Origin: Halopelagius inordinatus
GTDB lineage: Archaea; Halobacteriota; Halobacteria; Halobacteriales; Haloferacaceae
NCBI RefSeq assembly: GCF_900113245.1
Contig: NZ_FOOQ01000005.1
Coordinates: 1 to 64,000, forward strand
Reading direction: 5' to 3'
Length of the DNA stretch: 64,000 nucleotides
Position 1 is the first letter of the stretch; each line of letters begins with the position of its first letter. The notes beneath the pieces were generated by a model. It was not told where the DNA came from, searched no databases, and was given only the letters and a program-made list of their open reading frames with translations. A program made the translations under genes and the position numbers. Below, piece after piece: positions 1 through 64,000 of this stretch.

Positions 1-262
1 ATACGACACACTCACCACGAGGAGGCAGACGCCGGTGAACTGAACGAGTGCGCTCGCGCGAAACGGTTCTCGACTACGGTACTCGAATTCAGAGAATCGA
101 GTCCGAAACGACTCCGCTACCGACGACCGGCAAGGAGTCTCCGTTCCGATAGATAGAGCCGGTCGCGGTCCACTTCGTACTCCGACGGAACATGTTCGAC
201 GGCTTCTCAGGCCTCGGGACCCTCGTTTTCCGTTTTAGTGGAAGGCAGAGAGACGCCGAGAT
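1..262. other. Window edge and norB upstream region, no gene called
   Basis: No reading frame here has a convincing start, composition or family. A short stretch open from base 1 on the + strand could be the tail of a gene entering from the left, but the frames close at 38, 43 and 172 and none can be preferred. The last 35 bases hold the norB promoter. Confidence 0.4.
233..238 (+). promoter_or_regulatory. TATA-like box of norB
   Basis: A TTTTAG element lies 25-30 nt before the norB ATG at 263. That is the spacing expected for a leaderless or nearly leaderless haloarchaeal transcript. No Shine-Dalgarno-like sequence is needed to explain the start. Confidence 0.45.
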
Positions 263-2557
263 ATGAGGGTAACCAGACAGACACTTGCGAAACTGCTGGC
301 GGCGGTGTTCGTCTTCAACCTCGTCGTCATGGGCGTCGGCGCGTGGTACTCGACGGCCAACGCACCGCCGATTCCGGACGACGTGACGGGACCGGACGGC
401 GAAACCGTCGTGACCGACGAACAGATTCGCGAGGGGAAGGTCGCCTTCCAGCGCGACGGGCTGATGAACCACGGGTCGATTCTCGGTAACGGCGCGTACT
501 TCGGCGAGGACTTCACCGCACAGGCGTTAGACTCGAAGGTCCAGTACATGCGGGAGTACTACGCTCGGGAGCGCCACGACTCCTCGTTCGAGGACCTGAA
601 CGAAGACGAACGGGCCGCAGTCGAGTCGCGCGTCGAACGCGAACTCGACGCGTCGATGGGCGGCAGCGAAAGCGTCGAGTACTCCGCCGCGGAGGTGTAC
701 GCTCACAAACAGGTCCGGCAAGACTACGTCGAACGCTATCACGAGGGGTCGGCCGAACACGGCGTCCCCGCGCAGATGATAGATTCACAGGAGGAAGCAG
801 AGCGGTTCGCCGACTTCGCGATGTGGACGGCGTGGATAGCCCACACCGACCGTCCGGGAACCGACCACACGTACACCAACAACTGGCCGTACGCGCCCGA
901 CGCCGGTAACACCCCCACGGCCGGGACGATGACGTGGAGCGTCATCGCGATGGTGCTTCTCGTCGCGGGCGCGGGTATCGGCGTCTGGCTCTACAAGTCG
1001 GTGAAGCTCCCCGAACCGGAGACGAAGGGCGTCAGCGTTCCGAAACCGTCGGAGCTATCGGTGACCCCGAGTCAACGCGCCGCGACGAGGTTCGTCCCCG
1101 TCGCCGCCCTGTTGTTCGTCGGGCAGGTGTTCTTGGGCGGGTTGCTGGCGCACTACTACATCGAGCGGGGGGACTTCTTCGGGCTGAACGAACTGCTCGG
1201 GATAGACATCCTCTCGCTTCTCCCCTTCGCTTTGGCGAAGACGTACCACTTGGACCTCGGCATCCTCTGGATAGCCACGATGTGGCTCGGCGCGGGTCTG
1301 TTCCTCCCGCCGCTTTTGACGGGCCACGAACCGTCGAACCAAAAGCGGTACGTGAACGCGCTTCTCGGAGCCCTCCTCGTCGTCGTCGTCGGCGGGTTCG
1401 CCGGCGTCTGGCTCGGCGCGCAGGGGTACATCGACGGCGAACTCTGGTGGATCATCGGCAACGAGGGGCTGGAGTACCTCGAAGTCGGGCGACTCTGGCA
1501 GTTCGGCCTGCTCGGTGGCTTCGGCCTGTGGGCCGTCCTCGTCGCTCGCGGGTTCAAGCCGCTGTTGGACCGCGAAGCGCCGTACGGACTGGCGCACATG
1601 ATTCTGTACGCGGGCGGCTCTATCGCCCTGCTCTTTACCGCGGGGATGTTCTACACCCCGCAGACCAACATCGTGACGACCGAGTTCTGGCGGTGGTGGG
1701 TCGTCCACATGTGGGTCGAGGGCGCGTTCGAGTTCTTCATCCTCGCCATCGTCGCGCTGACGCTCGTGAGCATGAACCTCCTGTCGCGTCGGTCCGCGGA
1801 GAAAGCCGTCGCGTTCGAGGCGCTGTTCGTGATGGGCTCGGGCGTCATCGGCGTCTCCCACCACTACTGGTGGGTCGGCCAGCCCGATATCTGGCTCCCC
1901 CTCGGGAGCGTCTTCTCGACGCTCGAACTCATCCCGTTGGTGCTCATCCTCTTCGAGGCCATCAACGAGTACCGGGCGTTGGCGACGAGCGGAACGGAGT
2001 TCCCCTACAAGCTCCCGTTCATGTTCATCATCGCCTCTGGCGTCTGGAACTTCGTCGGCGCGGGCGTGCTCGGGTTCTTCATCAACCTCCCGTTGGTGAA
2101 CTACTACGAACACGGCACCTACCTCACCGTCGGCCACGCGCACGCGGCGATGTTCGGGGCGTTCGGCTTCCTCGCACTCGGCATGGCCACGTACATGCTG
2201 AGACTCACCGTAAAGCCCGACAGGTGGGGTGAGACGAACCTCCGCCGCGCGTTCTGGCTGTGGAACGTCGGCCTCGCGGTGATGGTGTTCGTCTCCGTCC
2301 TCCCGGTCGGGTTCCTCCAACTGGAGGCGGCGTTTACCCAGAACTACGCGTTCTCGCGGAGTCTCGCGTTCTACGACTCCGGCATCATCCAGACGCTGTT
2401 CTGGGCGCGACTCCCCGGGGACACGCTTCTCATCCTCGGAACGGTCGTGTTCGCCTACGACGTGGTCAAAAAGCGGTTCGTCGTCCGGTCCGTCGACTCC
2501 GACGCGTCCGACGAGTCGACGCCCGTCTCCGAACGCGTGTTGGGCGGCGACGACTGA
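263..2557 (+). CDS. norB: Nitric oxide reductase, NorB/qNOR-type large subunit
   Basis: Reduces two NO to N2O in the membrane, a step of denitrification and NO detoxification; member of the heme-copper oxidase superfamily. The 764-residue protein has an N-terminal helix, an extracytoplasmic domain (about 35-220) and then the multi-helix catalytic core. Expected ligands are visible: H329 in KTYHLDL, H482 and E486 in VHMWVEGAFEFF, H533-H534 in VSHHYWW for the non-heme iron, and H625/H627 in GHAHAAMFG for hemes b and b3. The long N-terminal domain has no CxxCH heme c site, so it is the single-subunit quinol-type form rather than the cytochrome-c-dependent NorBC form. A halocyanin gene follows at 3359-3895 on the opposite strand and may be an electron carrier for the same pathway. 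Confidence 0.93.
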   Translation: MRVTRQTLAKLLAAVFVFNLVVMGVGAWYSTANAPPIPDDVTGPDGETVVTDEQIREGKVAFQRDGLMNHGSILGNGAYFGEDFTAQALDSKVQYMREYYARERHDSSFEDLNEDERAAVESRVERELDASMGGSESVEYSAAEVYAHKQVRQDYVERYHEGSAEHGVPAQMIDSQEEAERFADFAMWTAWIAHTDRPGTDHTYTNNWPYAPDAGNTPTAGTMTWSVIAMVLLVAGAGIGVWLYKSVKLPEPETKGVSVPKPSELSVTPSQRAATRFVPVAALLFVGQVFLGGLLAHYYIERGDFFGLNELLGIDILSLLPFALAKTYHLDLGILWIATMWLGAGLFLPPLLTGHEPSNQKRYVNALLGALLVVVVGGFAGVWLGAQGYIDGELWWIIGNEGLEYLEVGRLWQFGLLGGFGLWAVLVARGFKPLLDREAPYGLAHMILYAGGSIALLFTAGMFYTPQTNIVTTEFWRWWVVHMWVEGAFEFFILAIVALTLVSMNLLSRRSAEKAVAFEALFVMGSGVIGVSHHYWWVGQPDIWLPLGSVFSTLELIPLVLILFEAINEYRALATSGTEFPYKLPFMFIIASGVWNFVGAGVLGFFINLPLVNYYEHGTYLTVGHAHAAMFGAFGFLALGMATYMLRLTVKPDRWGETNLRRAFWLWNVGLAVMVFVSVLPVGFLQLEAAFTQNYAFSRSLAFYDSGIIQTLFWARLPGDTLLILGTVVFAYDVVKKRFVVRSVDSDASDESTPVSERVLGGDD

Positions 2558-2594
2558 GGCGACTCCCCCTCGGTTCGGACGCCGCGGACGCTCC

Positions 2595-2600
2595 TTTTTT
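2595..2600 (+). terminator. Oligo-T tract after norB
   Basis: Six T residues follow the norB stop by about 38 nt and lie where the opposing gene ends. Oligo-T runs act as archaeal transcription terminators, so this is a reasonable norB terminator. There is no stem-loop. Confidence 0.35.
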
Positions 2601-3190
2601 CACGGGATGTCGACGTCGAGGAGGCCCCCGCCCGTACCGATTTCGACGACGCCGTCCCGGTGAACGACGATTCCGTATCCGAAGAGGCTAAACCGGAAGA
2701 CGGGGTCGTCGGACGCGCCTCCGTCGCTTCTGACCGGGGTTTCGACGGCGAAGGTGAGAGCCGCGAGCGTCGGCGACCCCTCCGAGAGCGATTCGAGCGT
2801 CGCCTCGGGGACGTCCGAAATCGCTCCTTCCACGGTGAACGCTATCGCCCCGGGACGGGTGTCGTCCGCGTCGTTCTCCGACGACGACCCGAGCGCGTCC
2901 ATCCCCGGCGAGAGGTCGTCCGTATCGGGCGTCTCGACGCCGACGTCCACCGTTTCGAGTCGGAGCGACGAACGCTCCGCGAGGTCGATCCCGACGGCGT
3001 CCGATTCGCCCGTCGAGATGTCGACGCGGGCCGGGTTCAGGGTCGCCCCAGCGAAGGAACCGAGCAGTTCTTCGGTCATCGTTATCGTCCCGCGGACCGC
3101 GAACGCGACCCGGTCGGGCGGGCGAACGTCGAATATCTCGTCGGTCAGCCGAACGCTCTCGTTCTCGTCGAGGTGGACTGTAAAGCTCAT
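2600..3190 (-). CDS. Hypothetical haloarchaeal acidic protein
   Basis: A 196-residue acidic protein starting MSFTVHLDENESVRL. I do not recognise a family. It has no signal peptide, membrane segment or cysteine. Two stretches begin similarly (RVAFAVRGTITM near the N-terminus and GAIAFTVEGAIS near the middle), which suggests an internal duplication of a beta-rich unit. The frame is open upstream to 3271 but the added residues are arginine-rich and unlike the rest, so the ATG at 3190 is preferred. It sits between norB and the halocyanin gene; no function is inferred. Confidence 0.7.
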   Translation of the reverse strand: MSFTVHLDENESVRLTDEIFDVRPPDRVAFAVRGTITMTEELLGSFAGATLNPARVDISTGESDAVGIDLAERSSLRLETVDVGVETPDTDDLSPGMDALGSSSENDADDTRPGAIAFTVEGAISDVPEATLESLSEGSPTLAALTFAVETPVRSDGGASDDPVFRFSLFGYGIVVHRDGVVEIGTGGGLLDVDIP

Positions 3191-3358
3191 CGGACGCTCC
3201 TCTCTGCGGAGAACCCCGCGAGACGAAAGGATGACGCAAAATACGGGCCGAGACTCCCTTCGAAGCAACACTGCTTTGCGCCGAGAAGAACCGAAGTCGA
3301 ACCTCGCCGCGGCGTCCGAGCGGAGCGGTGCCCGAAAAGAGTGGGTTCGCGGCCGCTT

Positions 3359-3895
3359 TTACTCGACGACGACTGCGCCCTTCATCCCCATCGCTTTGTG
3401 CGGTGTACAGATGTACTTGTACGTTCCCGCCTCCTCGAAGGTGTGTTCGAAGGTGTGACCCGACTCGCCGACCATCTCGCTCTCGAACGACCCGTCGTCG
3501 GCGGCCACGTTGTGACTGCCGCCCTCGCCGGTCCACTCCCAGACGACGGTGGTACCGGAGTCCACGCGGACGGCCGCCGGGGCGAACGCGTAGTTACCGT
3601 TGTTTCCGCTCGCGCCGACGGTGACGGTCACGTCCGAGGTTCCCGTCTCGTCGACGACGCCGTCGTAGTTGCTCACGTCGTCGAACCACCCGTCGAACGA
3701 CGCTTCGCCGCCGCCGGACTCCGAAGTCGGAGCGTCCGTCGGTGTGTCCGTCGCCGTATCCGTCGATTCGCCTCCGCTTTCGCCTTCGGTCGTCGTTCCT
3801 TCGTTTCCGCTTCCGGTGCATCCGGCGAGTGCGCCTACGGCGACCGTTCCGACGGCCGCGGCGAACGCGCGCCGAGTCGACTCAGAGTTCCTCAT
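3359..3895 (-). CDS. Halocyanin (blue copper protein), Tat-exported lipoprotein
   Basis: Small type I copper electron carrier attached to the outer face of the membrane. The 178-residue protein begins with a twin-arginine signal (TRRAFAA) and a lipobox ending in C26 (ALAGC), then an acidic Ser/Thr/Gly-rich linker (about 27-75) and a plastocyanin-like domain. Copper ligands are a histidine in GGSHNVAADDG and C163, H166 and M171 in YICTPHKAMGM. The frame extends upstream to 3970, but the ATG at 3895 puts the signal peptide at the N-terminus. Halocyanins serve respiratory and denitrification electron transfer in haloarchaea, which fits the nearby norB. Confidence 0.93.
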   Translation of the reverse strand: MRNSESTRRAFAAAVGTVAVGALAGCTGSGNEGTTTEGESGGESTDTATDTPTDAPTSESGGGEASFDGWFDDVSNYDGVVDETGTSDVTVTVGASGNNGNYAFAPAAVRVDSGTTVVWEWTGEGGSHNVAADDGSFESEMVGESGHTFEHTFEEAGTYKYICTPHKAMGMKGAVVVE

Positions 3896-4155
3896 ACAGT
3901 CAGCAGTTCCGGCGGTACGGCACAGTCGTTTGTGCCGAACATATTCGGACGGACTCTCCGAGACCGACAACAGACGAGAACTCGCCGCTCGGGGTCCGAC
4001 GACGAGAACGCGAGCAGGTCGTCTCGCACGGGAGCGTTCTCCGCGCGGGAGGAGTCGTCCGCGAGTTCTCGGGGCGTCGTCTCCCCTATCGACCCCACGA
4101 TATTAGGTACATTACTTTTGCAGATAGGCCCACCCGTTTCAAACGAGAGAGTCCC

Positions 4156-4512
4156 ATGGCAGTCACCGAACCCCACCCCCTACCCCCCTCCGTCCGAGAC
4201 GACTACGGCGCCGTTCTGGCGAACGACCGCCGACGGGCTATCGTCGAGATACTGGCCGAAGAGAGCCGTTCGCTCCCCCTCCGCCTCCTCGCCGGATGGA
4301 CCGCGGCGGAGACAGAGGGAGTTCCCTTAGACGCGTTACCCGAACGGTGCACCGACCGGACCGCGATCAAACTCCACCACATCCACCTCCCGAAGTTAGA
4401 CGAGATAGGAGTCGTCGACTACGACCCGGACGAGGGCCGAATCGCACCGGGTGAGAAGATGGAGGTCGCGCGCCGTCAGTTGGCGTCGTTCCGGTCGGCC
4501 CGGAAGAACTGA
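4156..4512 (+). CDS. Small winged-helix/ArsR-like DNA-binding protein (DUF7344-like)
   Basis: A 118-residue protein with the architecture of the small haloarchaeal winged-helix regulators: an N-terminal helix, VLANDRRRAIVEIL (about 20-33), a recognition region around DRTAIKLHHIHLPKLDEIGVV (about 66-86), and YDPDEGRI as the wing. The family is known only as predicted transcription regulators. The open frame runs far upstream, but only the ATG at 4156 gives the family length. Its place between halocyanin and the copper protein suggests local regulation, which is inference. Confidence 0.75.
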   Translation: MAVTEPHPLPPSVRDDYGAVLANDRRRAIVEILAEESRSLPLRLLAGWTAAETEGVPLDALPERCTDRTAIKLHHIHLPKLDEIGVVDYDPDEGRIAPGEKMEVARRQLASFRSARKN

Positions 4513-4622
4513 ACGGACAGTCGGGACGTCTCCGTTCGAACCGCACGTTCGAATTCGAGACTCTACCCGGACGACGGACATCGACGCGGCGAAAATAGCG
4601 AGGCGCGGGCGTCTTTTTCGTC

Positions 4623-4982
4623 TTACGCCGAGGCCATGCTTCGGCAGGTTTCGGCGCACTCCCGCAGAACGTCGGCGCAGACCTGGCAGTGGTCGTGGTC
4701 GTGCTGTGAGCACTCGTCCGCGCACTCCTCGCAGAGGTCGGCGCAGACTCCCGCGAGGTCGGAACTGTAGTCGGAGTTTCGAGCCATGAACCGAGCGTGC
4801 ATCGTCGTCACGTCCGCGACGTCCCGGCAGAGGCGGATGCATCGCTCCATTTCCTCTCCCTCGTCGATGCACTCGTCTGCGCACCACTCGCACACTTCGG
4901 CCGCCTCGAAGCAGTTTTCGAGACAGTCGCGCTGTTCGTCGCTCAGGTGGTCGATTTTGGACGCGGTGTCTGAAAGTGACAT
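4623..4982 (-). CDS. Four-helix-bundle copper-binding protein (Csp/DUF326-like)
   Basis: A 119-residue cysteine-rich protein with regularly spaced Cys on four predicted helices: CLENCFEAAEVCEWCADEC, CIRLC, CADLCEECADEC, then CQVCADVLRECAETC. This is the pattern of copper storage proteins that line a helix bundle with thiolates and bind many Cu(I). A His/Asp patch (SQHDHDHCQ) lies before the last helix. There is no export signal, so it is probably cytosolic. Proximity to the halocyanin and norB suggests a role in copper supply or protection for blue-copper electron transfer. Confidence 0.85.
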   Translation of the reverse strand: MSLSDTASKIDHLSDEQRDCLENCFEAAEVCEWCADECIDEGEEMERCIRLCRDVADVTTMHARFMARNSDYSSDLAGVCADLCEECADECSQHDHDHCQVCADVLRECAETCRSMASA

Positions 4983-5075
4983 ACGTTCGACTAGTCGGTC
5001 GTATCTCGTTTGGATATTTTGGCCGACGAACGCGGAGAAGTCGGAATCCGGACAGTCGGACGATTCGGCCGGTCG

Positions 5076-5555
5076 TCAGTCGGAATCGTCGATTTCGCGA
5101 CCGAACGGGCTGTACGCGCAGGTGTACTCGTTTCGGATTATCTCCTCTTCGGCTATCTCGAATCCGAGTTCGCTCAGTTCGCGTCCGATTCGGCTCAGGT
5201 CGTCGCTGTCGCGGCCCACGGCGGTGATGTGAACGTTCTCGTCGCCGGTCATTATCTCGCGGACCGAGACGACGCCGTCGACTTCGAGCGCCTGCTTTGC
5301 GAGCGTCTCCCGGTCGGGGATCGGCGCGGTACAGAAGATGATGGTGTAGAGCTGATACCCCATCTCCTCGTAGTCGACGTCGAGGTGGCTCCCGCGGATG
5401 ATGCCGTTAGATTCGAGCTTGCTGATTCGGTTTCGGACGGTGCTGGCGGAGACGCCGCGGGCCTCCGCGATGTCCCGCCCGGACGTGTGTCGCGCGTCCC
5501 GTTGGAGCGCGTAGATGATGTAGCGATCGAGGTCGTCTATCGATGTCGACGCCAT
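5076..5555 (-). CDS. Lrp/AsnC family transcriptional regulator
   Basis: A 159-residue feast/famine regulator. The N-terminal helix-turn-helix (about 1-55, DDLDRYIIYALQRDARHTSGRDIAEARGVSASTVRNRI) is followed by the RAM ligand-binding domain (about 65-145). The domain includes GVVSVREIMTGDENVHITAVG, the segment that normally binds an amino acid. The permease gene at 5632-7845 is transcribed in the same direction upstream, 76 nt away, so regulation of amino-acid uptake is plausible. Confidence 0.9.
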   Translation of the reverse strand: MASTSIDDLDRYIIYALQRDARHTSGRDIAEARGVSASTVRNRISKLESNGIIRGSHLDVDYEEMGYQLYTIIFCTAPIPDRETLAKQALEVDGVVSVREIMTGDENVHITAVGRDSDDLSRIGRELSELGFEIAEEEIIRNEYTCAYSPFGREIDDSD

Positions 5556-5631
5556 GCTACGACGAGCGAGCGAGACCCCGATATGTGTTTTGCTCCGCGA
5601 AACGCGGGCGAACGGAGCGGTTCGAGGCGGC

Positions 5632-7845
5632 TCAAAAGAGCCAGCGGTCCGCGAGGCGAGCGACGCGTCCGCGCCGCCTCGCGTCCTGCCCGTGGACCAT
5701 GAGTACCGAACAGCCCCACTCGTCGACGATGCGCGACTGCGTCTGGTCGGACCCGCCGAACCGTTCGCCCCCGAGTCCCACGACTAACAGATCGTCGTCC
5801 TTCGGGGGTTCGTCGGTGCCGCCGCCGTCGGCGAACGGCAACCCGGTCCGGACGGGAGACGAACAGAGTTGGCCTATCTCGTCGTGGTAGTCGCGTATCG
5901 TCCGCGCCCTCGTCGGCCGGGCCTCGACGTCGACGGCGTGGTTGAGAGCGACGGTGGCGCCCGCCTCGCCGGCGATGGCGTCGGCGACGGCGACCTTGGT
6001 CGGGTCGTACGGACCCTCGTCGGTCAGCACGCCGACCGTCTCTATCTCGTCGAGTCCCCGGTCGTCGAAGAGGGCCACGTCGCACGGGGCGTGTCGAAGC
6101 ACCCAGTCGGTGTGGTTGCCGAACAGGCGGGCTCGGAGGCCCGACGCGCCGGGGTCGTGTTCCATGAGGAGCATGTCCGCGCCCTCGTGGGCGGCGTAGT
6201 TGACGACGGCGTGCTTCGTGTCGTGGCTGACGATGGTGCCGCTATCGACCGGGACGTCGAACTCCTCGTCGAGTTCGTCCGTCTGTCGCTCGAACTGGAT
6301 GTCGGCGGGCGACTCCACCTCCGAGGCGTGCGTCAGGGGGACCTGGTCGGGAACTTCGTCGAAGCGGACGACGGTGACCCGGCCGCGGTTGGGACGCGCG
6401 AGGTCCGCCGCCACTCGGACGAACGACCGCTCTTCGTCTTTCGACACGTCGTGGGGGATGGCCACGAGGACGCGGTATCCGCTCGTCCACTCTTCGATGG
6501 TGGTCCGGGTTCGTTCGACGGCGCTCTGTCCGATCTGCTGTCGGACGGCGTCGATGGCTGCGCCCTCTCTGTCGACTCTCGGACGCGCGTACGCGAAGTA
6601 CCAAACGATACCGGAGACGGTCATCACCGCCGCGCCGACGAGCGGAACCGTCCCCATCTGCGTGAGGAGGACCACGCCGCCGACGATACCGAACGCCTGT
6701 AGCCACGGGTAGAGCGGCGACTCGAACGACGGTTCGTACTCGACGTTCCCCTCGCGGAACGCCACGATGGCGAAGTTGATGAGGATGAAGACGAGAATCT
6801 GGAACGCGCTGGCGAGTTTGGCGATGTCGAGGATCGGGACGAACGCGATGAGGATGAGGAGAACGACCCCGGTGAGCGTGATGGAGGTGCTCGGCGTCCC
6901 GAATCGGTCGCTGACGACCGAAAGCGAGGACGGAACGAGGTTGTCGCGACTCATCGCGAACGGGTACCGCGACGACGAGAGGATGCCCGCGTTAGCGGTA
7001 CTGACGAGCGCCAAGATGGCGGCCGCGACGATTGCGAGGACGCCCGCCGTGCCGAGAGTCGCCTCGGCCGCGACGGCCATCGGGGTGGCGCTCTCGGCGA
7101 TGCTTCCGGGGTCGGTGACGCCGACCATCACCGCGACGATGAGCGTGTAGAGAACCGTCGTAAACGTGAGCGACCCGACGATTCCGAGCGGGATGTTGCG
7201 GTCGGGGTCCTCGACTTCCTCGGCGACGCTCGCAATCTTCGTCACGCCCGCGTAGGAGACGAACACCAGTCCGGTCGCGGCGAGGAGGCCACCGACGCCG
7301 CCCTCGAAGAACGGCTGGTAGTTCGCCTGCTGGACGCTCGGCGTCCCGCCGACGGCGAACCACACTAACGCCGCGAGCATCACCGCGACGATGCCGACCT
7401 GTAACCGACCGGTCTGTTTCGCGCCGAAGAGGTTTATCAAGACGAGAAGCGTCGCCAAGGCGAGAGCGACTGGCGTGACGATTCCCGACGGAACGTCGAA
7501 CAACAACAGGAGGTACGGGACGCCGCCCACGAGGGCGAGTGCGCCCTTAAAGGAGAGGGAGAACCACGTTCCGAGTCCGGCGACCGTTCCGAGGAGCGGA
7601 CCCATCCCGCGTTCGATGTAGAGATAGGTGCCGCCCGCTTCGGGCATCGCCGTCGCCATCTCGGACTTCGACAACGCCGCGGGCAACACGAGGATGCCGG
7701 CGACGACGTACGCGAGGATAACCGCCGGACCGGCGATTTTGACCGCGAGTGCGGGCAGGATGAAGATGCCGCTTCCCACCATCGCGCCGATGCTGATGGC
7801 GAGCACGGAGTAGAGTCCGAGGTCGCGCTCCAGCGACTTCTGCAT
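5632..7845 (-). CDS. APC-family amino-acid permease fused to two UspA-type domains
   Basis: Residues about 1-440 form a 12-helix amino acid-polyamine-organocation transporter, beginning LGLYSVLAISIGAMVGSGIFILPAL, the helix-1 signature with the unwound GSG substrate loop. Residues about 450-590 and 600-737 resemble two universal stress protein domains (VLVAIPHDVSKDEE; ADMLLMEHDP; DDLLVVGLGGERFG). Fusions of cationic amino-acid permeases to stress-protein domains are known in haloarchaea; the cytoplasmic tail may sense nucleotides. The gene starts at the base next to the stop codon of the small gene upstream, so the two are translationally coupled. Confidence 0.9.
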   Translation of the reverse strand: MQKSLERDLGLYSVLAISIGAMVGSGIFILPALAVKIAGPAVILAYVVAGILVLPAALSKSEMATAMPEAGGTYLYIERGMGPLLGTVAGLGTWFSLSFKGALALVGGVPYLLLLFDVPSGIVTPVALALATLLVLINLFGAKQTGRLQVGIVAVMLAALVWFAVGGTPSVQQANYQPFFEGGVGGLLAATGLVFVSYAGVTKIASVAEEVEDPDRNIPLGIVGSLTFTTVLYTLIVAVMVGVTDPGSIAESATPMAVAAEATLGTAGVLAIVAAAILALVSTANAGILSSSRYPFAMSRDNLVPSSLSVVSDRFGTPSTSITLTGVVLLILIAFVPILDIAKLASAFQILVFILINFAIVAFREGNVEYEPSFESPLYPWLQAFGIVGGVVLLTQMGTVPLVGAAVMTVSGIVWYFAYARPRVDREGAAIDAVRQQIGQSAVERTRTTIEEWTSGYRVLVAIPHDVSKDEERSFVRVAADLARPNRGRVTVVRFDEVPDQVPLTHASEVESPADIQFERQTDELDEEFDVPVDSGTIVSHDTKHAVVNYAAHEGADMLLMEHDPGASGLRARLFGNHTDWVLRHAPCDVALFDDRGLDEIETVGVLTDEGPYDPTKVAVADAIAGEAGATVALNHAVDVEARPTRARTIRDYHDEIGQLCSSPVRTGLPFADGGGTDEPPKDDDLLVVGLGGERFGGSDQTQSRIVDEWGCSVLMVHGQDARRRGRVARLADRWLF

Positions 7846-8097
7846 TCAGTCCGACCCCCCTTTCGGACCGTCTTTCGGCGCCACGATGGCCACCGTCTCG
7901 GCGTCGATACCGGCAGCGTTCGGCGAACGCGGACCGGTCGGCGTCGCCCCCCACGCTGGTACCCTGTCCTCCCGTACACGTCGGACCGCAGTCTCGCTGT
8001 CGTCGGCGAGACGGACGGATTTGCGTCGCTCGCCTCTCGGTCGAGCGAACGGGCGGGCGACGTGACCGCCATCGGCGATGAGTGTTTTCGTAGACAT
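7846..8097 (-). CDS. Small hypothetical protein coupled to the permease
   Basis: An 83-residue frame starting MSTKTLIADGGHVARPF, with third-position GC like its neighbours and a stop codon that directly abuts the permease ATG. I do not recognise a family. It has no membrane segment or metal motif; the end (VAIVAPKDGPKGGSD) is soluble. It may be a leader-type coupling peptide or a small regulator of the permease. It is less certain than the neighbouring genes because other frames are also open here. Confidence 0.5.
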   Translation of the reverse strand: MSTKTLIADGGHVARPFARPRGERRKSVRLADDSETAVRRVREDRVPAWGATPTGPRSPNAAGIDAETVAIVAPKDGPKGGSD

Positions 8098-8378
8098 GGT
8101 TAGATCTGTGACCGCCGCCAGTCGTCCCGGCGTCGCGTACCCTCACATCTCGGACGAATCCACATAAACTAGGCGGTTGTGATATCGACCCGTTAAAATA
8201 ATCACTATATACTGCGCATCCGTCCTATCACGGCGGCCGGAGAGAGAACGTGTCCGTCGGTTGGCCTTCGGGTTAGGAACGGTGCCTCAGAAACCGAGCG
8301 GAAAAGAGGAGAGACGACTACGGACGTCGAGGCGGCGTTGCCACTTCTCACCGCGAAAGAGGGGACGACGAGGCTACA
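8098..8378. promoter_or_regulatory. Intergenic region upstream of the permease operon
   Basis: About 280 nt without a gene. The half nearest 8100-8220 is AT-rich and includes TTAAAATAATCACTATATAC, likely promoter material for the leftward small-gene/permease transcript. The rest (8230-8378) shows nothing I can name. Confidence 0.4.
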
Positions 8379-8987
8379 TCACTGCCGGTCGTCGCGGAGG
8401 AGGCGGAACCGTCCGGCGGCCAGTCCCGCGACGGCACCCGTAAAATGAGCGACTAACGCGCTCTCGGGTGCGCTGTAGGTGAGCGTGAGAGCGAACGCTA
8501 TCAGCGCGACGAGGACGACGACGACGCGGGCGGGGAGGCGGAACCGGTCGAGGAACGTCGCCGAGACTGGGTTCGAAGCGAGGACGTAACCGACCAACGC
8601 GAACGCCGCGCCACTCGACCCCAGTACCGCCGTCGGGTTGCCCAGGGCGACTCCCGACCACACCTGTGCGACGGCGGCGAGTGCGCCCGTCGCGAGAAAG
8701 AACGCGTGGAACTTGAGTCGGGTCGTCGAGAGCGAGACGATGCCGCCCGCGACGGCGATTATCATCGCGTTCGAGAGGAGGTGTGCGGGGTTCGCGTGGG
8801 CGTACACGCTCGTTATCACTCCCCACGGCGGGTCGAGGACGGGCGGCGCGAGGACGAACAGTCGCGCTGATCCGACGAGGAAGCTCACCCACGTCAGAAG
8901 AGAGACGACGACCATCGCGGCGAGCGTCTGGGCTGCGGGGTTTCGAACGACCCGCCCGAACGGCGACTCCTCGCGGTCCGATTCCAT
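8379..8987 (-). CDS. Rhomboid-family intramembrane serine protease
   Basis: A 202-residue six-helix membrane protein. It shows the rhomboid signatures: HANPAHLLSN (H64, N66, H69, N73) in helix 2, the nucleophile motif GSSG with S125 in helix 4, and the general base H181 in AHFTGAVAG in helix 6. Rhomboids cleave transmembrane substrates within the bilayer. The substrate is unknown. It is a single gene divergent from nothing obvious. Confidence 0.88.
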   Translation of the reverse strand: MESDREESPFGRVVRNPAAQTLAAMVVVSLLTWVSFLVGSARLFVLAPPVLDPPWGVITSVYAHANPAHLLSNAMIIAVAGGIVSLSTTRLKFHAFFLATGALAAVAQVWSGVALGNPTAVLGSSGAAFALVGYVLASNPVSATFLDRFRLPARVVVVLVALIAFALTLTYSAPESALVAHFTGAVAGLAAGRFRLLRDDRQ

Positions 8988-9126
8988 ATCGGTCTGTGGG
9001 ACCGGGGTGTATGAAACGTTACGGACGAGCCCCCTCGAAGAGATTCCCGTTATACGACCGTCTCCACGGTGTGAGCGAGTTCGGGTTTCGCGCTCTCGTT
9101 CTCGCGGTGCGAAACGGCGGGGGCGT

Positions 9127-9546
9127 TCACCGGACGACGGTGACCGGGACGGGGGAGCGCCGGACGACTTTCTGCGCGACGTTTCCGACGAGCAGTCGTT
9201 CGGCCATCGTCCCGCCGTGCGACCCGACGACGACGGTGTCGAACTCTTCGGCTCGGTCGAGAATCGATCGCGCGGGGTTCCCTACCCGAACGTCGGTGGT
9301 TATCTCGGCGTCGTTCTCGGACGCTATCTCCTCGGCGCGGTCCAGTATCTCCCGCGCGAACTTCTTCGCGGTGCGTTCGACGTCGTCGGCGAGTGCGATT
9401 GCCGCCGCTTCTCCCCACATTGTCGAGGGTTCACCTACCACGGTCAGGACGGTTATCTCTGCGTCCGGGTGGGCTTCGAGAGCGTATTTGAGCGCTCGCT
9501 CCGACATCTCGGAGTCGTCCATGGGGACGAGAACGCGGGATATCAT
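9127..9546 (-). CDS. Universal stress protein (UspA family)
   Basis: A 139-residue single-domain UspA protein beginning MISRVLVPMDDSEMSERAL. The nucleotide-binding loop near the C-terminus reads GSHGGTMAERLLVGN, matching G-x2-G-x9-G, with Asn where Ser/Thr is usual. It ends in SPVPVTVVR as the family does. The ATG at 9546 is chosen because it puts the beta-1 strand at the N-terminus; the upstream extension to 9630 is arginine-rich and unlike the family. Confidence 0.9.
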   Translation of the reverse strand: MISRVLVPMDDSEMSERALKYALEAHPDAEITVLTVVGEPSTMWGEAAAIALADDVERTAKKFAREILDRAEEIASENDAEITTDVRVGNPARSILDRAEEFDTVVVGSHGGTMAERLLVGNVAQKVVRRSPVPVTVVR

Positions 9547-9642
9547 ACGTCTCGTACGCCCGCCGTCGAAATAAGGGCGGGGGACGACGGGCTGTCGTCC
9601 CGCCGAGCACCGTCCCCGCGAGGCGACCATCTCTCGAACCGA

Positions 9643-10890
9643 CTACAGGACGAGCGTAAAGAGGAGAAACGACCCGATGACCGACAACGTCGGCGAGAGA
9701 ATCCACAGGGCGACGATTCGACCGGTGGCGGCCGGGTCGAACAGGCTCTCTGCGGTGACGTCTTCGGGCTCCTCTTCTCCGATGGGCGGGACGGAGACGT
9801 CGTCTGTGCCGTCTACGTCTTCGTCCTCACCTCTCGCGAGTCCGCCGACGGTCGGTCCGGCGGGCGAGTCATCGTCCGTCGGCGGCGACCCGAGCGCTCC
9901 GGTGGTGATGGGCGTTCGCGAGGCGGGTTCGCCGTCCGGAGCGGCGATTTCCGCGAGCGTCGCGACGCGACTCGCCCGACCCCACCCGAGTCCGATGATA
10001 CAGCACGTCGTACTCACCGCCAGACTGGCCGGGATGCCGAGTTGCGAGAGGACGGTGATGATCGTCGCGCCGACGACGGAGACGACGAGTGCCGCCAGGA
10101 TGGGGAGGTCGGTGATGTCGTCTCCGACGGTCGCCAGCGTTCGTCGAGCGATGGTGAACCCGCCGAGTCCGATGGACGCCACGGCGAGGAGTATACCCTG
10201 CTCTATCGTTATCGAGCCGTTACCGACCAGCGGTGCGACGGCGTTCGCCGCGTTCGACGCGCCGGCGCTGAACCCCATGTAACACGCGATACCGAGTACG
10301 AGAAGCGATCCGACGACGTCGCGGGGCGGGACGTGCCGGTTGAGTCGTGGCCGGGGCACGAACCCGGAACGGTCGATCTGAACGAGCGGGTCACTCAGCC
10401 GTCCGAACGAGAACCGAGCGTCGAGGTGAGGGTAGAGATACCGCCCGGTGACGACGCCGATTGTGAGTCCGACCAACGGCGCGACTATCCACGCGGAGAC
10501 GATGGTGAACATGACCGTCTCGTTCAGCGTGTCAGTCGCGAGTCCGAGACCAACGATTGCGCCGACCGCGGTCATCGACGTCGAGGCGGGGACGCCGTAG
10601 ACGTTCGATATCAAGAGCGCCACCCCCGAGAAAAACAGGACGCCGACGCTCGCCTCCGGCGAGAACTGCGTCGCCGGAACGATACCGTCGCTCATCGTGT
10701 CGATGACGTTCCGACCGACGGTCCACGCACCCCAGAACGCAAAGAGCGTGAAGAGTGCCCCCGCGGTGACTTTCCTGACGATTCGACTGCCGACCGCCGG
10801 TCCGAACGCGACGCCGGTCGACGACCCCCCGATGTTGTACCCGACGAACGCCGCGACCACGAGACCGGAGACCAAGAGTAAGGAAACCAT
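9643..10890 (-). CDS. PiT-family inorganic phosphate transporter
   Basis: A roughly 415-residue membrane transporter of the PiT family, which carries metal-phosphate or phosphate with H+ or Na+. The two family repeats are visible: AFVGYNIGGSSTGVAFGPAVGSRI near the N-terminus and FSAGASNAANAVAPLVGNGSI in the second half. The usual GAND motif is changed to GGSS and GASN. A hydrophilic acidic insert (about 300-380) separates the last helices. In-frame alternatives are GTG at 10911 and ATG at 10905; ATG at 10890 gives the most typical N-terminus. Confidence 0.85.
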   Translation of the reverse strand: MVSLLLVSGLVVAAFVGYNIGGSSTGVAFGPAVGSRIVRKVTAGALFTLFAFWGAWTVGRNVIDTMSDGIVPATQFSPEASVGVLFFSGVALLISNVYGVPASTSMTAVGAIVGLGLATDTLNETVMFTIVSAWIVAPLVGLTIGVVTGRYLYPHLDARFSFGRLSDPLVQIDRSGFVPRPRLNRHVPPRDVVGSLLVLGIACYMGFSAGASNAANAVAPLVGNGSITIEQGILLAVASIGLGGFTIARRTLATVGDDITDLPILAALVVSVVGATIITVLSQLGIPASLAVSTTCCIIGLGWGRASRVATLAEIAAPDGEPASRTPITTGALGSPPTDDDSPAGPTVGGLARGEDEDVDGTDDVSVPPIGEEEPEDVTAESLFDPAATGRIVALWILSPTLSVIGSFLLFTLVL

Positions 10891-11257
10891 AGGCGATATC
10901 ACCATCTTCACCGGCGACGTACAACGGAGTACCCCTTTCTGAGAGACGGATTCGTCGCAAATTTATCTCGACTCGGTCGCACGCGCCGACTCGGTACCGG
11001 AAGCGAGGCGCGGAGGAGTATCGTACAGATGACCGGATTGGAGGCGGCGAGATCAGTGTACGTTTTGATAGCAGATATCGCTGTGACTTCAAAACTCTCT
11101 TTGATAGTTTTGACTTGTGGCCCGACGTCCGGTTGCTCGCCGAACCACCGTTATATGCGGCGTTGCGGCGTTTTCCGCTCTGAGAGAGGAGAAAAACGTC
11201 AGAGACAGTTTTGACAGACACACTCAACTATAAGTTTGGACGGCAAAGACAGTCCGT
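10891..11257. promoter_or_regulatory. parA upstream region with repeated AGTTTTGA motif
   Basis: This 367-nt region holds no gene. It contains a perfect inverted repeat TCAAAACT / AGTTTTGA with a 9-nt spacer (11089-11113), further copies at about 11062-11068 (GTTTTGA) and 11207-11214, and a TATA-like CTATAAG at 11228-11234, about 27 nt before the parA ATG. Likely roles are autoregulation of the partition operon or a centromere-like site. Confidence 0.55.
11089..11113. repeat. Inverted repeat TCAAAACT-N9-AGTTTTGA upstream of parA
   Basis: Both 8-nt arms match perfectly. The arms begin about 145-170 nt before the parA start. Related single copies lie closer to the promoter. ParA-type systems commonly bind repeats in their own upstream region, so this is a candidate operator or parS-like site; the protein that binds is unknown. 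Confidence 0.6.
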
Positions 11258-12052
11258 ATGGACGAGCCAGTAAAACTCTGCGTGTCGAATCAGAAAGGAG
11301 GCGTCGGGAAGACGACTATCGCTATCAACGTCGCCGGCGCACTCAACGCTCGCGGGCACGACGTTCTGTTCGTCGACCTAGACCCGCAGGGCAACGCGAC
11401 GGAGAACCTCGGCCTCATGGAAGCGTACGACGACGAACCGCCGACGCTTTTCGACTGCCTCACGGAGGCCGAGAAGCGAGACGAGATCGAGAACATCGTC
11501 CGCGAACACCCCGAGATGGACGTGGTTCCGTCGAACATCGACATGACGGCCGCCGAACCCGAGTTGACGCTGGCGCGTCGAAGCGGCGAGCAACTGGATT
11601 TAGTCCTCCGAGAGATAGAGGCGACGTACGACTACGTCATCGTCGACTGCCCGCCGAACCTCGGGAACCTCATGGACAACGCGCTGTTTGCGACGCAGAA
11701 CGTCCTCATTCCCGCACTCGCCGAGTCGACGTCGAAGCGGGCCTTCGAGTTGTTGTTCGACCACGTCGACGCCTTAGAATACGACTACGAGATAGACATC
11801 CGAGACCGCGCCGTCGTCGTCAACCGCATCGACGTGCGGAAGAAGCAGGCCCGAGAGATGGTCGAGTGGATAAACGCCGCCTTCGAGGACGTACCGGTGT
11901 GGGAGATTCGCGAACGGGCGGACGTCCAGAAGGCTCTCGACGCCGGTGTCTCTCTCCTCGAATTCAACCCCGACTGTGACATGTGCGAGACGTTCCTCGA
12001 AATCGCGGCGAACCTCGACGAACAGTTCGGTCTCACGGAGGCGGACGCATGA
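11258..12052 (+). CDS. parA: ParA/Soj-family partition ATPase
   Basis: A 264-residue deviant Walker ATPase that segregates replicons or protein cargo. The P-loop KGGVGKTT is at 13-20 with the signature lysine K13 and K18; the second motif is VLFVDLDPQGNAT (about 43-55), and YVIVDCPPNLG (about 126-136) is the Walker B region. A leaderless start fits the TATA box at 11228. The downstream gene overlaps by ATGA, so both are made from one transcript. With orc1/cdc6 and repeats nearby, this is likely the segregation gene of this replicon. Confidence 0.92.
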   Translation: MDEPVKLCVSNQKGGVGKTTIAINVAGALNARGHDVLFVDLDPQGNATENLGLMEAYDDEPPTLFDCLTEAEKRDEIENIVREHPEMDVVPSNIDMTAAEPELTLARRSGEQLDLVLREIEATYDYVIVDCPPNLGNLMDNALFATQNVLIPALAESTSKRAFELLFDHVDALEYDYEIDIRDRAVVVNRIDVRKKQAREMVEWINAAFEDVPVWEIRERADVQKALDAGVSLLEFNPDCDMCETFLEIAANLDEQFGLTEADA

Positions 12053-12573
12053 GCGACGATGACCGCGCGGACAGACTCCGGCGGCGGCGCCAACGCGCCC
12101 GTGACCGCGCCCAAGAGGGGTCGGAGGCGGACGACGGCGCAGACGCCGACGACGCCGACGTGGCCGGTGGGGATCGAACCCCCGACTCGGAGGAGGAAGG
12201 AACGAAAGCCGAATCGGGAGAGGCGGACGAGACAGGAGAGGCGGACGAGACAGGAGAGGCGGGGAAACCGTCCGAGACAGCAAAACCGGCAAAACCGGAA
12301 AAGACGGACGGGAGCGAAGAGTCGGACGAGGACGGGAGTCCGGCGACGTCCGTGAAAGACGAACAGAAACCGACGTACATGTACCTCCCGCACGACGTGC
12401 GGCGGAACCTCGACAGGGCGTACGCGATGCTCAAAGCCGATTACGAGTACGAGTTCGACGAGAGTTTCGAGAAGAACCGCCACTTCTACCCTCTCGTCGT
12501 CTCTCTGGGACTCGACGCGATGGACGAACTCGACGCCGAGAGCGTCAAAGAGAGACTCGAAGACGTCGAGTGA
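12049..12573 (+). CDS. ParA partner protein, acidic, with low-complexity linker
   Basis: A 174-residue protein overlapping parA by four bases (ATGA). Residues 1-20 are basic (RADRLRRRRQRARDRAQ), 25-110 are an acidic Glu/Asp/Gly/Lys linker with a repeated EADETG unit, and about 112-174 are a folded domain (PTYMYLPHDVRRNLDRAYAMLKADYEYEFDESFEKNRHFYPLVV). Small proteins of this kind commonly follow parA in haloarchaeal replicons and probably do the job of ParB or a CopG-like centromere binder. The start at 12049 is fixed by the overlap. Confidence 0.8.
   Translation: MSDDDRADRLRRRRQRARDRAQEGSEADDGADADDADVAGGDRTPDSEEEGTKAESGEADETGEADETGEAGKPSETAKPAKPEKTDGSEESDEDGSPATSVKDEQKPTYMYLPHDVRRNLDRAYAMLKADYEYEFDESFEKNRHFYPLVVSLGLDAMDELDAESVKERLEDVE
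12221..12262 (+). repeat. 18-bp tandem repeat inside the parA partner gene
   Basis: Unit AGGCGGACGAGACAGGAG occurs at 12221-12238 and 12239-12256, followed by the first six bases of a third copy. It encodes the repeated EADETG in the linker. Being a multiple of three, changes in copy number would keep the frame. Confidence 0.8.
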
Positions 12574-12617
12574 CCTTTTCGCCGTTGCACCCTTCTCTGC
12601 AGCGCGTTTCTTATCTC

Positions 12618-12677
12618 CTAGCTAGTAACAACTAGTAGTAGCTAGTAACTAGTTACTACTAACTACTACTAACTACC
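12618..12677. repeat. CTAG-rich palindromic AT tract between par and orc1 genes
   Basis: Five CTAG tetranucleotides occur in 35 bp (12618, 12622, 12632, 12642, 12649), with a perfect 12-bp palindrome GTAACTAGTTAC at 12645-12656, then direct ACTACTA/ACTAC repeats. CTAG is normally scarce in archaeal genomes, so this density is striking. It is the most AT-rich part of the par-orc interval and could be a DNA-unwinding element, a centromere, or a terminator for the par operon. Confidence 0.65.
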
Positions 12678-12699
12678 AGTTTGCCGCCGTACCGAGTGG

Positions 12700-12760
12700 G
12701 ACACACCACTTCTGCAAGTGAATTCGGGAAAACGGCATTCACTTGTAAGAGTGGTGTGGG
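12700..12760. repeat. Inverted pair of ORB-like repeats downstream of orc1
   Basis: A copy on the - strand (12700-12725, GAATTCACTTGCAGAAGTGG when read on that strand) faces a + strand copy (12738-12760, TTCACTTGTAAGAGTGG). They are separated by about 12 nt. Both belong to the same repeat family as the arms upstream of orc1 and carry the GTGTG tail. The arrangement makes a large dyad next to the CTAG tract. Confidence 0.75.
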
Positions 12761-12791
12761 GGTGGAACGCCGCGAGAGAACGGATTAGACG

Positions 12792-14018
12792 TTAGACGAT
12801 GCCGTGTCGCTGTGCCGTCGTCCGGATATCTTCGAGTACGCTCTCGAGGGAGAGAACGTCGGTGAGTGCGGTCATCGCGCTGGAGAACGGAACGTCGAGC
12901 GCGTAACTGTAGTAGTTCCCGCGAGAGCCGGTTCGGTTCTCTTCGGCCGAGAGGATACCGAGCATCCGAAGATCAGAGAGGTGGTTGTGAATCGACCGTT
13001 GGGCGAGCGGTTCGATGTCGGCTTTCTCACAGAGACTCACGTACTCGTCGTACACGTCTCGCATCCGACAGGGAGTCTCGCGTTGGGCCGCCTTCGAGAC
13101 GACGGCGAGGAGGGCGTAGTGGCCGTTGACGGTGAGTTCTCGCATCCCCTCGACGACGCGTTCCTGTTCCAGTTTCTCTCTGGCGATTTCGACGTGGTCA
13201 CGGGTGATACCCTCGTCGTCGCGGTTCTCCGCGTACTCGCCCGCCAGTCGGAGTAAGTCGAGCGCTTGTCTCGCACTTCCGCTGTCTCTGGCCGCCAACG
13301 CCGCACAGAGGTTCAGCGCCCCGTCGTCGTACGCGCCTTCAGCCAGCGCGACGGTAGCCCGAGATTCGAGGATGTTCTGCAGTTCCGGCGCGTCGTACGG
13401 CGGAAAGTGGAGTTCGCGTTCGCAGAGCGTGTCCTGTGCGCGAGGGTCGAGCCTGTCTCTGAACTTGAAGTCGTTCGAGATACCGACGATGCCGACTTTC
13501 GCGTGCTCTAACTTCCCGTTCGACCGGGCGCGCGGGAGTTCGTACAGCAGTTCGTCCCGTTCCCCGATCGAATCTATCTCGTCGAGGACGACGAGTATCG
13601 TCCCGCCCAACTCGTCGAGTTCCTGGTAGAGTTTCTTGAAGACGGTCTGTTGGGGGTAACCCGTCGAACTTATCTCACCACCCGAGGGACGGAGTTCGTT
13701 CACTAACTCGATTGCGACCTGGTACGACGAGTTGAGCGTCTTACAGTTGAGAGAGAGAACGTGCAAGTCGATATCGTCGTACCGGTCGACGTCTTCTCGC
13801 AGGACCTTCAGAAGGTACTCGGTCACCGCCGTCTTCCCGACGCCCGTGTTCCCGTAGAGGAACACGTTGTTCGGTTCCCACCCGTCCACCACGGGTTGGA
13901 GTGCGTCCATGTACTCGTCTATCTCCTCGTCCCGTTCTTGAATCCGCTCCGGTCGGTAGGACTCCCCCAAGGCGTCCTTGTTGTGGAAGATGTTCTGTTT
14001 CCGCTCGAAGCGGCGCAT
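12792..14018 (-). CDS. Orc1/Cdc6 family replication initiator
   Basis: A 408-residue AAA+ initiator that binds origin repeats and loads the MCM helicase. Walker A GNTGVGKT is at about 56-63, Walker B ILVVLDEID about 30 kDa-domain typical position (near 143-151), and a C-terminal winged-helix domain spans about 310-395 (DVYDEYVSLCEKADIEPLAQRSIHNHLSDLRMLGI). The frame continues to a TTG at 14045, but the ATG at 14018 gives the usual start (MRRFERKQNIF) and lies about 30 nt after a TATA-like TTTTAAGT read on this strand (14045-14052). That TATA overlaps an ORB-like repeat, so the initiator may repress its own gene. Confidence 0.93.
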   Translation of the reverse strand: MRRFERKQNIFHNKDALGESYRPERIQERDEEIDEYMDALQPVVDGWEPNNVFLYGNTGVGKTAVTEYLLKVLREDVDRYDDIDLHVLSLNCKTLNSSYQVAIELVNELRPSGGEISSTGYPQQTVFKKLYQELDELGGTILVVLDEIDSIGERDELLYELPRARSNGKLEHAKVGIVGISNDFKFRDRLDPRAQDTLCERELHFPPYDAPELQNILESRATVALAEGAYDDGALNLCAALAARDSGSARQALDLLRLAGEYAENRDDEGITRDHVEIAREKLEQERVVEGMRELTVNGHYALLAVVSKAAQRETPCRMRDVYDEYVSLCEKADIEPLAQRSIHNHLSDLRMLGILSAEENRTGSRGNYYSYALDVPFSSAMTALTDVLSLESVLEDIRTTAQRHGIV

Positions 14019-14048
14019 CGTGATACGACTCTCAGAGTGTACCAACTT

Positions 14049-14170
14049 AAAACCACGGTTACAACTGATTCATCTGATGCAAGTGAAGACACACACACTC
14101 CACTGTTACAAGTGAAGCTAGTGTGAGAGGGTACTCTAGAAGAACAACACACCACTGTTTCAACTAAAGC
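14049..14170 (-). repeat. Left arm of origin: four ORB-like repeats, reverse orientation
   Basis: Reading on the - strand, copies of TTTCACTTGYAACAGTGGTGTGTGTG occur at 14142-14170 (TTTAGTTGAAACAGTGGTGTG), 14088-14117 (TTCACTTGTAACAGTGGAGTG), a half-copy at 14071-14088 (CTTCACTTGCATCAG), and a degenerate copy at 14049-14071 (TCAGTTGTAACCGTGG). All point the same way. The nearest copies overlap the orc1 promoter. Confidence 0.8.
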
Positions 14171-14231
14171 GATGACATAAATGACCCTCCTTCGGCGTCA
14201 ATTTAGGGAGTAGGTGCGCTACAGACGACAT

Positions 14232-14483
14232 TTTCACTCGAAACGGTGGTGTCCGAACGGCGAACGAGCGAGAGTTCGCGTCGCCGATGTCGCGTCACCG
14301 ACCCCCCGTTTTCGCCCTTTCACTTGCAGAAGTGGTGTGTCTGTGTGCCCTCTCGCGCGGCCGACCCGGGCGAACCACCGTCTCGAAACCGTGACCGACA
14401 CCCCCCTCCCCACCTCTCCTCCCCGATTCACTTGCAGCAGTGGAGTGTGTGTGTCGCCGAGTGTTTCACTCGCAACAGTGGTG
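14232..14483 (+). repeat. Right arm of origin: four ORB-like repeats, forward orientation
   Basis: Forward copies start at 14232 (TTTCACTCGAAACGGTGGTG), 14319 (TTTCACTTGCAGAAGTGGTG, followed by TGTCTGTGTG), 14427 (TTCACTTGCAGCAGTGGAG, followed by TGTGTGTGTC) and 14464 (TTTCACTCGCAACAGTGGTG). Spacing is about 87, 108 and 37 nt. Confidence 0.82.
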
Positions 14484-14778
14484 ATCGGCGCTCGCGCCGA
14501 CGATAAATCCGTACGGCCGCCTCGTCGGTGACGGGTCTTCGGTGGCGCGTGGTATCCGAACCATCGGGCTCAAGAGATTTTGTCTTGGAGTGTGAGTCGT
14601 CGTACGTGAAACTGACTTCCGTCTATCATCTCCACAGTCGAAGCCGTCGATGGAGGGCGCCAGGGGCGATGGCGTCGCCCGCCTCGCCTCTCTTAGTACC
14701 GCCTCTCTCCGTCCGCCGCAGACTCCCGGACACCCCGTGTCACACCGGTCGGTCGAGAGACGGACGGAGCCTCCGGTC

Positions 14779-15804
14779 GTGATACGTTCCAGTATCGACG
14801 CGCGGAGCGTCTTTTTCACCGTTCTGCTCGCGTTCTTCGCGCTCCTCGTCGCGGCGATAATCGAACCGTTTCTCTCGTATCTCTTGGGGGTGATTCTCCT
14901 CGCGTTCGTCCTCTTCCCGCTTCAGGAGCGACTCGAACCCCGCCTCGGCGCTCAGATATCGGCGCTCGTTCTCGTCGCGAGTGCCATAAGCGCGACTGCC
15001 CTCGCCGTGGCCGCGATGGTGATGGCGATTCCGACCGATCCATCGAGAGTCACGCGGACGATAGAGAACGAACTCGCGCGCGGAGAGTTTCAGAGACAGT
15101 TGGAGGGGGCTCTCGGCGTCGAGTTGCCCCTCCAGTCGTTCCTCGCGAACGCGCCGCGCCGCGTCGCGGAATTCCTCGTCGGCGACATATCGAATCTGGT
15201 CAGTGCGACGACGGACCTCTTTATCGGCGTTCTCCTCCTCGTCTTCTCGCTTTACTACCTACTGAAAGACGGTGACCAGTTCGTCGAGTGGGTGAAACGG
15301 ATGCTGCCGTTGGACGCGGCGATAACGGAGGAACTCATCGACGAGGCGAACGCAACGACGTGGGCCGTACTGAAGGGCCACGTCTTCGTCGCCGTCGTTC
15401 AGGGAGTCGTCGCGGGCGCGGGTCTGTTCGCTGTCGGTATCTCGAACGTCGTCTTCTGGACGGCGGTGATGATGTTCTTGGCGCTGCTTCCCATCGTCGG
15501 CGTCGCCGCGGTTCTCGGCCCCGCCGCCCTCTATCTGTTCCTCGACGGCCGCATCCTCGCGGCGGTGTTTCTGACCGTCTACGCTCTCACCGCCGTCGCC
15601 CTCGTCGACGACTACCTCCGGGCGTACGTCGTCGATAGAGGCTCGTCGCTCCATTCGGCGGTCATCCTCGTCGGCGTCTTCGGGGGGGTGTACGCCTTCG
15701 GCGTGATGGGTCTGTTCTACGGGCCCATCGTCATCGGACTGTTCAAGCGACTCGTCCGCCTGTTCAACGAGAACTACGTCGAGACGTCCGAGACGCGAAC
15801 GTAG
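14779..15804 (+). CDS. AI-2E family transporter (PerM-like membrane protein)
   Basis: A 341-residue protein with about eight helices: two N-terminal hairpins, a soluble helical region (about 95-155, TRTIENELARGEFQRQLEGALG), then FIGVLLLVFSLYYLLKDGDQFVEW, the family signature, and a C-terminal helix set ending GLFYGPIVIGLFKRLVRLFNENY. Family members include Na+/H+ antiporters and a proposed AI-2 exporter; the substrate cannot be told here. The frame is open to 14650, but that extension is arginine/proline-rich. The GTG at 14779, about 10 nt after a CGGAG sequence, gives the family N-terminus. Confidence 0.85.
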   Translation: MIRSSIDARSVFFTVLLAFFALLVAAIIEPFLSYLLGVILLAFVLFPLQERLEPRLGAQISALVLVASAISATALAVAAMVMAIPTDPSRVTRTIENELARGEFQRQLEGALGVELPLQSFLANAPRRVAEFLVGDISNLVSATTDLFIGVLLLVFSLYYLLKDGDQFVEWVKRMLPLDAAITEELIDEANATTWAVLKGHVFVAVVQGVVAGAGLFAVGISNVVFWTAVMMFLALLPIVGVAAVLGPAALYLFLDGRILAAVFLTVYALTAVALVDDYLRAYVVDRGSSLHSAVILVGVFGGVYAFGVMGLFYGPIVIGLFKRLVRLFNENYVETSETRT

Positions 15805-15876
15805 CTGACTCTCCCCTGCGAGAGGATACCATACCGACGCAATCCTTACGCCTCTTCTGGTGGTTGACTCCCACGC

Positions 15877-16638
15877 ATGGACCTGTCAGCCGTCGTCGAC
15901 GACGTAAACGAGAATCCGCACCGTCGACGAACGTTCTACGAGTATCCGGAACTGTACGAGTTCTATCACTCTCGCGCTCTCGACCGAGAGGCACAGGTCG
16001 GGCTACTGGAGCGGTTTCTTCCGGAGGGCGCGACTCGCGTTCTGGAGTTCGGATGCGGTACCGGTCCGCTTCTCGCCCGCATCGAAGACGACTACGAGGA
16101 GGTGTTCGGCGTCGACGTGAACGAGTCGATGATCGCGGTTGCCGAACGGAGAGTCTCGAAGGCGACGCTTCGGCGTGCGGACTTCACCGAGTGGTCTGCC
16201 GCCGCCGACGGCAGGACGTTCGACATCGCGGTTCTGATGGGTGGACTGCTGCACCTGACCGACGACCGTAGCGTCGAGGCGTTCGCCGCGAACGCCTACG
16301 ATAGCCTGCGAGAGGGAGGAGTGTTCGTGACGTTCTTTCAGCCGTTTTCCGAGGACGTCGAGAACGGAACCGTAGACGTTCAAACCGTAGAATCGGAGCG
16401 GTACACGGTCGAACGGCACTCGACCAGCGCGCTCACCTCGCGGGAGGGCCATTACACGACCACGTACGCGTTCGACATCGTAGACCGAAAGCGAGACGAG
16501 AGCGCCCGGATGGGAACGGTGTTTGACGGCCGGTTTCACGACCCAGACGCGCTCAGAGAGACGTTCTCGGCTGCCGGTTTCGAGACCGCCGAGACGATCG
16601 ACCGAGAGGGACCGACGCTCCTCCACGCGGTGAAGTAA
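15877..16638 (+). CDS. Class I SAM-dependent methyltransferase
   Basis: A 253-residue Rossmann methyltransferase. Motif I is VLEFGCGTGPLL (about 54-65), the acidic residue ending strand 2 is in VFGVDVNESMI (about 77-87), motif II/post-I is FDIAVLMGGLLHLTD (about 113-127). The substrate is not recognisable; the fold resembles small-molecule methyltransferases of the glycine/sarcosine type rather than rRNA enzymes. It ends 8 nt before the stop codon of the convergent phosphoribosyltransferase gene. Confidence 0.85.
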   Translation: MDLSAVVDDVNENPHRRRTFYEYPELYEFYHSRALDREAQVGLLERFLPEGATRVLEFGCGTGPLLARIEDDYEEVFGVDVNESMIAVAERRVSKATLRRADFTEWSAAADGRTFDIAVLMGGLLHLTDDRSVEAFAANAYDSLREGGVFVTFFQPFSEDVENGTVDVQTVESERYTVERHSTSALTSREGHYTTTYAFDIVDRKRDESARMGTVFDGRFHDPDALRETFSAAGFETAETIDREGPTLLHAVK

Positions 16639-16646
16639 CGCAGCAG

Positions 16647-17270
16647 TCAGAAGCCGAGATACTCCATCGCCTCCTCGTCCGATACCTGGCCGAACCGGTC
16701 GTAGAACTGCCCGACTGCGCGGAAGTTCGACGGCGTCGCCAGACAGATCACCTCGTCGGCTTCCGCCGCCAGTTCCTCCATCGTCCGCGGCGACCCGACT
16801 GGAACGGCGAGGACGACGCGCCGCGCGCCCGCCTCGCGAACGGTCCGGATGCACGCGGTCGCGGTGCCGCCGGTCGCGACGCCGTCGTCTGCTATCACCA
16901 CCGTCTCACCGCGGAGTTCGGGTGCAGGGCGATTACCCCGGTACCGGTCGGCCTTCTCGCGCGACGCGCGTTCGACGGCCTCGCGTTCCGCCTCGACGTA
17001 CGCTCTATCGACGCCTCCCGGTCCGACCGCGTCTTCGTTCAGCCAGAAGTGGCCCTGACTGGAGACGGCACCGACGGCGTACTCGGGGTTGTTCGGCGCA
17101 CCGATCTTCTTTGCGACGATGATGTCGAGTGGGACGCCGAGTTCGTCGGCTATCGGGCGTCCGATCGGGAGTCCGCCCCGGGGGATTGCGAGGACGACGT
17201 CCGCCTCGACTCCCTGCTGTACGAGTTCTTCAGCCAGTCGCCGCCCGGCGTCTGCTCTGTCTCGGAACAT
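16647..17270 (-). CDS. Phosphoribosyltransferase family protein
   Basis: A 207-residue type I phosphoribosyltransferase-fold protein. The PRPP loop is VVIADDGVATGGTA (about 120-133) and an earlier PPi-loop-like segment is DVVLAIPRGGLPIG (about 24-37). It resembles stand-alone PRTase proteins of uncertain substrate found in many prokaryotes rather than hypoxanthine or adenine enzymes. The ATG at 17270 is preferred over the upstream open frame to 17396, which is low-complexity basic. Confidence 0.82.
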   Translation of the reverse strand: MFRDRADAGRRLAEELVQQGVEADVVLAIPRGGLPIGRPIADELGVPLDIIVAKKIGAPNNPEYAVGAVSSQGHFWLNEDAVGPGGVDRAYVEAEREAVERASREKADRYRGNRPAPELRGETVVIADDGVATGGTATACIRTVREAGARRVVLAVPVGSPRTMEELAAEADEVICLATPSNFRAVGQFYDRFGQVSDEEAMEYLGF

Positions 17271-17402
17271 CTGTGCCACTATATACCACGCACGGTGGGC
17301 AGATAAGCGGCGTCCCGACCGCGCCTCCGGCGACAGGCGGTAACCCGGCCCGTCGCCGGTCCGCCCCTTTCCCGCTCTTTTGGCGATTGCGCTCAACTGG
17401 CT

Positions 17403-18173
17403 TCACTGCGACTCCGTCGAGAGGGTTCGCTCGAACGCGTCGACTTTTTCGGCTATCGCGTCGACGACGGCGCGTTCCCTCGACTCGTCGTGAACGTACG
17501 TCGGGCCGTAGACGTTTATCGCACCGCACACCTCCCCTCGTGGCGTTTCGACCGGCATACTGACCGCCCACATCCCGTCGATGGCCTCCTCGACGTTCGT
17601 CGCGTAGCCCCGATTTCGAACGCGTTCGAGTTCGTCGAGGAACGCTTCCGTCGAGGTGATGGTGTGGTCCGTCTGGGCGGGGAGGCCCCACCGGTCGAGA
17701 ATCTCGCGGACGCGGTGGTCGGAGTACCGAGACAGTATCGCTTTTCCGGACGCGGTGCTGTGGACGTAGAACAGGCGGCCGTCGACGAGGTAGGAGGGAG
17801 TATCGGAGTAGGTGGATTCGTCGTACAGCGAGACGATGCGGCCGTTCTCTTCGACCGTGAAGTCGGCCTCCAGTTGCGTCTCGTTCGCCAATTCGGGGAC
17901 GATTTCTTCCGCCACCCCGTAGACGTCGTTTCGCTCTCGGGCGTAGGTTCCGAGGTGATAGAGTTTCAAGCCCACGTGGTACGTGTCCGCTTCGCGACTG
18001 ACGTAGCCGTACTTTGCGAGGGTCTTGAGGTGGTTGTGGACGGTACTCTTCGCGAGTTCCGCCTCCTCTGCCAACTCCGCTAACGTCGCGCCGTCGAGTT
18101 CCGTGATGAGTTCGACGAGTCGAAGCGAGATGTCAGTCGTCTGAAGCGTATTCCCGGTCCGGCGCGGTTTCAT
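17403..18173 (-). CDS. IclR family transcriptional regulator
   Basis: A 256-residue regulator with an N-terminal winged helix (about 10-70: LVELITELDGATLAELAEEAELAKSTVHNHL) and a C-terminal GAF-like effector domain (about 85-250), including the conserved STASGKAILSRYSD and GMWAVSMPVETPRGEVCGAINVYGP. IclR proteins control catabolic operons for sugars, acids and aromatics. The long empty stretch upstream separates it from its nearest rightward neighbour, so its target is unclear; the catabolic genes from 19.8 kb on are candidates. Confidence 0.9.
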   Translation of the reverse strand: MKPRRTGNTLQTTDISLRLVELITELDGATLAELAEEAELAKSTVHNHLKTLAKYGYVSREADTYHVGLKLYHLGTYARERNDVYGVAEEIVPELANETQLEADFTVEENGRIVSLYDESTYSDTPSYLVDGRLFYVHSTASGKAILSRYSDHRVREILDRWGLPAQTDHTITSTEAFLDELERVRNRGYATNVEEAIDGMWAVSMPVETPRGEVCGAINVYGPTYVHDESRERAVVDAIAEKVDAFERTLSTESQ

Positions 18174-18919
18174 GCCTCGGTTTTCGCGTCGGAACTACTT
18201 ATCAGTGCGTCGCTCCCTACCCGAGGCTCCATTCCGGAGAGCCGAACGGGTTTTTATACTGGGGTCGAACCGCGGACGGTACCCGGCGGGATATGCAGAT
18301 GTTGTATACGAATTTCAGATAGATAGTGATAGAATATTAATTTTAGTATTAAAATAGAAATAACTTCGCAAAGCACGCCTTCTGGCACACATAAACCTTG
18401 TAATTAATTAAACGTCTCTAAGCGAAAACGAATTTCGTATACTACGTCTCTACTATCATGGTTATTGGCTATAGTTCGCCAGTTACCGTTACGCGATTAG
18501 TTCTGTAACGGAATCACGTTTGGGGTCCTTCCTCGAGGACCTAGAACGGAAAACTGCCGCGTACACCGCGCCGATTCGTTCGTCTCTCGGAAATGAGGCG
18601 AGTTGCCAGAGGGCGGAGATTCCTCCCCCGGTGGCGAACGCGTTTATCACTCCCGCATCGACGAGGGAGTCGAGCACGGCGAGAAATTCAGTATAAACGT
18701 TGTGGTGACGGCTGCGAACGACCGAGGGGAACCGATTAGCGGACCGGTACCTGCCGAGAGGGAGGATATTTAAACGATATCTGTATCCTTCCTCGTTCTC
18801 CCCTCCCGACTCTTGTGGGTTGTCTGTGGCGATCTGTCCCGGAGAAAATGACTATTTTCGATGCAACGACGTTTGTAGCCTCCACAAACCTTATTTAAAG
18901 ATGTACACGATAAGTGTGT
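18174..18919. other. 746-nt gene-free stretch
   Basis: No credible coding frame. Bases 18297-18480 are markedly AT-rich for this genome (long A/T runs such as AATATTAATTTTAGTATTAAAA). A 62-codon frame on the - strand at 18489-18677 has no family or start context. A TATA-like TTATTTAAAG (18891-18900) and an inverted repeat ACAC-GATAA-GTGT (18906-18918) belong to the promoter of the gene at 18920. It could be remnant mobile DNA or an unusually long regulatory region. Confidence 0.5.
18891..18900 (+). promoter_or_regulatory. TATA box of the gene at 18920
   Basis: TTATTTAAAG is centred about 25 nt before the ATG, the leaderless spacing. The inverted repeat ACAC-GATAA-GTGT lies between it and the start codon, an ideal place for a repressor. 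Confidence 0.6.
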
Positions 18920-19573
18920 ATGGAAGACGACTCACGAACGGACGGCGCGGACGACACCCTCGCTCACGCCGCGGACAGAGAGCGCGGTATTCTCACACCG
19001 AGTGACCGCGAGTTCCTCCTCGGACGGAAGACCGACTACACCGAACACTCGAAAAAGCAGAAACGGAACCGCATCCGTCGTCGTCTGCGGAACGCCATCC
19101 TCGATTTCACCATCCTCTTCGACCACCTCGAAGACCGCGACCGAGAGACGGTGTTCAACCCCGAAGACGAGTCTCGCGAAGCGTACACACAGGGTATCGT
19201 CGATATGCTCGGCTTCCTTCATCTCGGGACGATGGGCTACTACGTCCCGTTCAAGGACATGCTCGGACAGGGCGTCAACCGGGCCGAACAGAAACTCGCG
19301 GGCTCCGATTACCGCATGGTCACCGTCGATTTCAACGTCGACCCGGTCGGCCAAATCGACGTGGACGAGGTGGTAGACAAGTTAGAGGCCGGTCACTTCG
19401 ACGAGGTGACAGACGAGGAACTCCGCGCGTTCGTCCGCCTCATGACGGAGTCGGAGGCGTTCTCGCCCGGCGAGATGCGGTCGGGGATGAAAGAGCAGAT
19501 GCCGGAGTTCGTCGACGCGGTCGCCGAGGCTACCGACGCGCGCAACCGCCGCGTCGAAGACCTGAACGACTGA
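18920..19573 (+). CDS. Conserved haloarchaeal protein of unknown function
   Basis: A 217-residue soluble, charged protein. The segment LTPSDREFLLGRKTDYTEHSKKQKRNRIRRRLRNAILDF (about 25-63) looks like a helical nucleic-acid-binding region, and the rest is helical and acidic (FDHLEDRDRETVF; DELRAFVRLM). I have seen similar N-terminal patterns in haloarchaeal proteins but cannot assign a role. The ATG at 18920 is supported by the TATA box. A regulatory function is a guess based on the basic region. Confidence 0.75.
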   Translation: MEDDSRTDGADDTLAHAADRERGILTPSDREFLLGRKTDYTEHSKKQKRNRIRRRLRNAILDFTILFDHLEDRDRETVFNPEDESREAYTQGIVDMLGFLHLGTMGYYVPFKDMLGQGVNRAEQKLAGSDYRMVTVDFNVDPVGQIDVDEVVDKLEAGHFDEVTDEELRAFVRLMTESEAFSPGEMRSGMKEQMPEFVDAVAEATDARNRRVEDLND

Positions 19574-19827
19574 CCACCCCCTCGGCCCGTCGTCTCCGTC
19601 GGGCGCGTACCCGGGTGAGAGTTCGACCCTCCCCACCGTTCGAGTCGTCGTGACGTCCGCCGTTCCGACCCTCTGTCTGACTCCGCGTTCGACCCCCCGT
19701 CCGACCCCACTTTCGATCCGACTTCGGTCGTCGCTCGATTTGCCCGCCCCGAAACGAAAACGGTTTTCGTATAACTATATCCGAATAACGTTTATGAACC
19801 TCCGTCGAGACGGTCCGTTCGGAACCC

Positions 19828-20220
19828 ATGACAGAGAAGACTGCCGTATCCACCGACGACGCGCCGCGGAACGACAACCCGTACTCGCAGGGCGTCCTCG
19901 CCGACGGACTGCTTTTCGTCTCCGGGTTCGGTCCGGTCGACCCCGAGACGGGAGAGGAAGTCGAGGGCGACGTGGGGACGCAGACGCACCGCGTCGTCGA
20001 GAATCTCGCCGCCGTCGTCGCGGAGGCCGGTGGTTCCCTCGCCGACGTGGTGAAAACAACCGTCTACGTCGCCGATATGGACGACTACGAGGCGGTCAAC
20101 GAGGCGTACGCCGACCACTTCGAGGAGACGCCGCCGGCGCGCGTCTGCGTCGAGGCGGCCCGCCTCCCGGACGACGTGCGCGTGGAGATAGACGCGATTG
20201 CGAACGTCGAGGAAGAGTAA
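19828..20220 (+). CDS. RidA family enamine/imine deaminase
   Basis: A 130-residue YjgF/YER057c/UK114 protein. It hydrolyses reactive enamine/imine intermediates made by PLP enzymes such as threonine dehydratase. Family landmarks: YSQGVLADGLLFVSGFGPVDPETG (about 19-42), VVKTTVYVADMDDY, and PPARVCVEAARLPDDVRVEIDAIA with the conserved Arg of PARV. A threonine ammonia-lyase lies at 31.8 kb and several PLP aminotransferases surround it, so this context is typical. The gene stops 36 nt before the convergent end of the aminotransferase gene. Confidence 0.9.
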   Translation: MTEKTAVSTDDAPRNDNPYSQGVLADGLLFVSGFGPVDPETGEEVEGDVGTQTHRVVENLAAVVAEAGGSLADVVKTTVYVADMDDYEAVNEAYADHFEETPPARVCVEAARLPDDVRVEIDAIANVEEE

Positions 20221-20256
20221 ACCGACGCCGTCGCGCGGTCGCGGCGTCGGTCCGAT

Positions 20257-21636
20257 TCAGACCGCCGACTTCGCCGTCGTCGCGTGTTCGATGGCGTCTT
20301 CGATGACGTCGAGTGCGGTTTCGGCGAGTTCCCGCGTGAGGACGAGAGGCGGGAGGAGACGCAGGATGTTGCCGTAACGACCGGCTTTCCAAACGAGGAC
20401 CCCGTGTTCGAAGCAGTAGTCCTGTATCGCGTCGCCGATGTCGCCGTCGGGGGTGCCGTCCTCGTCGACGAACTCCGCGCCGATGAACAGGCCCTTCCCG
20501 CGCACCTCGGCGAGTTGCGGGTTGGACTCGCTCACCTCGCGCAGGCGCGTCTGGATGTACTCCCCGAGTTCGCGGGCGTGCGCCAACAGGTCGTGGTCTT
20601 GGATGTACTCGATAGCGCGGGTTCCGGCGCGCATGCCGACGACGTGCCCGCGGTAGGTACCGGCGTGGTCGCCCGGCCCCCACGTGTCGAGGTCCTCGTG
20701 GTACATCGTCGCAGAGAGGGGAAAGCCCGTCCCGCCGAGAGCCTTCGCGGAGGTCATCACGTCGGGCGTCACGTCGTACCACTCGCTTGCCCACCACTCG
20801 CCGGACCGGCCGAGTCCGCTCTGTATCTCGTCGAACACGAGGGGGATGTCGTTGTCCGTCGCGATGTCGCGGAGACCCTTCAGGAACCCTTCCGGGGGCG
20901 TGATGACGCCGCCCTCGCCCTGAATCGGTTCGACGAAGATACCCGCGGGATTCGCGAGTCCGCCGTAGGGGTCTTCGACTATCTCTTGGACCTCCTCTAG
21001 GGCGTGGTCGACCGCTTCCTGCGGCGACTTCTCCTGTCGGAACGGGTACGGGTACGGCGCGTGAACGACGTCGGGGAGAAGCGGCGTGTACGCCTCCTTG
21101 AACTTCTTGTTCGACGTGACGCTCATCGCACCAGTCGTCGCGCCGTGGTACGCCCCGCGGAAGGCGATGAGGCCGTCTCCGCCGGTGTTGTACTTCGAGA
21201 GCTTGATGGCCGCTTCGACGGCGTCACTCCCCGTCGGCCCGCCGAAGACGGTGCGCATGTTCCCCTGCAGACCCGCGGGCGCTATCTCGTCGAGTTTCTC
21301 GATGAGTTCGAGGCGCGCCTCCGTCGGGAAGTCCACGGTGTGGACGAACTTGTCCGCTTGCTCGTGAACCGCATCGAGGACGTAGGGGTTCGAGTGGCCG
21401 ACGTTGAGAACGCCGATACCCGCGAACATGTCGATGAACGTGTTGCCGTCCACGTCGCGGACGGTCGCGCCCTTCCCCTCCTCGAACGCGATCGGGATGT
21501 CGTCCGGGTACGCGACGGCGCTACTGTCGATGTTCTGCTGTTTCTCTAGGAGTTCGCGCGACTTCGGACCCGGGACGGAGTCGACCGACGGTGCCTCCTC
21601 GTAGTGTAGGTCCGCTATCGATGGTCCTCTTGCCAT
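20257..21636 (-). CDS. Class III aminotransferase, diaminobutyrate/GABA type
   Basis: A 459-residue PLP fold-type I enzyme. The PLP-lysine is in [12 protein letters not shown] (about 280), the aspartate binding the PLP ring in [17 protein letters not shown] (about 250), and [17 protein letters not shown] (about 128-144) resembles 2,4-diaminobutyrate aminotransferases more than acetylornithine enzymes, which have a TNSGAEA version there. It would transfer the terminal amino group to 2-oxoglutarate, giving an aldehyde. It is divergent from the aldehyde:ferredoxin oxidoreductase gene (147 nt apart), which suggests the two act in sequence. Confidence 0.85.
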
Positions 21637-21783
21637 GTCCGTGTTGATGTGTGACTAGCATAAATAAGTTATCCACAGTAATCATACAGCACGTACACAG
21701 TTACTGAAAACACGCTCGTCTCACCGGGAGGTTAGATCTATCACCGCAAATAATTAAGGCCCTACGCGAGGAATCGCCGACCA
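21637..21783. promoter_or_regulatory. Divergent promoter between aminotransferase and AOR genes
   Basis: This 147-nt region feeds two divergent genes. An AT-rich AATAATTAAGG (21749-21759) sits about 29 nt before the oxidoreductase ATG. On the other side ATAAATAAGTTAT (21660-21672) is a TATA candidate for the leftward gene. GTACACAG near 21693 resembles TGTACACA-like sequences in front of other catabolic genes here. Confidence 0.5.
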
Positions 21784-23445
21784 ATGTTACACTCGAAGGG
21801 TCCACTCGTGTCCATCGACGTGGGAACACGAGAGACGAAGCGTACCGACGTCACCGACGTTCTCGAATCCTACATCGGCGGCCGGGGCGTCGCGACCAAA
21901 CTCGCACACGACCGCATCCCGTTCGACGTCGACCCCCTCGGCCCGGAGAACCGAGTTCTGTTCACCACGGGACCGATGCAGGCGTCGAACATGAGTTTCA
22001 CCGGGCGGATGAACTGCACGGCCGTCTCGCCGCTTACCGACGGCCTCCTCTCTTCGAACGCGGGCGGGTTCATGTCTCGGCACTTCGCCGACACGGGGAA
22101 CGCCGCCGTGGAGTTCGTCGGCGAGAGCGACGAACTCGTCGTCGTCCACGTGAGAGACGACGGCGTCCGGTTCGAGGAGGTACCGAACCTCTCTGGTGCG
22201 ACGGTGCCCGAGACGGTCGAATATCTGGACTCCGAACACGACATCGGGTCGGACCAGACGGCTATCGTCGGACCGGCGGGCGAAAACGAGGTACGATTTG
22301 CCTCCGTGATGACCTCGGAGGAACGTGCGTTCGGACGCGGCGGACTCGGCGCGGTTCTCGGGTCGAAGAACGTCAAGGCCGTGACCTTCGAGGGCGACTC
22401 CGCGCCGGAGATAGAGATTCCGGCGGGGCAGATGGAGATTCACCGCGAGGCGGCGACAGACGACAACATCATGAAAGAACAGGGCACCGTCGCGGTGATG
22501 GACCTCGCGAACGAAGTCGACGGCCTCCCCTCGTACTACTTTTCGGAGCAGACGTTCGCAGGCGTCGAGGGGATAAACGGCGACGCCGTCGCCGAGAAGA
22601 AGTACAAGAAGGGCACCTGCTCGGCTTGCGCGTTCGCCTGCAAACTCCCGACGAGAGACGAGGAACGCGGCGTCGAGACGGAGGGGCCGGAGTTCGAGGT
22701 GGCGATGGCGTTCGGATCGAACTCGGGCGTCGACGACATCGTCGACGTGATGAAGTCGAACCAGTTGTGCGACGAGTACGGCCTCGACGCCATCTCGGCG
22801 GGCAACACCGTCGCCGCGTACCTCGCGGCCGAAGACGAGTTCGGCAACCGCGAACTCATCTGGGACCTCGTCGAGAAGATAGCCCACCGAGAGGGCGTCG
22901 GCGATACCCTCGCGGAGGGAATCGACCGCGTCCACGACGAACTCGGCGTCGAAAACTGGACGGTAAAGGGGATGGACTTCGCCGCCCACGAGGGGCGCGT
23001 CCTCCACGGACAGGGCCTCTCCTACGCCGTCGCCAACCGCGGCGCAGACCACATGTACGCGACGTTCTACTCCGTGGAGTACCCCCTCGTCCCGCAGGAC
23101 CAGGCGGTGGACCCCGAGGGGGCCGTCGGGAAAGCGGGCATCCTCGCCGAACGCGAGGACCTGATGGCGCTGAACGACAGTGGCGTCGTCTGTAAGTTCT
23201 CCCGCGACTACATGACTCCCGAACGCTACGAGATGCTGTTCGGCGCGGACTTCGAGGAACTCCTCGACGTGGGCGCGCGGACCGTCACGCTCGAACGCCA
23301 CTTCAACAACAAGCGCGGGTTCGACCGGGACGACGACAGACTCCCGTACGACCTGCCGGAGTTCGAGGCGGCGCTCGAAGAGTACTACGAGACGCGCGGG
23401 TGGACGGAGGAGGGCGTGGTTCCGGACGGACGAGTTCCCGTCTGA
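21784..23445 (+). CDS. Aldehyde:ferredoxin oxidoreductase family protein (tungsten/molybdenum)
   Basis: A 553-residue AOR-family enzyme that oxidises aldehydes to acids with ferredoxin as acceptor, using a W or Mo bis-pyranopterin. Domain 1 (about 1-200) carries FTTGPMQASNMSFTGRMN and AIVGPAGENEVRFASVM. The [4Fe-4S] ligands are C279, C282, C286 (TCSACAFACK) and C470 (GVVCKF). It is a little shorter than the ~600-residue hyperthermophile enzymes. Product acids of the neighbouring aminotransferase aldehydes are plausible substrates. Confidence 0.9.
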   Translation: MLHSKGPLVSIDVGTRETKRTDVTDVLESYIGGRGVATKLAHDRIPFDVDPLGPENRVLFTTGPMQASNMSFTGRMNCTAVSPLTDGLLSSNAGGFMSRHFADTGNAAVEFVGESDELVVVHVRDDGVRFEEVPNLSGATVPETVEYLDSEHDIGSDQTAIVGPAGENEVRFASVMTSEERAFGRGGLGAVLGSKNVKAVTFEGDSAPEIEIPAGQMEIHREAATDDNIMKEQGTVAVMDLANEVDGLPSYYFSEQTFAGVEGINGDAVAEKKYKKGTCSACAFACKLPTRDEERGVETEGPEFEVAMAFGSNSGVDDIVDVMKSNQLCDEYGLDAISAGNTVAAYLAAEDEFGNRELIWDLVEKIAHREGVGDTLAEGIDRVHDELGVENWTVKGMDFAAHEGRVLHGQGLSYAVANRGADHMYATFYSVEYPLVPQDQAVDPEGAVGKAGILAEREDLMALNDSGVVCKFSRDYMTPERYEMLFGADFEELLDVGARTVTLERHFNNKRGFDRDDDRLPYDLPEFEAALEEYYETRGWTEEGVVPDGRVPV

Positions 23446-23499
23446 CCGCCCGCCGCGCCGTCTCCGACCCGTTACACAGTTTCCGTAGCCTCTGTACAC

Positions 23500-23547
23500 A
23501 AAAAAGTTATATCGCTGTTGGTCGAATCTCCTTAGAGAACCGGTACC
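23500..23547 (+). promoter_or_regulatory. Promoter region of the M24-family gene
   Basis: AAAAAAGTTATATCG (23500-23514) is a TATA candidate about 39 nt before the ATG, so a short leader is expected. Just before it lies TGTACACA (23493-23500), a palindrome-like sequence that may be an operator. Confidence 0.4.
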
Positions 23548-24726
23548 ATGCCACAGCCAACGTTCGAACGGAGCGAGTACGAGAGACGCATCGAACAGAC
23601 GAAAGAGCGGATGCACGAGGAGGAACTCGACGCCCTCGTCGCCACGGACCCCTCGAACATGAACTACCTGACGGGGTACGACGGATGGTCGTTCTACGTT
23701 CCGCAAGCCGTCATCCTGACCGTGGACCGCGACGAACCCGTCTGGGTCGGCCGAGGGATGGACGCGAACGGCGCGCGCGCGACGACGCAACTCTCGGACG
23801 AGAGCATCCGCGCGTACAGCGACGACCACGTCCACTCGCCGCACGACCTCCACCCGATGGACTACGTCGCGGACGTTCTCGCGGAACTGGACGTAGGCGA
23901 CGGACGCGTCGGGTTGGAGATGGACGCGTACTACTTCACCGCAAAGTCCTACACCCGCTTGCAGAAGAACCTCCCCGAGGCGACGTTCGAGGACGCGACG
24001 CTTCTCGTCAACTGGGTCCGCGTGATAAAATCCGACCGAGAACTCGAATACATGCAGGAGGCCGCCCGCATCTCCGAGGAGGCGATGGTCGCGGGGTTAG
24101 ACGCCGTAGAGGAGGGTGTCCCCGAGTACGAGGCGGCGCGCGCCATCTACGACGCTCTCATCCGCGGCACCGAGGACTACGGCGGCGATTACCCCTCTAT
24201 CGTCCCTCTGATGCCGTCGGGAGACCACACGGGGACGCCGCACCTCACGTGGACGGACCGCGAGTTCGAAGAGGGCGACCCGGTCATCATCGAACTCTCC
24301 GGATGTCGGCACCGCTATCACTCGCCGCTCGCGCGGACGACGTTCGTCGGCGACCCGCCCGCGGCGATGGAAGAACGGATGGAGATAGTCGTCGAGGGTC
24401 TGAACGCCGCCCTCGACGCCGCGGAACCGGGCGTCACCTGCGAACAGGTGGAGAAGGCGTGGCGCGACGTCATCTCGACGTACGACATCGAAAAGGAGGA
24501 CCGAATCGGCTACTCGATGGGTCTCGGCTACCCGCCGGACTGGGGCGAACACACCGCGAGTCTCCGACCGGGAGACGAGACCGTACTGAAGGAGAACATG
24601 ACGTTCCACATGATTCCGGGTCTGTGGTTCGACGACTTCGGAGTCGAACTCTCGGAGACGTTCCGCGTCACCTCCGACGGCGCGGAGACGCTCGCGGAGT
24701 TCCCGCGGAAACTGTTCTCGACCTGA
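23548..24726 (+). CDS. M24 family creatinase/ectoine-hydrolase-like protein
   Basis: A 392-residue two-domain pita-bread protein with a creatinase-type N-terminal domain (about 15-150) and a catalytic-like C-terminal domain (about 160-390). By eye, all five metal ligands of prolidases are replaced: the two Asp by E249 and P260 (IELSGCRHRYHSPLART), the His by Y322 (GYSMGLGYPPDWGEHT), the two Glu by I356 (FHMIPGLW) and S369. The YPPDWGE and MPGLW-like segments resemble the ectoine hydrolase DoeA/EutD group, which opens ectoine to N-acetyl-diaminobutyrate without a metal. Assignment to ectoine is plausible, not proven; another cyclic or amide substrate is possible. Confidence 0.75.
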   Translation: MPQPTFERSEYERRIEQTKERMHEEELDALVATDPSNMNYLTGYDGWSFYVPQAVILTVDRDEPVWVGRGMDANGARATTQLSDESIRAYSDDHVHSPHDLHPMDYVADVLAELDVGDGRVGLEMDAYYFTAKSYTRLQKNLPEATFEDATLLVNWVRVIKSDRELEYMQEAARISEEAMVAGLDAVEEGVPEYEAARAIYDALIRGTEDYGGDYPSIVPLMPSGDHTGTPHLTWTDREFEEGDPVIIELSGCRHRYHSPLARTTFVGDPPAAMEERMEIVVEGLNAALDAAEPGVTCEQVEKAWRDVISTYDIEKEDRIGYSMGLGYPPDWGEHTASLRPGDETVLKENMTFHMIPGLWFDDFGVELSETFRVTSDGAETLAEFPRKLFST

Positions 24727-24920
24727 CCGTCGTTCCGCGCTGATACGCGGAGTTCAGACGGCATTCCGCCGCCCGCGTCCGGGCGGCCCGGGTTCCCGCG
24801 GCGTCGGCGTGGCGTCCGACCGATTTCGGTCAGCGTAATATTTCTCCGGCCGCGAGCAAAATATTCGGTCGTACGGCGGTTATCGAGCGGATTTCGAACG
24901 ACGGCTTCGAACGCATCCGG

Positions 24921-24930
24921 TTCTTTTAAG
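24921..24930 (+). promoter_or_regulatory. TATA-like box of glutamate dehydrogenase gene
   Basis: TTCTTTTAAG is centred about 34 nt before the ATG at 24961. A GC-rich stretch of about 120 nt separates it from the preceding stop, so a separate transcript is likely. Confidence 0.4.
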
Positions 24931-24960
24931 CCGATGCTTCGTCATTGCGTTTCCGTATCC

Positions 24961-26238
24961 ATGTCAGCAGACGAAGACGGCGCGGGAGAATCGAACGCCG
25001 ACTCGGCACTCGTCACGGCGCGGCGGCAACTCGAACGCGCGGCGGCGCACGTCGACGTGGACTCGAACGTCATCGAACGGCTCCGCCACCCGACACGGGT
25101 CGAACGCGTCTCGGTTCCCCTCAAACGAGACGACGGGTCGCTCGACGTGTACACGGGCTATCGCGCCCAACACGACGACGTTCGCGGCCCGTACAAGGGC
25201 GGACTCCGATACCACCCGGAGGTCACCTCCGACGAGTGTATCGGCCTCTCGATGTGGATGACGTGGAAGTCCGCCGTGATGGACATCCCGTTCGGCGGCG
25301 CGAAAGGCGGGGTCGCCGTGGACCCGAAGCAACTCTCAGAGCGGGAAACGGAACGGCTCACGCGGCGGTTCGCACAGGAACTCCGCGACGTGGTCGGACC
25401 GAAACGGGACGTTCCCGCGCCGGACATGGGGACGGACGCCCAGACGATGGCGTGGTTCATGGACGCCTACTCGATGCAGTCCGGCGAGACGACGCCCGGC
25501 GTCGTGACGGGTAAGCCGCCGGTCATCGGCGGCAGTTACGGCCGCGAGGAAGCGCCCGGGCGGAGTGTCGCCATCATCACCCGCGAAGCCGTCGACTACT
25601 ACGAGTGGGACCTCTCGGAGACGACAGTCGCGGTTCAGGGGTTCGGGAGCGTCGGTGCGAACGCCGCCCGCGCCCTCGACGATTGGGGCGCGAACGTCGT
25701 CTCGGTTTCGGACGTCAACGGCGCAATCTACGACCCCGACGGACTCGACACGCACGACGTGCCGACCCACGAGGAGCAACCCGAAGCGGTGATGACGTAC
25801 GACGCGCCGGAGAAAATCTCGAACGAGGAGATTCTCGAACTCGACGTGGACGTTCTCGTCCCGGCGGCGGTCGGTAACGTTCTCACGTCCGACAACGTAG
25901 ACGACGTGCAAGCCGACCTCATCGTCGAGGGCGCGAACGGCCCGACGACGTTCGCCGCCGACGCGATACTCGAAGAGCGCGAAGTTCCGGTCGTTCCGGA
26001 CATCCTCGCGAACGCGGGCGGCGTCACCGTCTCGTACTTCGAGTGGTTGCAGGACATAAACCGACGGCAGTGGACGCTCGAACGCGTCCACGAGGAACTC
26101 GAGTCCCACATGCAGTCCGCGTGGAACGACGTGCGAGTGGAGTACGAGGCGCGCGACCTGACGTGGCGCGACGCCGCGTACGTGGTCGCACTCCAACGCG
26201 TCGCGGAGGCGAAGTCCACCCGCGGTCTGTGGCCGTAA
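24961..26238 (+). CDS. gdhB: Glu/Leu/Phe/Val dehydrogenase, likely glutamate dehydrogenase
   Basis: A 425-residue hexameric-type amino-acid dehydrogenase. The substrate region includes [17 protein letters not shown] and [20 protein letters not shown] with the catalytic-site lysines (about 78-120); the Rossmann domain starts at [17 protein letters not shown] (about 217-233). Length fits GDH. In an aminotransferase-rich region it would release ammonium from glutamate and regenerate 2-oxoglutarate. The frame opens at 24934, but ATG 24961 gives the normal start; the choice between NAD and NADP is not clear. Confidence 0.9.
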
Positions 26239-26283
26239 CGCGCTCGGAAAAACCAGCGTTCTCTTTCCGCGCTCGCTTCGCTC

Positions 26284-29200
26284 TCAGCGCTCTATCGCCG
26301 CGGCGATTTTCTCGACCGGATGCGGCGGCGTCTCCTCGGTCCGGTCGCCGAGTTGCGTCCGGCAGGACGCGCCGGGCGCGACGACGGCGTCGCCCTCGCT
26401 TTCGCCTATCTGACCGAGGAGCACGTCGGCGATGGACTGACTCAGCGAGTAGTGCTCGGCCTCGTAGCCGAACGACCCCGCCATCCCGCAGCATCCCGAG
26501 TCGAGGGCGTCCACGTCGTAGCCGACGGCTTCCAGCACCGCGGCGGCGTGGCCGTCTTTCTTCGTCGCCTTCTGGTGACAGTGGCCGTGGTACGTCAGCG
26601 TCTCGTCGGGGGCGTCGGCGGCGAGTTCACTGTCGAGTCCGAACCGGTCGAGGTACTCACAGACTCCGTAGGCGTGCGCGGCGACGCGTTCGGCGTCCGT
26701 CCCCGACAGCAAGTCGAGATAGTCGGATTGGAGCATCACCGCGTCGGACGGTTCGACGAGCACCACGTCCCACCCCGATTCGACGAGGGGGGCGAGTGCG
26801 TCGACGTTCGTTCGGGCGCGCTCCCGCGAGACGTCGAGAAAGCCCTTCGAGTGTGACGGCCGACCCGTGGCGGTGACGCCCTCCGGAACCCGGACGCGGA
26901 CGCCGGCCGCTTCGAGGACTCGGACGGCGGCCTTCCCCGCGTCGGGGTGGTTGTAGTTCGTGTACGTGTCGGGAAAGACGAGGGCCCGACGCGTCGCTTC
27001 GGACTCGGAGGCGTTCGAGTCGCCTCGGGCCGTTCGCGCCGCCGCCGCCCGTTCTTTCGAGGCGGCCGCGCCGCCTCGCTTTTCGAACCACTCCTCGAAG
27101 CTCTCGCGGTGGAACGTCGGCAGGTCGCGTTCCCTCGCGATGCCGAGCGTCTTCTCCGCGAGGAAGCCGGACCCGGGGAGGTTCGCCAGCCAGTTCGAAA
27201 CCGGCGCGAGAGCGGAGCCGACGGCGTTGAGCGTATCGACGTCGGCAAAGAGGCGTTCGCGGAGGCTCGCGCCCTCAGCCTCGTGGTGGGCGTGCTCGAC
27301 TTCGGCCTTCAACTTCGCCATGTCAACCTCGCTGGGGCAGTCACGCTTGCAGCCCTTACAACCGATACAGAGGTCCATTACCTCGCGGAGGAACTCGTCT
27401 TCGAGCATCTCGCCGTCGCGCAGGTCACCGCTCGCCGCTTGTCGAAGCAGGTTCGCCCGCCCGCGGGTGGAGAGGCTCTCCTCGCCCGTCGCGCGGTACG
27501 TCGGACACATCACGCCGCCGGTGGTGTCCTGTTGGCCGCGGCATCCGCCGCACCCGTGACAGAGTTCCGCCATGCCGCGAAAGCCGTTCTCGTTCCGCCA
27601 GTTCAGCGCCGGTTCGAAACCGGCGTCGAACTCGTAGTCGCCACCGAACCGGAGAGCTTCGGTCATTCGCACCGCCCGCGCCCGGTCCGGCGCGTCCTCG
27701 GGAACCTCCTCGCCGGGGGCGTACCCGCAGACCTGCCCGGGGTTGAGGAGCCAGTCGGGGTCGAACGCCGACTTCAGGTCGCGGAACAGCGCCCACACCG
27801 GGTCGCCGTACAGTTTTCGATTCCACTGGGTGCGCGCGCGGCCGTCGCCGTGTTCGCCCGACACGGACCCGTCGTACTCCACTACGAGGTCAGTCACCGC
27901 GTCCGAGATGGCCTCCATCTGGCGGACGCCCGCCGGACTCGTCGCGTCCACGAGGGGGCGCATGTGCATACACCCCGGTCCGGCGTGAGCGTAGAACGAC
28001 GCGAACGTGTCGTTGTCCGCCAGAACTTCTCGGAAGTCGGCGACGTACTCCGCGAGGTTCTCGGTCGGCACGGCGGTGTCCTCGATAAAGGAGATGTGCT
28101 TTGCGTCCGACGTGCGCGAGAGGAGGATGGGCATTCCGCTCTTTCTGAGCTTCCACAGTCGAGCGCGCTCTGACTCCTCGTACGCCTCCAAGGCGTCGAA
28201 CGCCCGAACCGGGTCGGCGTCGCCGTCGGCGTCTCCGGTCGCGCCGCCGTCCGCCGCGCCGGACCGTCCGGCCACGCGGTCGGCGACCAACCGCCGGACC
28301 TGTTCGCGGCGGTGTGCGTCGTCCTCCGCGTAGAACTCCACTAACAGCGCCGTTTCCGTCTCCTCGGGAAGCATCGCGGCCACGTCAGCGAACTCCTCGG
28401 TGTCGCGGGCGAGTTCGATGAGGACGTCGTCGATGGCCTCGACTGCGGCCGGGTCGTGGTTGCGGACGATGGCGTCCACGTCGGCCATCGCGTCTAACAG
28501 GTCGCGGTACGTGAGGAGTGCGACCGATTTCGTCTCCGGAATCGGTTCCAGCGACACCGTCGCCTCGGTGACGACGCCGAGTGTCCCCTCGCTTCCGGCG
28601 AAGACGCGGGCGACGTTGACCGCCCCCGACTCCGCCTCTTCGACGACTCTATCGAGGTTGTAGCCCGAGACGTTCCGCTTCAGTTGCGGGTACACCTCTC
28701 GCACCGCGTCGGCCTCCTCGTCTACGACCCGCCGAACGGCGTCGTAGATTCGCCCCTCGATGCCGCCGTCGGCGTCCGCGCGGGCGCGGAGTTCCGACAG
28801 CGACACCTCACCGAAGGTGGCCACGGTGCCGTCCGCGAGAACGACTTCGCACTCCTCGACGTACGCGTCCGTCTTGCCGTACTTCAGGGAGTGTGCGCCC
28901 GTCGAGTTGTTGCCGATAGCGCCGCCGACGGTGCTTCGGTTCCCGGCGGCGGGGTCGGGTGCGAACTTCAACCCGTGCGACGAGAGCGTGTCGTTCAAGC
29001 GCGCGAGGGTCGCTCCCGCCTGTACGCGCGCCGTCTGGTCGCGGGGACTCGCGTCGAGTACGTCGTCCATGTACCGCGCGAAGTCGAGGACGACGGCCTC
29101 GTTTACGGCCTGTCCGGCGAGACTCGTCCCGCCGCCGCGCGGCAGGACCGGAATCTCTCGCTCGGCGCAGTACTCCACGACAGCGCTCGCGTCCGCCGTC

Positions 29201-29427
29201 GAACACGGGAAGACGACGCCGACGGGCGTCATCTCGTACGAGGACGCGTCGGTGGCGTACAGTTGCCGCGAGTAGTCGTCGAAGCGGACGTCGCCCTCGA
29301 TTACCCCTTCGAGGTCCGAGACCACGCCCGGGCGGGCCACGTCGCCGCCGGCGTAGTCGTAGTTCGCCCGCGGGTCTGCTGTCGGGTCGGCGACAGAGTC
29401 GCCGGGAGTCGCGTCGTCTGCGGCCAC
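26284..29427 (-). CDS. FAD-linked oxidase / Fe-S fusion, YdiJ-like D-2-hydroxyacid dehydrogenase
   Basis: A 1047-residue fusion. Domains: FAD-binding type 4 (about 50-230, VLPRGGGTSLAGQAVNEAVVLD; PAAGNRSTVGGAIGNNSTGAHS), FAD-oxidase C-terminal (about 260-560), an Fe-S module with CHGCGGC (about 620) and CIGCKGCKRDCP (about 695), and a C-terminal cysteine-rich domain with CCG at CCGMAGSFG. This architecture oxidises D-lactate or D-2-hydroxyglutarate and passes electrons through Fe-S centres to the respiratory chain. It starts with GTG, separated by 3 nt from the stop of the upstream hydroxyacid dehydrogenase gene, so they are one operon. Confidence 0.9.
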   Translation of the reverse strand: MAADDATPGDSVADPTADPRANYDYAGGDVARPGVVSDLEGVIEGDVRFDDYSRQLYATDASSYEMTPVGVVFPCSTADASAVVEYCAEREIPVLPRGGGTSLAGQAVNEAVVLDFARYMDDVLDASPRDQTARVQAGATLARLNDTLSSHGLKFAPDPAAGNRSTVGGAIGNNSTGAHSLKYGKTDAYVEECEVVLADGTVATFGEVSLSELRARADADGGIEGRIYDAVRRVVDEEADAVREVYPQLKRNVSGYNLDRVVEEAESGAVNVARVFAGSEGTLGVVTEATVSLEPIPETKSVALLTYRDLLDAMADVDAIVRNHDPAAVEAIDDVLIELARDTEEFADVAAMLPEETETALLVEFYAEDDAHRREQVRRLVADRVAGRSGAADGGATGDADGDADPVRAFDALEAYEESERARLWKLRKSGMPILLSRTSDAKHISFIEDTAVPTENLAEYVADFREVLADNDTFASFYAHAGPGCMHMRPLVDATSPAGVRQMEAISDAVTDLVVEYDGSVSGEHGDGRARTQWNRKLYGDPVWALFRDLKSAFDPDWLLNPGQVCGYAPGEEVPEDAPDRARAVRMTEALRFGGDYEFDAGFEPALNWRNENGFRGMAELCHGCGGCRGQQDTTGGVMCPTYRATGEESLSTRGRANLLRQAASGDLRDGEMLEDEFLREVMDLCIGCKGCKRDCPSEVDMAKLKAEVEHAHHEAEGASLRERLFADVDTLNAVGSALAPVSNWLANLPGSGFLAEKTLGIARERDLPTFHRESFEEWFEKRGGAAASKERAAAARTARGDSNASESEATRRALVFPDTYTNYNHPDAGKAAVRVLEAAGVRVRVPEGVTATGRPSHSKGFLDVSRERARTNVDALAPLVESGWDVVLVEPSDAVMLQSDYLDLLSGTDAERVAAHAYGVCEYLDRFGLDSELAADAPDETLTYHGHCHQKATKKDGHAAAVLEAVGYDVDALDSGCCGMAGSFGYEAEHYSLSQSIADVLLGQIGESEGDAVVAPGASCRTQLGDRTEETPPHPVEKIAAAIER

Positions 29428-29430
29428 GTC

Positions 29431-30402
29431 TCAGTCGTCCCTCCGCGCGAGAACCTCGTTCACGAGTTCCCCGCCCTCGTCCAGTCGGTTCACGTTCTCG
29501 GCGACGATGTCGGCGAGTCGGTCCCAGTGCTTCGGCGTGTGACCGCCGGTATGCGGCGTGACGAGGCAGTTTTCGAGGTTCCAAAGCGGATGGTCCGCTT
29601 CGAGGGGTTCGGGGTCCGTCACGTCGAGGGCCGCGCCGCGAATCTTGTTCGACCGGAGGGCGGAGACGAGAGCGTCGGTGTCGACGATGCCCCCGCGGGC
29701 GGTGTTGACGAGGACGGCGTCCGTCGGCATCGTCGCGAACTCCGCGTCGCCGACGAGTCCCCGCGTCAGGTCGTTCAGGGGGCAGGCGAGGACGACGTAG
29801 TCGCTCCGGGAGAAGGCGTCGTGGATGGCGTCCTCGTCGAACCCGACCACCTCGTCGGTCGGTCCGCCTTTCTCGGGGGTGTAGCGGACGCCGATAGTCT
29901 CCACTTCGAACCCTTGGAGACGCTGTACCACCGCCTGCCCGATAGAGCCCAGACCGACGACGGTGACGGTGCTGTCGGTGAACTCGCCGGACTGGAAGTG
30001 CCGCCACTCGGCGTTCTGCTTGCGCCGCCACCCCTCGTGCAGGCGGCGCGCGAACACGAGCATGTTGCCGATGGCCTGTTCTGCGATGCCGGGCGCGTGG
30101 ATGCCCCCGGCGTTCGTCACGCCGACGCCGCGTTCGTCGAGTTCGTCCATCGGGACGTGGTCCGTACCGGCGAACGTGCACGCGAACAGTTCGAGGTTCG
30201 AGGCGTCCTCGACGAGTCCGGGGTCCACCGTGATGCCGGTGACGACGCGTGCGTCTCTCACGAGTTCCCGTTCCTGCTTCGGCGTCCGGGCGTGCACGAC
30301 GGTCCGTTCCGGGAGTCGGGCGCGGAGTGCTTCTGCGTACGATTCCATCGAGAGTCCTTCCGTCCCCTCGCGGAGGACGACGATATCTGGTGTGTCGGTC
30401 AT
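29431..30402 (-). CDS. D-isomer-specific 2-hydroxyacid dehydrogenase
   Basis: A 323-residue NAD(P)-dependent enzyme interconverting a 2-oxoacid and a D-2-hydroxyacid. The nucleotide motif is VVGLGSIGQAVVQRLQG (about 150-166); LVNTARGGIVD, a DPEPLEADHPLW and VTPHTGGHTP carry the catalytic Arg, Glu and His. Best matches in memory are the haloarchaeal phosphoglycerate/hydroxypyruvate dehydrogenase-like members. ATG at 30402 is preferred over GTG at 30411. Upstream of the FAD-linked dehydrogenase, it may make the D-hydroxyacid that the other oxidises. Confidence 0.88.
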   Translation of the reverse strand: MTDTPDIVVLREGTEGLSMESYAEALRARLPERTVVHARTPKQERELVRDARVVTGITVDPGLVEDASNLELFACTFAGTDHVPMDELDERGVGVTNAGGIHAPGIAEQAIGNMLVFARRLHEGWRRKQNAEWRHFQSGEFTDSTVTVVGLGSIGQAVVQRLQGFEVETIGVRYTPEKGGPTDEVVGFDEDAIHDAFSRSDYVVLACPLNDLTRGLVGDAEFATMPTDAVLVNTARGGIVDTDALVSALRSNKIRGAALDVTDPEPLEADHPLWNLENCLVTPHTGGHTPKHWDRLADIVAENVNRLDEGGELVNEVLARRDD

Positions 30403-30533
30403 GTCACTCACTCTGCGTCTCTTCGACGCGAGCCGTTGACGTGTGATTGTCTCTGTCGAACTTAGTCCTTCGTGTATCCGCTATGCACGGAATTTGTGTA
30501 CAGTTAAGTGGACGGGGCGTGTTACTGGGTCGT

Positions 30534-31811
30534 ATGTCAGAGGCAACCACGATCGACCTCCGTCAGTTGCGTCGTCGCCTTCACCGGTATCCGGAACCCG
30601 CGTGGCGGGAGTTCTACACAACCGCCACACTCACCGAGGAAGCGGAGTCCATCGGCGTCGACGAACTCGCCGTCGGCCCCGACGCCTACGACCCCGAAGA
30701 CAGGATGGCCGCCCCGGACGAAGAGGAGGTTCGGCCGTGGATGCGCCGGGCCGTCGAACGCGGGGCCGACGAGGAACTCGTCGAGAAGATGGCGGGGGGG
30801 AACACGGGCCTCGTCGCCGTCCTCGAACGGGGCGAGGGGCCGCACGTCGGACTCCGCGTCGATATCGACGCCCTGTACATCGAGGAATCGGAGTCCGACG
30901 ACCACCTCCCCGCCCGCGAGGGGTTCAGATCGGAAAACGAGGGGACGATGCACGCCTGCGGCCACGACGCCCACATGACGTGGGGTCTCGCGGTTCTCGA
31001 CGCGGTGAAGCGAAGCGACTTCTCGGGTCGGTTCACCGTCTTCTTCCAACCGGCGGAGGAGGTGTCCGGCGGTGGGTGTCCGATGGCGAAAAGCGAGTAC
31101 GCCGCGGGCCTCGACTACCTCTTTGCGGCCCACGTCGGCTTGGACCACCCCACGGGCGAAGTCATCGCGGGCGTCGAACGGATACTCGCGATGTGCCACG
31201 TGGACGCGACGTTCGAGGGGACGTCGGCGCACGCGGGGAAAGCACCGAACGAGGGCGACAACGCGATGCAGGCTCTCGGGACGGCCATCCAGAACGCCTA
31301 CGCCATCCCCCGGCACGCCGACGGGATGACGCGCGTCAACGTCGGCGTCGCGGAGGCGGGGACGGCGAGTAACGTCATCGCCGAGAAGGCGACCATCCAC
31401 GGCGAGGCGCGCGGCGAGACGACCGAACTCATGGAGTATATGAAGGAGAAACTCTCGCACACCCTCCGAACCGCGGCCGAGATGCACGGATGCGAGGCGG
31501 AGGTGAACGTCGTCAGCGAGTCCCCCCGCGTCGATAGCGACACGGAACTGGCGGGCGTCGTCGCCGACGCGGCGGAACGCGTCTCGGGGGTGGACTCCGT
31601 CCTCCGGCACGCCAACTTCGGCGCGAGCGAAGACGCCACGTTCCTCATGCAACGCGCCAAAGACGAAGGCGGGACGACTACGTTTCTCATCGTCGGCACG
31701 GACCACCCGACGAGTCACCACACGCCGACGTTCGACGTGGACGAGCGAAGTCTCACCATCGGCGCCGAGGTGTTGACCGACGCGATTCTCTCCGTCGGGG
31801 GGTCGTCGTGA
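30534..31811 (+). CDS. M20 family amidohydrolase, AbgA-like
   Basis: A 425-residue zinc amidohydrolase. Metal-binding region: MHACGHDAHMTWG (about 140-152) and FFQPAEEVSGGG (about 177-188). Two segments match E. coli AbgA closely: RRRLHRYPEPAWREFYT and the EDRMAAPDEEEVR. AbgA cleaves p-aminobenzoyl-glutamate; other relatives hydrolyse N-acyl-amino acids and indoleacetyl conjugates. The stop codon overlaps the GTG start of the following lyase, so they are co-translated. Substrate is not determinable. Confidence 0.85.
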   Translation: MSEATTIDLRQLRRRLHRYPEPAWREFYTTATLTEEAESIGVDELAVGPDAYDPEDRMAAPDEEEVRPWMRRAVERGADEELVEKMAGGNTGLVAVLERGEGPHVGLRVDIDALYIEESESDDHLPAREGFRSENEGTMHACGHDAHMTWGLAVLDAVKRSDFSGRFTVFFQPAEEVSGGGCPMAKSEYAAGLDYLFAAHVGLDHPTGEVIAGVERILAMCHVDATFEGTSAHAGKAPNEGDNAMQALGTAIQNAYAIPRHADGMTRVNVGVAEAGTASNVIAEKATIHGEARGETTELMEYMKEKLSHTLRTAAEMHGCEAEVNVVSESPRVDSDTELAGVVADAAERVSGVDSVLRHANFGASEDATFLMQRAKDEGGTTTFLIVGTDHPTSHHTPTFDVDERSLTIGAEVLTDAILSVGGSS

Positions 31812-33064
31812 CGGGCGACGACGCGCCGGTGGACGCAGAGTCGGTCGTCACCGTCGCGGATGTGAGTGCCGCGCGCGATCGAATCTCCGAGGTGGCCCAC
31901 GAGACGCCACTCGACGTCTCTACCACGTTCGCCGAGATGTCGGGCGCGGCGTCCGTCGGCCTCAAACTGGAGAACATGCAGCGAACCGGGTCGTTCAAGA
32001 TTCGCGGTGCGTACAACACGATGGCGACGCTTCCCGAGAACGTCAAAGCGCGCGGCGTCGTCGCCTCCAGTGCGGGCAACCACGCGCAGGGCGTCGCACT
32101 CGCCGGACGACTCCTCGGCATCGACACCACCATCGTCGTTCCGGAGGTGACGCCCGCAGCGAAGATAGCGGCCACCAGAGGCTACGGCGCGGAGGTGGTC
32201 GTCGAGGGCGACATCTACGAACGCTCCTACGAGTACGCCCTCGAACTCGCAGAAGACGAGGGGTACGAGTTCGTCCACCCGTTCGACGACGAGGGCGTCA
32301 TCGCCGGGCAGGGGACCGTCGGGTCGGAGATAGTCGAACAGTACCCCGACGTCGACACCGTCCTCGTCGCCATCGGCGGCGGCGGCCTCATCTCCGGCGT
32401 CGCGACCGTTCTGAAAGCTCACGACCCCGACGTACGCGTCGTCGGCGTCCAACCCGAGGGGGCCGCACACGCGAAACCGTCGCTCGAACGCGGCGAGATA
32501 CACCAACTGTCCGAGGTGGACACCGTCGCCGAGGGCATCGCCGACACCCGCTTGCTCGGAAAGACGTTCGCGGTCGTCAACGAACTCGTGGACGACGTGG
32601 TGACCGTGAGCGACGAGGAGATTCTCGTCGCGGTGACGTTGCTCGCCGAACGCGCCAAAACCGTCGTCGAAACCGCCGGTGCCGCGCCCGTCGCCGCCCT
32701 CCTCTCGGACGCCGTGGACGTGACCGACGAACGCGTCGCCGCCGTCGTCTCCGGCGGCAACGTCGACCTGACCGAACACGGCGAACTCACCCGGACGGGG
32801 TTGATGTCTCTCGACCGGTACGTCGAGGCCCGACTCCACGTCGCCGACTGGCCGACGAGTCTCGGCACCGTCGGCGACGCGGTGTCGGACCGCGGCGCGG
32901 GACTCGACGCCGTGGAACGGGCCAGACGGACGGACGCCGACCATCCGAACCGGACGCCCGTCTCCGTCGGATTAGAGGGGAGCGGACCCGACCACCTCCG
33001 GAAGGTACTGGCGGCGGTGGACGAACTCGACGGCGTCGCCGTCGCGTCTCACACACTGGATTGA
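31808..33064 (+). CDS. Threonine ammonia-lyase (PLP, EutB/TdcB type)
   Basis: A 418-residue PLP fold-type II enzyme deaminating threonine or serine to 2-oxoacid plus ammonia. The PLP-lysine is in GSFKIRGAYN (about 60-69); SSAGNHAQGVA, IGGGGLISG, and VVSGGNVD (C-terminal PLP contact) follow. A C-terminal ACT-like domain begins about 325. It begins at GTG overlapping the amidohydrolase stop. In ectoine-utilisation loci a similar gene is named eutB, but its function there is unclear. RidA at 19.8 kb would handle its enamine product. Confidence 0.88.
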   Translation: MTGDDAPVDAESVVTVADVSAARDRISEVAHETPLDVSTTFAEMSGAASVGLKLENMQRTGSFKIRGAYNTMATLPENVKARGVVASSAGNHAQGVALAGRLLGIDTTIVVPEVTPAAKIAATRGYGAEVVVEGDIYERSYEYALELAEDEGYEFVHPFDDEGVIAGQGTVGSEIVEQYPDVDTVLVAIGGGGLISGVATVLKAHDPDVRVVGVQPEGAAHAKPSLERGEIHQLSEVDTVAEGIADTRLLGKTFAVVNELVDDVVTVSDEEILVAVTLLAERAKTVVETAGAAPVAALLSDAVDVTDERVAAVVSGGNVDLTEHGELTRTGLMSLDRYVEARLHVADWPTSLGTVGDAVSDRGAGLDAVERARRTDADHPNRTPVSVGLEGSGPDHLRKVLAAVDELDGVAVASHTLD

Positions 33065-33068
33065 GCAG

Positions 33069-33989
33069 ATGTCCGTCACCCTCGCTCTCGTCTCGTCGGT
33101 CTGCTTCGGGTTGCAGACGCTGTTCGTCAGACACGGCCTCTCGCGGGACGAAGAGAGCACGCCGTTGGCCGCCGCGGTACTGACCCTCGCGACGAGTTCG
33201 GTCCTTCTCACGGTCGTCCTCGCGGTCCAGCGAGGGGTTCCCACGCTCCCCGCAGTGGCGCTTCTCCTGCCGTTCGTGGTCGCCGGCGTCCTCGACCCGG
33301 GCATCTCTCGACTGCTCTACTTCGAGGGCATCGACCGAGTGGGTCCCTCCGTCGCCGCCGCGGTCACCGCCGGGAGTCCCGTCGTGGCGACGTTCGTCGC
33401 CGTCCCCTTCCTCGGCGAACGCGTGACGCCGCTGAAAGCAGTCGGCGTCGGACTGGTCGTCGTGGGCGTCGCCACCATCCAACTCCGCCGGCCCCCGTCC
33501 GGCGGGTCCGAGTCGGCCGGCGAGTTGGACGCGGTGAGACGGGAACTCGTCGGCACCTCACCACGGGACCTGTCGTTTCCCCTCGCGGCGGCGGCGACCA
33601 TCGGCGTCTCGTTCGTCGTGGTGAAGTTCGGGCTAAACGGCCCGGTCGGTACGCTCTTCGGAACGACGGTCGCTCAGTTCGCCGCCATCGCGACGTTGAT
33701 TCCGCTCGCTCTCTGGTCCGAACCCGCGAGGGACTACGCGCGGACGGCGAGTCGGGAGGGGGCGGCGTCGTTCCTCCTTGGCGGCGTCGCTGTCGCGACG
33801 GCGTGGTACGCGATGTTCCTCGCTCTCGACGCGGGGTCGGTGGTGACCGTGCTTCCGGTCGTCAGCACGTATCCGCTCGTCGTCGTCGCCGCGTCGTACG
33901 CGTTGGCGCGCGAACGGCCGAAGTCGCCGGTCCTCCTCGCCGCGGTTCTCGGAATCGTCGTCGGTGCGGCGGCCGTCCAAATCGGGTGA
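33069..33989 (+). CDS. EamA/DMT superfamily transporter
   Basis: A 306-residue protein with ten predicted helices in two EamA repeats (about 1-140 and 165-306). FGLQTLFVRHGLS and GPSVAAAVTAGSPVVATFVAVPFLGERVTPLKAVGVGLVVVGV are family segments. DMT transporters usually export amino acids or nucleosides. It starts 4 nt after the threonine lyase stop and so completes the three-gene operon; export of excess product or uptake of the substrate is possible. Confidence 0.88.
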   Translation: MSVTLALVSSVCFGLQTLFVRHGLSRDEESTPLAAAVLTLATSSVLLTVVLAVQRGVPTLPAVALLLPFVVAGVLDPGISRLLYFEGIDRVGPSVAAAVTAGSPVVATFVAVPFLGERVTPLKAVGVGLVVVGVATIQLRRPPSGGSESAGELDAVRRELVGTSPRDLSFPLAAAATIGVSFVVVKFGLNGPVGTLFGTTVAQFAAIATLIPLALWSEPARDYARTASREGAASFLLGGVAVATAWYAMFLALDAGSVVTVLPVVSTYPLVVVAASYALARERPKSPVLLAAVLGIVVGAAAVQIG

Positions 33990-34017
33990 CGCGGAAAAAG
34001 AACGCCGAACCGCGAGG

Positions 34018-35361
34018 TCAGGCGGCCGCCTCGACGGCCTCGGCGAAGATGCCGACGCCGAGTTCTATCTCGCGTTCCGTCGAGTCCAACGGCGGGAGCA
34101 GTCGAATCGTGTTCTCCCCGCATCCGAGCGTCAGGAGACCGCGTTTTAACGACTCCTCGACGACCGCGTCTCTACGCTCTGCGGTGTCGAACTCCACTGC
34201 GAGCATGAGGCCCTTCCCGCGGACGTCCGCCACGTGGTCCGGGGCACCGTCGCGGAGCATCTCCTTTGCCTGCCGACCGCGGGCCGTCGCGTTGTCCAAC
34301 AGGTCGTGCTCTTCGATGGCTTCGAGGGTGAACACGCCCTGCATCGACGAGAGGATGTCGCCGCCGCCGAACGTCGACCCCAAGCGGTTCTTCTCCTCGG
34401 GGAACATCTCCTTTCGGGAGATGGTCGCGCCGACGCGGAGCCCTTTCGCGCTGGCGATGACGTCAGGTTCGATGGGGTAGTGGTCGGAGGCCCACATCTC
34501 GCCCGTCCGGCCGACGCCCGATTGAATCTCGTCGACGACGAGGGGGATGTCGTACTCGTCGGTGACGTCGCCGACTTCGCGCATGAACTCGTCGCTCGGG
34601 AAGCGATAGCCGCCGACGCCTTGAATCGGTTCTATCACGGCGAACGCCACCTCGTCGGGGTTGACGTGCCCGCCCTCGGGGGAGAGACTCCGGCGGAATT
34701 GCGACCCCGCGCCCGTGAAGAACCCGCAGTCGCAACTCGCGGCGTCGCAGTCGCGGTCCACGCAGAACGGAACCGTCTGCATCCCCGATATCTCGGGGTA
34801 GTGACGGGTGTACACCTCGCTCGACCGTGTCACCGACAGGGTGCCGAACGTCCGGCCGTGGAAACTTCCCTCGAAGGCGACGCCGTACTTCGCCTCGGGA
34901 GTGTGGTCGTACGATATCTTCATCGCGTTCTCCACCGCCTCCGCGCCGGAGTTCGAGAGGAAGACGGTGTCCATCCCGTACTGGTCGGACACCTCGCAGA
35001 GTTCCTTCATCAGGTGGCTCGACCCGGGGAACTCCGTCGATTCGGGGTCCGGGCCGGAACCGAAGTACATGTCCTGTCCGGCTATCTTCATCGGTTCGAC
35101 CAGGTCGAACTCCCGAAGTTTCCCGAGAATCTTCTCGTTGTTGTAGCCCAACGGGGCCGCGCCGATGTGGCACGTGAAATCGAGGAGGACGTTGCCGTCC
35201 ACGTCAGTCACGAACGGCCCGTCCGCCTCCGCGGTCACGTCCCAGACGAACTCGTGGGAGTACTCGCTCGGCGCCGCGTGTTCGGAGTGGAAATCGATCC
35301 ACTTCTCGGCGTTCGGTCCGGGCAGACCCTCCGCTGTCGGCTCCGCGGCATGTCTATCCAT
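34018..35361 (-). CDS. Class III aminotransferase, acetylornithine-type
   Basis: A 447-residue PLP enzyme. FLSNSGAEAVENAMKI (about 143-158), VVDEIQSGVGRTGEMWA (about 250-266) and the PLP-lysine in IASAKGLRVG mark the family. An unusual Cys/Asp-rich insert CVDRDCDAASCDCGFF (about 203-218) could bind a metal or be a structural insert; it is not in the other aminotransferase in this window. Start at ATG 35361 rather than the TTG at 35367. An inverted repeat starts at the start codon and lies between it and the TATA-like sequence. Confidence 0.85.
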   Translation of the reverse strand: MDRHAAEPTAEGLPGPNAEKWIDFHSEHAAPSEYSHEFVWDVTAEADGPFVTDVDGNVLLDFTCHIGAAPLGYNNEKILGKLREFDLVEPMKIAGQDMYFGSGPDPESTEFPGSSHLMKELCEVSDQYGMDTVFLSNSGAEAVENAMKISYDHTPEAKYGVAFEGSFHGRTFGTLSVTRSSEVYTRHYPEISGMQTVPFCVDRDCDAASCDCGFFTGAGSQFRRSLSPEGGHVNPDEVAFAVIEPIQGVGGYRFPSDEFMREVGDVTDEYDIPLVVDEIQSGVGRTGEMWASDHYPIEPDVIASAKGLRVGATISRKEMFPEEKNRLGSTFGGGDILSSMQGVFTLEAIEEHDLLDNATARGRQAKEMLRDGAPDHVADVRGKGLMLAVEFDTAERRDAVVEESLKRGLLTLGCGENTIRLLPPLDSTEREIELGVGIFAEAVEAAA

Positions 35362-35378
35362 ACACAACGAGTGTGTAT
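35360..35378. promoter_or_regulatory. Perfect inverted repeat ATACACA-ACGAG-TGTGTAT at the aminotransferase start
   Basis: Two 7-nt arms separated by 5 nt. It overlaps the start codon of the leftward gene, and the TATA candidate (35386-35395 on that strand) lies just beyond it. A protein bound here would block transcription. The IclR-type regulator gene at 36138-36953 is the nearest candidate. Confidence 0.6.
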
Positions 35379-36137
35379 GTCGTACATTAAAACTAATTAT
35401 TTTCGGAGGCGAATCCGTGAATTAGAGTTCACGGCCGCAGAAGGTGGATACCCCCCGGCCACGTTGACGGCGGTATCACCACCGGCCGCCGAACGAGGGG
35501 CATCCGACCGTATTCCGAGACTATCTCCTCGTTATCTGCTCTCGACAGATAGATTTCGTTGTAACGAGTGGGTTTGACTTATCGTCGCTGTCGAACCACG
35601 TATAGAATATATAACTGTGTCTTTTGGAGGATAAAAACTAGTCTTCTTACGAATAGAGGGAGAAAGACAATCAATCGAACAACTATGGCGCATTCTCGGC
35701 TCTCTCCCGATAACGGTTTAGAAACGAAGTCTGAACCGGAATCACGGAGATAAAAACGACTCGCCTATGTAATGATTAATGTTCACTCGGCTCACGAGAG
35801 TTCCGTTCGGCCGCGACGGTAGACCCGGACTCGGAACTCGGCAGTGTCGTCTCTGCTGGACTCGAACAGTCGAATTCAGGAGTGAAGACCCGTCCCGACC
35901 GCTCTCGCGAGGGATACACGGGATTCACGCCGACCGTCGTCGGCCGGCCTCCGGCGGCGGTAACGACCCAAGCGCCCGACACGACCGAATTGTCACTTTT
36001 ACCTCGATTATTCGCTTTTATGTCTACTTCCTCCGGAAACTAACGCCTCATCGTCGCGAGAAAGCGTTTCGAAATAACGAACCGTAACGTCTCTCGAACG
36101 GCAGACGGGCGTTACAGTAGTATGCGTGTAATGGCTG
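35379..36137. other. Gene-free stretch between the aminotransferase and IclR genes
   Basis: About 760 nt. It includes AT-rich blocks (35386-35410; 35590-35680) and a repeated-looking segment, but no frame with convincing start or composition. A 102-codon + strand frame at 35779-36087 is Arg-rich with no family. I see nothing else in it. Confidence 0.45.
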
Positions 36138-36953
36138 TCAGCTGAACGTCGGAAACTCGTCGTCCGTCTCCTCCATGTTGACGTTGACTTCGATGACGTT
36201 TGCGGTGTTGACGACGCTCTCTACGAGTTCGTCGTGGTAGTCGGGTTCCTTCATCCGGCGAACCGGGCCCGAGACGCTGATGGACCCGAGAATTCGCCCG
36301 TGGCGGTTCTTCACCGGCGCGCCGATGGCTTGGAGTCCTTTTATCTCCTCTTCGTCGTTGAGCGAGTAGCCCCGTTCGCGTATGGTTTCGAGTTCCTCGA
36401 ACAGTCGCTCTCTGTCGGTGATGGTCGCGTCCGTCTTTCTCGGTAGACCGTACCGGTCGATGATCCACTCGACGCGTTCCTCGGGGAGGTGCGCGAGGAT
36501 GCTCTTGCCCGTCGCCGAGAAGTGGAGGTAGTCGGCTCGCTGGAGTTTGTTCACTTGGTAGTCGCTCCCGACCGCCTTCTCGCCGCTCACTTTGTAGAGG
36601 TTCACTCCGAGTCCGTGCTGCTCGGTCGCCAGATGCGCGTACTCTCCGGTTTCGGCGGCGAGTTCCTCCAACTCGGGCTTCCCGATGCGGTAGAGCGTAC
36701 TCTGGTTGCGAACGTACTCGCCGACGAGGAGGAACTGCAACGAGAGGCGGTACTGTCCCTCCTCTTTGACGACGTATTTCTCCTCGCGGAGACTGCTCAA
36801 GTAGGTGTAGACGACGCTCTTCGAGAGGTCCAGATGGTCGGCGAGTTCGGTGACGCCCGCCCCGTCGAGTTCCTCTAACGCTCTGACGACGTCGAACGCG
36901 CGAGACACCGTCTTCAGCGTCCGCGGCGAACCGTTCGTGCGTTCGTTGGGCAT
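36138..36953 (-). CDS. IclR family transcriptional regulator
   Basis: A 271-residue regulator: winged helix (about 10-75, LKTVSRAFDVVRALEELDGAGVTELADHLDLSKSVVYTYLS), then an effector domain (about 90-265) containing HFSATGKSILAHLPEERVEWI and GLQAIGAPVKNRHGRILGSISVSGP. It is the second IclR protein in the window and about 70% as far from the carbamoylase as from the aminotransferase. Its likely targets are neighbouring catabolic genes. Confidence 0.9.
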   Translation of the reverse strand: MPNERTNGSPRTLKTVSRAFDVVRALEELDGAGVTELADHLDLSKSVVYTYLSSLREEKYVVKEEGQYRLSLQFLLVGEYVRNQSTLYRIGKPELEELAAETGEYAHLATEQHGLGVNLYKVSGEKAVGSDYQVNKLQRADYLHFSATGKSILAHLPEERVEWIIDRYGLPRKTDATITDRERLFEELETIRERGYSLNDEEEIKGLQAIGAPVKNRHGRILGSISVSGPVRRMKEPDYHDELVESVVNTANVIEVNVNMEETDDEFPTFS

Positions 36954-37175
36954 ACCGTCTCTTCCCTCGCTTCGGTCTTATGTGTTCGTATTCTACAAAC
37001 CCGTTCGGCGGCATCTGTTCACCCTCGCGTCGGTTCTCGCTCCCTCCGTTCGCGGAGATGGCTCTCTTCGTGGGTTCTCTACGTTCTCTCGCCGTTCTGC
37101 TCTCGTCCGAACCGGCGGCCAGGCGTTCTCATTTGACAAACCCGTACGTTCCCGGAACGGGCATCGAAACGGCGA

Positions 37176-38423
37176 CTACTCCGTGGCCAGCGATGCGAGT
37201 GCCCCGGCGAGGACGCGCGTGGCGTCGGCGCAGTCCGCCCAGTCCGTCCACTCGCGCGGGTTGTGCGAGATACCGTCGCGAGAGGGTGCAAACAGGAGTG
37301 CGGCGTCGGTCACGTCCGCGACGTGCATCGTGTCGTGTCCCGCGCCGGAGTGGAGGTCCATCGTCTCTAACCCCGCCTCCGCCCCGGCGGCGTGGAGTGC
37401 GTTCCGGCACCGGTCGTCCATCTCGACGGGCCGCCGGTTCCAGGGATGTTCGAGCGTCGTCGTGACGGGTCGCTGGCGTTCGAGTCTGTCGAGACTCGCC
37501 CGCGCCTCGTCGATGATGTACTCGATCGATTCGTACTCCACGTCTCTGACGTCCACCGTCAGCGATGCTCTCCCGGCGATGACGTTCGGCGCGTTCGGCG
37601 ACACGTCGAACTTGCCGACGGTGCCGACGGCCGTCTCGGACGTCTCCGTCCGTTCGGTCGTCGCGCGTTCGATATCGAGGACGAACTCGCTGGCGGCGGC
37701 GAGTGCGTCCGACCGGTCGTCCATCAGCGTCGACCCCGCGTGGTCCGCCTCGCCCTCGATTTCGACAGCGCACCGCGAGAGACCGACGATGCTCGTCACG
37801 ACTCCGGCGGGGACACCCGCCTCCGCTAACCGTTCCGACTGTTCGACGTGCAGTTCGACCCACGCGTCCCACTCGCTGGCGTCGAGGCGTCCGTCGCCGC
37901 GGAAGCCGATGTCGGCCAACGCGTCGCCGAGGGGGATGCCGTCCTCGTCCTCGATTTCGAGCGCTTCCTCGACGGACATCTCTCCGACCGCGACCGCCGA
38001 CCCGACGAGGCCGCCGCCGAACCGTTGCCCCTCTTCTTCGGTGAAGTTCACGACTTCGACGGGTCGGACGGGTTCGACCCCGGCGTCCTGCATGGCGCGA
38101 ACGCTCTCCAGCGCCGCGTACACGCCGAGCGGTCCGTCGAAGATGCCGCCCTCGGGGACGGAGTCGAGGTGACTCCCCGCCGCGACGGGGGCGGCCTCGG
38201 AGTCGGCGCTCTCCGGGTCCCACCGACCGACGACGTTTCCGACGTCGTCGATTCGGATGGTCAAGCCGGCGTCTCTGAGTCGTTCGCAGAAGAACTCTCT
38301 CGCTCGCCGGTCGGAGTCGCTCGCGGCCAAGACGGTTCGTCCTCGACCGTCCTCGCTCGGGACGGCACCGAACTCCGCGTTCGATTCGATGTCGCTGCGG
38401 AGTCGTTGCTGGTTGACTTGCAT
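37176..38423 (-). CDS. M20 family Zn amidohydrolase, allantoate/N-carbamoyl-amino-acid hydrolase type
   Basis: A 415-residue enzyme hydrolysing N-carbamoyl or ureido bonds. Metal and substrate motifs: GSHLDSVPEGGIFDGPLGVYA (about 81-101), NFTEEEGQRFGGG (about 127-139), ELHVEQSERL (about 190-199) and HSGAGHDTMHVAD (near 360-372), which is the typical set for the AtzC/HyuC/allantoate amidohydrolase branch. It is divergent from the ABC transporter operon with a shared regulatory region, so the imported compound is probably its substrate or its precursor. Confidence 0.88.
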   Translation of the reverse strand: MQVNQQRLRSDIESNAEFGAVPSEDGRGRTVLAASDSDRRAREFFCERLRDAGLTIRIDDVGNVVGRWDPESADSEAAPVAAGSHLDSVPEGGIFDGPLGVYAALESVRAMQDAGVEPVRPVEVVNFTEEEGQRFGGGLVGSAVAVGEMSVEEALEIEDEDGIPLGDALADIGFRGDGRLDASEWDAWVELHVEQSERLAEAGVPAGVVTSIVGLSRCAVEIEGEADHAGSTLMDDRSDALAAASEFVLDIERATTERTETSETAVGTVGKFDVSPNAPNVIAGRASLTVDVRDVEYESIEYIIDEARASLDRLERQRPVTTTLEHPWNRRPVEMDDRCRNALHAAGAEAGLETMDLHSGAGHDTMHVADVTDAALLFAPSRDGISHNPREWTDWADCADATRVLAGALASLATE

Positions 38424-38550
38424 GGTCGTTGCTACCGTGGTTCGCTACGAACCCTACTTTACTGTTCGCAAAACGCGCCTCTCTGTTCGACCGGTCGAAC
38501 CGGACCCCCTACCACAAGCTTTATGATATTCTCTGTGTTCCTCAGCGTGT
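38424..38550. promoter_or_regulatory. Divergent promoter of hydrolase and peptide-type ABC operon
   Basis: A perfect inverted repeat GGTTCG-CTA-CGAACC (38439-38453) is 16 nt from the hydrolase start. On the other side, GCTTTATGATATT (38518-38530) is a TATA candidate about 27 nt before the SBP ATG. One regulator could control both directions. Confidence 0.55.
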
Positions 38551-40224
38551 ATGCAAGAGAATGGCAAGGGATCCGACTCGCCAGACGACGCTGCGGACGC
38601 AGTTCGACGGGGACGTTTCGACCGCCGGACGTTCCTCGGCGCGGCCGCATCGACGCTCCCCTTTGCGCTCGCCGGGTGTGCGGGCGACTCGGGGGATAGC
38701 GATTCCGACGGCGAATCCAACGACGTCGCCGGTTCGGGAGGAGAGACCGACACCAGCACCGAGGCGATGGGCAACCCGAAGACGGGCGGAACGCTCCAGT
38801 GGGGCGGTGCCGTTCCGGTGCAGGGTCTCGACCCGCACATCGACACCTCCGCGGCATCGAAGCGCGTCTTAGAGAACATCTACGAGGAAGTCGTCGCACT
38901 ACAGGACGACTACTCCATCGAACCGCACCTCGCGAAGTCCTTCGACCAATCGGAGGACAACACGCTGTTGACCTTCGAACTCCGCGAGGGTGTCACCTTC
39001 CACAACGGCAAGGAGATGACCTCCGAAGACGTTCTCGCGACGTACGAACGCGTTCAGAACGGCGACTACCTCGCGACGGGCTTTTTCGACCACGTCGAGG
39101 AACTCCGTGCGCCCGACGACTACACGTTCGAGATTCAACTCACCGAACCGTTCGCGCCGTTCCTCGCGAAGATGGCGACGGCCGAACTGTCCGTCATGCC
39201 CGCGGAGAACGCCGAGAAAGACAACGTCGAAGAACCCATCGGCACCGGCCCGTACCAGTTCGATAGCCGCGAGATAGAGACGTCGTTCACGATGACCCGG
39301 TACGAGGACTACTGGGGCGCGAGCGACGAGGACGGCCCGTTCATCGACACGATAGTCAAAAGCGAGATTCCGGATTCGAGCGTGCGGCTCCAGTCGTTCC
39401 TCGCGGGCGAGTACGACTTCATCAACGGCATCGCGCCGAAAGACGTCTCCCGCGTCGAGAGCGCTCCCGACGTCCGGTTCGAGAGCCAGTTCCCGAAGTC
39501 GCTCGTCTATCTCGGTCTCAACTGCGACGAGGAACCGTTCGATAACAAAGACGCGCGACTCGCACTCGACTTCGCCATCGACAAAGAGGAAGTGGCGGAA
39601 GCGGCCCTGTACGGCACCGGAAAGACGACGGCGTCTCCGGCCGCGCCCGACAGCCCGTGGGTGCACCCGGACATCGGACCGCGCTCGCAGGACTTCGACA
39701 AAGCCCGCGAACATCTCGAAGCCGCCGGGATGCCCGACGGCTACTCGGCGACGTTCAAGATTCCGCAGTCGTACCCGACGCAGGTGCAGGCCGCGGAGGT
39801 CATCGCCGACCAGGTTTCGGAAGTCGGAATCGACCTGCAGATTCAACAGATCACGTGGAGCACGTGGCTCTCGGACGTCTACTCGGACCGCAACTTCCAG
39901 GCGACGACGAGTTCCTACCTCGCGCTTTGGTACCCCGACGTGTCGTTCTACAAGTTCCTGCACCCCGACGGAGCCTTCTTCTTCACCGGGTGGGAAAACG
40001 AGGAGTACAACGCGCTCGTAGAGGAGGCACGGACCATCTACGACGAGGACGAACGCGCGGACCTCTACCACCAGGCGACGGAGATTCTCCACGAGGAACG
40101 CGCCGGCCACCTGTTCTTGTGGTGGCAGCCGAGCCTCTACGGGGCCGCCTCGCAGTACAAAGGAAAGATCGGGGCCCCCGACGGGTCCACGCTCCAGTTC
40201 TGGAACAACTGGCTCGATAGCTGA
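38551..40224 (+). CDS. ABC transporter substrate-binding protein, family 5 (dipeptide/oligopeptide type)
   Basis: A 557-residue extracellular lipoprotein. The N-terminus has a twin-arginine motif (RRTFLGAA, residues 25-32) and a lipobox with C43 (ALAGC), then an acidic Asp/Ser linker. The SBP_bac_5 fold is marked by GLDPHIDTSAASKRVLENIYEEVV, LREGVTFHNGKEMTSEDVLATYERV and IGTGPYQFD. Substrates of this family include peptides, opines and Ni; the adjacent carbamoylase suggests ureides or modified amino acids. Confidence 0.92.
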   Translation: MQENGKGSDSPDDAADAVRRGRFDRRTFLGAAASTLPFALAGCAGDSGDSDSDGESNDVAGSGGETDTSTEAMGNPKTGGTLQWGGAVPVQGLDPHIDTSAASKRVLENIYEEVVALQDDYSIEPHLAKSFDQSEDNTLLTFELREGVTFHNGKEMTSEDVLATYERVQNGDYLATGFFDHVEELRAPDDYTFEIQLTEPFAPFLAKMATAELSVMPAENAEKDNVEEPIGTGPYQFDSREIETSFTMTRYEDYWGASDEDGPFIDTIVKSEIPDSSVRLQSFLAGEYDFINGIAPKDVSRVESAPDVRFESQFPKSLVYLGLNCDEEPFDNKDARLALDFAIDKEEVAEAALYGTGKTTASPAAPDSPWVHPDIGPRSQDFDKAREHLEAAGMPDGYSATFKIPQSYPTQVQAAEVIADQVSEVGIDLQIQQITWSTWLSDVYSDRNFQATTSSYLALWYPDVSFYKFLHPDGAFFFTGWENEEYNALVEEARTIYDEDERADLYHQATEILHEERAGHLFLWWQPSLYGAASQYKGKIGAPDGSTLQFWNNWLDS

Positions 40225-40240
40225 GACGGTACCACGACAC

Positions 40241-41200
40241 ATGTCGATGTACAACTACGTCGTCCGTCGCATCGGGTTCATGGTGGTGACGCTGTTTTTC
40301 GTCACCCTCATAGCCTTCGGCGTCACCAACATCCTGCCCGGTGACGTCGCGTTGCTCATCTTGGGCCCGAACGCGACAGAAGAGTCGCTCGCAGCGCTCC
40401 AAGCCCAACTCGGGCTGAATCGACCGCTGTACGTGCAGTACTTCGATTGGGTCGTCGGACTCCTCCAAGGGCAGATGGGCGAGTCGCTTCGATTCGGCGA
40501 ACCGGTGGCTGACCTCATCGCGGAGCGACTGCCGCGTTCGCTGCTTCTCGCGTTCGCCGCGACGTTCGTCGCCGTCGTCCTCTCGATTCCCCTCGGCGTC
40601 TACGCCGCCGTCAACCAGAACGAAGCGCCCGACGTGACGGCGTCTATGTTCGCCTTCGTCGGCATCTCGATGCCGATATTCCTCTGGGGACTCGTGTTCA
40701 TCCTCGTCTTTGCGGTGTGGTTGAACCTGTTTCCCACCGGCGGGTACGTCTCGCCGTCGGAGGACCTCGTGGGTGCGTTGACTCGACTCGTACTCCCCGC
40801 GGGCGCGATGGGCTTTGCGCTCACCGCCTACATCATGCGGATGACTCGCTCGTCGATGCTCGAAGTGCTGAGCGAGGAGTACATCAACCTCGCCCGCGCG
40901 AAGGGGATGAGCCAGCGAGTCATCGTCCTCCGCCACGCCCTGAAAAACGCCGTCATCCCGGTCATCACCGTCGTCGCGTTCCAGTTCAGTTACGCCTTCG
41001 GGGGCGTCGTCGTCCTCGAAGAGGTGTTCTTCTGGCCCGGCATCGGCCGGTTGACGCTGACCGCCATCCAGAGCCGCGACATCCCCCTGATTCAGGGGTG
41101 TATCGTCGTCGTCGCACTGATATACATGTTCTCGAACTTCGCAGCAGACCTGTTGTACGCGTACTTCGACCCGCGAATCCGGTACGGGGGTGAGGAGTGA
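40241..41200 (+). CDS. ABC transporter permease, DppB type
   Basis: A 319-residue membrane protein with about six helices. The coupling-helix EAA-type loop is YINLARAKGMSQRVIVLRHALKNAVIPVI (about 212-240), and the N-terminal RRIGFMVVTLFFVTLIAFGVTNILPGD is typical of DppB/OppB. It follows the SBP by 16 nt and overlaps the next permease by ATGA. Confidence 0.92.
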   Translation: MSMYNYVVRRIGFMVVTLFFVTLIAFGVTNILPGDVALLILGPNATEESLAALQAQLGLNRPLYVQYFDWVVGLLQGQMGESLRFGEPVADLIAERLPRSLLLAFAATFVAVVLSIPLGVYAAVNQNEAPDVTASMFAFVGISMPIFLWGLVFILVFAVWLNLFPTGGYVSPSEDLVGALTRLVLPAGAMGFALTAYIMRMTRSSMLEVLSEEYINLARAKGMSQRVIVLRHALKNAVIPVITVVAFQFSYAFGGVVVLEEVFFWPGIGRLTLTAIQSRDIPLIQGCIVVVALIYMFSNFAADLLYAYFDPRIRYGGEE

Positions 41201-42099
41201 TGGCCGCAGAACAGCAGTCCTCGGAGGAACGACCCCTGATAAGCGACGCGCAACGGGAACGCGCGGTTCGGTTCGCCCGCAAGTTCCGGAGCAACACGAA
41301 GGCGATGATAGGGCTGACGCTCGTCGTTTCGCTCGTCGTCGTCGCCATCTTTGCGCCCCTCATCGCGCCGTACCCGTACGCGGAGACGAACATCCAAGAG
41401 CGAACGGAAGCGCCCTCTCTCGACCACCCGATGGGGACCGACGACTTGGGGCGCGACATCTTCAGTCGCGTCGTCATGGGGAGTCGAATCTCCCTGTACG
41501 TCGGGTTCGGCGCTATCTCGGGGGCGCTCCTCGTCGGTGCCGTCATCGGCGTCGTCGCGGGCTACTCCGGCGGACTCGTCGACGAGATACTCATGCGCGT
41601 CATGGACGCCGCGATGGCGTTCCCGCCGGTGTTGTTGGCACTGACGCTTCTGGTCGTCCTCGGCCCCGAGTTGATCAACGTCATCATCGCCTTGGGGTTC
41701 GTCTACACGCCGTACATCGCCCGCGTCACGCGGAGTGCGGCGTTGGCGGAGCGAAACGAGGCGTACGTCGAGGCGGCCGTCGCGCGCGGCGAGGGCAACT
41801 CCCGCATCGTCTTCAGCGAGGTGCTCCCGAACTGCACGGCACCGATACTGGTTCAGGGGTCGCTCAACGTCTCGTTCGCGATCCTCGCGGAGGCGAGTCT
41901 CTCCTTCCTCGGCCTCGGCGCGCAACCGCCGCGGCCGTCGTGGGGACTCATGATAGACACCGGGCGCGGGTTCATGGAAACCGCTCCGTGGATGCTCCTG
42001 TTCCCGGCGTTGGCTATCGGTATCGCTGTCGTCGGCTTCAACATGCTCGGCGACGGACTGCGCGACGTTCTCGACCCGAAGGTGGACGCGATAGAATGA
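41197..42099 (+). CDS. ABC transporter permease, DppC type
   Basis: A 300-residue partner permease. It starts in the last codon of the upstream gene. Marks of the DppC/OppC family are PMGTDDLGRDIFSRVVMGSRISLYVG (about 80-105), the EAA loop YVEAAVARGEGNSRIVFSEVLPNC (about 189-212), and the C-terminal LGLGAQPPRPSWGLMI. It ends by overlapping the ATPase start. Confidence 0.92.
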   Translation: MMAAEQQSSEERPLISDAQRERAVRFARKFRSNTKAMIGLTLVVSLVVVAIFAPLIAPYPYAETNIQERTEAPSLDHPMGTDDLGRDIFSRVVMGSRISLYVGFGAISGALLVGAVIGVVAGYSGGLVDEILMRVMDAAMAFPPVLLALTLLVVLGPELINVIIALGFVYTPYIARVTRSAALAERNEAYVEAAVARGEGNSRIVFSEVLPNCTAPILVQGSLNVSFAILAEASLSFLGLGAQPPRPSWGLMIDTGRGFMETAPWMLLFPALAIGIAVVGFNMLGDGLRDVLDPKVDAIE

Positions 42100-44267
42100 G
42101 CACGCACACTACGCAGACGGCGGCGGACGCACAGACAGCGGCGGACGGAGACGAGAGACCGCTTCTCGACGTGCGCAACCTCCGCACGGAGTTCCGCACC
42201 GAGAACGGCCCCGTCGTCGCCTCGAACGAGGTGTCGTTCACGCTCGAACGCGGCGAGACGATGGGTCTCGTCGGCGAGTCGGGGGCGGGCAAGTCCGTCA
42301 CCGCGCGGTCTCTGATGCGCCTCATCGACTCGCCGGGCGAGATAACCGGCGGACAGGTCGTCTTCGACGGCGAGGACCTCCTGCAGAAGACGGACGCGGA
42401 GATGCGCGACGTGCGGGGCAACCGCATCGCGATGATTCCGCAGGACCCGATGTCTTCTCTCAACCCGGTGATGACCGTCGGCGAGCAGATAACCGAGACG
42501 GTCCGCAGACACCAGGACGTGACGAAACGCGAGGCCAGAGAACGCGCCATCGAGTCCATGGAGGAGGTCGGAATCCCCGACGCCGCCGACCGAATCGACG
42601 ACTACCCCCACGAGTTCTCCGGCGGAATGCGCCAACGCGTCCTCGTCGCTATCGGGTTCTCCTGCGAACCGGACCTCATCATCGCCGACGAACCGACGAC
42701 TGCGCTCGACGTGACCACGCAGGCGAAGATTCTCGACCTGCTGAACGACCTGCAGGACCGCCGCGGGATGGCGGTGCTGATGATAACGCACAACCTCGGC
42801 GTCGTCGCGCAGACCTGCGACCACGTCGGCGTGATGTACGCGGGCAATCTCGTCGAGACGGCTCCCTTAGAGGACCTGTTCGACCGACCGCGACATCCGT
42901 ACACCCGCGCTCTCATCGACTCGATTCCCGCGGTCGATACGGACTACGACGAACTCCCGACGCTCTCGGGGGCGATGCCGGACCTCGGTGACCTGCCGAC
43001 GGGGTGTAACTTCGCCCCGCGGTGTCCGCACGCCACCGAGGAGTGCCGAACCGGCGGCGACCCGAAACTCCGCTCTGTCGGCGATTCGGCGTCGAAGGCG
43101 GCCTGCGTCCACGCCGGGGAACTCGACCTCTCCGAGACGACGGCGCACGCCCGCGGAAGCGGACGGCGCGGCGTGGACCGGAGCGGCGACCCGCTATTCG
43201 AGGTGCGCGGACTGAAAAAGTACTTCCCCGCGGGCGACGGCATCCTCGGAAACGTCCGTCTCACCCGCGAGGGCGGCGGCCTCCCCACACTCGAGCGGAG
43301 ATACGTCAAAGCCGTAGACGACATCAGCTTCGACGTCTACCCCGGCGAGACGGTCGGACTCGTCGGCGAGTCCGGGTGCGGGAAGTCCACCGTGGCGCGG
43401 ACCGCCCTCCGCCTTCTGGAACCGACCGAAGGCGAGGTGTACTTCGACGGGCAACCGCTTCACGAACTCGGGTCCTCGGAGGTTCGGAGCCTGCGCCGCG
43501 AGATGCAGATCATCTTCCAAGACCCGCACAGTTCGCTCAACCCCCGGAAGACCGTCGGCCAGATAGTCGGTCGAGCGATGGAGAAACACGACATCGCCAC
43601 CGGCGACGAGAAACGGCGGCGCGTCCGCGAACTCCTCGAACGCGTCGGTCTCTCGGGGGCGGCAGCGAGCAAGTACCCCCACGAGTTCTCCGGCGGCCAA
43701 CAGCAACGCGTCGCTATCGCGCACGCGTTGGCTGTCGAACCGAAACTCATCGTCTGCGACGAACCCGTCTCCGCACTCGACGTCTCCGTGCAAGCGCAGA
43801 TTCTCAACCTGCTCTCGGAGATTCAGGCCGAGTCGGGCATCTCCTATCTGTTCATCTCGCACAACATCGGCGTCGTCCGGCACATCTGTGACCGCGTCGC
43901 CGTGATGTATCTGGGGAAGATAGCCGAGTTCGGCGAGATAGAGCAGGTGTTCTCCCCGCCGTTCCACCCCTACACCGAGAGTCTACTCTCTGCGGTTCCG
44001 CACGCCGACCCGAACCGGAAGACGGACCGAATCCTCCTCGAAGGGAGCGTTCCGAGTCCGATAAACCCGCCGTCGGGATGCCCGTTCCAGACGCGGTGTC
44101 CGAAGAAGATCGGCGACCGCTGTGAGACGGAGGTGCCGTCGCTCGAAGACGTCGGCGACGGCCACGAGATATCGTGTCACCTCTCCCTCGAGGAGATGAG
44201 CGAACAGGAGTCGTTCATCGCTCCGGCGGCGGAAAGCGAGGGGCGGGCCCTCGGCGACTCGGACTGA
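42096..44267 (+). CDS. Fused peptide-type ABC ATPase, DppD-DppF in one polypeptide
   Basis: A 723-residue protein with two complete nucleotide-binding domains. Domain 1 (about 20-340): [30 protein letters not shown] and the oligopeptide C-terminal motif with [14 protein letters not shown]. Domain 2 (about 365-710): [30 protein letters not shown] and [15 protein letters not shown]. In most peptide transporters these are two genes, so one chain may act as the heterodimer. Start at 42096 is fixed by the ATGA overlap. Confidence 0.92.
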
Positions 44268-44296
44268 CCGCTCCTTTCGGTTTCTCCCCTCGGCGC

Positions 44297-45001
44297 TCAG
44301 TACTTCACGCCGAAATCGAGCAGTTCGGGCGGATACTCCCCGAACGTCTCGTCCGTCTCCTCGCGTATCTTCGCTTTCGCCCGCCGCGCCTCAGTCAGGA
44401 GTTCGCGGAGGTCGGAAACCGGAGTCTCCGAGAGGTCCACGCGGAGGTTGTGGTAGAACTCGGGGTCCGGCGCGTGGACGAGGAGCGCGGCGCTGAGTTC
44501 GCCTCGCTCGTCGCCGCCCGCGGCCGCCCCCGCTTCGAGGGCGGTCACGAGGCGGTCGGCCATGTCGCCCGTCGCGGACTCGTACGCTTCGGCCGTCGCG
44601 CCCACCACCTCGCGTCCGGCGAGCATGTTCCCCGCGACGGTGTAGTCGTCGCCGACGCGGTGACCGCACCACTCGACGCACTCCGCGCCGGTGAAGACGA
44701 ACTCGCTTTCGGTACCGACGCCGTGGACCTGCCGGTAGGCGGCGCGTTCGTCCGCCGCGAGACGCTCCGATAGCGCGTCTTCGAGTCGGTCGCCCGCCGC
44801 CGCGCGCGCGACGCCGTCTCGCCCGTGTTCCGTCTCGGTGTACGACTGCGTGACGACTGCGGCGGCCTCGCTCACGTACGGACAGGTCGCGCCGACGCAC
44901 ACCGTCCCGGTCGTCACCGCCGCGCCGTAGACGTTCGATTCGGGGTCGCGCGCGGCGATAGAGAACGTTCCCGGCGCGTGCCGGAGGGACTCGCTTTGCA
45001 T
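44297..45001 (-). CDS. DUF1028 family protein (Ntn-hydrolase-like)
   Basis: A 234-residue protein of the DUF1028 family, which has an Ntn-hydrolase-like fold. Signatures: TFSIAARDPESNVYGAAVTTGTVCVGATCPYV (about 12-43), a later TVAGNMLAGREVV and LLVHAPDPEFYHNLRVDLSETPV. Members often lie beside peptide or amidohydrolase genes but no function is established. It is convergent with the peptide ABC operon (30 nt between stops). ATG at 45001 is preferred over 45040. Confidence 0.88.
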   Translation of the reverse strand: MQSESLRHAPGTFSIAARDPESNVYGAAVTTGTVCVGATCPYVSEAAAVVTQSYTETEHGRDGVARAAAGDRLEDALSERLAADERAAYRQVHGVGTESEFVFTGAECVEWCGHRVGDDYTVAGNMLAGREVVGATAEAYESATGDMADRLVTALEAGAAAGGDERGELSAALLVHAPDPEFYHNLRVDLSETPVSDLRELLTEARRAKAKIREETDETFGEYPPELLDFGVKY

Positions 45002-45204
45002 CGGTTCCCCGTCTCGGCGTCGCGATATATAGCTCCGCATTCGACGACCTCCGCCGTTTCGAACCCCGTTAGAGGTGCGCTACCCGCCGTAGGCGGCTCC
45101 TCGTGCGGTACACGATGCTTCCATCGTCCACCGATGTCTCCGGGCGTTAGTTTCCGTTTATCTGTATATTCACTCCATTACACCTGCATACTGTCCCCGT
45201 TACA

Positions 45205-45885
45205 ATGCCTCGTCCGAACGAAGCGGAGACAACTATGGGCGTCGGCCGTTCCCCGCCGGAGTCTCCCTCGTCGGACCGAGTCGGTCTCGGGTCGGTCCGA
45301 ACGACTCTCGAACGCGTGGCGTCGGTCGGGTGGCTTCCCGCCGTCGTCACCGTCTGGTTCTTCGCCGTTCAACCGTCCATCGTTCGCTTCCGACTCTTCA
45401 CGCTGCAGTCGACGCTGCCTTCGTCTCCGGAAGAACTTCCCCTCCGCCTCGTCGGCGTCTTCGCGCACGTCCTCTTTCACGACCCGACTCAACGCCCGCC
45501 GGTACACCTGCTGAAGAACCTCGGTCTGTTCGCCGTCGCCTCAGTCGGGTTCTTGAACGTGGACGAACCCGCCGACGCGATTCGCGCGGTTTACGCCCGT
45601 CTGGTGGTTCTCACTCCCCTGGTCGCGGCGGCCGTGTTCGTCCTCGCCGGACAGACGAGGTTCGGATACGGTGCGTCGGCGGTCGGGTTCGCGTTGACCG
45701 GATACGTGGCGGGCGGAACCGTCTTCGGAGGTGTCCCTCACCGTCACCGGGGCCTCGCGCGCGCATTCGTGCTCTACGGGGTCGTCATCGTCGCCGGAGA
45801 TATCGCGACAGGCGGGTTGGCCACGTCGCTGCACACCAGCGGATTCGCGTTCGGGGCGTCGTACGCGTGGGTCTCCGAGTCGTAG
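45205..45885 (+). CDS. Rhomboid-like membrane protein
   Basis: A 226-residue protein with about six helices. The pattern resembles rhomboids: VHLLKN (H101, N105) in helix 2, GYGASA around S158 in helix 4 and SLHTSGFAFG with H210 in helix 6. The usual GxSG has become GASA, but both catalytic residues are present, so activity is possible. Helix 1 has an unusual N-terminal extension of about 40 residues. The substrate is unknown. Confidence 0.72.
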   Translation: MPRPNEAETTMGVGRSPPESPSSDRVGLGSVRTTLERVASVGWLPAVVTVWFFAVQPSIVRFRLFTLQSTLPSSPEELPLRLVGVFAHVLFHDPTQRPPVHLLKNLGLFAVASVGFLNVDEPADAIRAVYARLVVLTPLVAAAVFVLAGQTRFGYGASAVGFALTGYVAGGTVFGGVPHRHRGLARAFVLYGVVIVAGDIATGGLATSLHTSGFAFGASYAWVSES

Positions 45886-46006
45886 TCGGTCGCGATACCC
45901 GTTCGACGATATCGCACCACCGGCGGATGTATGGGAGGCGGCCGAACCGCTGAAGCGAAGGTCTATTCACCCATCGACTGCAGTTTCGGACTCTCAGTCG
46001 GTCGTC

Positions 46007-46972
46007 TCAGCCCGAGAGGTCGTCCAGCATAGTCGTAAGCGCTTCCTCCGCGTGCGACCGCATCGGTTCGACGAACATCCCGACGAACCCGTGTATCTGG
46101 TCGGGGAGGTGATGGTGTCGGACGGGGACTCCCGCCTCGGCGAGGCGACTCGCGTAGGCGACGCCCTCGTCTCGGAGGGGGTCGAACCCGCAGGTGAGCA
46201 CCGACGCGGGCGGCAGGTTCGAGAGGTCCCGTGCCCGCAACGGCGAGGCGTACGGGTGTTTCCCGTCGAGTTCGTCGTCGAGGTAGTGGCTCCAGAACCA
46301 CCGACTGTCCGCGCGTTCGAGGTAGTACCCCGTCGCGTTCTGTTCGTGCGACGCCGTGTCGAAGGCGTGTTCGGTCGCCGGATAGACGAGCAGTTGCCGT
46401 TCGAGAGAGGGGCCGTCGAAGTCGCGAAACGCGAGTGCGACGGCCGTCGCGAGGTTCCCGCCCGCGCTGTCACCGGCCACCGCCACCCTCTCTCCGTCGC
46501 CGCCGAGAACGGCGGCGTTCTCGACGACCCACCGCGTCGCGGTTCGGCAGTCCCGCAGTCCGGCGGGAAACGGATGCTCGGGCGCGTGGCGGTAGTTCAC
46601 CGAGACGACCACTCGCCCGGAGGCGGAAGCCACGTGGCGGCAGGCGGCGTCCATCTTGTCGAGTCCGCCGAACACCCACCCACCACCGTGGAAGTAGACG
46701 ACGACGCCCCGCCCCTCGTCGCCGGACGGCCGGTAGACTCGGAGCGGAATCGACCGCTCCGGTCCCGGAATCGAGAGGTCGAACACGTCCTCTACGTCCG
46801 GTCCCGCCGTCCGTTCGACGAGAAGCGAAGACTGCTCTCGCGCGGACTCGACGGAGAGGTTCGCCGTCGAGGGATGCCCCCGCGCCGCCACCTCGTCGAG
46901 AAATGCCCGCGCGTCGGGATGTAACTCGGTTCGTCCCGCTCTCTCGTCTACCGCGTTCGAATCGTCCGTCAT
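46007..46972 (-). CDS. Alpha/beta hydrolase, hormone-sensitive lipase (HSL) family
   Basis: A 321-residue esterase. Marks: oxyanion motif FHGGGW (about 92-97), nucleophile elbow GDSAGG (about 164-169), and acid and base residues in GFDPLRDEG (about 262) and DQIHGFVGMF (about 292). HSL-family enzymes hydrolyse short acyl esters. The frame continues to 47164 without a family, so the ATG at 46972 is chosen. It stands alone on the - strand. Confidence 0.88.
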   Translation of the reverse strand: MTDDSNAVDERAGRTELHPDARAFLDEVAARGHPSTANLSVESAREQSSLLVERTAGPDVEDVFDLSIPGPERSIPLRVYRPSGDEGRGVVVYFHGGGWVFGGLDKMDAACRHVASASGRVVVSVNYRHAPEHPFPAGLRDCRTATRWVVENAAVLGGDGERVAVAGDSAGGNLATAVALAFRDFDGPSLERQLLVYPATEHAFDTASHEQNATGYYLERADSRWFWSHYLDDELDGKHPYASPLRARDLSNLPPASVLTCGFDPLRDEGVAYASRLAEAGVPVRHHHLPDQIHGFVGMFVEPMRSHAEEALTTMLDDLSG

Positions 46973-47392
46973 GGTCGCTCCGAACTCTCGTCTCCGCGTG
47001 CGGTGCGTCCCTCGAACTCCGCCACGACTGTCGTTTGCATACGTGTCACGAACGTGTCTCGGTACCAAAGAACTAGGGCGGCCGTTACTCCGTCCGACTG
47101 ACGGATGCTCCGAGAGAGCGAACGGGCGCTTTACCTGTCCCCCGAGTACAGTTTTGCTATACAAACTATTTTTCTAACTTTCACAGTTTTCTTGTACAAT
47201 ACAGTTTTGCCATCAAAACTAGCAAAAATTCACCGGACGCCGGCGACGCTCTCGGCGTCGATGAAGCGAAAACGGCCGTCCGAACGCGTCTCGGACCCGA
47301 ACGGTTATGCGAGTCTCCACCGTGTCTCGGAGACGCATGACGAGATTCGACGACATATCGACCGACCGGAACCGGGGGACTCAGTAGTGCCG
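46973..47392. promoter_or_regulatory. Region upstream of the esterase and amidase genes
   Basis: About 420 nt. It has an AT-rich central part (47143-47232) containing a perfect inverted repeat AGTTTTG-CCAT-CAAAACT at 47203-47220 and an imperfect copy AGTTTTG-CTAT-ACAAACT at 47150-47167, plus an ACAGTTTTC copy at 47183. The rest has no gene. Alternative amidase starts at 47261 and 47105 are in frame but give poor N-termini. Confidence 0.5.
47203..47220. repeat. Inverted repeat AGTTTTG-CCAT-CAAAACT near the amidase gene
   Basis: A perfect 7-nt dyad with 4-nt spacer; the same heptamer occurs in the parA upstream region but in the opposite arm orientation. It lies about 175 nt before the chosen amidase start and is a candidate operator. 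Confidence 0.5.
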
Positions 47393-48943
47393 ATGCCTCT
47401 CTCGTCCGTCTCGGCGGAGTGGGTCGCCGAGGCGGGCGACGCGATGGGGTTCGACCTCTCGACGGCGGACGCAGAACGGTTCGCCCGCGGCGTGAACGAC
47501 GAGATAGGCGGGTACGCCGCACTCGACGAACTCGCACCGGCGGACGCCGCCGAGTCGATTGCCGTGCGCGACGTTCGCGCGCCCGAGGAGGACGAGGACC
47601 CGCACAACGCCTACATCACGGCGTTCGTCGCAGGCGGAGACGACGACGGCCCCCTCTCCGGCGTCGACGTCGCCGTGAAGGACAACATCGCCGTCGCGGG
47701 CGTCCCGATGACCTGCGGGTCGCGCGTCTTCGAGGGTGTCGTCCCCCGTCGGAACGCGAGTATCGTGGACCGACTGCTCTCTGCGGGCGCGCGACTCGTC
47801 GGCAAGACGAACATGGACGAACTCGCCTACGGGCCGACGAGCGAAACGAGCGGATTCGGGCCGGTGACGAACCCGGCGGACGACGCGCGAGTCGCCGGTG
47901 GGTCCTCGTCGGGAAGCGCCGCCGCCGTCGCCGAAGGCTCCGCCGACCTCGCTCTCGGAAGCGACACCGGCGGGTCGGTCCGAATCCCGGCGTCGTTCTG
48001 CGGCGTCGTCGGGTTCAAACCCTCGTGGGGCGCGGTCCCGCGCGACGGGTTCGTGGACCTCGCTTACACGCTCGACCACGTCGGACCGCTCGCACCGGAC
48101 GTGGAGACGGCCGCGCTCGGATTCGACGTAATCGGCGGCTACGACGCCCGCGACCCCTCCTCGGCGGCGGCGACGGAGATTCCGATCGGCGACTGCGCCG
48201 CGGGACTCGACGACGCGCCCGAAGTCTCGGACCTCTCTTTTGGGGTCCCGGAGGAACTCCTCTCGTCTCACGTCTCAGACGAGGTGCGCGAACGCTTCGA
48301 GAGCGCGATAGCGACGCTCGAATCCGCGGGCGCGACGGTGGAGTCCGTCCGACTCCCGACCGTCGAAGACGCCGTCTACGTCTGGAACGCTATCACGAAC
48401 GTCGAGTTCGCCGCCGCACTCCGGCGCAACGGCCTCCCGATAGAGCGACCCGGCCCGTTCGACACCTCCCGGTACGACGCCGCGAGTGCACGGCAGTCCG
48501 CCGCGGGCGTCGGCTTCGGCGACGTGGTCCGCGAACGCGCCCTCGTCGGCGCGGCCCTCCTCGATAGGTACGACGGCCGCCACTACACCCGCGCGCGGAA
48601 CGTCTGTGCGACGCTGAAAGCGGAGTTCGAGGACGCCCTCGACGGCCGCGACGCACTCGTCTGTCCGACGATGCCCGTCGTCGCGCCCGAGGTTGGCGCG
48701 TGGCAACCGCACAGTTACGACGCGGACGACCAAGACGCTCTGAACGTTCCGCTCGCGTACAACACGCGTCCGATGGACCTCGCGGGCGTCCCCGCGGTGA
48801 CCGTTCCCGACGAGAGCGACGCCGGCGGGGACGACGCCGACGCCCTTCCGGTCGGCGTCCAGTTCGTCGGCGGGATGCACGAGGACGCACATCTCCTCCG
48901 CGTCGCGCGGGCCTTCGAACGCGCGCGGGACGGAGACGAGTAG
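47393..48943 (+). CDS. Amidase signature family enzyme
   Basis: A 516-residue amidase with the Ser-Ser-Lys triad: Lys in DVAVKDNIAVAG (about 93-104), cis-Ser in GGSSSGSAAAVAEGSADLALG (about 167-187), nucleophile Ser in GSDTGGSVRIPASFCG (about 188-203). It hydrolyses small amides (AtzF/GatA relatives). The ATG at 47393 is chosen; earlier in-frame starts add about 44 or 96 unlike residues. Together with the M20 hydrolases it adds amide or ureide hydrolysis capacity. Confidence 0.9.
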   Translation: MPLSSVSAEWVAEAGDAMGFDLSTADAERFARGVNDEIGGYAALDELAPADAAESIAVRDVRAPEEDEDPHNAYITAFVAGGDDDGPLSGVDVAVKDNIAVAGVPMTCGSRVFEGVVPRRNASIVDRLLSAGARLVGKTNMDELAYGPTSETSGFGPVTNPADDARVAGGSSSGSAAAVAEGSADLALGSDTGGSVRIPASFCGVVGFKPSWGAVPRDGFVDLAYTLDHVGPLAPDVETAALGFDVIGGYDARDPSSAAATEIPIGDCAAGLDDAPEVSDLSFGVPEELLSSHVSDEVRERFESAIATLESAGATVESVRLPTVEDAVYVWNAITNVEFAAALRRNGLPIERPGPFDTSRYDAASARQSAAGVGFGDVVRERALVGAALLDRYDGRHYTRARNVCATLKAEFEDALDGRDALVCPTMPVVAPEVGAWQPHSYDADDQDALNVPLAYNTRPMDLAGVPAVTVPDESDAGGDDADALPVGVQFVGGMHEDAHLLRVARAFERARDGDE

Positions 48944-48952
48944 CGCCGTCCG

Positions 48953-50272
48953 TCACTCCTCGATTTCGGTCGTCAACCGGCCGTCGTCGTCGAAGGTCAA
49001 TCGCCTGCGTTCGCCGATTTCCACGTCGTCTCTCCCCTCCAACTGGTCGAGGACGGGTTCGGACGCGAGCATCGTCCCGGGTTCGAGGGTGTTCGTGATG
49101 CGACCGATGCGCATCTGAGAGAGGTCGGGAACGCCGGTCATCGACGCGGCGAGGACGAACGCTGTCGCGTCGCAGGGGACGACGAACGGCACTTTCGAGC
49201 GCTCGGGTTCGCCACTCGTCGTGATGTTCACGTACATGTCTTCGAAGTCGACCGACTCCAGCAGGTCCCTGCTCATGAAATCCGCGAGACCGATGCCGAT
49301 TGCGTTGCCGTGGGACTCCTCGGTGAGAGACCGGACGTAGACGCGCGTTATCTCCGGCGTGTCCACGTCCGGTTGGTTGTGAAAGCGGACTCGGCCGACG
49401 ACGTTCGTGTCCATCCCGGTTCCGCTGACGTTCTTCCCGAGTTCGTCCACCATCAGGAAGTCCAACTGCTCGACGGGCAGGGAGGGAAACAGCTCCGCCG
49501 ACCGTTCGAGGAGTTCCTCCTCGCGTTCTCGGAGGGTATCGACCGCAAGCCCCTCTATGTGTGCGGCGCGTTCTCTGTCGTTCTCCACGACTGCGATGCC
49601 GCCGACCACGTCCGTGGCTTCGAGGAGCAGTTCGGCCCGTTCGGGGACGACGTCGTCGAACCCCCGCGCGATGGCGGCGTTGTGCATGTTCTCCGCGCCG
49701 CGGTGCTTGCCGAGTCCGACGACGGCCATCTTACAGAGCCCCGACTCTATCGGGCCGCGGTAGTCGGTGTGGAGTTTCACGCGGTTCGCCAACAGGATGG
49801 CGTCGGCGTCGAGTGCGTCCTCAGCGGCGTACACCGGTTCGCCGTTCGGGTCCTCCGCGACTTTCTCGACGGCCATCGAGGAGCGAATCTCACACCCCAT
49901 CGACGCCTCGGTGACGCCGAGAGACGCGAGCGTCTCGACTTGCCCCTCGGCCGTCGCGCCGCCGTGACTCCCCATCGCGGGCATGACGAACGGTTCGAAC
50001 CCCCTCTCTTGCAGTTCCTCGACTGCCGCCGCGAGGACGGCGGGCATGTCGTGTATGCCTCTGCTCCCGGCGGTTATCGCGACTTCGGCCCCCCGCGGCA
50101 GGTCGTCGAACGCGGGGATGTCGCCGACCGCTTCGACGGTCGCCGCCCGGACGTCGTCCACCTCGGGCGGGTCGGTGACCGTCCGAACCGTCGCGAACGT
50201 GGGGAGGTCCTCGATCGACGCGTCGTTGACCGCTTCCAGCCGTTCTCGGCCGGGGAACTCGAGTTCGACCAT
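48953..50272 (-). CDS. Lactate-racemase-domain protein (LarA-like, DUF2088)
   Basis: A 439-residue protein of the LarA N-terminal domain family, which uses a nickel-pincer cofactor in racemases and epimerases. Conserved segments: SRGIHDM, MPAMGSHGGATAEGQVETLASLGVTE (about 95-120) and ILLANRVKLHTDYRGPIESGLCKMAVVGLGKHRGAENMHN (about 158-196), where LarA has its His and Lys residues. The substrate is not known; hydroxyacid racemisation fits a region with sugar-acid enzymes. Cofactor genes are not in the window. Confidence 0.85.
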   Translation of the reverse strand: MVELEFPGRERLEAVNDASIEDLPTFATVRTVTDPPEVDDVRAATVEAVGDIPAFDDLPRGAEVAITAGSRGIHDMPAVLAAAVEELQERGFEPFVMPAMGSHGGATAEGQVETLASLGVTEASMGCEIRSSMAVEKVAEDPNGEPVYAAEDALDADAILLANRVKLHTDYRGPIESGLCKMAVVGLGKHRGAENMHNAAIARGFDDVVPERAELLLEATDVVGGIAVVENDRERAAHIEGLAVDTLREREEELLERSAELFPSLPVEQLDFLMVDELGKNVSGTGMDTNVVGRVRFHNQPDVDTPEITRVYVRSLTEESHGNAIGIGLADFMSRDLLESVDFEDMYVNITTSGEPERSKVPFVVPCDATAFVLAASMTGVPDLSQMRIGRITNTLEPGTMLASEPVLDQLEGRDDVEIGERRRLTFDDDGRLTTEIEE

Positions 50273-50334
50273 GGTTTCCTTCGAGTTTCACCTCCCCGCT
50301 AATGAACGCTCGCACTCCCTCGGTCGTCGCCCTC

Positions 50335-50763
50335 TCATTCGTCCATCACGGCGACGACCGGAACGTCCGAACTCAAGAGCACGGACTGGGTGGTGCTTCC
50401 GAACAAGGCTTTCCCGACCGGCGTCCGCTTGCGCCCGCCGATGACGAGATACTTCGCGTCCACCCGCTCGGACTCGCTCAACAACTCCTCGACCACGTCA
50501 CCGACGCGTCCGCGAGTGACCACCGGTCCCGGTCTGTCGGTGGAGGCTTTGACGACCGTTCGCGCCGTCGCCTCGGCGTCGTTCTGTCCGTCTTCGACGG
50601 TGTACCGTTCGCCCTTCGTGACTTCGTCTCGCTTCTCGAACTCCTCTTGCGGGAGGACGTGAATCACGATGAGTTCGTCGTCGTACGCCTCCGCGAGGTC
50701 CTCTCCGACGGTGATCGTTCGGTCGGGCTGTTTGTCGCCTTCGACTGCTGCCAGTATCGCCAT
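50335..50763 (-). CDS. Universal stress protein (UspA family)
   Basis: A 142-residue UspA-type protein: [20 protein letters not shown] at the start, [39 protein letters not shown] at the end with the ATP-binding G-x9-GS loop. An ATG at 50775 is also in frame, but a TATA-like AGTTTATGG about 27 nt upstream (near 50786-50794 on this strand) favours 50763. Confidence 0.9.
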
Positions 50764-50854
50764 CCCGTGATACATACTCTCACGCTCCCATAAACTTTGG
50801 CGACGGACTGCCGCCGTGACAAGCTATAACTTCCGCCGCGGGGAGTGACTCACC

Positions 50855-51760
50855 ATGACCGAAGACGTCGCGCGACGGTTCGAAGGCGCACACTGCCCGC
50901 TCGTCACCCCGTTCGAGGACGGAGACGTAGACCACGAGGCTCTCGGGACACTCGTCGAACACGTCCTCGAAGGCGGCGTGACCGGCCTCGTCCCCTGCGG
51001 AACGACGGGCGAGTTCGCGAGTCTCGACGCCGCCGAGTACCGGGCGGTGCTTGAGACGACCGTCGAACGCGCCGACGGCGCGCCCGTGATGGCGGGCACC
51101 GCGGGGACGAGCGTCGCCGAAACGCGAGAGCGAATCGAGACGGCCGACGAGGCGGGCGCGGACGCCGCTCTCATCACGCTTCCGTACTTCCACGGGTCGA
51201 ACGACCCGGCGGGCGACGTAGCGTTCGTGCGACGCGTCGCCGACGACGCCGCGCTTCCGCTCTATCTCTACAACATCCCCTCCTGCGTCGGACGGTCGAT
51301 CGACGCCGACTCCGTCGTCGAACTCGCCGGACACGACCGAATCCTCGGCCTGAAAGATTCCAGCGGCGACTTCAACTACTTCTCGGAACTCCTGCGCCGA
51401 ACGCCCGCGAAGTTCCAACTGTTCGAGGGGTTCGACAGCCACCTCGTGCCCGGACTGCTGTTCGGGTCCGACGGCGGCGTCAACGCCCTCTCGAACGTGA
51501 TACCGGAGGCGTTCGCGGCGGCGACGCACGCCGCGGAGAACGGCGACCCGGCCGAAGCCCGACGAATCCACGAGGAACACGTCGCGCCCCTGTTCCAGCA
51601 GTGCGTCGCACACGGGTTCGCTCCGGCGACGAAGGCCGGACTCCGCGCGCGCGGCGTCTTCGACAGCGACGAGGTTCGCCCGCCGTTGGTCGAACTCGAC
51701 GACGACGCCCGCGACGAGATAACGTCGCTCGTCGCGGATATCGTCGCCGTCTACGAGTAG
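50855..51760 (+). CDS. Dihydrodipicolinate synthase/N-acetylneuraminate lyase family protein
   Basis: A 301-residue TIM-barrel class I aldolase. The Schiff-base lysine is in LGLKDSSGDF (about 168), the tyrosine in YLYNIPSC (about 138), and CGTTGEFASL (about 48-57) binds the ketoacid. Members include 2-keto-3-deoxygluconate aldolase as well as DapA; with sugar-acid dehydratases nearby a KDG-type or related 2-keto-3-deoxyacid aldolase is more likely than lysine biosynthesis. Confidence 0.88.
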   Translation: MTEDVARRFEGAHCPLVTPFEDGDVDHEALGTLVEHVLEGGVTGLVPCGTTGEFASLDAAEYRAVLETTVERADGAPVMAGTAGTSVAETRERIETADEAGADAALITLPYFHGSNDPAGDVAFVRRVADDAALPLYLYNIPSCVGRSIDADSVVELAGHDRILGLKDSSGDFNYFSELLRRTPAKFQLFEGFDSHLVPGLLFGSDGGVNALSNVIPEAFAAATHAAENGDPAEARRIHEEHVAPLFQQCVAHGFAPATKAGLRARGVFDSDEVRPPLVELDDDARDEITSLVADIVAVYE

Positions 51761-51818
51761 CGACCGCCGTTCTCCAGTCGCCGCACTTCGCCGCAGACAG
51801 CCGCTCTCTCCCGGACGT

Positions 51819-52991
51819 TCACTCGTAAACGTGGACACTCCCCGTGTTGTTCTCCTCGATGTACTCCCAATCGTAGTCGACGCCGAGTCCGGGGCCGTCG
51901 GGCACCGGCACCGTCCCCTCGTCGTCGACGGCGTCGATGTAGTCCGAGTATCCTCCCTCGTACACCGGGGCGATGGGGTTCGGGAGTTCCGGGTGGACTA
52001 AGGCGAGTTCGTAGTAGTTGGCGTTGCGCGTCGCCGCCATGCAGTGACGCTGTGCAGGGCCGGGAGCGTGGTACTCCACGTCGAGGCCGAACCCCTCGCT
52101 GACGCGGGCTATCTTCATCGCACCCGTAATCCCGCCGTCGTACTCGGGGTCCGCGCGGACGAAGTCCGTCGCGCCGTTCGCGACGAAGTCCGTGTGCGGT
52201 TCGAGTCCGCGGACGTGTTCGGTCTGCAGGATGGGCGTGTCGAGCATCTCGCGGAGTTTCTTGTGGGAGTGTTGGGAGATGCCGCCGTCGCGGTACGGGT
52301 CCTCGTACCAGAAGAATTCCTCTTCGTCGCAGGCGCGGCCCACCTTCAACGCGTCCGCGAACGTCTCGTACTGGCACGCGGGGTCGAGCATCAGGTCCAT
52401 CTCGTCGCCGACGCGTTCGCCGAGAGCGTGGACCGTCTCTATCTCTCGGTCTATATCGCGCCACTCGTCTGCGCCCCAGACGTGCATCTTGAACCCGCCG
52501 TAACCCATCTCCAGACACTCCTCCGCGAAGTCGGCGTACGCCTCCGGCGAGTCTAATCCGCCGTTCTCGTCGGCTTCGTACGTGGACGCGTACGCGGGGA
52601 GTCGCTTCCGATAGGTTCCGAGAAGTTCGTGGATGGGAGCGTCGTAGTACTTCCCGGCGAAGTCCCACAGGGCGATGTCCATCGGTCCCATCCCCATCCG
52701 GTCGTACTTTCTGAGCGCCCGCTTCAGTTCGCTCCAGTGTCGCTCCCGTTCGAGGGGGTTCTTCCCGACGAGGTAGTCCGCGACGACGTTGAACTGCGCC
52801 GCACCCGGCGAGTTCCCGCCGACGTACTCGCCGGTGATGCCCTCGTCCGTGTGTATCTTCAGCGCGAACTGCTTTCGCTCCGTCGTCGTCCCCGGTTCGT
52901 AGACGAGGCTGAACCCGTCCGGATTGTGTCCCGTGTCTTCCAACGGAAACGAGAACTCGGTGCTCTCTATCCGCGTGATGGTCGGTGCCAT
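51819..52991 (-). CDS. Enolase-superfamily dehydratase (mandelate racemase/MLE family)
   Basis: A 390-residue sugar-acid dehydratase/racemase. Catalytic KxH-like GGFKMHVWG (about 166-174), metal ligands D in MDLMLDPACQ (about 196), E in FFWYEDPYRDGG (about 222) and E in ILQTEHVRGL (about 248). The usual C-terminal His is in EYHAPGP (about 300). Which sugar acid is used cannot be told. The ATG at 52991 is preferred over the open frame to 53216. Confidence 0.88.
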   Translation of the reverse strand: MAPTITRIESTEFSFPLEDTGHNPDGFSLVYEPGTTTERKQFALKIHTDEGITGEYVGGNSPGAAQFNVVADYLVGKNPLERERHWSELKRALRKYDRMGMGPMDIALWDFAGKYYDAPIHELLGTYRKRLPAYASTYEADENGGLDSPEAYADFAEECLEMGYGGFKMHVWGADEWRDIDREIETVHALGERVGDEMDLMLDPACQYETFADALKVGRACDEEEFFWYEDPYRDGGISQHSHKKLREMLDTPILQTEHVRGLEPHTDFVANGATDFVRADPEYDGGITGAMKIARVSEGFGLDVEYHAPGPAQRHCMAATRNANYYELALVHPELPNPIAPVYEGGYSDYIDAVDDEGTVPVPDGPGLGVDYDWEYIEENNTGSVHVYE

Positions 52992-53049
52992 GACAGCTAC
53001 TGTCGGCTCGGAATCATAAACGTGTGGGTTTATCCCACTCTCGCGGCTC

Positions 53050-53823
53050 TCAGAGGTGGTCTCTGGAGTGGTCGAGTGCGTCCGCCGCCCCCTCCGCGAG
53101 ATGCATCGCGTCCACGCCCGCGACGATGTAGTCGACGCCCCAGTCGAGGCGCGCCTCTCGTTGCGCCGCGCTGGTCGCGAGCGTTCCGATACCGATACCG
53201 GCGTCGTGGGCCGCATCGACGGCGCGGGTCACGTTTTCGAGGAAGTCCTCGTCGTCCCAGTCGCCGAAGCGGTCCATCGACAGAGAGAGGTCCACCGGGC
53301 CGACGAACAGGCCGTCGATGCCGTCCACCGCCGCGATATCCTCGGCGTTCTCGACGGCGCGTTCGGACTCCAACTGGACGAACCGAGCGAGTGAGTCCTC
53401 GGCCGTCTCGACGTGGTCCGACAGCGACCGGCCGTACTCGGACGCTCGGGCGAGGCCGAGTCCCCGCCGTCCCTCCGGCGGGTACCGACTCGCCTCGACG
53501 ATATCCTCGGCCTGTTCTACCGTCTCCACCATCGGGACCAGAATCGCCGTCGGCCCCAAATCGAGCGTCCGTTTCAGCGTCGTCGGGTCGTCGTCGGCGA
53601 CGCGGACCAGAGACTCCGACTCTCCGGGGGCGGCGTCAACCGCCCGCAGCATGTCTCCCATCGTCCCGTACGACACCGGAGTGTGCTCTTGGTCGAACGC
53701 GACGAAGTCGTACCCGATTCCGGCGAGCAGTTCCGCCGTGGACGCGTCCGGGATGGTGGCCCACGTCCCCACCAATGGGTCCGTCGCCTCGGCGATGCGC
53801 GTCAGTCCGACGTTCTCGGTCAT
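53050..53823 (-). CDS. HpcH/HpaI family aldolase
   Basis: A 257-residue class II metal-dependent aldolase. Marks: WATIPDASTAELLAGIGYDFVAFDQEHTPV (about 20-49), LVPMVETVEQAEDIVEASRYPPEGRRGLG (about 95-123), and LESERAVENAEDIAAVDGIDGLFVGPVDLSLSMD (about 151-184). Such enzymes cleave 2-keto-3-deoxy sugar acids or 4-hydroxy-2-oxo acids to pyruvate plus an aldehyde. It lies between two enolase-superfamily genes, so it probably acts after them. Confidence 0.9.
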   Translation of the reverse strand: MTENVGLTRIAEATDPLVGTWATIPDASTAELLAGIGYDFVAFDQEHTPVSYGTMGDMLRAVDAAPGESESLVRVADDDPTTLKRTLDLGPTAILVPMVETVEQAEDIVEASRYPPEGRRGLGLARASEYGRSLSDHVETAEDSLARFVQLESERAVENAEDIAAVDGIDGLFVGPVDLSLSMDRFGDWDDEDFLENVTRAVDAAHDAGIGIGTLATSAAQREARLDWGVDYIVAGVDAMHLAEGAADALDHSRDHL

Positions 53824-53920
53824 GGTCGCCCCCTCGTCGCCGGGGAACCTATAGCTTCGACTTCGGGCCGACGTTGCCGGCTGATTCTCGGCGGGCGGCA
53901 GTCCCGCCGCGTTGCCGCCG

Positions 53921-55141
53921 TCACGGGAACATCGTCCCCCCGTCGAGGAGGTGGTCCCGCGCCACGTCCTCGTCGATGCCGATGCCCAGTCCGGGTTCCT
54001 CCGGCACTTCGATGTAGCCGTCCTCGATGAGCGGTCGGTCTCTGTCGTGTAAGTCGTCCCACCACTCCACCTCCAGTGCGTGGTACTCCAACACGTCGAA
54101 GTTCGGAACGCACGCGCCGAGGTGGACGCAGGCCATCGTCCCCACGGGGCCGCAGACGTTGTGCGGCGAGAACGCGATGTAGTTCTCCTCTGCGCGGTTG
54201 GCGATGGCTTTCGACTCCGCGAGGCCGCCGCACGTCGTCGGGTCGGGCGTCACGATGTCGACGCCGAAGTCGTAGAGCAGTTCCTCGAACTCGTGGACGC
54301 GAAACCGGTTCTCGCCCGTCGCCAACGGCGTCGAAGTGGCGCGGTTGACCTCCCGTTGGGCGTCCGCGTTCTCGGGCGGCACCACGTCTTCGAGCCACAT
54401 CAGGTCGTACGGTTCGAGTTTCGACGCGAGGCGTTTCGCGGTGTCTATCGTGTAGTCCCAGTGGACGTCGAACGCCAGGTCCACGTCGTAGCCGACTTCC
54501 TCGCGGATGGCTTCGACGGTCTCGACTTTCCGCCGGACGGCGGCGTTGCTCGCCCGGCCGTTGAACGGGTCGGGGTCGTTGTCGAACGGTTGGTCGAGGT
54601 CGAACTTCAGCGCGGTAAAGCCCATATCGACGACGCGCGCGGCCTCCTCGGCGTACGCCTCCGCCGCGTAGGCGTCGTCGTCGTGGGCGCTGGGATAGCC
54701 GTCCGACACCTCGTACGCCTCCCCGGCGTGACAGTCGCAGTAGATGCGCACCTCGTCGCGGTACTTCCCGCCGAGCAGTTGGTAGGCGGGGACGCCGAGA
54801 ACCTTCCCGGCGACGTCCCAAAGCGCGATTTCGATGCCGGACGCCGCGGTGACGACTTTCCCCGTCGTCCCGCCGTGACCGGACGTCTCCTGTACCATCC
54901 GACGGAACAGTCGCTCCACGTCGAGGGGGTTCTCGCCGACGAGAAACCGCTTCATGTACTCCATCACCTCGGTGACGCCGCCGCCGCGGTAGGACTCCCC
55001 GATACCGGTCACCCCGGCGTCCGTGTGGACTCGCACGAGGTTCCACTCGAAGTTTCCCTCCACGACGCACGTCTCGATGTCCGTGATGGTCACGTCGCGG
55101 TCCGGTGCCCGGTTCGTCGTCCGATTCGAGAAATCTCTCAT
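53921..55141 (-). CDS. Enolase-superfamily sugar-acid dehydratase (gluconate/xylonate dehydratase type)
   Basis: A 406-residue mandelate-racemase-family enzyme. It shows ITDIETCVVEGNFEWNLVRVHTDAGVTGIGE (about 21-50), the KFDLD catalytic strand (about 179-183), DVHWDY (about 222), WLEDVVPPENADAQ (about 245), GEN (about 273) and SPHN (about 330). The N-terminus resembles the Haloferax gluconate/xylonate dehydratases. The second dehydratase of the window is only distantly related, so each may serve a different sugar acid. Confidence 0.9.
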   Translation of the reverse strand: MRDFSNRTTNRAPDRDVTITDIETCVVEGNFEWNLVRVHTDAGVTGIGESYRGGGVTEVMEYMKRFLVGENPLDVERLFRRMVQETSGHGGTTGKVVTAASGIEIALWDVAGKVLGVPAYQLLGGKYRDEVRIYCDCHAGEAYEVSDGYPSAHDDDAYAAEAYAEEAARVVDMGFTALKFDLDQPFDNDPDPFNGRASNAAVRRKVETVEAIREEVGYDVDLAFDVHWDYTIDTAKRLASKLEPYDLMWLEDVVPPENADAQREVNRATSTPLATGENRFRVHEFEELLYDFGVDIVTPDPTTCGGLAESKAIANRAEENYIAFSPHNVCGPVGTMACVHLGACVPNFDVLEYHALEVEWWDDLHDRDRPLIEDGYIEVPEEPGLGIGIDEDVARDHLLDGGTMFP

Positions 55142-55289
55142 CTCGGCTCTCGTCTCCCTCGGCGTCGAGAACCGACTGTCGAGTCCGTGAGTCGTCCCGT
55201 CATCTGTGACCGGACCGACACGACGAGCGACCTTATCTATTGTGCTACCGCGTACCGTGGTGGGTGGGAGCGACCCGCGGCGGACGCGG

Positions 55290-56033
55290 TCAGAAGTGCG
55301 TCATCTTGTCCCGGCGGTAGAGGTCTATCTCGCTCACGGTGTTCGGCGGGCGTTGCTTCGCCGCGAAGACGATGGCGTCGGCGACTTCGTCGGGTTCTGT
55401 CACCTCGCCCGGTTCGAAACGGTCCTTCAACGGGCCGTCCGTCTCGGACCCGAACTCCGTCCGAACCTCCGTCGGGTTGACGACGGTTACGGCCACGTCG
55501 TCGTCGCCGACGGTCCCTGCGAGACTCAGCGCGAACCCCCGCGTCCACCACTTCGTCGCGGCGTACACGGCGTCGTTCGGTCGCGGGTACTGTCCGGCGA
55601 AACTCCCGAGGAACACCAGGTTCCCAGAGGACTCGCGGAGGTGCGGAAGCGCCGCCTGCGCCGTGTAGAACATCCCGTTGACGTTCACGTCTATCATCAA
55701 CTCGAAGTCCTCGACGGAGAGTTCCTCGACGGGTTCGTTGACGCCGAGGCCCGCGTTGGCGACGACGACGTCTATCCCGCCGAACGTCTCGGCCGTCTCA
55801 GCGACCGCAGACTGGACCTGTTCGGGGTCGGTGACGTCCGTCGGAACGACGAGGGCCTCTCTGTCGTGTTCGGTTCGAACGTCGTCGGCGACGGCTTCGA
55901 GTCGGTCTTCTCGGCGCGACGCGAGAGCGACGTGCGCGCCCGCGTCGGCGAGTTCGAGCGCCGCCGCGCGGCCGATTCCGGAAGTCGCTCCCGTCACGAG
56001 GGCGATGCTGTCGTCGAGTGCATCTTCGTCCAT
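55290..56033 (-). CDS. Short-chain dehydrogenase/reductase (SDR)
   Basis: A 247-residue classical SDR. The cofactor motif is TGATSGIGRAAALEL (about 15-29), NAGLG (about 93-97), an Ser near 140 and the catalytic YAATKWW with Tyr/Lys (about 158-162). It may oxidise a sugar or hydroxyacid. It is 148 nt from the dehydratase gene and transcribed in the same direction. Confidence 0.9.
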   Translation of the reverse strand: MDEDALDDSIALVTGATSGIGRAAALELADAGAHVALASRREDRLEAVADDVRTEHDREALVVPTDVTDPEQVQSAVAETAETFGGIDVVVANAGLGVNEPVEELSVEDFELMIDVNVNGMFYTAQAALPHLRESSGNLVFLGSFAGQYPRPNDAVYAATKWWTRGFALSLAGTVGDDDVAVTVVNPTEVRTEFGSETDGPLKDRFEPGEVTEPDEVADAIVFAAKQRPPNTVSEIDLYRRDKMTHF

Positions 56034-56091
56034 GCGTGAACCGCTCTCGTTCGGACGGCGTAAAGGTACGGGGCGACTGTCGCCGTCTCCC

Positions 56092-57159
56092 TCAGGCGTC
56101 GCAGAGGTGGCCCGCGGCCGCCGCCCTCTCTCTGAGAGTCTCTCTGGCGTCCGTCAGCGCCGTCGCGTCGCCTTCGACGCGGTCCTTCTCTATACGGGTG
56201 GTGACGGCCGACGCGACGCGACACTCCGCCGCGTGGAGGTCGGTTTCGAGCGTCGAGACTCGCTCTCGCTCCGCCGGCGTGAGACTCCCGTCTCGAACGT
56301 AGTCCAGTATCTCGGTCCCCTCAGCCGACAAGAAGACGGACTGCCGGGTGTGTTCGGACAGTCTGTCGGAGTCGTCGCGGTCCCACTGCAGTTCGACCGC
56401 CTCCTCGCCGAGTGCGCTCACGAGGAGGGCGGTTCTGTCCAGCGTCGCGTCCGTCCGGTCGTATCCGGGAACGACGTCGGCCTGCGCGTCGTATCCGACG
56501 AACACCGCGCGTTCGGGCGCGCTGTAGGCGTCCGCGGGGTACGCGGCGGCACCCACGCCGGCGGCACCGAACAGCAAGAGAAAGACGAGAAACAGTCCGA
56601 GGAACGCCCGGGGCGCGCCGCGGACGGGCTTCGGTTCGAGAAACGGGTGGTTCCGCGTCCGTTCCATCGACAGCGAGGCGACTCGCTCCACGAGAGACGC
56701 GAGCGAGTGGGTGTTCTTCGAGGCGCCGGTGACGACGACTCGCCCGTCGCCCGCGACGCGGACGAAGGAGTTGTGGTAGCCGGTGTGTCGAACCGTGAGG
56801 CCGCGGCCCTCGCCGAACTGGTCGCGGCGACAGTCGTCGTAGTCGTCGGCGGCGGAGACGGCGTCCTCTATCTCCGCGAGCGTTCTCTCGGCGTCGCCGA
56901 CGTCGTCGCCGGAGACGAATATCGACTTCCGCTCGAAGCTCAGCCCCGACCCGTTGCGCTTGTACTCGGCGAGTCGGCGGACCCAGAGTTTCCCGCGGGC
57001 TACCGCGACCGGAATCGTGGGCAGGAGGACGACGACGGCCGCCGCCCTGAGATAGCCCCCGTTCGACGCCGGAGAGAGACCGTACCGCAACGCGGCCCAG
57101 AGGGTGACGAACGCGAGCGTCACCGACCCGCCCACGACGAACGTTCGGAGCTTGTTCAT
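56092..57159 (-). CDS. Hypothetical membrane protein
   Basis: A 355-residue protein with an N-terminal hairpin of two helices (about 5-55), a cytoplasmic or extracellular region (about 60-175), a third helix (AFLGLFLVFLLLFGAAGVGAAAY, about 186-208) and a helical C-terminal half with EXXXR-rich segments and a final CDA. I do not recognise a family. It is the last gene of a four-gene unit and starts 4 nt after the gene before it. The frame extends upstream to 57366 but overlaps that gene. Confidence 0.7.
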   Translation of the reverse strand: MNKLRTFVVGGSVTLAFVTLWAALRYGLSPASNGGYLRAAAVVVLLPTIPVAVARGKLWVRRLAEYKRNGSGLSFERKSIFVSGDDVGDAERTLAEIEDAVSAADDYDDCRRDQFGEGRGLTVRHTGYHNSFVRVAGDGRVVVTGASKNTHSLASLVERVASLSMERTRNHPFLEPKPVRGAPRAFLGLFLVFLLLFGAAGVGAAAYPADAYSAPERAVFVGYDAQADVVPGYDRTDATLDRTALLVSALGEEAVELQWDRDDSDRLSEHTRQSVFLSAEGTEILDYVRDGSLTPAERERVSTLETDLHAAECRVASAVTTRIEKDRVEGDATALTDARETLRERAAAAGHLCDA

Positions 57160-57163
57160 CCGG

Positions 57164-57475
57164 TCACCCTCCGAGGAACGTCTTTTTGATGCGTCCGAAG
57201 AAGCCGACGTTTCGGCGCTGGCTCTCCGATTCGAACACCGGGCCGAGTTTAGATTCGAGGTCGTCCCTGCTCTCGAAGCGGTCGATGTCGGTCTGCGACA
57301 GCAGTTCGGCCAACATGATGGAGTTTCCCTTCTCGTCCACTTGGACGTTCGCCAGCGCGTGCTCACGCTCTAACCGCCGCACCGAGACGGGATAGGACCA
57401 CCCCGACTCCTCGACGAGTTCGTGAACCGCGTCCGGGCCGTATGTCATGTTCACTCGTGGTCCTTCATCGGACAT
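57164..57475 (-). CDS. Small conserved haloarchaeal protein (DUF5789-like)
   Basis: A 103-residue soluble protein, MSDEGPRVNMTYGPDAVHELVEESGW, with a region like DUF5789 proteins (VRRLEREHALANVQVDEKGNSIMLAELLSQ, about 32-61). The C-terminal segment is basic (RIKKTFLGG). Function is unknown. The upstream in-frame open stretch to 57598 overlaps the previous gene. Confidence 0.72.
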   Translation of the reverse strand: MSDEGPRVNMTYGPDAVHELVEESGWSYPVSVRRLEREHALANVQVDEKGNSIMLAELLSQTDIDRFESRDDLESKLGPVFESESQRRNVGFFGRIKKTFLGG

Positions 57476-57482
57476 AAAACTT

Positions 57483-58685
57483 TCACGCGGCGTCGGCGGA
57501 TGCGGTCGGCGGGTCACCCCCGTCGCGCACGTCGCCCGCCGCGTCCATCTCGCGTGTCCCGTCCGTTCCGTCCGCCTCGTCGAGCAACGACCCGACACAT
57601 CCGAAGCCGAGACGGCTCCCGTCCGGGCCGCGAACCGCCGCCAAAAGCACTCGCGACCGGTCGAGCGTCTCCGTCTTCGAGAGGCGCGTCCCGTTCGGAG
57701 CGAACGCTCTGACGACCACGACGTATCGGCCCCACCGCAGGACGGTTTCGTTCTCGTCGGCCAGAGACGCCGACGCCGCCTCCGCCGCGCCGACCGACCG
57801 CCACCGGTCGACGGTCAGTCTGAGTGTCTCGCCGGACGGCGGCGCGTATCTCGCGGTGTGTCTCGCGGTCGGTTCGGGCGGGCTTCCGAGTTGGATGCGG
57901 TCGTCGAACGACCCGACGCTCTCGGAGTCGAGGAGACGCCACCCGTCTAATCCCGACGCACTCGCACCCGAGACGACGGCCGGGGCGAGTTCCGCCGGGT
58001 CGGCGTCCTCGGGCGGCAACGGACACCCGAGCGCGGCGTAGTCGAGACGGCCCGCAGGGTTCGACACCGGGGATTCGTCCCGAACGGTCGCCGGTTCGGT
58101 CGCTCCGTCCGTCGGCGTCGGCGACTCCTCTGCGACGCCGAACGGCGACGGGTCCAACGACGAGACGAGGCCGGGGCCGACGACGGCGACGCCGCCGAGA
58201 CAGGCCGCGACGACGACGGCGGCGACGAGTCGCTTTCCGATGCGTCGCCTCCGGGTTCGGGTCCGTTCGCGTTCGGCGCGGACGGCACCCGGTTCGGCGA
58301 ACGCCGCCGCGTCCGCGCCCAGGTGGCGTTCGAGAATCGACGCCGCGCGGTCGCGTTCGACCGCGTACCGGACTATCCGAAGCAGTTCCGCGGCGTCGAT
58401 AGCGGTCGGTTCCGCCGCGTCGGCGGTCGATTCGACGACCCGGGAGGTGACGACGTCCGACGCCCGCCCGTCGCGCGCCGACGTCGGTGCACCGTGCGTC
58501 ACCCGAATGCGACGCCTCCCGTCGGACGCTTCGACGGAGAGCGTCGTCCCGTCTCGCGTCACCGACCACCCGCGCGCCTCCCACAGGTCCGCGACGAACG
58601 TCGCGAACGCCGCCTCGTCTCCTCGACGTAGCGCGGCAGAAAAGCGTCGCACCTCCGGGTCGGTTCCGCGAGAGCGAAGCGGCAT
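57483..58685 (-). CDS. Hypothetical protein with N-terminal RE-like and C-terminal secreted-type domains
   Basis: A 400-residue protein. Residues about 1-60 (FSAALRRGDEAAFATFVADLWEARGWSVTRDGTTLSVEASDGRRRIRVTH) resemble a restriction-endonuclease-like or DUF-type fold; a helix lies at about 155-178 (RLVAAVVVAACLGGVAVVGPGLV); the following extracytoplasmic part has Thr/Pro/Glu linkers and two Cys (ALGCPLP; GFGCVG). I cannot name a function. It starts 7 nt after the dehydrogenase stop. The upstream extension to 58892 overlaps that gene. Confidence 0.65.
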   Translation of the reverse strand: MPLRSRGTDPEVRRFSAALRRGDEAAFATFVADLWEARGWSVTRDGTTLSVEASDGRRRIRVTHGAPTSARDGRASDVVTSRVVESTADAAEPTAIDAAELLRIVRYAVERDRAASILERHLGADAAAFAEPGAVRAERERTRTRRRRIGKRLVAAVVVAACLGGVAVVGPGLVSSLDPSPFGVAEESPTPTDGATEPATVRDESPVSNPAGRLDYAALGCPLPPEDADPAELAPAVVSGASASGLDGWRLLDSESVGSFDDRIQLGSPPEPTARHTARYAPPSGETLRLTVDRWRSVGAAEAASASLADENETVLRWGRYVVVVRAFAPNGTRLSKTETLDRSRVLLAAVRGPDGSRLGFGCVGSLLDEADGTDGTREMDAAGDVRDGGDPPTASADAA

Positions 58686-58692
58686 CGTCCGC

Positions 58693-59748
58693 TCAGAGGC
58701 GCGTTCGGAGGTCCGAGACGACCGCTTCGGTGCCCGACTCGCCGCCGAGGTCAGGCGTCCGAGGCGCGCCGTCGTCGGCCAACTGGTCCGCGACGGCGTC
58801 CCACAGGGCCGCGGCGGCGTCGTCCTCGCCGAGGTGGTCGAAAAGCATCGAAACCGAGAGCACCGTCGCGAGGGGGTTTGCGACGCCCTCACCCGTGATG
58901 TCGGGCGCGCTTCCGTGGACCGGTTCGAACATCGACGGGGAGTGCCCCTCGACGTTGATGTTCGCGGAGGGTGCGAGTCCCATGCTACCGCTCACTATCG
59001 CGCCGAGGTCGGTGAGGATGTCGCCGAACAGGTTCGAGGCGACGACGACGTCGAACTCGTCGGGTCGGCGCACGAGGTCCATCGACGCGGCGTCGACGAG
59101 GAGGCGTTCGACCGTCACGTCGGGGTACTCCTCTGCTACCTCCTCGACTATCTGGTCCCAAAACACCATCCCGTGGGCCTGCGCGTTCGACTTCGTCACG
59201 TTCGTCAGGTGCCCCTCGCGTTCCGCGGCCGCCTCGAACGCCTCGCGGACGACGGCTTCGGTCCCCTGTCGCGTGTAGATGGCCGTCTGCACCGCCACTT
59301 CGTGGGGGTATCCTCGGTGTTCGTGCCCGCCCGCGTCGGAGTACTCGCCCTCCGTGTTCTCGCGGAAGACGACGAAGTCGATATCCTCTCCGTCGTACCC
59401 CCGAAGCGGACTCTCGACGCCCTCGAAAAGCACCGACGGGCGCTTGCAGACCTGTTGGTCGAACGCCTTTCTGATGGGGAGCATCATCCCCCGAAGCGTC
59501 ACGTGGTCGGGGATGTCCGGGTGTCCGACCGCTCCCAGTAGGATGGCGTCGTACCCCTCTAACGTCTCGATGGCGTCGTCGGGCATCATTGCCCCCTCCC
59601 GTAAGTAGCGTTCGCTCCCCCAGTCGTAGCGCGTCGTCTCGACGGAGAACCCGTCGCGTTCCGCGGCGTCTTCGAGTATCGGAAGCGCGGCGTCGACGAC
59701 TTCGACCCCGATACCGTCTCCCGGCAGTAGTGCGATATCGTACGTCAC
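58693..59748 (-). CDS. Isocitrate/isopropylmalate dehydrogenase family, tartrate/D-malate type
   Basis: A 351-residue beta-decarboxylating dehydrogenase. Landmarks: LLPGDGIGVEVVDAAL (about 5-20), LRGMMLPIRKAFDQQVCKRPS (about 88-108), FVVFRENTEGEYSDAGG, VTKSNAQAHGM, NLFGDILTDLGAIVSGSMGLAPSANIN and EPVHGSAPDI. The wording of the NTEGEYS and KSN segments resembles tartrate/D-malate dehydrogenases (TtuC/DmlA) more than leucine-biosynthetic LeuB. GTG at 59748 is preferred over TTG at 59775. It heads a unit of four tightly spaced leftward genes. Confidence 0.88.
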   Translation of the reverse strand: MTYDIALLPGDGIGVEVVDAALPILEDAAERDGFSVETTRYDWGSERYLREGAMMPDDAIETLEGYDAILLGAVGHPDIPDHVTLRGMMLPIRKAFDQQVCKRPSVLFEGVESPLRGYDGEDIDFVVFRENTEGEYSDAGGHEHRGYPHEVAVQTAIYTRQGTEAVVREAFEAAAEREGHLTNVTKSNAQAHGMVFWDQIVEEVAEEYPDVTVERLLVDAASMDLVRRPDEFDVVVASNLFGDILTDLGAIVSGSMGLAPSANINVEGHSPSMFEPVHGSAPDITGEGVANPLATVLSVSMLFDHLGEDDAAAALWDAVADQLADDGAPRTPDLGGESGTEAVVSDLRTRL

Positions 59749-59876
59749 ACTCCGAGAGTCGCCGAGAGCGGTCAAAAGCGTTCCCCCGACGAGCGCGGGT
59801 TGCGGTCGGCACGTGTTCGCACTCGCCGTCGAGTTCGAGTTTGCCTACCGAGAGCGTCCGGCCGTCGGTCGGTCCA

Positions 59877-61031
59877 TCACGCCTCCTGTCCGACCGCGCG
59901 CGGTTCCGCATCGGCCCGTTCGTGTCCGTGGACGAGTGCCTCCTCGGTGTTTCGGTCGAACAGGTGGAGGTCGGCTTCGTCGAACGTCACGTCGATTATC
60001 TCGCCTTCCGACGGTTCGACTTCGACGGGCGCGCGGACGCGACACTCCTTGCCTCCGACGGTGAGGTAGAGGAAGTTGTCCGACCCGATGACCTCGACGA
60101 CGTCCACCGTCGCCTCGAACGTCTTCGCGTCCGGCGCAGTCGAGTCGACGCGGAGGTTCTCCGGGCGGACGCTGAGCGTGTACTCGCCTTCGCCGCCGAC
60201 CATATCGACTATCTCCTTGGAGACGCCGTACGAGAACCCGTTGCCGACCAACGTTCCGGTTCCGTCGCTCTCGATTTCGAGGTCGACGTCGAAGAAGTTC
60301 ATGCTCGGACTGCCGATGAAGTCCGCGACGAACGTGTTCGCGGGCCGGTAGTACACTTCCTTGGGTGTACCGACCTGTTGGAGTTGACCGTTGTCGAGGA
60401 TGACGATGCGGTCCGCCATCGTCATCGCCTCCTCTTGGTCGTGCGTCACGTAGATGGTCGTGATTCCGAGTTCCGAGTGGATGCGGGAGAGTTCGGTCCG
60501 CATGTGCTTGCGGAGTTGCGCGTCGAGGTTCGAGAGCGGTTCGTCGAACAGGAACACCGCCGGTTCGCGGACGATGGCCCGTCCCGTCGCGACGCGTTGT
60601 TGCTGCCCGCCCGAGAGGCTTCCGGGCTTTTTGTCCAACAGGTCTTCGATGCCCATCATCTCGGCGGCCTCGACGACGCGGCGGTCGACCTCCTCGTCGC
60701 TGAGGTCAGTACTCAACTGCAGTCCGTACCCCATGTTCTGTCGGACGGTCTTGTGCGGGTAGAGCGCGTACGACTGGAACACCATCGCGATGTCCCGATT
60801 CTTCGGCGACATCTGGTTTATCGGTTGGTCGTCCAGTCGTATCTCCCCGTCCGTGATGGACTCGAGTCCGGCGAGCATCCGAAGCGTCGTCGACTTCCCG
60901 CACCCCGACGGGCCGACGAACACGACGAACTCGCCGTCGGGAATGTCGAGCGACAACTCCTCGACTGCGACTATCGGGCCGGACGTATCCTCGAACACTT
61001 TCGTTACGTCGTCGAATTTAACACGTGCCAT
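59877..61031 (-). CDS. Carbohydrate ABC transporter ATP-binding protein (MalK/UgpC type)
   Basis: A 384-residue ATPase. Walker A GPSGCGKST (about 39-47), signature LSGGQQQRV (about 135-143), Walker B FLFDEPLSNLD (about 155-165), then a TOBE/MalK-like regulatory domain (about 240-370, ENLRVDSTAP). This is the energy source for the permeases at 61122-62857. 90 nt separate it from the upstream permease. Confidence 0.93.
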   Translation of the reverse strand: MARVKFDDVTKVFEDTSGPIVAVEELSLDIPDGEFVVFVGPSGCGKSTTLRMLAGLESITDGEIRLDDQPINQMSPKNRDIAMVFQSYALYPHKTVRQNMGYGLQLSTDLSDEEVDRRVVEAAEMMGIEDLLDKKPGSLSGGQQQRVATGRAIVREPAVFLFDEPLSNLDAQLRKHMRTELSRIHSELGITTIYVTHDQEEAMTMADRIVILDNGQLQQVGTPKEVYYRPANTFVADFIGSPSMNFFDVDLEIESDGTGTLVGNGFSYGVSKEIVDMVGGEGEYTLSVRPENLRVDSTAPDAKTFEATVDVVEVIGSDNFLYLTVGGKECRVRAPVEVEPSEGEIIDVTFDEADLHLFDRNTEEALVHGHERADAEPRAVGQEA

Positions 61032-61121
61032 GGTAACTCACTCCAATTTGGATTTGCATCTCTGTTATTTAGTAGTATCCCCGGTACCGGACTCGAACGT
61101 CCGTCGGGGCGTCGATACGCG

Positions 61122-61955
61122 TCACATCCCTCCCAGTCCCTCGCCGACGTAGCGTTGCGAGAGACCGTAGAAGACCACCGGCGGTGCAACGAGAAGCACC
61201 ACGGCGGCCATGAGGATGTTCCACTGTCGGAGCACGTCGCTCCCGAGGATGTAGTGCAGGGCCACCGTGGCCGTGCGCACTTCCTCGTCGCTCGTGAGGA
61301 CGAACACCCACAGGAAGTTGTTCCACGCGGTCAGGAACGCGAACAGGGCCGCGGCCCCGACTGCGGGCGCAGACAGGGGAAGGACGATTCGCAGGAACGC
61401 CCCGAGTTCGCTGTGGCCGTCTATGAGTGCGGCCTCCTCTATGTTCTCGGGGATACCCTGCCTGAAGAAGCCCTGAAGCAGCCAGATGGTCTGCGGGAGG
61501 ACGAAGATGGACAGCGCGATCATCACACCGGAGAGGGTGTTGATGAGGCCGAGGACGTAGAACACCTCGTACACCGGGATGGTGATGACTATCCACGGGA
61601 ACATGATGGTGAAGACGGCGGTGTAAAAGAGCACTTTTCGCCCCGGGAAGTTCAGCCGCGCGAACGCGTACGCGCCCGGAATCGAGAAGAAAAGCGATAT
61701 GACCGTCGCCGTCACGGAGACGATGATACTGTTCTTGAAGAACGTGATGAAGTTGTAACGTTCCCATATCTGTTCGTACGCCGCAACCGTCAGGTTCCCC
61801 AGTTGCGGGAGGTAGTTCGTCCCCGGGTCTATGGCCGCGAAGTTCGTCAGGAACGACGTTCGAACCACCCAGTAGTACGGCGCTAACGCGAACAGTGCGA
61901 ACACTGCGAGCGCGACGTACAGCAGCAGTCGGGAGCGTCGAGTCTCGTTTATCAT
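61122..61955 (-). CDS. Carbohydrate ABC transporter permease (MalG type)
   Basis: A 277-residue permease with six helices. The EAA loop is NIEEAALIDGHSELGAFLRIVLPLSAP (about 167-193). The start MINETRRSRLLLYV is at 61955, 2 nt from the stop of the upstream permease, so they are cotranslated. It has a MalG-like C-terminus. Confidence 0.92.
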   Translation of the reverse strand: MINETRRSRLLLYVALAVFALFALAPYYWVVRTSFLTNFAAIDPGTNYLPQLGNLTVAAYEQIWERYNFITFFKNSIIVSVTATVISLFFSIPGAYAFARLNFPGRKVLFYTAVFTIMFPWIVITIPVYEVFYVLGLINTLSGVMIALSIFVLPQTIWLLQGFFRQGIPENIEEAALIDGHSELGAFLRIVLPLSAPAVGAAALFAFLTAWNNFLWVFVLTSDEEVRTATVALHYILGSDVLRQWNILMAAVVLLVAPPVVFYGLSQRYVGEGLGGM

Positions 61956-61957
61956 GG

Positions 61958-62857
61958 TCAGACGTACATCTCCTCTTCGTCTTGGATGACGGTCACGTAG
62001 AAGATGGCCGCCGCCATCGATATCACTATCATCGCCATCCCGAGCGTGTAGGCCCGCGAGAACTGGAGGTTCACGTAGGCCGTCTCGTACGTGAGGATGC
62101 TCATGAGCATCGTCCGAGTACCGGGTCCACCGCCGGTCAACTCGAACGGCTGCGCGAACTCGGCGACGTTCCACGCCGTCCGAAGCGCGAGGATGACTAT
62201 CGTCGGCGTCACGAGGTGCGGCAGGGTCACGTCACGGAACCGCCGAAGCCGTCCCGCCCCGGCCAACGCCGCCGCCTCGTACTGTTCGCGCGGGATGCCG
62301 ACGATGGCCGCGGCGTAGATGATTCCGGCGTACCCGTAGTCGTGCCACGACTGCGCGACGATGAGCGACACGTACGGCCACAGGTCCTCCGCGAGGAACG
62401 CCGGTGTCGCCACCCCGAAGACGTCCGTGATGAGTCTCGGAAGCATCCCGAAGTCGCTGTTGAGGAACCACAGCCAGATGACACCCCCCGCCAGCGGTGC
62501 GGAGAAGTACGGGGACATGACGACTGCGCTGGCCCACTCTCTCCATCCGCTCGTGAGTTCGCTCAACAGGAGCGCCGCGAACAGGCCGATGATCAACTGC
62601 AGGAACGTCGTCCCGAACACGAACACCAGCGTCCACCCGAACGCGAAGTGAAACAGGTCGTTCGTCAACAGCCACATGTAGTTGTCGAGGCCCACGAACG
62701 TCCCGACTCCCCCCAAGCGCGTGTTGGTGAACGTCATGTAGACGCCCCGCACGATGGGGAAGTAAAACAGGAGCGTGAACATCAGGAACGTGGGGAGAAT
62801 GAACAGGTAGCCTATCCAGTTCTCCCGCGCGCGGTCCATCAGCGTGGTCTCCTCCAT
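61958..62857 (-). CDS. Carbohydrate ABC transporter permease (MalF type)
   Basis: A permease of about 299 residues from the ATG at 62857 (MEETTLMDRARENWIGYLF); an upstream TTG at 62899 adds 14 residues. Helices and the EAA-like loop YEAAALAGAGRLRRFRDVTLPHLVTP (about 203-228) mark the family. It lies 177 nt after the substrate-binding protein gene. Confidence 0.9.
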   Translation of the reverse strand: MEETTLMDRARENWIGYLFILPTFLMFTLLFYFPIVRGVYMTFTNTRLGGVGTFVGLDNYMWLLTNDLFHFAFGWTLVFVFGTTFLQLIIGLFAALLLSELTSGWREWASAVVMSPYFSAPLAGGVIWLWFLNSDFGMLPRLITDVFGVATPAFLAEDLWPYVSLIVAQSWHDYGYAGIIYAAAIVGIPREQYEAAALAGAGRLRRFRDVTLPHLVTPTIVILALRTAWNVAEFAQPFELTGGGPGTRTMLMSILTYETAYVNLQFSRAYTLGMAMIVISMAAAIFYVTVIQDEEEMYV

Positions 62858-63034
62858 TCCGTACTTCTCTCTGACGTGCTGTGTGGTTTCTTGTGCCAAG
62901 GTAGTAATCCGATGCCCGCCTAGTGGTAAAAACGTTGGGGAGAGAATTCGGCCGGTTTGGCGGGTTACAGGCCGTTAGCAGTAGCTATCGCGGTCGAGGT
63001 GAAGCGGTCGAAGTACGTCGGAGACGTACTCGAC

Positions 63035-64000
63035 TTACTGCCCCAGTCGTTCGAGGATTCGCTCGCGGACGAGCGACGGCGTCTCATCGACGGAGTGTTG
63101 CCCCGCGATGGCCTCGCTTATCGTCTCGTTGATGTCGGTCCACCGGATGGGGTCGACGTCCGGCACGTCCCACGCCGCGCCCGTGGTGGAGTACTGGACG
63201 CCGTACTCGTCGGCGTTCTTGTACGCTTGCTCCGTGCTCTGGGCGAGGTCGTACTCGTCGAGGACCTCCTGCAGTTTGGGTTCGAGACCCGGAAGCGCCT
63301 CGTAGTACTCGCCCCACGCGGGCAGGACGAACTCGTTGTCGCTGAGCAGGAACATGTTGAGGTCCCACGCGGCGTTCTGTTCGGCGTCGCTGGCCTCGAA
63401 GATGCACTGCTGCTGTTCGAGCGCCCACATGTGCCCGCCGTGTTCGCCCTCGACGCCTTCGAGTTCGCTGATTCCGAAGTTGCTGCCGAACTCGGAGTCG
63501 ACCTTCGGATGCGGCAGGAGCATGAAGTCGCCCTCGCCGTCGTTCCAGCCGAACTGCACGTCCTCTTTGACGGACGTCCACCGACTGGCGGTCGGAACCG
63601 CGTAGTTGAACGAGGCGACGCGGCCGGTGAGCATGAGCGATGGGATGTCCTCGTCGCCGCGTTGGGCCGCCTCTTCGCTGCTGAACTCGTTGGCCATCTT
63701 CACGCAGGTCTTTATCATCCCGTCCGTCTTGCCTTGGTCCTCGTGGTCGTCATTCCCGACGACGACCGTCTTGTCGTCGCCCTCGCCGCGCATCCACGGG
63801 TCGGTTCCCTCGGTGTACGCGGTCCGCGCGTAGCCCCAGTAGGACTCTAAGTCGCCGGGGACGCCCGTCTCCTCGTAGGCGATGATGTCCTGCTCTTCGT
63901 CGATTCGCTGGACGGCCTCGAGGAACCCGCTCCACGTCGAGAGGTCCTCCATCGGGTCACTGACGCCGGCTTGGCTGAACGATTTCGGACGGATGCCGAG
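63035..64000 (-). CDS. Carbohydrate ABC transporter substrate-binding protein, N-terminus beyond window
   Basis: Partial gene: about 321 codons visible to the right edge, with the frame open through 64000. The visible part is the C-terminal two thirds of an SBP_bac_1 type protein: GSDPWMRGEGDDK-like solute-binding segments, ASRWTSVKEDVQFGWNDGEGDFMLLPHPKVDSEFG, and a terminal REISEAIAGQHSVDETPSLVRERILERLGQ-type helix. Sugar binding is expected from the permease/ATPase partners. It is the first gene of this operon or near it. Confidence 0.88.
   Translation of the reverse strand, partial: LGIRPKSFSQAGVSDPMEDLSTWSGFLEAVQRIDEEQDIIAYEETGVPGDLESYWGYARTAYTEGTDPWMRGEGDDKTVVVGNDDHEDQGKTDGMIKTCVKMANEFSSEEAAQRGDEDIPSLMLTGRVASFNYAVPTASRWTSVKEDVQFGWNDGEGDFMLLPHPKVDSEFGSNFGISELEGVEGEHGGHMWALEQQQCIFEASDAEQNAAWDLNMFLLSDNEFVLPAWGEYYEALPGLEPKLQEVLDEYDLAQSTEQAYKNADEYGVQYSTTGAAWDVPDVDPIRWTDINETISEAIAGQHSVDETPSLVRERILERLGQ

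Follow-up and report, generated by a model that had tools for sequence, protein, structure and literature searches.

In haloarchaea, clusters of the tetranucleotide CTAG flank the starts of orc1/cdc6 genes, according to Blow et al. 2016 (PMC4752239), who connected them with an orphan N4-cytosine methylase. For Haloferax volcanii, high CTAG density was reported at just one origin, and HVO_0794, for which an SPPY motif has been described, was identified as the CTAG enzyme (Ouellette et al. 2018; PMC5867850). ORBs have been documented on both flanks of orc genes (PMC3528665). The literature has yet to settle what role CTAG methylation and the avoidance of CTAG play in haloarchaea.

The locus compared here with these systems carries an AT-rich, CTAG-rich tract next to an orc1 gene. 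We read it, tentatively, as a lineage-specific accessory part of an orc1 replication origin, located on its 3′ side, a view that we consider quite possible and short of established.

Results

A phased, palindromic tract between converging genes

The window (the whole 64-kb stretch of DNA that was analysed) contains a partition operon and an orc1 gene whose 3′ ends converge on a 218-bp gap. The features of the region are as follows.

11059–11257, + strand: region upstream of parA with GTTTTGA-type repeats, a conserved candidate operator/centromere of the par family (comparison of par loci)
11258–12052, + strand: parA, Walker-type partition ATPase (AAA_31, 5e-42; NCBIfam ParA models below cut-off)
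12049–12573, + strand: orf2, presumed ParA partner, whose C-terminal ~75 aa form a conserved domain (Pfam: none above cut-off)
12618–12679, no strand: the tract, an AT-rich, CTAG-rich, ~10-bp-phased TAGTA/TACTA array with a central inversion (sequence, CTAG scan, periodicity and dyad tests, tandem-repeat finder)
12621–12680, no strand: imperfect 60-bp dyad, 21/30 positions symmetric about 12650/12651 (dyad test; inverted repeat I1)
12643–12658, no strand: perfect 16-bp palindrome TAGTAACTAGTTACTA (sequence)
12704–12720, − strand: 3′ ORB-like box, left member of an inverted pair (pattern scan; inverted repeat I2; 83% in the congener)
12740–12756, + strand: 3′ ORB-like box, right member of the pair, followed by a G-string (pattern scan; inverted repeat; congener)
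12792–14018, − strand: orc1/cdc6 replication initiator (TIGR02928, E 3e-136; Pfam Cdc6_lid, Cdc6_C)
14098–14114, − strand: 5′ ORB-like element (pattern scan)
14118–14139, no strand: CTAG pair, 18 bp apart (14118, 14136), upstream of orc1 (CTAG scan; locus comparison)
14321–14337, 14429–14445 and 14467–14483, + strand: three more 5′ ORB-like elements (pattern scan)

The tract, CTAGCTAGTAACAACTAGTAGTAGCTAGTAACTAGTTACTACTAACTACTACTAACTACCAG, is 62 bp long with about 33% GC, versus 65% for the window. It is intergenic, begins 45 bp past the end of orf2 and ends some 25 bp before the inverted ORB-like pair. ORB-like boxes are present on both flanks of orc1. A preliminary description had placed it between the par operon and orc1/cdc6. 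This location holds, though it is one between converging 3′ ends, and because these flank it on both sides the tract is upstream of neither parA-orf2 nor orc1.

A CTAG scan located starts at 12618, 12622, 12632, 12642 and 12649. The five CTAG in 35 bp (12618–12652) first described are therefore present, and the accompanying 12-bp palindrome GTAACTAGTTAC (12645–12656) is read from the sequence as the inner part of the perfect 16-bp one. In the left half, CTAGTA units recur at 12622, 12632 and 12642, a step of 10 bp; in the right half, TACTACTAAC units follow at 12654 and 12664 with the same step. The whole forms a phased array with its inversion centre at 12650/12651. AT content peaks elsewhere in the window (18286–18401 and 47141–47230, down to 18% GC in 60 bp).

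The convergent location would suit a two-way transcription terminator, or a 3′-end hairpin common to the orf2 and orc1 transcripts. The predicted folds (−21.1 kcal/mol, z −2.3 on the + strand; −26.3 kcal/mol, z −1.6 on the − strand) could be cited for it, but these scores are modest and the tract has no credible Rfam match. Archaeal intrinsic termination requires a U-run, and in the sequence none follows the hairpin on either strand. We regard a terminator as very unlikely.

Periodicity and symmetry, not CTAG number, are unexpected

CTAG is scarce in the window, as the preliminary description had supposed: 18 copies in 64 kb versus 92 expected from dinucleotide shuffles, a five-fold depletion. 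Across the whole 3.53-Mb genome, a search for CTAG-N0-16-CTAG-N0-16-CTAG matched at the tract only, with three overlapping starts, all assigned to the tract by deduction from the five CTAG positions in the window. At the background rate of the window, the Poisson probability of five CTAG is about 1.5e-13 per 35-bp window. When the dinucleotides of the tract itself were shuffled, however, 3.1 +/− 1.2 CTAG were obtained, and five were reached in 11% of cases (p 0.11).

By the same type of shuffle test, lag-10 self-similarity was 0.65 versus 0.31 (p 0.001). Pairing of 21 of the 30 positions about 12650/12651 had a p value of 0.004, and this dyad scores joint highest among all 30-bp-arm dyads in the window. 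The CTAG number is thus unexceptional for the composition of the tract, whereas its 10-bp periodicity and dyad symmetry are the unexpected features. The tract is therefore best described as a phased palindromic AT-rich array that is CTAG-rich incidentally, amid CTAG avoidance.

The ordinary CTAG count introduces the main rival to an accessory origin element, namely neutral expansion of an unstable sequence. On this view, tandem duplication in 7- and 10-bp steps, together with template switching, would have enlarged a short TAGTA/TACTA seed in the convergent gap to an imperfect palindrome, with the CTAG copies as by-products of composition. Besides the match between CTAG count and local dinucleotides, it is favoured by the tandem-repeat finder, which reported periods of 7, 10 and 14 in the tract. 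We judge it possible but rather unlikely; the comparisons with relatives described below bear on it from both sides.

The tract is restricted to one lineage

The congener (G001) retains the par operon, orc1 and the 3′ ORB pair (83%), but has no tract at the corresponding place. Exactly there, between orf2 and the ORB pair, it carries 4.4 kb (locus L039, G001:C4) containing methyltransferase-like and phosphotransferase-like genes as well as bioB, for which the genome of the window offers no close homolog. In place of the tract, the congener has only a low-GC patch about 130–190 bp from the ORB pair. In contrast with the tract, the CTAG pair upstream of orc1 is retained at its orthologous place, its members occupying identical positions in both species (−148 and −130 from the model match; loci L223 and L155).

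Wider searches gave a similar picture. Two CTAGTA units 10 bp apart were found in 170 family genomes at the tract alone, plus two single sites at chance level. Three TAGTA units 10 bp apart were found in 392 order genomes at the tract alone, plus three AT-rich sites in one genome that were regarded as chance matches. A Blast search of the tract against plasmids returned no match, and the phased TAGTA pattern had at least 120 matches in viral contigs, taken as AT-rich chance matches. The exact sequence of the tract is, by these sequence comparisons, lineage-specific.

Its absence from the congener, from the other 169 family genomes and from the order genomes (the three chance sites aside) favours neutral expansion, as does the use of the gap as a breakpoint in the congener. 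The difference in gap gene content between the two species might instead suggest the target or scar of a CTAG-preferring mobile element or recombinase, since certain insertion sequences are known to target CTAG (PMC6471742). Yet the tract shows no recognisable element, target duplication or terminal repeats, and the junctions in the congener have no CTAG cluster; we hold this explanation to be highly improbable. Likewise, nothing was found in favour of a resolvase or nickase target, which had been suggested at the outset.

Probable partition repeats lie upstream of parA

It had also been proposed that the block could be a centromere. Centromeres of ribbon-helix-helix ParA partners consist of phased repeats and dyads, and the tract, just downstream of the partner gene, resembles them; its 10-bp-phased half-sites would then form a parS bound by the orf2 protein. 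Two relatives (L007, L008) also have TAGTAAC-type words 3′ of orf2, and L014 has a related dyad, but two relatives are too few to alter the conclusion on partition. A centromere should accompany the partner domain, and the tract does not: it is missing from the congener, where the C-terminal domain of orf2 is 95–96% identical, no such motif lies 3′ of orf2 in 12 plasmid relatives, and the other family genomes lack it. A centromere is therefore not supported, and we hold it to be unlikely. Absence from a close relative with the same par and orc genes, which the preliminary description had itself named as evidence against its proposal, is what the congener displays. At L014, an inverted repeat AAGTTAGTAG-TCT-CTACTAACTT stands 3′ of orf2, and its GTTAGTA/TACTAAC words recur about 440 bp further on with equal spacing.

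The repeats conserved in the par family are located upstream of parA instead. CAAAACT/GTTTTGA words are frequent there and nearly absent downstream; at 19 loci, 19 copies of CAAAACT were counted upstream of parA versus one downstream. In many haloarchaeal par operons (including L354, L355 and L358), the conserved arrangement is either a ACAAACYRGTTTGT palindrome or 9-bp direct repeats such as GTTCGGACA-GTTTTGATA-GTTTGTATG, reaching the start codon and preceded by a conserved promoter-like GTCTGACG-N-TTTA. These repeats are likely the operator and centromere of the par family. Near a more distant parA homolog, a CTAG cluster (CTAGTTAGGATAGCTAGTTAGGCTAACTAG; L113 4980) lies about 60 bp upstream of the gene.

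Homologs of orf2 are widespread beside parA on haloarchaeal plasmids. The C-terminal domain (YMYLP...FEKNRHFYPL; window 12340–12570) has homologs in 47 of 118 genomes and, from sequence comparison, appears as a widespread haloarchaeal family of ParA partners that no Pfam or NCBIfam model covers. AlphaFold predicts a confident helical model (pLDDT 86), whose best fold match was no better than E 1.8. The fold search thus did not confirm a ribbon-helix-helix or helix-turn-helix fold, and Pfam, PDB sequence and fold searches gave orf2 no identity. The acidic linker of orf2 contains an 18-bp in-frame tandem repeat (12217–12262) and is much longer in the congener.

CTAG avoidance is lifted upstream of orc1

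The association of CTAG with orc1 was measured at 59 orc1 loci from relatives, chosen regardless of CTAG, with an upstream window of 600 bp. CTAG density was 2.7 per kb within this window, versus 0.62 in the flanks and 1.41 in equally AT-rich flanks; the corresponding observed/expected ratios were 0.96, 0.34 and 0.55. None of seven other self-complementary C/T/A/G 4-mers rose comparably upstream of orc1 at these loci. Three CTAG in 50 bp occurred in 6 of the 59 upstream windows and in none of the 839 distant ones (p 6e-8). The survey independently confirms the published pattern: close upstream of orc1 the avoidance of CTAG is lifted, and other words of equal composition show no such effect.

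An orc1 homolog was found within about 5 kb at 23 of 40 CTAG-cluster loci from many genera, versus one to three expected; this figure is an estimate, since the cluster loci were hand-picked among the matches listed and dense ones were favoured, a bias from which the 59-locus test is free. The eight orc1 genes of the source genome itself have 11 CTAG in 4.8 kb upstream (2.3 per kb), versus about 0.3 per kb beyond 1 kb. A link of CTAG clusters to origins is supported at class level. Against neutral expansion speaks the survival of the tract where CTAG is otherwise strongly avoided, and at the only type of locus that concentrates CTAG clusters.

On the 3′ side the result was different: CTAG was not enriched near ORB-like sites 3′ of orc1 at other loci (0.72 versus 1.01 per kb). 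Reading the tract as an accessory origin element is therefore weakened.

In four genera (L084 5043, L088 4970, L091 4972, L102 5024), a CTAG cluster like CTAGTTCTAGTACTAGACTAGCTAG lies about 400–500 bp upstream of orc1, and in three of the four it directly adjoins an ORB-like CACCYCTATCGATTTGTT. This cluster is a better conserved system than the tract for probing CTAG function at origins.

A candidate CTAG methylase

The sole PF01555 methylase of the genome (382 aa, with an SPPY motif) is a good candidate for an orphan CTAG N4-cytosine methylase. Its architecture, as predicted from sequence, is right for the CTAG type, and orthologs in 80 of 99 relatives give a distribution close to that published for the CTAG methylase family (174/217; PMC6471742). 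Comparison by eye of methylase presence with CTAG-cluster presence across genomes revealed no obvious separation.

Discussion

The accessory origin element that we tentatively favour draws together the position and composition of the tract, its array and dyad, the ORB pair, the class-level link between CTAG clusters and orc1 genes, and a methylase gene whose type and distribution fit. Orc1 would bind the inverted ORB pair, and the neighbouring AT-rich tract would open easily. Its CTAG sites would be methylated by the orphan CTAG-type N4-cytosine methylase, and methylated CTAG could then report on the replication state of the origin, with a possible effect on initiation, like the GATC clusters at E. 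coli oriC. In such a scheme, location and CTAG density would count more than the exact letters. The unwinding element envisaged in the preliminary description is plausible in so far as the tract has a low GC content and an ORB pair close by, and CTAG clusters are strongly origin-associated in haloarchaea; its melting stays a prediction.

Several observations count against an origin element. Known clusters lie 5′ of orc1, but the tract lies 3′ of it; the congener, with the same orc1 and ORB pair, does without it; its CTAG count is ordinary given local composition, and the window has more AT-rich sites, at 18306 and 47146. Moreover, growth is unimpaired in H. volcanii that lacks CTAG methylation (PMC5867850). 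By its position and lack of conservation the tract falls outside the published class of CTAG clusters, though it may work like a member of it. A bolder version, in which a fast-evolving, methylation-sensitive protein array on the 3′ side of an Orc1 origin would couple origin licensing to partition, as a haloarchaeal counterpart of oriC sequestration with a putative reader protein recognising hemimethylated CTAG, we consider quite unlikely.

Nowhere else in the genome is CTAG as dense as in the tract, which lies beside a recognisable origin; it is therefore a compact, deletable test case. Should it prove no more than a neutral expansion, it would be an unremarkable curiosity.

Among known systems, the centromeres of ParA partners such as SegB, ParG and omega resemble the tract in having short, phased repeats close to a parA operon. 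They differ in that the tract is not conserved with the partner, and the repeats that are conserved here precede parA. The E. coli oriC GATC cluster with Dam and SeqA offers, as a functional analogy only, dense methylase sites at an origin; word, base and enzyme are all different, and no SeqA-like reader is known. Haloarchaeal unwinding elements are flanked by ORBs, and here too ORBs (12704–12756) adjoin an AT-rich stretch of low GC, although the tract lies outside the inverted pair rather than between its boxes and its melting is a matter of prediction. The tract also resembles the CTAG clusters of Blow et al. 2016 (Fig. 6D; PMC4752239). The tract differs from them in lying 3′ of orc1, with only the 14118/14136 pair upstream here, and in being a phased palindromic array that the congener lacks at the orthologous site. 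Like them, it is a non-coding CTAG cluster, far above background in density, beside orc1/cdc6 and ORBs; the genome also encodes a candidate methylase of the expected type.
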